Positions 1 to 29,031 of a stretch of DNA of 29,031 nucleotides are shown here, piece by piece. The stretch's first letter is position 1. Each line of letters opens with the position of its first letter. Position numbers and translations under genes: made by a program. The notes beneath the pieces were generated by a model, which saw nothing but the letters and a program-made list of their open reading frames with translations, ran no database searches and had not been told where the DNA came from. Source of the DNA: Thiobacillus sp. (lineage in GTDB: Bacteria > Pseudomonadota > Gammaproteobacteria > Burkholderiales > Thiobacillaceae); NCBI GenBank assembly GCA_011391285.1, contig JAABQU010000154.1:1-29031 (forward strand), read 5' to 3'.

Positions 1-980
1 TCGGCGAGGATGGAGAAATCCCGCAAGCCATTCTTGTTCACCGGCTGGTCGAGCTTGCCGGCCGCCATCTGCTTCATGTCCTGCACCATGCGCTGGAGCG
101 GCACGAACAGGAAGCGGTTGAACAGCCACAGGGCAAACAGCAGGGTACCGAAGGTCAACAGCAGAAAGCCCGTGACGGTGACGATGCGGGTTCGCTCCAT
201 TTCTGTGTTGAGTGCTCCGACATCCTCGTAGCCGACGATCTTGAATGCAGGCAGGCCATCTGCGGTATTCAGGGTGTAGGCGATCGGCAGGCTGTTATCG
301 GTGCTGCCGGGATCGCTGGCGATGATGGGCTTGCCGTCAGGCGAGAAAATGCTGATCGGTGTCCGGGTGATGACGCCGATGTCCGGGAGGTTGAACACCG
401 GATTGATGATGATTTCCAGATAGCCGATTTGACGGAGGCCGCCGATGGGAACGAGCGTCGAATGCAGCGGCCCCTTCGGAGACATCCAGAGCGCATCGAC
501 AGCCTTCAGGCGCTCGACGCCGGAACGTTGCGCAAGGCTGTGCGTCAGGGGGGCGGCAAGCTTTCCCTTCAGGCCGGTGATGCCCTTCGCGCTCTCGGCG
601 ATCAGCCGCAGGTCGAGGTCGTAGACCCGGATCTTTTCCAGGTTGATGTTCGCGAAGCCGACGAAGCCGTTGATGAACGGGTCGTCCAGCAGTTGTACCA
701 GCTCGCCGTGGCCGCCGGGCCGGTTCGCGTTGCGGATGGCCCGGATCATTTCGTCGCTGTGGCCGAGGCGCATGCCGAGATCGAAGGCATGCCCCCTCAC
801 CGCCTTGAGCATCTCCTGGGAGGCCACCTCGATGACCCGCGACAGGCTGTTCATCTGGGCGTTCAGCGCAGCCTGCCGGAAGTAGTTGCCGGCAAACAGC
901 GACAAGGCGCTGGCAACGGTGCCTATCATCAGGATGATGATGACGGTGACGGTTCTGATGGACAGGGATTCAATGCGCAT
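1..980 (-). CDS. Membrane sensor with periplasmic domain and HAMP (C-terminus outside window)
   Basis: Only the N-terminal 326 residues are visible; the frame stays open to the window edge. The chosen start is ATG at 980, and the protein begins MRIESLSIRT. Residues about 11-30 form a first membrane segment. Residues about 34-265 are a probable periplasmic sensing region. A second membrane segment lies at about 268-288. From about 290 the sequence (VPLQRMVQDMKQMAAGKLDQ) looks like the first helix and connector of a HAMP domain. The family could be a chemoreceptor, histidine kinase or GGDEF/EAL enzyme; the output domain lies off the left edge, so I cannot choose. The gene follows the rhodanese gene in the same direction with a 66-nt gap. 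It may sense a sulfur or redox cue, but that is only inference from its neighbours. Confidence 0.8.
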   Translation of the reverse strand, partial: MRIESLSIRTVTVIIILMIGTVASALSLFAGNYFRQAALNAQMNSLSRVIEVASQEMLKAVRGHAFDLGMRLGHSDEMIRAIRNANRPGGHGELVQLLDDPFINGFVGFANINLEKIRVYDLDLRLIAESAKGITGLKGKLAAPLTHSLAQRSGVERLKAVDALWMSPKGPLHSTLVPIGGLRQIGYLEIIINPVFNLPDIGVITRTPISIFSPDGKPIIASDPGSTDNSLPIAYTLNTADGLPAFKIVGYEDVGALNTEMERTRIVTVTGFLLLTFGTLLFALWLFNRFLFVPLQRMVQDMKQMAAGKLDQPVNKNGLRDFSILA

Positions 981-1046
981 GAGCGTGCAGGCTGCTCCGC
1001 AATGCGGCGGTCAAGTCGGAAGGCCTGGATTGCCGTGACACGTCGC

Positions 1047-1511
1047 TTATTCCGTGATGGCAGGCAATCGCTTTTCTTCCCATTCCTTCCAGCCGCCACG
1101 GAACCAGAATATGTTTCGGTAGCCCCAGTCCGTTGCCTTGCGTATGGCGTCCGAACTCCGCATACAGCGGGTGCCATTGCAGTAGAAAACGATCGGTGCG
1201 GTCTTGTCGGGAACGATGGCCGCCAGGTCTTCAGGGCGCATGGAGGTGTTCAGCAGATTGACGGCGCCTTCGATATGGCCCTTGGCGAATTCGGACTTCT
1301 TGCGCGAATCGATGATGACGAGTCCAGGCCTGGACAGGACCAGTTCGACCACCTGCTCCGCGCTGACGATGACCGTGCCCGGCAGCGTTTGGGGGGCATG
1401 CGGCTTTTCATCGGCAAACAGGCCGGCGGAAAAGGACAGCAGAAAACCCAGCAGCACGGCGCGGCGTGATAGCCGGTGGTTGTTCGTTCCTTGATCTGGT
1501 CCGGGCGGCAT
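1047..1511 (-). CDS. Exported single-domain rhodanese-like sulfurtransferase
   Basis: From ATG 1511 this is 154 residues; two upstream ATGs in the same frame would give implausible leaders. Residues about 13-33 (RLSRRAVLLGFLLSFSAGLF) form a Sec-type signal sequence, so the domain should work in the periplasm. The rhodanese fold runs from about 45 to 150. It has the IDSR and KGHIEGAVN motifs and an active-site loop CNGTRC with the persulfide-forming Cys at 111. Rhodaneses move sulfane sulfur from thiosulfate or persulfides to acceptors. Position beside fccAB on the same strand suggests a part in periplasmic sulfur oxidation, which is inference. The ribosome-binding site is weak, so a start at the in-frame ATG 1565 (MTVASL) cannot be excluded. 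Confidence 0.85.
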   Translation of the reverse strand: MPPGPDQGTNNHRLSRRAVLLGFLLSFSAGLFADEKPHAPQTLPGTVIVSAEQVVELVLSRPGLVIIDSRKKSEFAKGHIEGAVNLLNTSMRPEDLAAIVPDKTAPIVFYCNGTRCMRSSDAIRKATDWGYRNIFWFRGGWKEWEEKRLPAITE

Positions 1512-1699
1512 GGTGTTTCTCGTCGGATTGAGCGCAGCAGGCATCGCCAATGATGCGACAGTCATGATTCTCAGGCAACAAAAATAACGGCTCTCGGCGC
1601 CCGGGCCATGATTCAAGCGGGCCGGCCGGGGGGGCAGCTTCACCGTCACCCACGACATCACGCAATGCACCCGCTCCAGGCTGTTTTCGCAGATCGGCT

Positions 1700-1850
1700 A
1701 GGAGCACGAAGATTCTGGTGGCGGTGGACGAAAGCGATACGTCCCGGCATGCGCTGCAACAGGCAGTCGAACTGGCCGGCAGGCTCTCGGCCGCATTGCG
1801 CATGATCCATGTCGTGGACATGAACTGGCTGCCGATCGGTCCCGAGGTGG
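1700..1850 (+). pseudogene. Broken 5' fragment of a universal stress protein (UspA family)
   Basis: The plus-strand frame starting at 1703 reads STKILVAVDESDTSRHALQQ, then a segment ending MNWLPIGPE. This matches the N-terminal strand, ATP-loop region and first helix of UspA proteins. The codon where ATG would be expected (1700-1702) is AGG, one base from ATG. The family similarity stops at about 1845-1850, and the frame then runs on without Usp character. About two thirds of the usual 140-150 residues are missing. Alternative starts at GTG 1718 or 1724 exist but would not restore the C-terminus. The surrounding 1512-1959 stretch holds no other gene I can support. Confidence 0.6.
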
Positions 1851-1915
1851 CGATCATTAGCGGGACATTGTTGCCGTCCTGCTGGTTCCTTAACTCAAAG
1901 GGCAGTGAGCAAACG

Positions 1916-1937
1916 AAACGAGGCCGCAGCCCCGTTT
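1916..1937 (-). terminator. Probable intrinsic terminator after fccB
   Basis: A nine-base-pair stem with one mismatch (AAACGAGGC / GCCCCGTTT, loop CGCA) lies 22 nt beyond the fccB stop. Read on the minus strand it ends in a T-rich stretch (CGTTTCGTTTG), as expected for a factor-independent terminator. It would separate fccAB transcription from the rhodanese gene. Confidence 0.5.
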
Positions 1938-1959
1938 TGTATTGCGTCTTTGAATCCGC

Positions 1960-3225
1960 TCAGCCTAGCACTTCGGCCCAGATGTTTCTGGCCCAGGCCT
2001 GGTTGAACTTGAAGTTGTCCTCGTCGCCCCTGGTGGTGGCACCGCCTCCGGGCTGGCTGACGTAGCCCTTGCCGGCTTCGTGGCGGTAAACGTTGGCGAC
2101 ATAGCCGGAGGTGTTGCCGGATGTGGCCGAGTAGCAGGTGTTAACAAGCACCGGCGTGGGGTCGGGCTGGCGACCTGCCAGCAGTTCGACGATGGCGGCG
2201 GCGCAGATCTTGGCCTGGTTGGTCGCCATGTGGCCGGACTTCGGCAGGCTGGACAGAACCGAGTCACCGATGATGTGGACGTTGGGCACGGTGGTTGACT
2301 CGAAGGTGACGAAGTCGACTGTGCACCAGTTGCCGCCGCTGTCGTTGCGCGCACCGGCCAGTGCGCAGAGTTCACCCGCGCGCTGGCGGGGCACGACGTT
2401 CAGCACGTCCCCCCTGACATCGTCGAACTCGGTGGAAACACGCATCGCGCGGCCGTCCACCGCGTACGGGGCGTTATTGGGCCGGTAATCGATCATGCCC
2501 GGATAGAGGGTGTTCCATGCATCCGTGAACAGGGCCTTCTTCGACGCCACGTCCGCATTGCCGTCGAGCAGGATGATCCTGGACTTCGGCTTGGCCTGCT
2601 TGAAATAGTGGGCCACCAGGCACGCCCGTTCGTAGGGGCCGGGCGGGCAGCGGTAGGGTGCCGCCGGAACCGACATGACGAAGGTGCCGCCATCGGGCAT
2701 GGCTTCGAGCTGCTTTCTCAGCAGCGCGGTCTGCGGACCGGCCTTCCAGGCGTGGACTACCTTGCCGGCGGCTTCGGCCTCCCTGAAGCCTTCGACCGTA
2801 TCGGTGAGGATCTCGATGCCGGGGGCGAGTACCAGACGGTCATAGCTGATGCTGGCGCCGCCGCGGGTCGTGACGGTACGCCTGGCGGGGTCGATGGCGA
2901 CGACCGAATCCCTGACCATCCTGATGCCATGCCCGGGCAGCTTGTCGTAGCCATGGGTGATGTCGTCCATGCTGCGCAGGCCGCCCAGCACCCAGTTGGA
3001 AATCGGACAGGAAATGAATCTGTCGTTCGGCTCGATCAGGGTGACGTCGATGTCTGGGCCCCACTGGCGCAGATACCTGGCGCAGGTGGCACCGCCGAAG
3101 CCGGCGCCGACCACGACGACGTGGGCGCGGGTTGCTGAACTGCCGGGCAGGGTGGCGCAGCCGGTGAGCGCAGCGGCTGTGCCGGCAACGGTAAATTTCA
3201 GAAAATTGCGACGATTCGGCTTCAT
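1960..3225 (-). CDS. fccB: Flavocytochrome c sulfide dehydrogenase, flavoprotein subunit
   Basis: This 421-residue protein is the FAD subunit that oxidises sulfide and passes electrons to the FccA cytochrome in the periplasm. The N-terminus has a Tat-type signal (NRRNFLKF, then a hydrophobic stretch and Ala/Gly-rich cleavage region). The FAD-binding Rossmann motif VVVGAGFGG is at about 37-45. Cys193 (in YRCPPGPYERAC) and Cys364 (in VNTCYS) match the redox-active disulfide known from Allochromatium FccB, with similar spacing. The C-terminal flavocytochrome domain reaches the stop. A clear Shine-Dalgarno (GGAGG) precedes ATG 3225. It follows fccA by 22 nt in the same operon. Sulfide:quinone reductase is a relative, but the Tat signal, Cys positions and cytochrome partner favour FccB. 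Confidence 0.92.
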   Translation of the reverse strand: MKPNRRNFLKFTVAGTAAALTGCATLPGSSATRAHVVVVGAGFGGATCARYLRQWGPDIDVTLIEPNDRFISCPISNWVLGGLRSMDDITHGYDKLPGHGIRMVRDSVVAIDPARRTVTTRGGASISYDRLVLAPGIEILTDTVEGFREAEAAGKVVHAWKAGPQTALLRKQLEAMPDGGTFVMSVPAAPYRCPPGPYERACLVAHYFKQAKPKSRIILLDGNADVASKKALFTDAWNTLYPGMIDYRPNNAPYAVDGRAMRVSTEFDDVRGDVLNVVPRQRAGELCALAGARNDSGGNWCTVDFVTFESTTVPNVHIIGDSVLSSLPKSGHMATNQAKICAAAIVELLAGRQPDPTPVLVNTCYSATSGNTSGYVANVYRHEAGKGYVSQPGGGATTRGDEDNFKFNQAWARNIWAEVLG

Positions 3226-3247
3226 GTCTCGGGCCTCCTGCAGGGGA

Positions 3248-3547
3248 TCACTTCAGCGTGGAGAAATAGCTGGCCATGGCCGCGATTTCGGCGTCCGTAT
3301 AGCCGGAGGCATGACGCTGCATGATGGTCGCGGGTCGCGTGCCGGTTTTGAATCCCTGCATCAATCGCACGAAATAATCCGGGTCCATTCCAGCCAGGCT
3401 GGGGATGGTGCCCTGGCTTTTGCCGCCGTGGCCGTGGCAGGACATGCAGGTGGACGCGATGGTTCGGGTGTGGATGTCGGCGGCGCCGGCCATGCCGGAA
3501 AGGGCAAGACAGGCGAAGCCGGCAATTGCCAGGGGCTTCTTGTACAT
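3248..3547 (-). CDS. fccA: Monoheme cytochrome c subunit of flavocytochrome c
   Basis: The 99-residue product starts MYKKPLAIAGFACLAL, a Sec signal that ends near the Ala-Gly-Ala-Ala at residues 20-23. The heme attachment motif CMSCH is at 34-38, and Met76 is a likely distal ligand. It should accept electrons from the FAD of FccB. Size fits a single-heme FccA rather than the diheme form of Allochromatium. ATG 3547 is preferred over the in-frame ATG 3559 because the GGAGGAG at 3551-3557 sits at ideal distance from it. The gene precedes fccB directly, and hemH lies 157 nt upstream on the same strand. Confidence 0.88.
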   Translation of the reverse strand: MYKKPLAIAGFACLALSGMAGAADIHTRTIASTCMSCHGHGGKSQGTIPSLAGMDPDYFVRLMQGFKTGTRPATIMQRHASGYTDAEIAAMASYFSTLK

Positions 3548-3550
3548 GGG

Positions 3551-3557
3551 CTCCTCC
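3551..3557 (-). promoter_or_regulatory. Strong Shine-Dalgarno that sets the fccA start
   Basis: The minus strand reads GGAGGAG three bases before ATG 3547 (five from its GGAGG core). The alternative ATG 3559 lies upstream of this site, so it is unlikely to be used. Confidence 0.75.
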
Positions 3558-3704
3558 ATGAGAAGAGAATCAAGAATGGCAACCGTGACGGTTCTGCAGC
3601 CATGGATTCCCGATCGGGCCCGGGAGTTCCCGGTCAGGGGTCCGGTTTGTCTGCTTGTCTGGCGCGGTGGTTGTGCGTGTGCGTGTAGAGGGGGAGGGCG
3701 CGTG

Positions 3705-4808
3705 TCAGTTGCGGGCCCCCAGCGTGAGGGCCAGATTCTTGCTGGTTTGTCTCGCCTGTTCGTCGGCGTCGCGATTCCAGGTTTCGCTCACCCAGCCGCC
3801 CAGGTTGTCCAGTGCAATCCGGCCCAGCGCGGCGATCCATTGCGGATGTTCGTTGAGTGCGGGGATGTAGTGAAACTCCTTGCCGCCGGCCTGCATGAAA
3901 CCGGTGCGGCCTTCCATCGCCAGTTCTTCCAGTGTTTCCAGACAGTCTGCGGTAAAGCCCGGGGCGACAATGTCGACGCGCGCCACGCCTTCACGGCCGA
4001 GCGCCTCCAGCGTCTTGTCGGTGTAGGGCGTGAGCCATTCGGCACGGCCGAAGCGCGACTGGAAGGTGAGGCGGAACTGTTCGGGTTCGAGCCCGAGCGC
4101 TTCGGCGAGCAGCCGCCCGGTCTTCTGGCATTCGCAGTGGTAGGGGTCACCCCTGTCGAGCGTATAACGCGGCACGCCGTGGAAGCTCATCAGCAGGACA
4201 TCGGGGCGGCCGTGCATCTGCCAGTAGTCGCGGATGTTGGCGGCCAGCGCGTGGATGTAGGCGGGGTGGTCATGGTAGTGCTTCACCGTGCGCAATGCAG
4301 GCTGGTTGCGGGTCTTCAGCAGCCAGGCGTAGGCGGCGTCGAATGCGGTGGCGCTGCTGGATGCGGCGTACTGCGGATAGGACGGCAGGATCAGGATACG
4401 GTCGCAGCCGGCGGCCTTCATCCGCGCCAGGGTGTCGGGCACCGACGGCTGGCCGTAGCGCATGGCGTATTCGACCATGAACGGCGTGGCGATTTTCTCG
4501 CCAAGCCAGCCTTTTAGCAGCTTGGCCTGTTTCTCGGTGTGGACCTTGAGTGGCGAGCCGTCAGGGGTCCAGATCGAGGCGTATTTCTCGGCGGATTTCT
4601 TCGGCCGCGTATTGAGGATGATGCCGTTGAGGATCAGCCACCACACGGCGCGCGGGATTTCCACCACGCGCGGGTCGGACAGGAACTCCTTCAGGTAGGG
4701 CCGCAGCGCGCTGGCGGTGGGTGCCGCGGGGGTGCCGAGGTTGACCAGAAGGATGCCGGTCCGGGCCTGCTGGCCGTGGGTGTAGTCGGGCTCTTTGAGA
4801 TAGCGCAT
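3705..4808 (-). CDS. hemH: Ferrochelatase
   Basis: This 367-residue enzyme inserts Fe2+ into protoporphyrin IX, the last step of heme synthesis, at the cytoplasmic face of the membrane. Recognisable family segments are [20 protein letters not shown] near the N-terminus, a conserved His in LLMSFHGVP at about residue 210, the [14 protein letters not shown] segment carrying the conserved acidic residues, and the C-terminal GGWVSETWN. Length is a little above the E. coli enzyme (320). The start ATG overlaps the hrcA stop by one base (TGATG), so translation is probably coupled. Heme supply fits the cytochrome genes immediately downstream. Confidence 0.95.
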
Positions 4809-5824
4809 CAGTGGTGCGACAGCGCGCTCGATAGAAGTTTGGCGGTGATGTCGACGATCGGCACCACGCGCTCATAGGCCATGCGGGTGGGGCCGACCAC
4901 GCCGAGCGTGCCGACCACCTGGCCGTCCACGGAGTAGGGCGCGGTGACCAGGCTGCATTCGTCGAGCGGCAGCAGGTCGGATTCGCCGCCGATGAAGATC
5001 TGCACGCCGGTGGCGCTGCGCGACTGGTCGAGCAATTGCAGGAGCCCGGTTTTCTGTTCGAAGGCGTCGAACAGCCGGCGCAGGCTGCCCATGTTGCTGG
5101 AAAGTTCCTGCACGTCGAGCAGCCTGCGGCTGCCGGACACCACCACGTTGTCCTGGCTGGCGTCGTGCGCCTGGCTGCCGGCATCGACTGCGGCGGCCAT
5201 CAGCCGGGTGATGTCGTCGCGCATGCGGCCGAGTTCCTCGCGCAGCTTCACGCGCACCTGGTCGAAGCGCTGGCCAGCAAAATTCTGGTTGAAGTAATTG
5301 GCGGCCTCGGTCAGTGCAGACGCACTGACCGGTTGTTCGGTGAGGATGACGCGGTTTTCGACTTCGCCTTCCATGGTGACGATGATGAGCAGGATGCGCT
5401 TGTCCGACAGGCTGAGAAATTCGATCTGGCGGAATGCCGGGCTGCGCCGCGGCGTCATCACCAGCCCGGCGAACTGGCTGAGATCGGACAGCAGGGTCGA
5501 AGCCGCCGTCATCAGCCGCTGAGGGTCGGAAGGCGTCAGGCTGGATTCGAGCTGGCTCACCGCGCTTTGCTCCAGCGGCCGGACCGTCAGCAGCGTGTCG
5601 ACGAAGAAGCGGTAGCCACGCGGTGTCGGCACGCGTCCGGCCGAGGTATGCGGACTGGCGACAAAGCCGATTTCTTCAAGGTCGGACATGATGTTGCGGA
5701 TACTCGCCGGTGACAGGGCCAGTCCAGCGTGCTTCGACAGGGTGCGCGATCCCACCGGCTCGCCATCGGCGATGTAACGTTCCACCAGGGTTTTCAGCAG
5801 GATGCGGGCGCGGTCGTTGAGCAT
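4808..5824 (-). CDS. hrcA: Heat-inducible transcription repressor HrcA
   Basis: From ATG 5824 the product is 338 residues and begins [20 protein letters not shown], the expected HrcA N-terminus. The longer open frame to 6019 runs through the divergent promoter and into nadK and is rejected. A winged helix-turn-helix occupies about 1-75 ([20 protein letters not shown]), followed by the dimerisation and GAF-like domains. HrcA represses groE/dnaK-type operons through CIRCE operators with help from GroEL. No CIRCE (TTAGCACTC-N9-GAGTGCTAA) is present in this window, so its targets lie elsewhere. It is the first gene of a pair with hemH. A TATAAT box lies only six bases before the start codon. Confidence 0.95.
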
Positions 5825-5830
5825 GGAGGG

Positions 5831-5836
5831 ATTATA
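5831..5836 (-). promoter_or_regulatory. TATAAT -10-like box immediately before hrcA
   Basis: The minus strand carries a perfect TATAAT with six bases between it and ATG 5824. If used, transcription would begin at about the A of the start codon, giving a leaderless message. No Shine-Dalgarno is visible. No good -35 is seen at 17-18 bp, which weakens the call. Confidence 0.4.
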
Positions 5837-5937
5837 TAGGGGGCAGGGGGCAGGGGCGCGTGGTATCGGCAATACTGGTTTGATCAATAAATGCGCAGTG
5901 CATTCCCTGAATCCTGATCCCCGACCGCCGACCCCTT

Positions 5938-5943
5938 TATAAT
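5938..5943 (+). promoter_or_regulatory. TATAAT -10-like box immediately before nadK
   Basis: A perfect TATAAT ends eight bases before ATG 5952. A weak -35 (CTGATC, 5914-5919) lies 18 bp upstream. The predicted start of transcription falls within a few bases of the start codon, and no Shine-Dalgarno is present. Confidence 0.45.
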
Positions 5944-5951
5944 CGTCCCCC

Positions 5952-6824
5952 ATGCACACCCCTTTCCACACCGTCGGCCTCGTCGGCAAATACGATAACC
6001 AGGGCATGGAAGCTTCCATGCGGGCGTTGGGAGAATTTCTTCGCGGGCGCGGGCATACCGTTCTGCTGGCCAGTCAGACCGCGGAGCATTTTGCGATCGA
6101 GGATTTTCCCAAGCGCAACCTGCACGATCTGGCGGCCGAAAGCGATGCCGTGGTGGTGCTGGGCGGAGATGGCACCATGCTGTCGATCGCGCGCGAACTG
6201 GCGCCGCAAGGCGTGCCGCTGATCGGCATCAACCAGGGGCGGCTGGGATTTCTCACCGATATCACGGTCGATGGCATGTTCGACGCCGTGGCTGAAATTC
6301 TCAGCGGGCAGTATGTGGCGGAAGAGCGCATCCTCCTGAACGGGCAGATCCGCCGCAATGGCGAGCGTGTGTTCGAGGCCACCGCGTTCAACGATGTGGT
6401 GGTGGGCAAGGGTGGTTCGGGCCGCCTGATCGATCTGGAAATCGCCATCAACAGCGAGTTCGTCTATAGCCAGCGGGCCGACGGCCTGGTGGTCACCAGC
6501 CCGACCGGCACCACCGCGTATGCGCTGTCGGCGGGTGGACCCATCGTGCATCCGACGCTCGAGGCCGTGGCGCTGGTGCCGATCTGCCCGCATACCCTGT
6601 CGGCTCGCCCCATCGTGGTCAGCAGCCATTCGCGCATCGAACTGCACCTGACCTATGCCGACGATGCGCGGGTGCACTTCGACGGCCAGCATCATTTCGA
6701 CCTGAGGAGCGGCGACCACGTGTGGATCACCCGCGCCAGCCGCCCGGTCACCCTGCTGCATCCGCACGCCTACAGCTACTACGACACCCTGCGGCAGAAG
6801 CTGCACTGGGGCAAGAAACTTTAA
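5952..6824 (+). CDS. nadK: NAD kinase
   Basis: The 290-residue product phosphorylates NAD+ to NADP+ in the cytoplasm. The N-terminus ([20 protein letters not shown]) and the catalytic GGDGTML motif at about residue 73 identify the family. Further signatures are [13 protein letters not shown], the [19 protein letters not shown] segment and the [16 protein letters not shown] loop. Length matches proteobacterial NadK (about 292). It diverges from hrcA across a 127-bp intergenic region that contains the palindrome TTGATCAA at 5880-5887. recN follows after 22 nt in the same direction, so the two may be co-transcribed. Confidence 0.96.
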
Positions 6825-6846
6825 CCCGCCTGCGACGCGCGCGTTC

Positions 6847-8502
6847 ATGCTCGCTCATTTATCCATCCGCAATTACCTGCTGGTCGAATCGGTCGAGCTT
6901 GACTTCGCGCCGGGGCTCACGGTCCTCACCGGCGAGACCGGCGCTGGCAAGTCGATCCTGGTCGACGCACTTGCGCTGGCGCTCGGCGACCGTGCCGAAG
7001 GTGGGGTGGTGCGCCAGGGCGCACCGCGCGCCGAGATCGCCGCCGAATTTGCCATCGACGGCTTGCCACAGCTGGCGCACTGGCTCGATGAAGCCGGCTT
7101 CGCGGCGGACGAAGGCACGCTGATCCTGCGCCGCGTGATCGATGCCGGCGGCCGCTCGCGCGCCTTCATCAATGGCAGCGCCGCGCTGCTCACGCAACTG
7201 AAGGACGCCGCCGAATTCCTGCTCGATATCCATGGCCAGCACGCTCACCACGCGCTGTTGCGCCCGACAACCCAGCGCGAGGTGCTCGATGCCTACGCCG
7301 GTGCGCAGCAGCAGGCCGCCGCGGTGGCTGACGCCTGGCACGCCTGGCAGGCTGTGCGGCAGCGGCGCCTGGACGCTGAAATCCACGGCCAGGCGCGGCA
7401 GATCGAGCGTGAAGGATTGACCCTGGCGGTGGAGGAGTTGTCTGCGCTCGGTGACGACCTCGCGCGCTGGGACGAGATCCAGGCCGAGCATGCCCGGCTG
7501 GCACACGTCACCACCCTGCTCGAAGGCAGCCATGTCCTGATCCAGGGACTCGACGAGGGCGAGTCGGCTGTGTCCGGCCAGCTCGGCGACATGCGCGCGC
7601 GGCTCGGCACGATGCAGGCAGTGGACGACAGCCTGAAGGACATTGCCGCGCTGCTGGATGCGGCGGGCGCCGATATCGCCGAGGCAGTGCATGAACTGCG
7701 CCGCTATGTCGACAGCCTGAACCTCGATCCCGAGCGTCTCGCCGGGCTCGACCGGTTGCTCGCCGACCTGCATCGCCTGGCGCGCAAGCACCGCGTGCAG
7801 CCCGCTGCGCTGGCCGGCCTGCTTGAGCAGTTTCAGGCGCGCCTGGCCGAACTGGCGGCCGGTGACGACCTTGAAGCCCTGCAGGCAGCCGAGGATGCTG
7901 CTTTCGCGCATTACCAGACCGAGGCGAAGCCGCTCGGCGCGCTACGCCGCAAGGCCGCTGCCGCGTTGTCGAAGCAGGTGACGGCGGCGATGCACGAACT
8001 GGCGCTGGCCGGCGGGCACCTCGATATCGTGCTGCAGCCGGTGAGCGAGCCGCGTGCACACGGGCTGGAAGACGTCAGCTTTCTCGCCGCCAGCCACCCC
8101 GGCCTGCCGCCGGGGCCGCTCGGCAAGGTGGCGTCGGGCGGCGAACTGTCGCGCATCAGCCTGGCGATCCAGACCGCGCTGTCGGGTGTAGCCGGGGTGC
8201 CGACGCTGATCTTCGACGAGGTCGATGTCGGCATCGGCGGCAGCGTGGCCGAAGCGGTCGGGAGGCGGCTGGCCAGGCTCGCCGAAACCCGGCAGGTGCT
8301 GGTCATCACCCACTTGCCGCAGGTGGCGGCGCGCGGCGCGCAGCACCTGCGGGTGGCGAAGCAGGCCAGCGGCGGCTTTGTGTCGTCGAATATCGAATTG
8401 CTCGACGCCGACACGCGGGTGGAGGAAGTCGCGCGCATGCTCGGCGGACTCAAGATCACCGCCACCACCCGGCAGCACGCCGCGGAGATGCTCGCCGGGT
8501 GA
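6847..8502 (+). CDS. recN: DNA repair protein RecN
   Basis: This 551-residue SMC-like ATPase acts in double-strand break repair. The Walker A motif GETGAGKS is at about residues 29-36, close to the N-terminus as usual. A long coiled-coil-prone middle (about 150-370, rich in Ala, Leu, Glu, Arg) separates it from the ABC signature region (KVASGGELSRISLAIQ) and the Walker B LIFDEVDVGIGG, followed by the His-switch ITHLPQVAA. Length equals E. coli RecN (553). It follows nadK by 22 nt. Its stop overlaps the GTG start of the nuclease gene by four bases (GTGA), so the genes probably form one transcript. Confidence 0.96.
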   Translation: MLAHLSIRNYLLVESVELDFAPGLTVLTGETGAGKSILVDALALALGDRAEGGVVRQGAPRAEIAAEFAIDGLPQLAHWLDEAGFAADEGTLILRRVIDAGGRSRAFINGSAALLTQLKDAAEFLLDIHGQHAHHALLRPTTQREVLDAYAGAQQQAAAVADAWHAWQAVRQRRLDAEIHGQARQIEREGLTLAVEELSALGDDLARWDEIQAEHARLAHVTTLLEGSHVLIQGLDEGESAVSGQLGDMRARLGTMQAVDDSLKDIAALLDAAGADIAEAVHELRRYVDSLNLDPERLAGLDRLLADLHRLARKHRVQPAALAGLLEQFQARLAELAAGDDLEALQAAEDAAFAHYQTEAKPLGALRRKAAAALSKQVTAAMHELALAGGHLDIVLQPVSEPRAHGLEDVSFLAASHPGLPPGPLGKVASGGELSRISLAIQTALSGVAGVPTLIFDEVDVGIGGSVAEAVGRRLARLAETRQVLVITHLPQVAARGAQHLRVAKQASGGFVSSNIELLDADTRVEEVARMLGGLKITATTRQHAAEMLAG

Positions 8503-9095
8503 GAATCCTGCTGGCGCTGTGGCTGCTGTTCGTCGCGTCCGGAACGGTTTGCGCAGACACGCTGCACGGCGTCGTCATCGTGGTGATCGACGGCGACACC
8601 GTGCTGTTCAGGCCCGACCACTATTCCCCCGGATCGCGCGCCTTCCTGAAGGTTCGACTGGCTGATATCGACGCCCCCGAAACCAGCCAGCCATTTGGCG
8701 AGGCTGCCACCGAAGCGCTAAAGGCACGGGTGCTGAAGCAGCGAGCGCAGCTGGACATCGTCGCCATCGATGTCTACGGCCGCAAACTGGGGCACCTTGC
8801 CGTGGAGGACCGGTCGATCAACGCGGACATGGTGCGGCACGGCCTGGCCTGGGCATACGACTCCACACGCGCTTCAGCACGTAGTGGATCGGAGTCCTTT
8901 AGGGCATACGACTCCACACGCGCTTCAGCACGTAGTGGATCGGAGTCCTCTAGGGCGTCGGCGCGTGGTGCGGTGCGCCATGGCATGTTGGCGTTGCAGC
9001 ATGAGGCGCAGAAAGAGCGGATCGGGCTGTGGCAGGACGCCGCGCCGACGCCGCCCTGGGTGTGGCGGAAGGCGCAGGCGGCCCCCGCCTATTGA
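8499..9095 (+). CDS. Secreted thermonuclease (SNase family) with in-frame repeat insert
   Basis: The 198-residue product starts at GTG 8499, overlapping the recN stop. Residues 1-19 are a Sec signal (ILLALWLLFVASGTVCA). The SNase core follows: VIDGDTV, the VRLADIDAPET segment with the Arg and Glu of the active site, and VYGRKLGHL with the second catalytic Arg. It would cut extracytoplasmic nucleic acid in a Ca2+-dependent way. After GLAWA the protein holds two copies of a 17-residue unit (AYDSTRASARSGSES + 2), encoded by two 51-bp repeats. The normal family sequence resumes at ARGAVRHGMLALQHEAQ. The insert falls where staphylococcal nuclease has an exposed loop, so the enzyme may still fold. 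Confidence 0.85.
   Translation: MRILLALWLLFVASGTVCADTLHGVVIVVIDGDTVLFRPDHYSPGSRAFLKVRLADIDAPETSQPFGEAATEALKARVLKQRAQLDIVAIDVYGRKLGHLAVEDRSINADMVRHGLAWAYDSTRASARSGSESFRAYDSTRASARSGSESSRASARGAVRHGMLALQHEAQKERIGLWQDAAPTPPWVWRKAQAAPAY
8851..8952 (+). repeat. Two tandem 51-bp palindrome-bearing repeats inside the thermonuclease gene
   Basis: Copy 1 is 8851-8901 and copy 2 is 8902-8952. They differ at one base (CCTTTA versus CCTCTA), and GGGC follows again at 8953. Each unit contains the inverted repeat GACTCC...GGAGTC with inner CAC...GTG complementarity, so it can fold as a hairpin. The unit length is divisible by three and keeps the reading frame. Confidence 0.9.
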
Positions 9096-9184
9096 TCACC
9101 CGGCTGGCCGGTCGCGCCCAGGGTCGGCAGCAGCTGTTGTTTGCCATGGCCTGAACCCGGATGCCGAAGCTGGCCAGGCAATGA

Positions 9185-9213
9185 TTGACAGCTGCGCCAA
9201 AAACCCATACAAA
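9185..9213 (+). promoter_or_regulatory. Sigma70-type promoter of the feoB gene
   Basis: A perfect TTGACA at 9185-9190 is followed after 17 bp by TACAAA at 9208-9213. The -10 is overlapped by the Fur-type palindrome, the usual arrangement for iron repression. Transcription would start near 9220, about 27 nt before the start codon. Confidence 0.6.
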
Positions 9214-9231
9214 TGAGAAACATTCTCATAT
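9211..9231 (+). promoter_or_regulatory. Fur box upstream of feoB
   Basis: The site reads ATGAGAA ACA TTCTCAT (9213-9229), a perfect 7-bp inverted repeat inside the longer AAATGAGAA...TTCTCATAT. This closely matches the beta/gammaproteobacterial Fur operator pattern. A further ATGAG half-site follows at 9230-9234. It lies across the -10 region, so Fe2+-Fur would block transcription. Confidence 0.75.
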
Positions 9232-9246
9232 GAGACGTCGCTAATA

Positions 9247-11304
9247 ATGACCCCGCCCGCGCATACCTTCACCCTCCACGGCCCCGGCCTGCGCGGCGCA
9301 AGGCGGCCTCGCGTGGCGATCATCGGACGCGCCGGCAGCGGCAAGCACAGCATCTTCCGCGCAGCCGCCGCCACCTCCACACGCCACGAGCGCCTTGCCG
9401 GCATCGGTCCCGCGTACGAGGAATGCCTGGTCGAGGTGGGCATCGACCAGATTTCCCTGGTCGCGCTGCCCGCCGTCGACGGCCTGCACGATCTGGATGC
9501 GGACGCCTGCGTGACGCTTAAATACCTCTTGTGGGGCGATCACTGGCCGGCCATCGCCGGACACGAGGCCCATCAGCCGGCGAGCACTTTTGACGCCCCC
9601 GACGTGCTGCTGATGGTGATGGATGCCACGGCGCTTGAGCGTGACCTCGAACTCGCGCTGGAACTGATGCAGCTGGGCCGGCCGATGGTGTTTGCACTCA
9701 ACCGCATGGACGAGGCGCGTTCCAGGCGGCGCTTCATCAATGTGCGCGCCCTGTCGGCGAAACTGGGCGCGCCGGTGGTGCCGACCGTGGCGCACATGGG
9801 CATCGGCCTGGCCGATCTGTATACCACCGTGGTGCGGGTCGCGCGCGAGGCCCGGCATGGCCACGCGCAGCCGCCGGCGCAATCGCCCAGCGCGCACATC
9901 GAGATGCAATTGCACGCCATCGCCGAGATCGCCCGGCAGCCCGAGGTGGCGGCGGCGTTCGCGGTGCCATCAGCCTTGCTGACGCTGCAGCTTGCGGAGA
10001 ACGACGGTTATTTCGCACAGGAACTGCAGGCACACTTTCCTGGCCAGCATGCAGCCCTGCTGGTCGCGCGCGCCGCTGCCGATGCAGCCTTGCCGCGTCT
10101 GCTGGCGGAGGAAATCCACGCCGACCGGCATCACCGCGCAGCCATCCTGTTCGAGGCGGTGACCCGTCCTGGTCAGGAGGGCACACCGCCGCGCTGGCAG
10201 ATCTGGGCGGATGACCTCTTCCTGCATCCGCGCTGGGGCTTCGTCGGCTCGCTGGCGATCTTTGCCCTGGTGCTTTTCGTGGTGTTCGAGGTCAGTGCCT
10301 TTCTCGACGCACTCACTGTCGCACGCCTGATCGAATGGGCCGCGCCGTGGCAACCAACCGATCTCGTGGGGGTGGTCGCCCGCGCGGTGCTGGATGGCTT
10401 CATCGGCCTGGCGGGCATCGTCATTCCCTACATGATTCCACTGGTGGTGGTGCTGGTGTTGCTGGAAGAATCCGGGATCATGCACCGTGTGGCCTTCGTC
10501 GTCGATCGCGGCTTCCATCGGCTGGGCCTGCACGGCGGCGTTGCCCTGCCGTTCCTGATGGGGCTGGGCTGCAACGTGCCGGCACTGGCCGCCACCGCCG
10601 CCGTCACCCACGGCCGCGACCGCACCGTGGCTTCATTGCTGATCACCTTCCTGCCCTGTTCGGCGCGTTCGGCCATCATTCTGGCGGTGGGCGGCAAGTA
10701 CCTCGGCGGCTTCGGTGTATTTGCGCTTTTCATGCTCGCCCCCATCGTCGTCAGCCTGGTCGGCAAGCTCCTGAAGCGCCGCTATCCCGAGACCACGCCC
10801 GGCATGATCCAGGAGATCCCGCCCTATGCCGTGCCCACTTTGCGCGCCTTGCTGGTCAATACCTGGGCGCGCAGCCGCGACATCGTCACCATCGTGCTGC
10901 CGCTCCTGGTGGCGGGCAGCGTGGTGCTGGCGCTGCTGAGCCATGTCGGCATGGACGACTGGATCAATCTCGCGCTCACGCCGGTGACGGGCTGGTGGCT
11001 GGGGCTACCGGCGGCGCTGGGCGTGCCGATCCTGTTCGGCGTGCTGCGCAAGGAACTGTCTCTGCTGATGGTATTCACCGCGCTCGGCACGCAGGAACTG
11101 GCCGGCGTGCTCGACACCACGCAGATCGCCACCTTCCTGGTGTTTCTGACCTTCTACGTGCCCTGCGTGTCCACCTTCGCCATGATGCTGAAACTGCTCG
11201 GCCGGCGCGATGCACTCTATTCCGTCGGGCTCTCCATCGGCGTGGCGCTCGTAGTGGCGGCCGCGGTGCGCTGGCCGATGGAACTGGCGGGGTGGGCGTT
11301 ATAG
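9247..11304 (+). CDS. feoB: FeoB-type ferrous iron transporter with degenerate GTPase domain
   Basis: The 685-residue protein has an N-terminal G-domain-like region (about 20-215), a helical spacer, and a C-terminal membrane part from about 335. The membrane part has the FeoB gate signatures GLGCNVPALAATAAV, FLPCSARSA and FYVPCVSTFAMM. The GTPase motifs are unusual: G1 is GRAGSGKHS (27-35), with His34 where Ser/Thr binds Mg2+. The DLPG of G3 is ALPA (73-76). The G2 Thr is not apparent, and the G5 SA is VA. G4 is intact as NRMD (152-155). It probably imports Fe2+ across the inner membrane, as the Fur box suggests, but nucleotide hydrolysis may be impaired. No feoA or feoC is adjacent, and no clear Shine-Dalgarno precedes ATG 9247. 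Confidence 0.85.
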   Translation: MTPPAHTFTLHGPGLRGARRPRVAIIGRAGSGKHSIFRAAAATSTRHERLAGIGPAYEECLVEVGIDQISLVALPAVDGLHDLDADACVTLKYLLWGDHWPAIAGHEAHQPASTFDAPDVLLMVMDATALERDLELALELMQLGRPMVFALNRMDEARSRRRFINVRALSAKLGAPVVPTVAHMGIGLADLYTTVVRVAREARHGHAQPPAQSPSAHIEMQLHAIAEIARQPEVAAAFAVPSALLTLQLAENDGYFAQELQAHFPGQHAALLVARAAADAALPRLLAEEIHADRHHRAAILFEAVTRPGQEGTPPRWQIWADDLFLHPRWGFVGSLAIFALVLFVVFEVSAFLDALTVARLIEWAAPWQPTDLVGVVARAVLDGFIGLAGIVIPYMIPLVVVLVLLEESGIMHRVAFVVDRGFHRLGLHGGVALPFLMGLGCNVPALAATAAVTHGRDRTVASLLITFLPCSARSAIILAVGGKYLGGFGVFALFMLAPIVVSLVGKLLKRRYPETTPGMIQEIPPYAVPTLRALLVNTWARSRDIVTIVLPLLVAGSVVLALLSHVGMDDWINLALTPVTGWWLGLPAALGVPILFGVLRKELSLLMVFTALGTQELAGVLDTTQIATFLVFLTFYVPCVSTFAMMLKLLGRRDALYSVGLSIGVALVVAAAVRWPMELAGWAL

Positions 11305-11312
11305 CGGTTGGC

Positions 11313-11699
11313 TTAGCTGATTTCAGCGTCCCGCGTTTCGAGAAGCGCTTTGAGTATCGATCGGTGGCAGCGACTTTCGTCCTCGCAGTAGCAGCCGATG
11401 GAGAAGTTGGCGTGGTGCGAGAGCGCGGCGAGAAGATCCAGATTCCGCCTCGCTTCAGGCACCTTCATTTCCGCAAGGAACCGCCGTTTGAACGCGCGCC
11501 AGGTTTTGTCGTCCGTCACTGGAAAGGCTTCCCGAAGCAGGGCCTCGCTCGGAGACAGGTTCGGAAACCACACGTCATAGATATCCTTCGACGCATAGTC
11601 TTCCTTCCGCACGCCGCGCGGGGGGCGCCGCACCGTACCGATGCGCAACCCCTCGTCGCCTGCCCTGCTACTGCCTAATCGTACGATCCGTATGGCCAT
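11313..11699 (-). CDS. DUF488 family protein (YeaO-like)
   Basis: The 128-residue product begins MAIRIVRLGSSRAG and shows the family pattern: IGTVRRPPRGV, a central YDVWFPNLSPS segment, and the C-terminal CYCEDESRCHRSIL. The Cys/His arrangement of that last motif is typical of DUF488. The biochemical function of the family is not established; a role in DNA or nucleic acid handling is sometimes guessed. The gene converges on feoB with only eight bases between the two stops. No obvious Shine-Dalgarno precedes the ATG. Confidence 0.8.
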   Translation of the reverse strand: MAIRIVRLGSSRAGDEGLRIGTVRRPPRGVRKEDYASKDIYDVWFPNLSPSEALLREAFPVTDDKTWRAFKRRFLAEMKVPEARRNLDLLAALSHHANFSIGCYCEDESRCHRSILKALLETRDAEIS

Positions 11700-11765
11700 G
11701 AGGGTGCTTCGTGGAAGGCTGATGCGTCTGCAGAGAATGGGCGTTGGCGGTCGTCTCAGGCCGCA

Positions 11766-12305
11766 TCAGTTGTTTCCGCTGAGCTTGCATTTGCAGAGCT
11801 TCCCAACGGAATTGAGTTGCAGGGTGTTGCCTTGCAGCGTCGAGGTGAAGGATGTAAGCGTCGGGTCGTAGCCACTGACAATCTCACCGCAGTTGTAGTC
11901 GCCGATGCCCGTCTTCAATACCAGCTTGAATACCAGCCCGCATTCGCCCTGGCTGCAACTCGGATCGCCCTGCAACGGGACGGTCTTGATTTCATCGAAG
12001 CTTGTAAAGTGCACGCGGCGGTTGTTCACGCCCTTGAACTCATGCGAGGAAATAAAAGTCGCCTTGCCATCCTGGAAGTCGGTAATGCCCAGCGGTACGG
12101 CAGTGAACGTGACCGGGATCTGTTCGCCGGTCGCGACGATGGTCATAGTCGAGTTTCCCACGGTCACACCGCTCTCCAGACGCGTGCCACTGCCGCTTAG
12201 CGTGACAACGTCACACCCACTTTCCGGATTGCCCGCCACCGCTGTTGGAACTGCTGCGAGAAAGCCCATAACCGCAAGCGCTTCACCAAGCCATTTCGTC
12301 TTCAT
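11766..12305 (-). CDS. Exported protein of unknown function, Cys-containing
   Basis: I do not recognise this 179-residue protein. A strong Shine-Dalgarno (AAGGAGA, six bases before ATG) supports the start. Residues 1-24 are a signal peptide (WLGEALAVMGFLAAVPTAVA) with a likely cut after AVA. The mature part is rich in Thr, Ser, Val and Gly, predicted mostly beta, with six Cys: one near the new N-terminus (SGCDVV), a pair in PSCSQGEC, one in DYNCGE and the final LCKC. The Cys residues could form disulfides in the periplasm. It stands alone between the DUF488 gene and the deacylase gene; base composition is slightly less GC-rich than its neighbours, which hints at an accessory gene. Confidence 0.7.
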   Translation of the reverse strand: MKTKWLGEALAVMGFLAAVPTAVAGNPESGCDVVTLSGSGTRLESGVTVGNSTMTIVATGEQIPVTFTAVPLGITDFQDGKATFISSHEFKGVNNRRVHFTSFDEIKTVPLQGDPSCSQGECGLVFKLVLKTGIGDYNCGEIVSGYDPTLTSFTSTLQGNTLQLNSVGKLCKCKLSGNN

Positions 12306-12514
12306 TTGAATCTCCTTTTACACAGTCAAATCCACCCTGGTTCTTAACCATAGAAGATAATTCGCGTCCTGCTGTTGCGTGGCGCGGGGCGGGTGGAACT
12401 GCCCTTAAGGAAACAGCCGGAACGGTTCCCCCCCCACCCCGGGGCCTGAGCGCCTAAAGCTGCGCTGCATTCCTGACCCCGCTGATACAGCCCGCAAGGG
12501 CCGCAAAGCGTGAC

Positions 12515-13438
12515 TCATAACGCGGCCAGCGCCTTGATGTGCGCCGCCACGCTGCGTCCCAGTGAATTGAGGTCGTAGCCGCCTTCCAGTACCGAGACGA
12601 TGCGGCCTTCGGCATGGCGTGCCGCCACCGCCATCACTTGTTCGGTGATCCAGATGTAGTCCGCTTCGACCAGGCCGAACTGCGCCATGTCGTCTTCGCG
12701 GTGGCCATCGAATCCGGCGGAGCAAAACAGCATCTGTGGGCGAAAGCTTTCCAGGCCTGGCAGGATGCGCGCGCTGAAGGCTTCGCGGTAGGCGGGTCCG
12801 GTGGTGCCGGCGGGCAGCGGCAAGTTGACGATGTGATCGCTGACGGTGTTAGCGCCGCAGTTGGGATAGAAGGGGTGCTGGAAGGTGGAGCACAGCATCA
12901 CACGCGGCTCGTCCTTGAAGATGTCCTCGGTGCCGTTGCCGTGGTGGACGTCGAAATCGACGATGGCGACGCGTTCGAGTCCGTGCGCTTCCAGCGCATG
13001 GGCGGCGGCGACGGCGACGTTGTTGAAGAAGCAGAAGCCCATGGCCTGGTTGCGGGTGGCATGGTGGCCGGGCGGGCGGCAGGCGACGAAGGCGTTGCCG
13101 ACCTCGCCGCGCATGATGCTGTCCACCGCCATCACCGCCCCGCCGGCGGCATGCCAGGCGGCCTCCAGGGTGTGCGGGTTCATGCTGGTGTCGGGATCGA
13201 GCGCGTGGAAGCCTTCGCTGGGCGAGGACGCTTCGACGAAGTCGATATAGGCAGCGTCATGCACCCGCAGCAGCTGGCCGCGATTCGCCCGCGCAGCTTC
13301 GAGGTGCACCAGATAATCGAACAGATGGGCGGCATGCAGGCGGTCGTCGACGGCACGCAGGCGCTCGGGACTTTCCGGATGCCAGCCCCCCATGCTGTGC
13401 AGGAGATAGCTGGGGTGGGTGATGTAGGCGGTGTGCAT
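12515..13438 (-). CDS. HDAC-family deacylase (acetoin utilisation/histone deacetylase-like)
   Basis: From ATG 13438 the product is 307 residues (MHTAYITHPSYLLHSMGGWH). Zn-dependent deacetylase motifs are all present: HPESPERL near the N-terminus, the RPPGHHA catalytic His pair, DFDVHHGNG with two Zn ligands, AGFDGHREDDM with the third, and the C-terminal EGGYDLNSLG. Bacterial members remove acetyl or other acyl groups from lysines, polyamines or small amides in the cytoplasm. The neighbouring, divergent Pat-type lysine acetyltransferase makes protein-lysine deacetylation an attractive role, but substrate choice is inference. The open frame extends upstream to 13546 but that part overlaps the promoter region and is not family-like. 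Confidence 0.9.
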   Translation of the reverse strand: MHTAYITHPSYLLHSMGGWHPESPERLRAVDDRLHAAHLFDYLVHLEAARANRGQLLRVHDAAYIDFVEASSPSEGFHALDPDTSMNPHTLEAAWHAAGGAVMAVDSIMRGEVGNAFVACRPPGHHATRNQAMGFCFFNNVAVAAAHALEAHGLERVAIVDFDVHHGNGTEDIFKDEPRVMLCSTFQHPFYPNCGANTVSDHIVNLPLPAGTTGPAYREAFSARILPGLESFRPQMLFCSAGFDGHREDDMAQFGLVEADYIWITEQVMAVAARHAEGRIVSVLEGGYDLNSLGRSVAAHIKALAAL

Positions 13439-13465
13439 GGTGCGCGAAGTAAAAACAATGGAGAA

Positions 13466-13495
13466 ACTATACGCCGGCTGTGATGGCGCTGTAAC
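13466..13495 (-). promoter_or_regulatory. Candidate promoter of the HDAC-family gene
   Basis: Minus strand: GTTACA (13490-13495), 18-bp spacer, TATAGT (13466-13471). The predicted start is about 20 nt before ATG 13438. The region also has to serve the divergent acetyltransferase gene, whose promoter is less clear. Confidence 0.4.
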
Positions 13496-13563
13496 AGGGG
13501 ATGCCCTAGCATAGTGCGTCCCGGCCCTGTCGGGCCTCAGCTGCAATTACCGATATCGAAGCC

Positions 13564-16242
13564 ATGTCCCATCACTATCTGCACCCCCTGTTCAATGCCC
13601 GCTCAGTGGCAGTCTTCGGCGCAAGCGAGCGCGAGGATTCGGTTGCCGGCATCCTGTTTCGCAACCTGCGCAATGCCGGCTACAAGGGCGAGGTCTATCC
13701 GGTCAATCCGAAGCATCAGACGGTTTTCGGCGTGCCCTGCTATGCGTCGGCCGGCGAACTGCCGGTCATCCCGGAACTGGCGCTGATCGCGACGCCGGCG
13801 CCGACCGTGGCGCCGATCATGGAGCAATGCGGGCAACGCGGCATCCGCCATGCCATCGTGCTGTCGGCCGGCTTTCGCGAGACAGGCGAGCGGGGCGCGG
13901 CGCTGGAGGATGCGCTGAAGGCGGTGGCCAGGAAGCATGGCATCCGCTTCATCGGCCCCAACTGCCTGGGGGTCCAGCGGCCGTCCATCGGGCTCAATGC
14001 CACCTTCAGCCAGGGTGCGACCCTGTCCGGTGATCTTGCACTGGTGTCTCAGTCGGGCGCAATCTGCACCGCCATGCTGGACTGGGCGGAAAACAACGGC
14101 ATCGGCTTTTCCAGCGTGGTCTCCACCGGTGCCTCGGCCGACCTCGATTTCGGCGAGATCCTCGACTACCTCGCGACTGACACACAGACGCGCGGCATCC
14201 TGCTCTACATCGAAGGCATCCGCGACGCGCGCCGCTTCATGAGCGCGCTGCGCGCCACTGCCCGCCTCAAGCCCATTGTCCTGGTCAAGGTGGGGCGCCA
14301 CGCGGCGGGGTCGCGCGCGGTGCAGTCGCACACCGGCGCGCTGGTCGGCTCCGACGCGGTGTTCGACGCGCTGGTGCGGCGGGCCGGCGTGGTGCGGGTC
14401 AACACCATCCTGCAGCTGTTTGCCTCGGCGCGGGCGCTGTCGACCCACATCCGGCCCTCCGGCAATCGGCTCGCCATCGTCACCAACGGCGGCGGCCCTG
14501 GCGTCATGGCCACCGATCTCGCAGTCGACATGGGGGTGCGCATGGCCGAGCTTTCTCCTGCCACGCTCGCCACGCTCGACGGCGTGCTGCCGGCCAGCTG
14601 GTCGCGTGCCAACCCGCTTGACATCATCGGCGATGCCACAGCCGAGCGCTATCGTGCGGCGGTTGACGCCTGCCTCGACGACGATGGCGTCGACGGCGTG
14701 CTGGTGATGCTGACGCCGCAGGCGATGACGCGACCGACCGAGGTGGCCGCAGCCGTGATCGAGGCGGCAAAAAATTCGAGCAAACCGGTACTGACCTGCT
14801 GGATGGGTGAAGCCCAGGTGCACGAGGGCCGGCGCCTGTTCAAGCAGGCCGGGATTCCCTACTTCACCACGCCGGAACCGGCGGTCGAGGTGTTCTCCTT
14901 TCTCTCCGCCTTTTACGATAACCAGCGCCAGTTGATGCAGACGCCTGGACCGCTGTCGCAGCAGGCCGCGCCGGACGTGGAAGGCGCCCGCCTGATCATC
15001 GAGAGTGCCCTGGCGCATGGCCGCCACCTGTTGAACGAGGTGGAATCGAAGGCGCTGCTGGCGGCCTTTCATATCCCGATCGCGCAGACCCTGATCGCGC
15101 GCGATCCCATGGAAGCAATGCTGATGGCGCAGCAGCTGGGCTTCCCGGTGGCGATGAAGATCAACTCGCCGGACATCACCCACAAGTCCGACGTCAACGG
15201 CGTGCGCCTCGGGCTGTCCAGCGGCCAGGCGGTGCGCTCGGCCTTTGGCGAGATGCTGGCCGACATCAAGCGCCTGCGCCCTGACGCCACCCTCGACGGC
15301 ATCGTCGTCGAGCCCATGGTGGCACGCCCGCACGCGCGCGAAGTGCTGCTGGGGATGACCTCCGATCCGGTGCTGGGGCCGGTGATCGTGTTCGGCGCCG
15401 GCGGTGTCGACGTCGAGGCGTTCCGCGATCGTGCGGTGACCCTGCCGCCACTCAATCACTACCTGGCGCGCGACCTGATCCAGCGCACCCGGGTTGCCAC
15501 CCTGCTGGGCCCGTTCCGCAACCGCCCGCCGGTCGACATGGCCGCACTGGAGAACGTGCTGCTGCGCCTGTCGGAAATGGTCTGCGAGTTGCCCTGGCTG
15601 GCAGAAATGGACATCAACCCCTTGCTGGTGGACGAGCACGGTGCGCTGGCGCTGGATGCGCGCATCGTCATCGCGCCGCGGGTGCCGACCGCCGACCGTT
15701 ACGGCCACATGGCGATCCATCCCTACCCGGCGCATCTGGTTTCGCACTGGCAGCTGCCCTCGGGCAACGACGTCATCATTCGTCCGATCCGTCCGGAAGA
15801 TGCCGATCTGACCCAGGGCTTCGTGAAGAGCCTGTCGCAGGAAAGCCGCTATTTCCGTTTCATGGATGCGGTGAGCGAGCTTTCGCCCGACGCGCTGGCG
15901 CGGCTGACCCAGATCGACTACACGCGCGAGATGGCGCTTCTGGCATTGACCCAAATCGACGGCCGCGAAGTGGAGCTTGGCGTGGCGCGCTATGCGATCA
16001 ACCCGGACGGCGAATCGTGCGAATTTGCCCTGGTGGTGAGCGATGCGTGGCAGAAGCAGGGCATCGGCCACAAGCTCATGGACGTGTTGATGGACGTGGC
16101 GCGCGGCAGGGGCTTGAAGCGCATGGAGGGCGAAGTGCTCAAAGCCAACCGCCCCATGCTGAAGCTGGTGGAGGCCCTGGGGTTCGGGATCGGGCCGCAC
16201 CCGGAAGATGACGCGGTGCGAAGGGTTTCACGCGCGTTGTGA
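13564..16242 (+). CDS. pat: Pat/PatZ-type protein lysine acetyltransferase (acyl-CoA synthetase-like plus GNAT)
   Basis: The 892-residue protein has the Pat layout. An NDP-forming acyl-CoA synthetase-like region covers about 1-710: CoA-binding domain (SVAVFGASERED), ligase-like domain (VTNGGGPGVMATDLA) and ATP-grasp part (INSPDITHKSDVNGV, EMDINPLLVD). A GNAT acetyltransferase domain covers about 725-890 (IIRPIRPEDADL, SRYFRF, VSDAWQKQGIGHKLMDVLMD). Enterobacterial Pat acetylates acetyl-CoA synthetase and other proteins on lysine. The motif SHTGALVGSD keeps a His at 256 where true synthetases carry the phospho-His, so residual synthetase activity is possible. It diverges from the deacylase gene across 125 bp. 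Confidence 0.9.
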   Translation: MSHHYLHPLFNARSVAVFGASEREDSVAGILFRNLRNAGYKGEVYPVNPKHQTVFGVPCYASAGELPVIPELALIATPAPTVAPIMEQCGQRGIRHAIVLSAGFRETGERGAALEDALKAVARKHGIRFIGPNCLGVQRPSIGLNATFSQGATLSGDLALVSQSGAICTAMLDWAENNGIGFSSVVSTGASADLDFGEILDYLATDTQTRGILLYIEGIRDARRFMSALRATARLKPIVLVKVGRHAAGSRAVQSHTGALVGSDAVFDALVRRAGVVRVNTILQLFASARALSTHIRPSGNRLAIVTNGGGPGVMATDLAVDMGVRMAELSPATLATLDGVLPASWSRANPLDIIGDATAERYRAAVDACLDDDGVDGVLVMLTPQAMTRPTEVAAAVIEAAKNSSKPVLTCWMGEAQVHEGRRLFKQAGIPYFTTPEPAVEVFSFLSAFYDNQRQLMQTPGPLSQQAAPDVEGARLIIESALAHGRHLLNEVESKALLAAFHIPIAQTLIARDPMEAMLMAQQLGFPVAMKINSPDITHKSDVNGVRLGLSSGQAVRSAFGEMLADIKRLRPDATLDGIVVEPMVARPHAREVLLGMTSDPVLGPVIVFGAGGVDVEAFRDRAVTLPPLNHYLARDLIQRTRVATLLGPFRNRPPVDMAALENVLLRLSEMVCELPWLAEMDINPLLVDEHGALALDARIVIAPRVPTADRYGHMAIHPYPAHLVSHWQLPSGNDVIIRPIRPEDADLTQGFVKSLSQESRYFRFMDAVSELSPDALARLTQIDYTREMALLALTQIDGREVELGVARYAINPDGESCEFALVVSDAWQKQGIGHKLMDVLMDVARGRGLKRMEGEVLKANRPMLKLVEALGFGIGPHPEDDAVRRVSRAL

Positions 16243-16284
16243 CGCGCGTCTACCGCATCAAGCGTGCGGCACGTACGCGCCAGT

Positions 16285-18183
16285 TCAACGCGACGGTGGT
16301 TGACGTCCGTTGCAGGTGCAGTTGCGGCCGGCTTCCTTGGCCGCGTAGAGCGCCTGGTCGGCAGAGCTGACGAGTGCGTCGATGTCGGCGGTGCCGGGTC
16401 CGCGCATGGCCACGCCGATGCTGACGGTGATGGTTTTTTCGGTCTGTCCGATGGCGATCCGCTTTGCGCACAGGCTGGCACGCAGGCGTTCGGCCGACAG
16501 CATGGCCGACTTGAGATCGGTATTGGGACAAATGACCAGGAATTCCTCGCCACCGATCCGGCAGACGCTGTCCTCGCGTCGCGCCGAGGCGCGCAGGGTC
16601 GCCGCGGCCTCGCGCAGCACCATGTCGCCGGCGGCGTGTCCATGGGTATCGTTGATCTGCTTGAAGTGATCGATGTCGACCACCATGACCGAAAGCGGCA
16701 GCCCTGAACGCGACGCGGCACTCCAGGCCTGATCGAGCTGATCCATGGCGGAGCGGCGATTGGGCAGCCCCGTCAGCAGGTCGGTGAGCGCGACATTGGC
16801 CAGCCGCCGGTTGGCCACGGCGAGTTCGGCTGCGATCTGGCGCAGCTGGGCGCGGTCCTTCTCCCAGTCATCCTGCTGCCTGACCAGGCGTTGCGCCGCC
16901 TGCAGCCGGATGCGCAGTCCGGCGGCAGTGATGGTGCCAGGCACATAGCCGTCAGCGCCCGCCTCGTAAGCGCGGTTCAGCTCTTCCTCGCAATTGTCAT
17001 GGGCTGCCAGCAGGATGTGCATGCGGCGGCCCTCGACGGTTGCGCGCAATGCCTGGCACAACTCCACGCCATCGAGCAGCGGCAGGTCGTAATGCGCGAT
17101 GATGACGTGCGGCAGCACCTCCATCGCCAGCGCCAGCGCCGTGTTGCCATTCTCGGCCGGATACACGAAGTGTTCGCTGCCCTCGGCCAGCAGCGCTATG
17201 GTCTTGCTGCGGGAGTAGGGGTCTGCGTCAGCCACCATGATGCGCAGCGGCGGTTCGCTCTCAGGGGTTTCCTGTTCAGTCGCGTAGTCGGCTTGAAGGA
17301 CTTCGGCAAACGAAGGCAGCGCAGTGGCGGGAATCTGCAGCAGTTTGCCCCACTCCTGCCATTTGGCGACCACGTCGTCGATAAAGCCCCCGGCGGCGTC
17401 CTGCTGGATGTCGAGGCTGGCGGCCAGCGCGATCCATTCCCTGGCCAGGTTCGGGCGCATATCGGCTTCGGCCAGCCCGAGATTGGCGAGGCGATACGAC
17501 AGTCGGAGCATCAGCATCAAACTGTTGGAGCGCGAGTCGTGGGGATAACTCGGGTGGTCCGGATCCTCGTAATGGGCGAGTGGTCCGGTAAAGACCCTGG
17601 GCAGGCCCCAGTCGGTCATCATGACAATGCCCAGTTCGATATGGTCGGTTTCCAGGCGGCCCCGCTCATGGCTGACGAGCGTTTGCGTGGGGTCGGCCTG
17701 GTGCGCAGTCAGCACCGCGCTGTATTCGTCCGGGTACACGGTGGCCAGTGCCAGTTTCCCCACCTGCGCCAGCAGGCCGCACACGAAGAGTTCGTCCGCC
17801 GCCGCGATGTGCACCCGCTCGCCCAGGGACTGCATGCAGAGCGCCATCAGAAGCGAGTGTGACCAGTACCCCTGGTAGTTGAATGCCTTGCACGCCCCGC
17901 CCCGGTACTGGTCCAGCAATGAAAAACCCAGTGCGAGCTGGCGTACGGTGTTCATGCCCTGGCGCACCACGGCCTCCTGCACCGACACCACCGGGCGGGC
18001 GATTTGCGAAGCGGAGTTGGCCAGCTTGATCAGCCGTCCGGACAAGGCAGGATCGGTCTGCACGATCCGCGCAATCTCGCCCAGGGTTGCGTTCTCGCGC
18101 CGGGATAACTCCAGGATTGCCAGCGCGATGCCGCGCGGTGAGGGCAGCTGACCACTGAGTTTGAGATGTTCAACCTGTTTCAT
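16285..18183 (-). CDS. HDOD - degenerate receiver - GGDEF signalling protein
   Basis: The 632-residue product starts at ATG 18183 (a TTG precedes it directly). An HDOD domain fills about 5-215 (ILELSRRENATLGEIARIVQ, LIKLANSAS). Residues about 312-430 are receiver-like, with acidic residues at VADADP, but His364 sits where the phospho-accepting Asp is expected and the conserved Lys is missing (DGYVPGTI). A coiled linker leads to a GGDEF domain (about 462-625) with an active-site GGEEF at 544-548 and a product-inhibition I-site RxxD at 535-538, so it is a probable diguanylate cyclase. The protein has no membrane segment. It is probably regulated through the HDOD domain or partner binding rather than phosphorylation. 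Confidence 0.88.
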   Translation of the reverse strand: MKQVEHLKLSGQLPSPRGIALAILELSRRENATLGEIARIVQTDPALSGRLIKLANSASQIARPVVSVQEAVVRQGMNTVRQLALGFSLLDQYRGGACKAFNYQGYWSHSLLMALCMQSLGERVHIAAADELFVCGLLAQVGKLALATVYPDEYSAVLTAHQADPTQTLVSHERGRLETDHIELGIVMMTDWGLPRVFTGPLAHYEDPDHPSYPHDSRSNSLMLMLRLSYRLANLGLAEADMRPNLAREWIALAASLDIQQDAAGGFIDDVVAKWQEWGKLLQIPATALPSFAEVLQADYATEQETPESEPPLRIMVADADPYSRSKTIALLAEGSEHFVYPAENGNTALALAMEVLPHVIIAHYDLPLLDGVELCQALRATVEGRRMHILLAAHDNCEEELNRAYEAGADGYVPGTITAAGLRIRLQAAQRLVRQQDDWEKDRAQLRQIAAELAVANRRLANVALTDLLTGLPNRRSAMDQLDQAWSAASRSGLPLSVMVVDIDHFKQINDTHGHAAGDMVLREAAATLRASARREDSVCRIGGEEFLVICPNTDLKSAMLSAERLRASLCAKRIAIGQTEKTITVSIGVAMRGPGTADIDALVSSADQALYAAKEAGRNCTCNGRQPPSR

Positions 18184-18198
18184 CAATCAACCTGTTTC
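18170..18198 (-). repeat. 12-bp direct repeat bracketing the HDOD-GGDEF start codon
   Basis: TCAACCTGTTTC occurs at 18170-18181 and again at 18187-18198 (plus strand), 17 bp apart. One copy lies at the start of the coding region and one just upstream of it. It may be a simple duplication or a tandem operator. Confidence 0.6.
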
Positions 18199-18401
18199 GG
18201 AGCAATGAGTGCTTTTTTCTCGCATGCTGGCGACCCGGGTGAGCCAGCAGCCCAAGGCACGATCCTGGCAAAGCTACCAGTGCAATCGAGACCAGGAGGC
18301 GGGCTGACACCAGCGGACGCCAAGCGGCGCCCATGTCGAGTGTTCAACAGGAGTATCGGCAGGATTTCGACAAAATGAAGCCGGCAAGCGGCGATGGGAG
18401 G

Positions 18402-18836
18402 TCAGGCCGTGCCGAGCTTCAGGTCCAGGCAATGCAAATACGTGGTCGAATCGAATGCCGTCTGGTAGCGCTGCACCTGCCAGATCATTTCTCCCAGGCA
18501 GTCCATGACGTCATGCTGGGCGTCCATCGCGTTGCCATAGCGCTTGAGCAGCTGCTGGTAACGCTCGCGGATTCCCGGCGGCTGGTCGATCGACAGCTGC
18601 TCGGCAATCGCCATGTGCATGGAAAGATGCAGGAACGGGTTGGTTTCACCGGCCTCGGGCAGGTAATCCCGGTCCCGGTGGTGATCCGGCTGGTCGAGCA
18701 GCGCGTGATATTCGGGATGGACGAGCATGGCATCGAGCGCGTGCTGCTCCGCGCCCGCCAGCGGCTGTCCGGCACGGTACTTCGCCCAAACGTCGAAGAA
18801 GAACTGGCGAACCTGGTCGCGGCTGGGATTGAACAT
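18402..18836 (-). CDS. DUF1841 family protein
   Basis: The 144-residue product (MFNPSRDQVRQFFFDVWAKY) matches DUF1841 of beta- and gammaproteobacteria, including the ETNPFLHLSMHMAIAEQLSID core and YLHCLDLKLG near the end. Function is not known. It is soluble and has no signal. Its ATG overlaps the nth stop by one base (TAATG), so it is the last gene of the rnf-nth operon. Downstream, a short GC stem (GCCG/CGGC) followed by TTCATTTT may end transcription, but that signal is weak. Confidence 0.85.
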   Translation of the reverse strand: MFNPSRDQVRQFFFDVWAKYRAGQPLAGAEQHALDAMLVHPEYHALLDQPDHHRDRDYLPEAGETNPFLHLSMHMAIAEQLSIDQPPGIRERYQQLLKRYGNAMDAQHDVMDCLGEMIWQVQRYQTAFDSTTYLHCLDLKLGTA

Positions 18837-19633
18837 TAACCGGTTTTGGCGGGCGTAGCCCGGCGCTTGGTCTTTCCCCCGGTTCGGGGGGAGGGGGGAG
18901 GATAACCAGCGGCTTGCCCGCTTGCGGGCTTGGTCGAGTGGCTGGTTGTTCCATCAGAGGCGGTGGAACCATGGCTGCGTTTTTTCTTTCCCTCGGCTGC
19001 GGGCCACGTCTTGTCCTTGTACTCGCACAGGTCCGCAATGATGCACTCGCCGCATTTCGGCTTTCTTGCCTGGCAGACATAGCGTCCGTGCAGGATCAGC
19101 CAGTGGTGGGCGTCGACGCGGAACTCGGCGGGGATGGTCTTGAGCAGCTTCCTTTCCACCTCCAGCACCGTCTTGGCGGGCGCGAGGCCGGTGCGGTTGG
19201 CGACGCGGAAGATATGGGTATCGACCGCCATCGTCGGTTGGCCGAAGGCGGTGTTCAGGATCACGTTTGCGGTCTTGCGCCCCACGCCCGGCAGCGCCTC
19301 GAGCGCGGCGCGATCGGCCGGCACCTGGCTGCCGTGCCGTTCGGCCAGCATCCGGCAGGCGATGATGAGATGCCTGGCCTTGCTCTTGTACAGACCGATC
19401 GTCTTGATGAGGTCTGCCAGCGCGGCTTCACCCAGCGCGACGATGGCCTCGGGGGTGCGGGCCACCGGAAACAGCCTGCGGGTGGCGAGGTTGACGCCCT
19501 TGTCGGTGGACTGCGCCGACAGCACGACCGCCACCAGAAGCTCGAACGGCGTCGAGTACTCGAGTTCGGTGGTGGGGTGGGGGTTGGCAGCGCGCAGGCG
19601 GCTGAAGATTTCGTGACGCTTGGCCTGGTTCAT
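18836..19633 (-). CDS. nth: Endonuclease III with a C-terminal basic extension
   Basis: This DNA glycosylase/AP lyase removes oxidised pyrimidines. The helix-hairpin-helix LPGVGRKTANV carries the catalytic Lys, VDTHIFRV the catalytic Asp, and CQARKPKCGECIIADLC the [4Fe-4S] ligands (C-x6-C-x2-C-x5-C). The family normally stops soon after the cluster (E. coli 211 residues). Here about 54 extra residues follow, rich in Lys, Ser, Thr, Pro and Gly. The DNA of this tail holds two GC-rich palindromes (CCCCCGAACCGGGGG type near 18878-18893 and GCCCGCTTGCGGGC at 18916-18929). The tail therefore looks like former intergenic sequence that has been translated. The gene is in the usual position behind rnfE, as in E. 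coli. Confidence 0.94.
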   Translation of the reverse strand: MNQAKRHEIFSRLRAANPHPTTELEYSTPFELLVAVVLSAQSTDKGVNLATRRLFPVARTPEAIVALGEAALADLIKTIGLYKSKARHLIIACRMLAERHGSQVPADRAALEALPGVGRKTANVILNTAFGQPTMAVDTHIFRVANRTGLAPAKTVLEVERKLLKTIPAEFRVDAHHWLILHGRYVCQARKPKCGECIIADLCEYKDKTWPAAEGKKKRSHGSTASDGTTSHSTKPASGQAAGYPPPSPRTGGKTKRRATPAKTG

Positions 19634-19643
19634 CGAAGCGGGA

Positions 19644-19796
19644 TCACTGTTCGGTCAGGCGTTTTTTCAGGGCCTGCTTTTCTGCCTGGCGTCTGGCGCC
19701 GGGGGTTTTTTCGTGTTCGCCCGCCTTGCGGGCAAGCACCAGCGGTACATAGGGATTGCGCGGCTTCGGCACACGCCGTTTCAGCGGCGGCTTCAT
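19644..19796 (-). CDS. Small basic ORF (50 aa) coupled to rnfE
   Basis: I do not recognise this product. It starts MKPPLKRRVPKPRNPYVPLV and ends KKRLTEQ, and is strongly basic (many Lys and Arg) with no membrane segment. Support for it being real is positional: its ATG overlaps the rnfE stop in the form ATGA (19793-19796). The stop is ten bases before the nth start, and it fits the pattern of overlapping junctions through the whole operon. The N-terminal KPRNPYVPLVLARKAG resembles small conserved ORFs I associate with betaproteobacterial genomes, but I cannot verify that. It may bind RNA or a membrane complex; no function should be assigned. Confidence 0.6.
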   Translation of the reverse strand: MKPPLKRRVPKPRNPYVPLVLARKAGEHEKTPGARRQAEKQALKKRLTEQ

Positions 19797-20470
19797 GCCG
19801 GCATCGGCACGGTGGCGCGTGCGTGTTGTTCGACGCGGGCCTTGTTCCAGTTGTGGGCCGCGATCAACAGGCCCAGCGCGATGAAGGCGCCGGGCGGCAA
19901 CATGGCGAGCAGAAAGCCCTGGTAATTGGGCAGCACGTGCAGCACGAACTGCCTGGCATCCTCGCCGAAAACCAGGTCGATACCCGACAGCAGCGTGCCC
20001 TGGCCGGCGAGTTCGCGCATGCCGCCGAGCACCACAAGCACCAGTGTCAGGCCCAGTCCCATGGCAATGGCATCGATCACGCTATCCAGCGGACGGTTCT
20101 TGGAAGCAAACGCGTCGGCGCGCGCCAGCACGATGCAGTTGGTGGTGATGAGCGGAATGAAGATCCCCAGCACCAGGTACAGCGGGTGCACGAACGCATT
20201 CATCAGCAGGTCGATCACCGTGACCAGCGAGGCGATGATCAGCACAAAAATCGGGATGCGGATTTCGTGTGGCACGAAATGGCGCACACCCGACACCGCA
20301 CCGCTGGCCGATGCCATCACCAGCATGGTCGCCAGGCCCAGCGACAGCGCATTGACCAGCGTCGTGCTGATCGCCAGCAGCGGACACAGGCCGAGCAGCT
20401 GCACCAGGCCGGTGTTCTGCTTGACGAGGCCGTTCTGAAACAGGCTGCGGAATTCGCTCATCGTCATCAT
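19793..20470 (-). CDS. rnfE: Rnf electron transport complex subunit E
   Basis: This 225-residue integral membrane subunit has about six hydrophobic segments and the conserved LGLCPLLAISTTLVNALSLG and PLITTNCIVLARADAFA motifs, whose Cys residues bind iron-sulfur in RnfA/E. RnfE and RnfA are homologous and lie in opposite orientation in the membrane. The Rnf complex links ferredoxin and NAD(H) to ion movement, or reduces SoxR. The start ATG 20470 overlaps the rnfG stop (ATGA) and has GGAG eight bases upstream; an internal ATG at 20461 is the alternative. The stop overlaps the small ORF that follows. Confidence 0.95.
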   Translation of the reverse strand: MMTMSEFRSLFQNGLVKQNTGLVQLLGLCPLLAISTTLVNALSLGLATMLVMASASGAVSGVRHFVPHEIRIPIFVLIIASLVTVIDLLMNAFVHPLYLVLGIFIPLITTNCIVLARADAFASKNRPLDSVIDAIAMGLGLTLVLVVLGGMRELAGQGTLLSGIDLVFGEDARQFVLHVLPNYQGFLLAMLPPGAFIALGLLIAAHNWNKARVEQHARATVPMPA

Positions 20471-21138
20471 GCGTCTTGCTCCTTGGTTTCGACTTCCCCG
20501 GCCGTCCGGGCGGGAGGCGGGACGAGTGCCGCGCGGTGCCGTGCGAAATAATCGAGGGCATTCCTGACAGCCCGGACTACCGCACGGGGTGTAATGGTGG
20601 CGCCGGCGCGGGCGTCAAACATGCCGCCATCCTTGGTGACTTTCCAGCGACTGGATGCCGGATTGCCGAGTGACTTGCCGACGAACTGCTCGATCCATGG
20701 GCTCTTGGTGCGGGCGATGTAGTCGCCGAGTCCCGGCGTTTCGCGGTGGGCGGTGACGCGCACTCCGGTTACCGTGCCGTTGACGTCGATGCCGATCAGC
20801 AGGCCAATGTTGCCACTGTAGCCGTCCGGAGCAATCGCTTCCAGTACCACCGCAGTGATCACGCCGCCGCGGCGGGCAGTCCACATGGCCGAAGCCTGCC
20901 GGGTACCGAGCAGTTCGTCGGGCGGCACGCTTTGCTGGCTTTGCAGCAGATCGTTGTCGTATAGCGTGGCAGGCAGCACCTGGTTGATGAGGGCCTGTTT
21001 TTCAGCTTGCTGGCTGCGGGTGATGACCGGTTCGGTGCGGTCGAAGGTGAGTGCCAGCATGGCGGTGCCGACGAGCGCGAACACGAACAGGATCGCGCCG
21101 GTACGCAGCGCGTTGCGGCTGGCCGCCGGGCTGATCAT
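20467..21138 (-). CDS. rnfG: Rnf electron transport complex subunit G (FMN-binding)
   Basis: The correct start is ATG 21138, giving 223 residues beginning MISPAASRNALRTGAILFVF. The much longer open frame to 22113 is only a shadow of rnfD. One N-terminal membrane anchor (about 12-33) is followed by a periplasmic FMN-binding domain with PGLGDYI and DARAGATITPRAVV; the Thr of the last motif is the covalent FMN site. It carries electrons within the Rnf complex. The start overlaps the rnfD stop and the end overlaps rnfE, both by four bases. Confidence 0.94.
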   Translation of the reverse strand: MISPAASRNALRTGAILFVFALVGTAMLALTFDRTEPVITRSQQAEKQALINQVLPATLYDNDLLQSQQSVPPDELLGTRQASAMWTARRGGVITAVVLEAIAPDGYSGNIGLLIGIDVNGTVTGVRVTAHRETPGLGDYIARTKSPWIEQFVGKSLGNPASSRWKVTKDGGMFDARAGATITPRAVVRAVRNALDYFARHRAALVPPPARTAGEVETKEQDA

Positions 21139-22163
21139 GTGCCGGGCTCCTTGCCCTGGTCGCCGTAGATGCGGGGCTGGGTGTACTGGTCGATCAGCGG
21201 CACGCACAGGTTCATCAGCAGGATCGCAAAGGCCACGCCATCGGGGAAACCGCCCCAGGTGCGGATGACCATGGTGAGGAGGCCCGCGCCGAAGCCGAAT
21301 ATCAGCTTGCCGCGCGGCGTGGTCGCACCCGACACCGGGTCGGTGGCGATGAAGAAGGCGCCGAGCATCACCGACGGCGCGAACAGATGGAACCACGGTG
21401 CACCGAAGCGCCCGGCATCGAAGAAGTGCAGGAAGCCGGCGGCCAACCAGATACCGGCGAGAAACGCCAGCGGCACCTGCCAGCCGATGATGCGCAACGC
21501 CCACAGCAGCAGTCCGCCGAGCAGGAAAGCGCCCGCCAGCCACTCGAAGCCGGTGCCGCCGTAATGGCCGAAAATCGGCTGCGTCATCACCTCGTCGACG
21601 GTCAGTTGCTGCAGCAGGCCCGTTCGCAATGCATCCAGCGGGGTCGCCATGGTCACTGCGTCGAGCGTGGACTGGGGAAAATCGCCGCCAAAAATCACGC
21701 TTGCGCTTTGCGCCAGCGTAAGTGGAACTTCGGTAAGTGCAAGCGGCCCCGCCCATTGGGTCATCTGTACCGGAAATGACACGATCAGCACCGCGTAGCC
21801 CACCATCGCCGGGTTGAAGATGTTCTGCCCCAGCCCGCCATACAGATGCTTGGCCACCACGATGGCGAACAGCGTGCCGGTGACGATCAGCCACCACGGC
21901 GCCAGCGAGGGGAGCGACAACGCCAGCAGCCAGGCGGTGACGATGGCGGAGAGATCGGTCAGGTAGGGTTTGGCCGGGTAGCCGCGCACCTTCAGCATCG
22001 CGGCCTCGGCTGCCAGGGCCGTCACGGTGGCGAGCGACAGCGTGACCAGGATGCCCGGCCCGAACAGCCAGACATACACCGCGAGGCCGGGTAGCAGCGC
22101 GGCCAGCACCCATGCCATGACCTGGGTGACGCTGCTGCGGTCAAGAATGAAAGGGGAGGGCAT
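21135..22163 (-). CDS. rnfD: Rnf electron transport complex subunit D
   Basis: A 342-residue integral membrane protein with about eight to ten hydrophobic segments. It shows the RnfD/NqrB signatures GGLGQNIFNPAMVGYAVL and FIATDPVSGATTPRG, the second carrying the Thr that binds FMN covalently. Starts at ATG 22163 ([16 protein letters not shown]), overlapping the rnfC stop by one base (TGATG). Together with RnfG it forms the flavin path of the complex. Length equals the E. coli protein (352). Confidence 0.95.
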   Translation of the reverse strand: MPSPFILDRSSVTQVMAWVLAALLPGLAVYVWLFGPGILVTLSLATVTALAAEAAMLKVRGYPAKPYLTDLSAIVTAWLLALSLPSLAPWWLIVTGTLFAIVVAKHLYGGLGQNIFNPAMVGYAVLIVSFPVQMTQWAGPLALTEVPLTLAQSASVIFGGDFPQSTLDAVTMATPLDALRTGLLQQLTVDEVMTQPIFGHYGGTGFEWLAGAFLLGGLLLWALRIIGWQVPLAFLAGIWLAAGFLHFFDAGRFGAPWFHLFAPSVMLGAFFIATDPVSGATTPRGKLIFGFGAGLLTMVIRTWGGFPDGVAFAILLMNLCVPLIDQYTQPRIYGDQGKEPGT

Positions 22164-23866
22164 CAGGGTTTTTTCTCGTCGGATTCCAGCGGCTGGTGCG
22201 CCAGTTCGCGGATTTTAGCCCGGCGCGCCTCGATCTCCTCGATCTCGCGTTGCTTGTCAGGCGGTAAATGGTCGATGTTCTTCGGCGCGACCTCGGCTTT
22301 TTTCGCCTGCGCGCGGGCCAGCGCGGCGGCGATCAGGGCCTTCTTGGCGTCGGCATCGCTCTGGCCAGTGCCTTCGGTTGCAGGGGCCCCAGCCAGTTCG
22401 GCATGCTGCGTTTGATCCAGCGCAGCTTGCGCGCGCGCGGCCTGTGCCTTGGCGGCGAGCTTCTCGGCCTTTTCCTTCTTCTCGCGCTCCTGCCGGAACA
22501 GGCGGAATTCATGGCGCTCGCGTGCGAGGTCGGACGCGCGCTTGTCCTTTTCGCGCGCCCAGATTTCGCTCTTGGCGTAGCGATAGAAGTCGACCAGCGG
22601 GATGTGGCTGGGACAGACGTAGCTGCAGCAGCCGCATTCGATGCAGTCGAACAGGTGATATTCCTGCGCGCGGCCGAAGTCGCCGGCCTTGGCGAAGCGG
22701 AACAGTTCCTGCGGCTGCAGTTCGGCCGGGCAGGCAGCGGCGCAGCGGGTGCAGCGGATGCACGGCAGCGCCTTGGGCAGCGGCGGAAACAGTTCGTTCG
22801 ACTTCACCAGGATGCAGTTGGTGGCCTTGACCACCGGCACGTCGAAGTCGGGCACCGGCATGCCCATCATTGGCCCGCCCATCAGCACGCCAGTGGCGCC
22901 GTCGCGTTCGCCCGCCAGCGTGATCAGTTCATGCATCGGGGTACCGATCAGCACCTCGACATTCTGCGGCTGCAGCACGTGTCCGGTGACGGTGACCAGG
23001 CGCGAGATCAGCGGTTCGCCGTGGTGCACCGCGCGCGCCAGCGCATGGGCGGTGCCAACGTTGAACACCTGGATGCCGATGTCGGTTGACAGCTTGCCTG
23101 AGGGAACCTGCTTGCCGGTCAGCGTCTGGATCAGCTGCTTGGCGCCGCCTCCCGGATAGCGCGCTGGCACCGCGATCACCTCCACCGCGAAATCCATATT
23201 CGCGGCCGCAGCCCGCATTGCTGCAATGGCCTCGGGCTTGTTGTCCTCGATCCCGACCAGGACTTCGCTGCTGCCCAGCAGGTGGCGCATGATCGCTGCG
23301 CCCTGCAGGATCGCGTCGGCCCGGGTGCGCATCAGAAGATCGTCGCAGGTGATCCACGGTTCGCATTCGCCGCCGTTGATGATGAGTGTCCGGCAGTGGT
23401 GCGAGGCACCGGGGTCGAGCTTGACCGCGCTGGGGAATACCGCGCCGCCGAGGCCGGCGATGCCCAGGTCACGCAGCCGCATGCGCAGGTCGGCCGGCTC
23501 CATCGCGCGGTAATCGATCGGCGCGTGGACGATCCACTCGTCGCGGCCATCGGTTTCAATCGTGATGCAGTCGTCGGGTAGCCCCGATACGTGGGGCACG
23601 ACGGCCGGACCGATCGCGGTGACGGTACCGGAACTCGACGCGTGGACGGCTGCTGAAATATAGCCATCCGCCGCACCGATCATCTGCCCCTTCAGCACAT
23701 GGTCGCCGATCTCGACCACCGGCTTGGCCGGATTGCCGATGTGCTGGCGCAGCGGGATGACGAGCTTCGTCGGCAATGGCGCGGTGCGAACCGGTTGCGT
23801 GTTCGATTCCGACTTGTGCTCGGGTGGGTGTACCCCGCCCCTGAATTTGAACAGTTCGCGGCTCAT
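22163..23866 (-). CDS. rnfC: Rnf electron transport complex subunit C
   Basis: From ATG 23866 the protein has 567 residues and begins [20 protein letters not shown]. The open frame upstream to 24061 overlaps rnfB and is rejected because the ATGA junction with rnfB fixes the start. The nucleotide/FMN-binding part includes [16 protein letters not shown] and [15 protein letters not shown]. Two [4Fe-4S] motifs follow: [12 protein letters not shown] and [12 protein letters not shown]. After them comes an Ala/Lys/Glu-rich helical tail of about 130 residues, common in proteobacterial RnfC. RnfC is the membrane-peripheral subunit that takes electrons from NADH or ferredoxin. Confidence 0.95.
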
Positions 23867-24414
23867 GACACTTTTTTCATCATCACCACTGGATGCTTCC
23901 ACTTCCAGTGCGGCAGATCTTCGGCGATCGGCACCATCGAGATGCAGTCGACCGGGCACGGTGCCACGCACAGTTCGCAGCCGGTGCATTCGGCAGCAAT
24001 GATGGTGTGCATCTGCTTGGCCGCGCCGCAAATCGCGTCGACCGGGCAGGCCTGGATGCACAGCGTGCAGCCGATGCAGGTCTGTTCGTCGATGAAGGCC
24101 ACCGATTTCGGCTTGGGTGCGCCGTGGCTTTCATCGAGCGGCTTGGGCTCGACGCCGAGGAGTTCGGCGAGCTTTTTCACCCCCTCTTCGCCACCCGGCG
24201 GGCACTGGTTGATGTCGGCTTCGCCCCGGGCGATGGCCTCGGCATAGGGCCGGCAGCCGGGAAAGCCGCACTGGCCGCACTGCGTCTGCGGCAGGATGGC
24301 GTCGATCTTTTCCGCCAGCGGATTGCCTTCCACCTTGAAGCGGATCGCTGACCAACCAAGCACCAGGCCGATGACCACGGCGATGCCGACCATCACCAGT
24401 ATGGCGGTGAACAT
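23863..24414 (-). CDS. rnfB: Rnf electron transport complex subunit B
   Basis: A 183-residue iron-sulfur subunit. One N-terminal membrane helix ([20 protein letters not shown]) is followed by a four-Cys motif ([14 protein letters not shown]...INQCPPGG) and two ferredoxin-type clusters, [12 protein letters not shown] and [12 protein letters not shown]. It passes electrons between ferredoxin and the membrane subunits. The ATG overlaps the rnfA stop by one base (TAATG), and the stop overlaps the rnfC start (ATGA). Confidence 0.95.
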
Positions 24415-24989
24415 TATTTCACCAGCCCGGAGAAGCCCATGAAAGCGAGCGACATCAGGCCCGCAGTGATCATCGCGATGCTGGTGCCCTTGAACGGCAA
24501 CGGTACGTCACAGGTGTCGAGGCGCTCGCGGATGCCGGCGAACAGGACCAGCACCAGGGTGAAGCCGATCGCTCCACCTGCGCCGAAGAACAGTGACTCG
24601 ACAAAATTGTGGTTCTCCTGCACGTTGAGCAGCGGAATCCCCAGCACCGCGCAGTTGGTGGTGATGAGTGGCAGGTAGATGCCCAGCACCTGATACAGCA
24701 GCGGGCTGGTCTTGTGGATGAACATCTCGGTGAACTGCACGATGCCGGCGATCACCACGATGAACGACAGCGTGCGCAGGTAGAACAGTTCGGTGCCGAG
24801 CAGGTATTCGTTGATGAGGTAGCTGGCGCCGGAGGCCAGCGTCAGCACGAACGTCGTCGCCAGCCCCATGCCGATCGCCGTCTCCAGTTTCTTCGACACA
24901 CCCATGAAAGGGCACAGGCCGAGAATCTTGGCCATCACGATGTTGTTGACGAACACCGTGGAAATGAGGATGAGGATGTAGGTTTCCAA
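24414..24989 (-). CDS. rnfA: Rnf electron transport complex subunit A
   Basis: An integral membrane subunit of about 191 residues with six hydrophobic segments and the motifs [19 protein letters not shown] and [11 protein letters not shown]. No ATG lies at the expected position. By alignment with other RnfA N-termini (M-x-x-Y-x-L-I-L-x-S), TTG 24989 (TTG GAA ACC TAC) is the best start; the open frame to 25100 runs into the inserted element and is not family-like. No Shine-Dalgarno precedes the TTG. The element described at 25009-25252 begins only 19 bases upstream, so the native leader may have been replaced. The subunit pairs with RnfE to form the ion path. Confidence 0.9.
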
Positions 24990-25008
24990 AATGGGCAGGT
25001 CCGGCGCA

Positions 25009-25252
25009 ATAACCCTAGAAACCGCAGTTGGACGCGCCCGATGGTACGTCTGGGCGGGTGGCTGCCGCGAAGCGAGGAGGCGGCAGGCCGGGGCCTGCAA
25101 CGACGAGCGACAAAGGTAGGCGCGCGATCAGATGTTCCAGCGGGTGTGTAGCAGTTCCACCCTTCCGATGAATGTGATCGAAGGCGGAAAATTCAATATC
25201 CATGAGGAAGCCCATAAGCTTATAAGGGGTCAACTGCGGTTTTTAGGGTTAT
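25009..25252. mobile_element. MITE-like element with 22-bp terminal inverted repeats
   Basis: The left end (25009-25030) reads ATAACCCTAGAAACCGCAGT plus TG. The right end (25231-25252) is its inverse with a single G/A mismatch. GCA flanks both ends (25006-25008 and 25253-25255), consistent with a 3-bp target duplication. The inside (about 200 bp) has no transposase. An open frame of 72 codons runs across it on the minus strand from TTG 25233 to a stop inside the left repeat, but shows no family likeness. The element lies between the PDC/Cache gene and rnfA and fills most of the 335-bp gap. It is probably non-autonomous and moved by a transposase elsewhere. Confidence 0.65.
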
Positions 25253-25324
25253 GCATTATCCGCCGCGGAGTGCATGCGATTCAAGCTGTTGCGGTGAGGG
25301 GTATTCAGCCCCTGGCTTGGCTGT

Positions 25325-26287
25325 TCAGCCGGCCGGCTTGCCGCTGGCCCAGAAGTCGTAGCCCTTGCTGAGGAATTCGTTCCACGGCAGGTAGTGTGAA
25401 CCGTCGCACGAGAAGGTGAGGCCGACCATGCCGTTGAAGATGTTGAGCGAGCCGGCGCGCAGGTAGAAGGTCTCGTCCATGAAGCGCAGCGCGCGCAGCC
25501 CCTCGAGCACCGGACGGATCTTGTCGCGCGGCACCACGGCGTCGGCCGGGTAAGGGTGACAGGGGTAAATCAGGCAGGTGTCAGGGCGGGTCAGCGCGTC
25601 GATGTCGAGCAGGCGGTAGCGGTAGGGATCGTCGACCACCCAGAGGGTGGCGCGGCTGCTGGAAAAATGCAGCTTGCCGTGGAACACGCCGCGGTCGGTC
25701 ATGAGTTCTTCCATCACCCCGATCACCGTGTCGAGGTTGAGGTCCATCTGGCTGTCGATGCGGGTCTGGTGAAACACCGCACCGCGTATCGCCGGGTCGC
25801 CCTTGATCTGCCGCCAGTAGGTCGGCTCGTCGTACAGCTTGCTGGTGATCGGCAGGTCGCGCAGGTCGAAATCGGCGCCGACGAAGCCGAGCGCCCTGCC
25901 GTCGTCGTCGCGCACGATCTGGATCGCGGTGAGCGACGGTCGCTTGGCGCGCAGGCTGATGTAGGCCTGGGTCAGCAGAAAGCCCTGGTTCGGCACCGCC
26001 TCGCGCATGTAGGGGCGATCAGAGCGGTCACGCCCGTAATCCGTCTCGATCAGGCCCTCGCGGCTGATGTTGTCGGAAAGCTGGATTGCACGGGTGTCCA
26101 GCGCATACAGGTATTTGCAGGCGGGCATCGTCGTCAGCGCATGCGTCAGCGCGGCGTTGAGGCCGGCGCGGCTCGGCCACGCGCGGCTGCAGGCTTGGGC
26201 AGCCAGCGCCAGCGGTTCGCGCAGCAGGTTGGCCAGCGCTTCACGTTGTTTGGTGACGCTTTCGGCAAGGGTGGTGGAGGTGGACAT
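25325..26287 (-). CDS. Soluble PDC/Cache sensor-domain protein
   Basis: From ATG 26287 the product has 320 residues (MSTSTTLAESVTKQREALAN). The region about 15-180 resembles a PDC/Cache ligand-binding fold: YLYALDTRAIQLSDNI, GRDRSDRPYMREAVP and GFVGADFDLRDLP. Unlike most Cache domains it has neither signal peptide nor membrane segment, so it should be cytoplasmic. The C-terminal half (LHFSSSRATLWVVDDPYRYR and DETFYLRAGSLNIFNGMVGL) is not a recognised output domain. A ligand-binding or sensory role is inferred only. It is the last gene of a three-gene run behind the HAD gene (56-nt gap). Confidence 0.75.
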   Translation of the reverse strand: MSTSTTLAESVTKQREALANLLREPLALAAQACSRAWPSRAGLNAALTHALTTMPACKYLYALDTRAIQLSDNISREGLIETDYGRDRSDRPYMREAVPNQGFLLTQAYISLRAKRPSLTAIQIVRDDDGRALGFVGADFDLRDLPITSKLYDEPTYWRQIKGDPAIRGAVFHQTRIDSQMDLNLDTVIGVMEELMTDRGVFHGKLHFSSSRATLWVVDDPYRYRLLDIDALTRPDTCLIYPCHPYPADAVVPRDKIRPVLEGLRALRFMDETFYLRAGSLNIFNGMVGLTFSCDGSHYLPWNEFLSKGYDFWASGKPAG

Positions 26288-26343
26288 GAGCGATCGATCC
26301 GCGGCGGGAGCCTGCATTGTCCGCAATATTAATGACGCAGGGA

Positions 26344-27009
26344 TTATTGGCGCAAGGAAATTACCGGCCAGCCCCGGGCCTCGGCATGGGCGCGCAGCGT
26401 GGCGTCGGGATCGACCGCGACCGGGTGGCGGACTTTTTCCAGCAGCGGCAGGTCGTTGTGCGAATCGCTGTAGAACCAGCTGCTGTCGAGGCAGTCCAGC
26501 CGGGTGCCGTGAGCTTCGAGAAAGTGTTCAAGGCGGACGACCTTGCCCTCACGGAAACAGGGCGTGCCGGCGACTTCGCCGGTGAAGCGGCCGTCGATCT
26601 CCTCGGGGTCGGTGGCGATCAGGTGCGGGATGCCGAATTCCTTCGCGATCGGACCGGTGACGAAGCTGTTGGTGGCGGTGATGACGGCGACCAGGTCGGC
26701 CTCGTTCAGGTGTCTGTTGACCAGGTCGCGCGCAGCCTGCGGGATCATCGGCTTGACGCGCGTTTCCACGTATTCGGCGCGCCAGGCATTGAGCAGTTCA
26801 CGCGGGTGGGTGGCGAGCGGACGCAAGGCAAACGCGAGGAAAGCGTAGATATCGAGCCGGCCGGCCTTGTAGTCCTCGTAGAAGGCGAGGTTCTTGGCTT
26901 CATAATGCGGCCCGTCGACCGCGCCCTTGGCGATGAGGAACTGCCCCCATTCATAGTCGGAGTCGCCGGCGAGCAGGGTGTTGTCGAGATCGAAGAGGAC
27001 GAGGTTCAT
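26344..27009 (-). CDS. HAD-family phosphatase (subfamily IB, SerB-like)
   Basis: The 221-residue enzyme begins MNLVLFDLDNTLL; motif I (DLDNT) has the nucleophile and acid/base Asp at 7 and 9. ITATNSF is motif II, the Lys in FREGKVVRLEHF motif III, and YSDSHNDLPLLE motif IV. The helical cap after motif I is of the C1 type, as in phosphoserine phosphatase. Relatives dephosphorylate phosphoserine, histidinol phosphate or other small phosphates, so the substrate cannot be read from sequence. ATG 27009 is preferred over 27021 because DLDNT normally lies within ten residues of the start. It follows the UPF0149 gene by 23 nt. Confidence 0.88.
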   Translation of the reverse strand: MNLVLFDLDNTLLAGDSDYEWGQFLIAKGAVDGPHYEAKNLAFYEDYKAGRLDIYAFLAFALRPLATHPRELLNAWRAEYVETRVKPMIPQAARDLVNRHLNEADLVAVITATNSFVTGPIAKEFGIPHLIATDPEEIDGRFTGEVAGTPCFREGKVVRLEHFLEAHGTRLDCLDSSWFYSDSHNDLPLLEKVRHPVAVDPDATLRAHAEARGWPVISLRQ

Positions 27010-27032
27010 ATCGAGAAGCAAGTTACAAGTAT

Positions 27033-27707
27033 TCAGGCGCGCGGTCCCTGGCCGCGGTCGAGCCAGAATTCGCGCAGTTCGTAGGCGCCCCAGAGGGCCA
27101 GGGCGAGGTGATCTTCGCGTCGGACCGTCAGTTCCTCGGCGCTGAGTTCGTCGAGTGGCGCGGCCAGCACGTAAAACGGATCGAGCACTTCGTCGACGAA
27201 GGCTTCGTCCTTGCTTTCAGCGGGCAGGGTCCAGTCGTCTTCCCAGTGTTCCACCGCCAGCAGGAAGCCGCCGGCCCACAGCTGGGCGTAGGGTGGGATG
27301 CCGGCCTCCTTCAGGCGACGGGCCTCGGCCGGCGGCAGATCGGCCAGCAGGCCCTGCCAGTCCATGATCAGCGGCGACAGCGCCTTCGGGTCGGCCAGGT
27401 TTTCGATCGGCGCGGCGAGCGCGCGGGCGATCTCCTTGCGACGGCGCTCGACCAGTGCCAGAAAGCGTTCAGCGTCGGTCGGGTCGTCGAACAGCGCAGC
27501 GATGCCGTCGTCGCGTTCGAACAGCACTGGAAAAAATTCCTCGGGCGGAATTACGCGCGGGCTGCAGGCCAGCGCGAGGAGGAAGCCGTCGAGGCCTTCC
27601 AGCGAAACCGGCACGTCGGTGCGCTCGTCGATGAGGTCGACCAGGTCGGCCAGCGCATCGATGTCTGCGTCGCTGAGCGGGGCGTTGGAGGATTTGGGTG
27701 CGGACAT
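27033..27707 (-). CDS. UPF0149 (YecA/YgfB-like) family protein
   Basis: From ATG 27707 the product has 224 residues (MSAPKSSNAPLSDADIDALA). The segment SLEGLDGFLLALACSPRVIP and the later YAQLWAGGFLLAVEHW place it in UPF0149/YecA. It lacks the C-terminal Cys-rich SEC-C zinc motif that some members carry. The protein is acidic and soluble. Function in the family is poorly defined. The open frame extends upstream to 27749 and overlaps the divergent membrane protein start, so the internal ATG is preferred. It is the first gene of a run with the HAD and PDC/Cache genes. Confidence 0.85.
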   Translation of the reverse strand: MSAPKSSNAPLSDADIDALADLVDLIDERTDVPVSLEGLDGFLLALACSPRVIPPEEFFPVLFERDDGIAALFDDPTDAERFLALVERRRKEIARALAAPIENLADPKALSPLIMDWQGLLADLPPAEARRLKEAGIPPYAQLWAGGFLLAVEHWEDDWTLPAESKDEAFVDEVLDPFYVLAAPLDELSAEELTVRREDHLALALWGAYELREFWLDRGQGPRA

Positions 27708-27735
27708 GGCTGGGACTCGCGTCAGGCGCTTCGCG

Positions 27736-27741
27736 TAAAAT
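27736..27741 (+). promoter_or_regulatory. TAAAAT -10-like box immediately before the CbiM-like gene
   Basis: TAAAAT ends six bases before ATG 27748. As at hrcA and nadK, transcription from it would start at or next to the start codon, and no Shine-Dalgarno is present. Confidence 0.35.
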
Positions 27742-27747
27742 TCGCCC

Positions 27748-28431
27748 ATGAATTTTACCGCGTCGGGCCTGTCAGCATCATTGTTGCCCGAATCCTTTTA
27801 TCTGATCGGCTGGCTGGGCCTGGCCTTTCTGGCTTGGCGCTGGCTGCTGTCGGGTGACTGGCGCAGGCTTGCCGATCCGGTGCGGCTGAACATTTTTCTC
27901 GGCGCCACGGTGGCGGTGCTGGCGCTGTGGCAGATCCGCACCGGCATCAAGCCTGGGCTGGCGTTTCACTTTTATGGTGTGGCGGCGTTGACGCTGATGT
28001 TCGGTTTCTGGCGCGCCGTCCTTGCCGGAGTGCTGATTCTTCTGGTTAACGCGGCGTTCGGGCGCGGCAGCTTGACCGCGCTGGGCCTCGATGCGCTGCT
28101 GCTGGCGGCACTGCCCGCAGCGGTGACCTGGAACCTTTTCCATCTGCTGGAACGCCGGTTGCCGAACCACTTTTTCATTTACGTGCTGGGCAACGGCTTC
28201 TTCGGTGCCGCACTCTCGGTGGCAGCGATCGGTCTCGCCACCACCGCAGTAATGGCCCTGGCCGGCGCCTATCCGCTCGAATATCTGCTTTCCTACTACA
28301 CGCCTTACGCCACCTTGCTGATCAGCTGGGCCGAAGCGTTCACCACCGGCATGGCGATCACCATGATGGCGGTGTATCGCCCGGCCTGGCTGGAGACCTT
28401 CGATGACGTGCGGTATGTTCAGAACAAGTAA
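27748..28431 (+). CDS. CbiM-like integral membrane protein (energy-coupling factor permease family)
   Basis: The 227-residue product is almost entirely hydrophobic, with about six to seven membrane segments. Features such as GLAFHFYGVAALTLMFGFWR, LVNAAFGRGSLTALGLDAL and the N-terminal ESFYLIGWLGLAFLAWRWL resemble the predicted membrane proteins related to CbiM/energy-coupling-factor permeases. Those take up cobalt, nickel or small cofactors with partner ATPases. No CbiQ/CbiO partners are adjacent, so substrate and mechanism are open. It diverges from the UPF0149 gene with only 40 bp between the start codons. Confidence 0.75.
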   Translation: MNFTASGLSASLLPESFYLIGWLGLAFLAWRWLLSGDWRRLADPVRLNIFLGATVAVLALWQIRTGIKPGLAFHFYGVAALTLMFGFWRAVLAGVLILLVNAAFGRGSLTALGLDALLLAALPAAVTWNLFHLLERRLPNHFFIYVLGNGFFGAALSVAAIGLATTAVMALAGAYPLEYLLSYYTPYATLLISWAEAFTTGMAITMMAVYRPAWLETFDDVRYVQNK

Positions 28432-28441
28432 ACCTTTTATC

Positions 28442-28486
28442 CGCGAAGGACGCGAAGGACGCGAAGGACGCGAAGGACGCGAAGGA
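28442..28486 (+). repeat. Five perfect tandem copies of a 9-bp unit
   Basis: CGCGAAGGA is repeated five times without change, followed by a degenerate GCGCGAAGAAGG. Together with the CTTCGCG-rich stretch at about 28545-28580 it forms an imperfect inverted repeat. It lies in the 168-bp gap between the CbiM-like gene and hrpA. Confidence 0.9.
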
Positions 28487-28599
28487 GCGCGAAGAAGGGC
28501 GATAGAAACCGCTCCGGCTCGTGCCCAAAACATGATTGGGTTTTCTTCGCGTTTATTCACGGCCTTCGCTTCGTTCGCGGACAATCCGTTTTTTGAGTT

Positions 28600-29031
28600 T
28601 TGAGCCCCACCTTGCACATCACTTATCCCGACCTGCCGGTTAGCGCGCGCCGTGACGACATCCTGGCTGCGCTCAAGGCCAACCGCGTGCTGATCCTGTG
28701 CGGCGAGACCGGATCCGGCAAGACCACGCAGATTCCCAAGATGTGCCTGGAAGCCCGGCTGGGATCAGAGGCGGCACGCCCGGGCAAGCTGATCGGCTGC
28801 ACCCAGCCGCGCCGCATCGCCGCACGCTCGGTGGCGGCGCGCATCGCGCAGGAACTTGGCGGCGAGCTCGGCGGGCTGGTCGGCTACAAGGTGCGCTTCA
28901 CCGACAAGGTGCGTCACGACACCGCAATCAAGGTGATGACCGACGGCATTCTGCTGGCCGAAAGCCAGGGCGATCCGCTGCTCTCGCGCTACGACACCAT
29001 CATCATCGACGAGGCGCACGAGCGCAGCCTC
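28600..29031 (+). CDS. hrpA: ATP-dependent RNA helicase HrpA (N-terminal part)
   Basis: Only about 144 residues are inside the window; the frame runs off the right edge. The Walker A motif [13 protein letters not shown], motif Ia [12 protein letters not shown] and the DEAH box [11 protein letters not shown] identify a DEAH-box RNA helicase of the HrpA type. A stop at 28594-28596 limits the start to TTG 28600 ([13 protein letters not shown]) or TTG 28612; no ATG is available before the Walker A. It lies directly downstream of the 9-bp tandem repeat, and its promoter is not evident. Confidence 0.88.

Follow-up and report, generated by a model that had tools for sequence, protein, structure and literature searches.

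The rnf leader in the window and in relatives

In the window (the whole 29,031-nucleotide stretch of Thiobacillus sp. DNA that was analysed), a mobile element of 234 bp lies downstream of the promoter and ahead of the start codon in rnf, an operon of energy metabolism. The initial annotation had described a MITE-like insertion in the rnf control region. This description was borne out, since the same ends and interior recur at many other places in related genomes, which marks the sequence as a MITE-like mobile element. The features of the locus are listed below; for the element, plus denotes the strand on which its conserved fold is read.

24414..24989, minus strand: rnfA (PF02508, E 7.6e-62), native TTG start at 24989-24987 (TTG in 37/37 loci)
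25006..25008, plus strand: native GCA on the left, not a duplication; present in the usual empty site
25009..25013, plus strand: target site ATAAC, left copy; fits ATNNC of the relatives' empty sites
25014..25247, plus strand: mobile element (MITE), 234 bp, delimited by comparison of copies; the relatives' copies elsewhere match exactly query positions 715-948
25014..25030, plus strand: left terminal inverted repeat CCTAGAAACCGCAGTTG (arm comparison and copy comparison)
25031..25151, plus strand: conserved structured core, a long imperfect hairpin (covariation; model R1, 107.4 bits, with the window copy as a training row)
25061..25121, plus strand: 62-position motif at the centre of the core, containing tandem G-A steps and also present in elements with other ends (model R2, 64.8 bits; training row)
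25231..25247, minus strand: right terminal inverted repeat CCTAAAAACCGCAGTTG (arm comparison and copy comparison)
25248..25252, plus strand: right flank, reading GTTAT (the target in reverse complement) in place of a second ATAAC
25253..25255, plus strand: native GCA on the right, not a duplication; present in the usual empty site
25255..25284, minus strand: native rnf promoter, with -35 TTGAAT (25284-25279), an 18-base spacer and -10 GATAAT (25260-25255)

Inverted ends of 22 bp had been proposed initially, and the two arms (25009-25030 and 25231-25252, 22 nt each) are indeed 95% complementary, a pairing that, with up to 3 mismatches allowed, appeared in none of 100 shuffles. The mobile ends, however, are only the inner 17 bp of these arms, which differ from each other by one mismatch. 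Across copies, CCTARAAACCGCAGTTG marks the limit of conservation; the 5 bp on the outside of each arm belong to the target site, as indicated by the 5-bp direct repeats around other copies. Three further initial observations held: the left arm lies 19 bases from the rnfA TTG (24987-24989), no open reading frame of at least 80 aa (and hence no transposase) lies wholly within the element, and no further copy of the end was found in the window.

The nearest genomes (RnfA 94% in G184) formed one genus, represented by 56 genomes. A 1201-base query was matched by blastn in 56/56 of them, in some via the element alone, and copies elsewhere spanned exactly 25014-25247. The rnf junction was read in 37 loci from 36 genomes, comprising 35/56 genus genomes and one genome from outside the genus (L057 and L071 belong to a single genome). 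In all 37 loci, the element was absent from the junction. A strict empty-site expression fitted 34/37 loci, and the remaining three were uninterrupted variants. Typically, the empty junction reads GGCGCA-ATNNC-GCATTATCC, while that of the window reads GGCGCA-ATAAC-[element]-GTTAT-GCATTATCC. The empty relatives, with GCA-ATNNC-GCATTATCC, thus show that the GCA on either side is native and that insertion took place at ATAAC. The GCAs do stand outside both arms, as initially seen, but their reading as a target duplication, which had been tied to empty sites with a single GCA, was overturned by the empty-site comparison, in which the usual relative carried both. The proposal that the native leader had been replaced likewise failed, as the bases flanking the element on either side are those of the native site. 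The idea of a conserved leader or riboswitch of rnf, to which the stable fold and the position in the leader would be suited, was ruled out and has a negligible probability, given that the element is missing here in 37/37 loci and present at many other places.

In a simple consensus scan of 24950-25330, TTGAAT-18-GATAAT was the sole promoter-like site (one occurrence, against 0.1 expected in shuffles); the element itself contained none, and no terminator-like site was found. The -10 core was conserved in 37/37 loci and the -35 in 36/37, with unchanged spacing, and the TTG start of rnfA in 37/37 loci from 36 genomes. The promoter ends at 25255, just outside the element. Since the native promoter and TTG start are conserved and intact, the element did not replace the promoter, and the earlier suggestion that it might supply one found no support, the only candidate in the scanned region being the native site. 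These results also leave very little room for the complete initial reading, in which an element of 244 bp, bounded by 22-bp ends and a duplicated GCA, took the place of the native rnf leader and may now provide or obstruct its promoter. Its starting points, the 22-bp arms and a GCA on either side, are truly present, but empty relatives carry both GCAs and the intervening bases, the limits of other copies lie at the inner 17 bp, and the native promoter is intact, with no other promoter-like site.

The 234-bp element inserted into an ATAAC that lay downstream of the -10 box and ahead of the rnfA TTG. Transcription of rnfA would begin approximately 7 nt past the -10, at the right edge of the element, so that insertion would have lengthened the leader from ~20 to ~260 nt. 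Transcripts from the native promoter would cross the element antisense, with the central motif also read antisense, and predicted folding energies were -85 kcal/mol for the minus strand and -112 for the plus strand. The likely consequence for rnf is an altered 5' leader, in which a stable hairpin would end 24 nt ahead of the TTG, and no new promoter. By itself, a MITE insertion into the control region of rnf is unremarkable; the unexpected part is the interior of the element. The locus constitutes a clean natural experiment, in which an identical promoter and start codon occur with and without a structured leader insert of ~240 bp.

Ends, target sites and a likely mover

The consensus of the element ends is CCTRRAAACC..CAGTTG. 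Among 148 copies, 61 were flanked by exact 5-bp direct repeats, which conformed to NTNAN in 61/61 cases; the flanks of 8 copies were exactly inverted and those of 79 were neither. As TNA can only be TAA, TGA, TCA or TTA, each target carries a stop codon on one strand. A preference for insertion at stop codons was considered and rejected: in a test that took 52 of 60 loci, 7/52 insertions lay on the stop of a long ORF, against 147/1132 background sites outside ORFs (P 0.83). Based on crude ORF calls, and with 6/60 loci of <4000 bases left out, gene orientation around 55 copies was tandem for 27 (18 antisense, 9 sense), divergent for 15 and convergent for 12, while one copy lay in an ORF. One locus (L025:1103-1544) holds a 442-bp element with a TTAAC duplication, in which the core is matched twice (1363-1527 and 1184-1295), as would be expected had one copy inserted into a second.

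The window copy, with ATAAC on its left and GTTAT on its right, belongs to the inverted class and has no direct repeat. Relative to the target, its right flank shows three changes in five bases, all of which lengthen the palindrome, and the bases beyond are unchanged. Exactly inverted flanks were found in 8/148 copies versus 3.0 in permutations (P 0.007), although some of these may represent one ancestral insertion; seven of the eight were ATGAT/ATCAT or its mirror. The copies concerned are the window copy (25009-25013 / 25248-25252), L146, L150, L244, L250, L270, L275 and L278. Such flanks may have arisen by arm-to-arm copying at the ends of the palindrome.

An end scan of one genome per species yielded 26 stretches, 23 of which were, by record title, from Pseudomonadota. 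Genomes picked by the end pattern all held between 1 and 252 ends (18/18; reversed control 0). Matches to end plus interior with <=3 mismatches occurred in 81/117 family genomes, in a search whose reversed control was not empty (7 matches in 5/117 genomes). Neither a search for plasmid relatives of the element nor a search of viral contigs for the end pattern gave a match. Separately, a Thiodiazotropha symbiont assembly (G003, the genome of L003) contained 252 end matches with <=1 mismatch in 3.4 Mb, a very high load. The same end was also seen in records titled Planctomycetota, Acidobacteria and Mucilaginibacter (L020, L028, L046 of G016, L010 of G009, and L012), which reflects either spread across phyla or misbinned contigs; G016 holds 26 ends, yet its searched loci contained no core match.

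One full-size element (L004) spans 1625 bp between two such ends (0 and 2 mismatches) and encodes a transposase of 507 aa. The best NCBIfam model for this protein was IS1380, at 170.5 bits and below the curated cut-off of 180, and the flanks of the element, ATAAC/TTCAT, show no duplication. IS1380-like transposases were scarce in genomes in which the small elements abound: they were detected by protein search in 2/56 genus genomes, and in 6/18 genomes chosen for many ends. The IS1380 family model matched in 20/117 family genomes, in 7 of them above its cut-off, compared with the 81/117 that had matches to end plus interior. Transposase pieces adjoin such ends in G361 and G362, the latter having the most core matches in the genus (27). 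An IS1380-like transposase is the likely mover of the 234-bp element, which would have been moved in trans with duplication of a 5-bp NTNAN target.

The interior fold and a motif shared between different ends

Alignment A1 consisted of 42 rows, i.e., the window copy and 41 of 64 further copies, with L006 re-oriented by hand; A2 contained 33 of these 42 rows. Over the 243 columns of the 42 aligned copies, RNAalifold predicted 61 pairs, 36 of which showed changes on both sides. Paired cells amounted to 96.7%, versus a shuffled mean of 82.8 (reached by 0/500 shuffles). The covariation score was 0.404, versus a shuffled mean of 0.150 (0/500 reached it) and at most 0.105 for slid versions. On all five measures the observed value was unmatched by any of the 500 shuffles, a comparison that overstates covariation because the copies are related by descent.

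The core displayed a pronounced strand asymmetry. G-U combinations occupied 199 cells and A-C combinations 9, and 31/41 core pairs included at least one G-U, as compared with 7 that included at least one A-C. This difference indicated that the core fold is strand-specific and more than a DNA palindrome. Consistently, the plus strand gave the more stable RNA in 41/42 copies and in 30/30 loci of a wider set. Two Watson-Crick pairs located between the G-A steps swapped jointly (columns 64-96, 31 CG and 9 GC; columns 67-93, 29 CG and 12 GC), while unpaired G-A letters and loops were preserved across distant copies. Most likely, the interior fold would act as RNA when the plus strand is transcribed, a reading that we favour over single-stranded DNA.

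A purely mutational origin of the paired interior was also considered. Copying from arm to arm of the palindrome, rather than selection on RNA, could maintain pairing, and the inverted right flank of the window and the excess of inverted flanks described above agree with such a process. The asymmetry of G-U over A-C, the retention of unpaired G-A letters and loops in distant copies, and the occurrence of the same motif between different ends (see below) speak against arm copying, and we consider it rather improbable as the explanation of the fold. Slightly more probable, but still unlikely, is that the fold has its role in single-stranded DNA, for instance through recognition in replication or transposition; G-T is a tolerated mismatch in DNA as well, and the elements are mobile DNA. 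Inverted ends and duplications, however, generally point to double-stranded DDE transposition. Moreover, six elements of 119-166 bp have the same ends and no core (L014:1883-2048, L015:5230-5348, L016:4283-4404, L019:5404-5542, L052:1501-1646 and L054:1501-1656), and exact duplications flank three of the six (L014, L052 and L054). The core is therefore not needed for having these ends.

Core model R1 matched in 53/56 genus genomes and gave no match in L004. In a class sample, it matched in 52/369 genomes at E 1e-4, with the weaker matches verified in part. Among the best 20 class loci, which were examined (L207-L226), paired ends of the rnf-element kind were present in 18 under a loose criterion; one of the loci, L217, has ends of this type displaced by one base, together with a duplicated TTTAA. 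Rfam gave nothing at gathering score for the window; another 26 loci gave only matches far short of that score, the best reaching 37.7 bits (gathering score 110) over the L315 core. Some letters may resemble 4.5S SRP RNA, for which no match appeared in the Rfam scans.

The centre of the core also occurs in elements with other kinds of ends. In L224, which is the same place as L303, the ends are TATACCCG instead of those of the rnf-element type. Single-hairpin elements with ends TATACCC...GGGTATA have the same centre (L303, L308-L310 and L312), as do elements with similar ends (L305, L306 and L313). A 62-position motif model, R2, was built from elements of the rnf-element type and the TATACCC type; alignment A4 combined 20 of the 42 rows of A1 with 13 of 16 loci (L304, L307 and L310 left out). 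In the R2 rows, 86.9% of cells were paired versus 69.8 in shuffles, and in a phylum sample R2 matched in 15/398 genomes at E 1e-5. Four further kinds of ends were found around the motif, in six genomes without a training row. In such genomes, the motif was seen with ends CTAG-TGTGGTGTTTC (L352 and L367, with related ends in L350 and L366), CTWAG-AACCTATCTCAGTA (L349 and L363), GGGCSTGTTGACA (both ends in L356, the left end only in L353, and a variant in L365) and CTAG-TACCCCAACCCGG (L354). The survey of ends left out L368, which lies at a contig edge. In three other loci (L311, L314 and L234), the central motif lies within further long inverted repeats that have still other flanks.

Models of GC-rich hairpins might match any GC-rich palindrome, in which case the sharing of the motif would be an artefact. 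In line with this possibility, R1 scored as high as 50.8 bits when true copies were read on the wrong strand, so that low scores alone prove little, and 6/15 genomes with R2 matches have no assigned end type (G043, G311, G926, G983, G994 and G110). Three controls nevertheless make an artefact very improbable. A reversed decoy of equal information matched in 0/24 genomes at E 0.01, including the 15 of R2, an empty result obtained without a positive control. In 38 sources, the decoy gave 1 match, at E 0.63, whereas R2 gave 35 at E 0.01; 14 of these 38 sources had contributed training rows, and another 3 cover identical places. Finally, a letter pattern gave 29 matches in 6/321 genomes, a set that includes the sources of the pattern, and its reversed control gave 0.

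Taken together, we hold with good confidence that the rnf leader received a 234-bp MITE with a probable IS1380-like mover, which inserted in ATAAC, left the native rnf promoter in place, would add an antisense hairpin to the leader and has a conserved interior fold on the plus strand. The interior motif itself is best read as a functional RNA module. More tentatively, and with somewhat less than even probability, this RNA domain of ~60 nt may be a module of several unrelated MITE families across Pseudomonadota, moved between them or recruited by them and aiding their persistence, by way of, for instance, transcription, an RNase or an RNA-binding protein of the host. Interiors of MITEs are usually regarded as leftovers; a strand-specific, covarying motif that recurs amid differing ends implies that the interior is under selection and has a function common to these elements. 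If this reading is correct, these elements form a class of structured-core MITEs that is named in no library searched, and the motif provides a concrete RNA to seek in existing transcriptomes. The open-access literature surveyed (titles and starts of abstracts) offered no description of the motif, and among listed papers containing a 10-11-letter sequence piece none was, by title, on mobile elements with folded cores.

Relation to known mobile elements

The IS1380 family includes ISEcp1 and ISPme1 (PMC9330008). The full-size L004, with ends of the rnf-element kind, resembles this family in encoding a transposase whose best model is IS1380. It departs from the family in scoring just under the curated cut-off, and the 234-bp element is non-coding, with a core that is absent from L004.

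REP elements with RAYT transposases are high-copy, folded, extragenic repeats. The family of the rnf-leader element is similarly high-copy, folded and extragenic, but differs from REP elements in having true inverted ends and a target duplication. Transposons of Tn3 types make 5-bp duplications, as does the family of the rnf-leader element. Their miniature derivatives, TIMEs, are described in the sections considered of PMC4133298 as non-autonomous and moved in trans. On that description the rnf-leader element is like TIMEs in being non-autonomous and, probably, moved in trans; it may differ in its ends, which resemble those of an IS1380-like element.

Bacterial MITEs include the Correia elements, ERIC and the QMITEs of Coxiella. 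According to the sections considered of PMC10969869, Correia ends are cleaved by RNase III, ERIC has RNase E sites and QMITEs yield small RNAs. The rnf-leader element shares with these three groups, as characterised there, its short length, inverted ends, intergenic position and lack of a transposase, and their transcripts are stable stem-loops. Those sections do not mention, for bacterial MITEs, a motif shared between different ends. Compared with the Correia elements, ERIC and QMITEs as presented in that source, the rnf-leader element is set apart by the strand-specific covariation of its interior and by a central motif that occurs between different ends.
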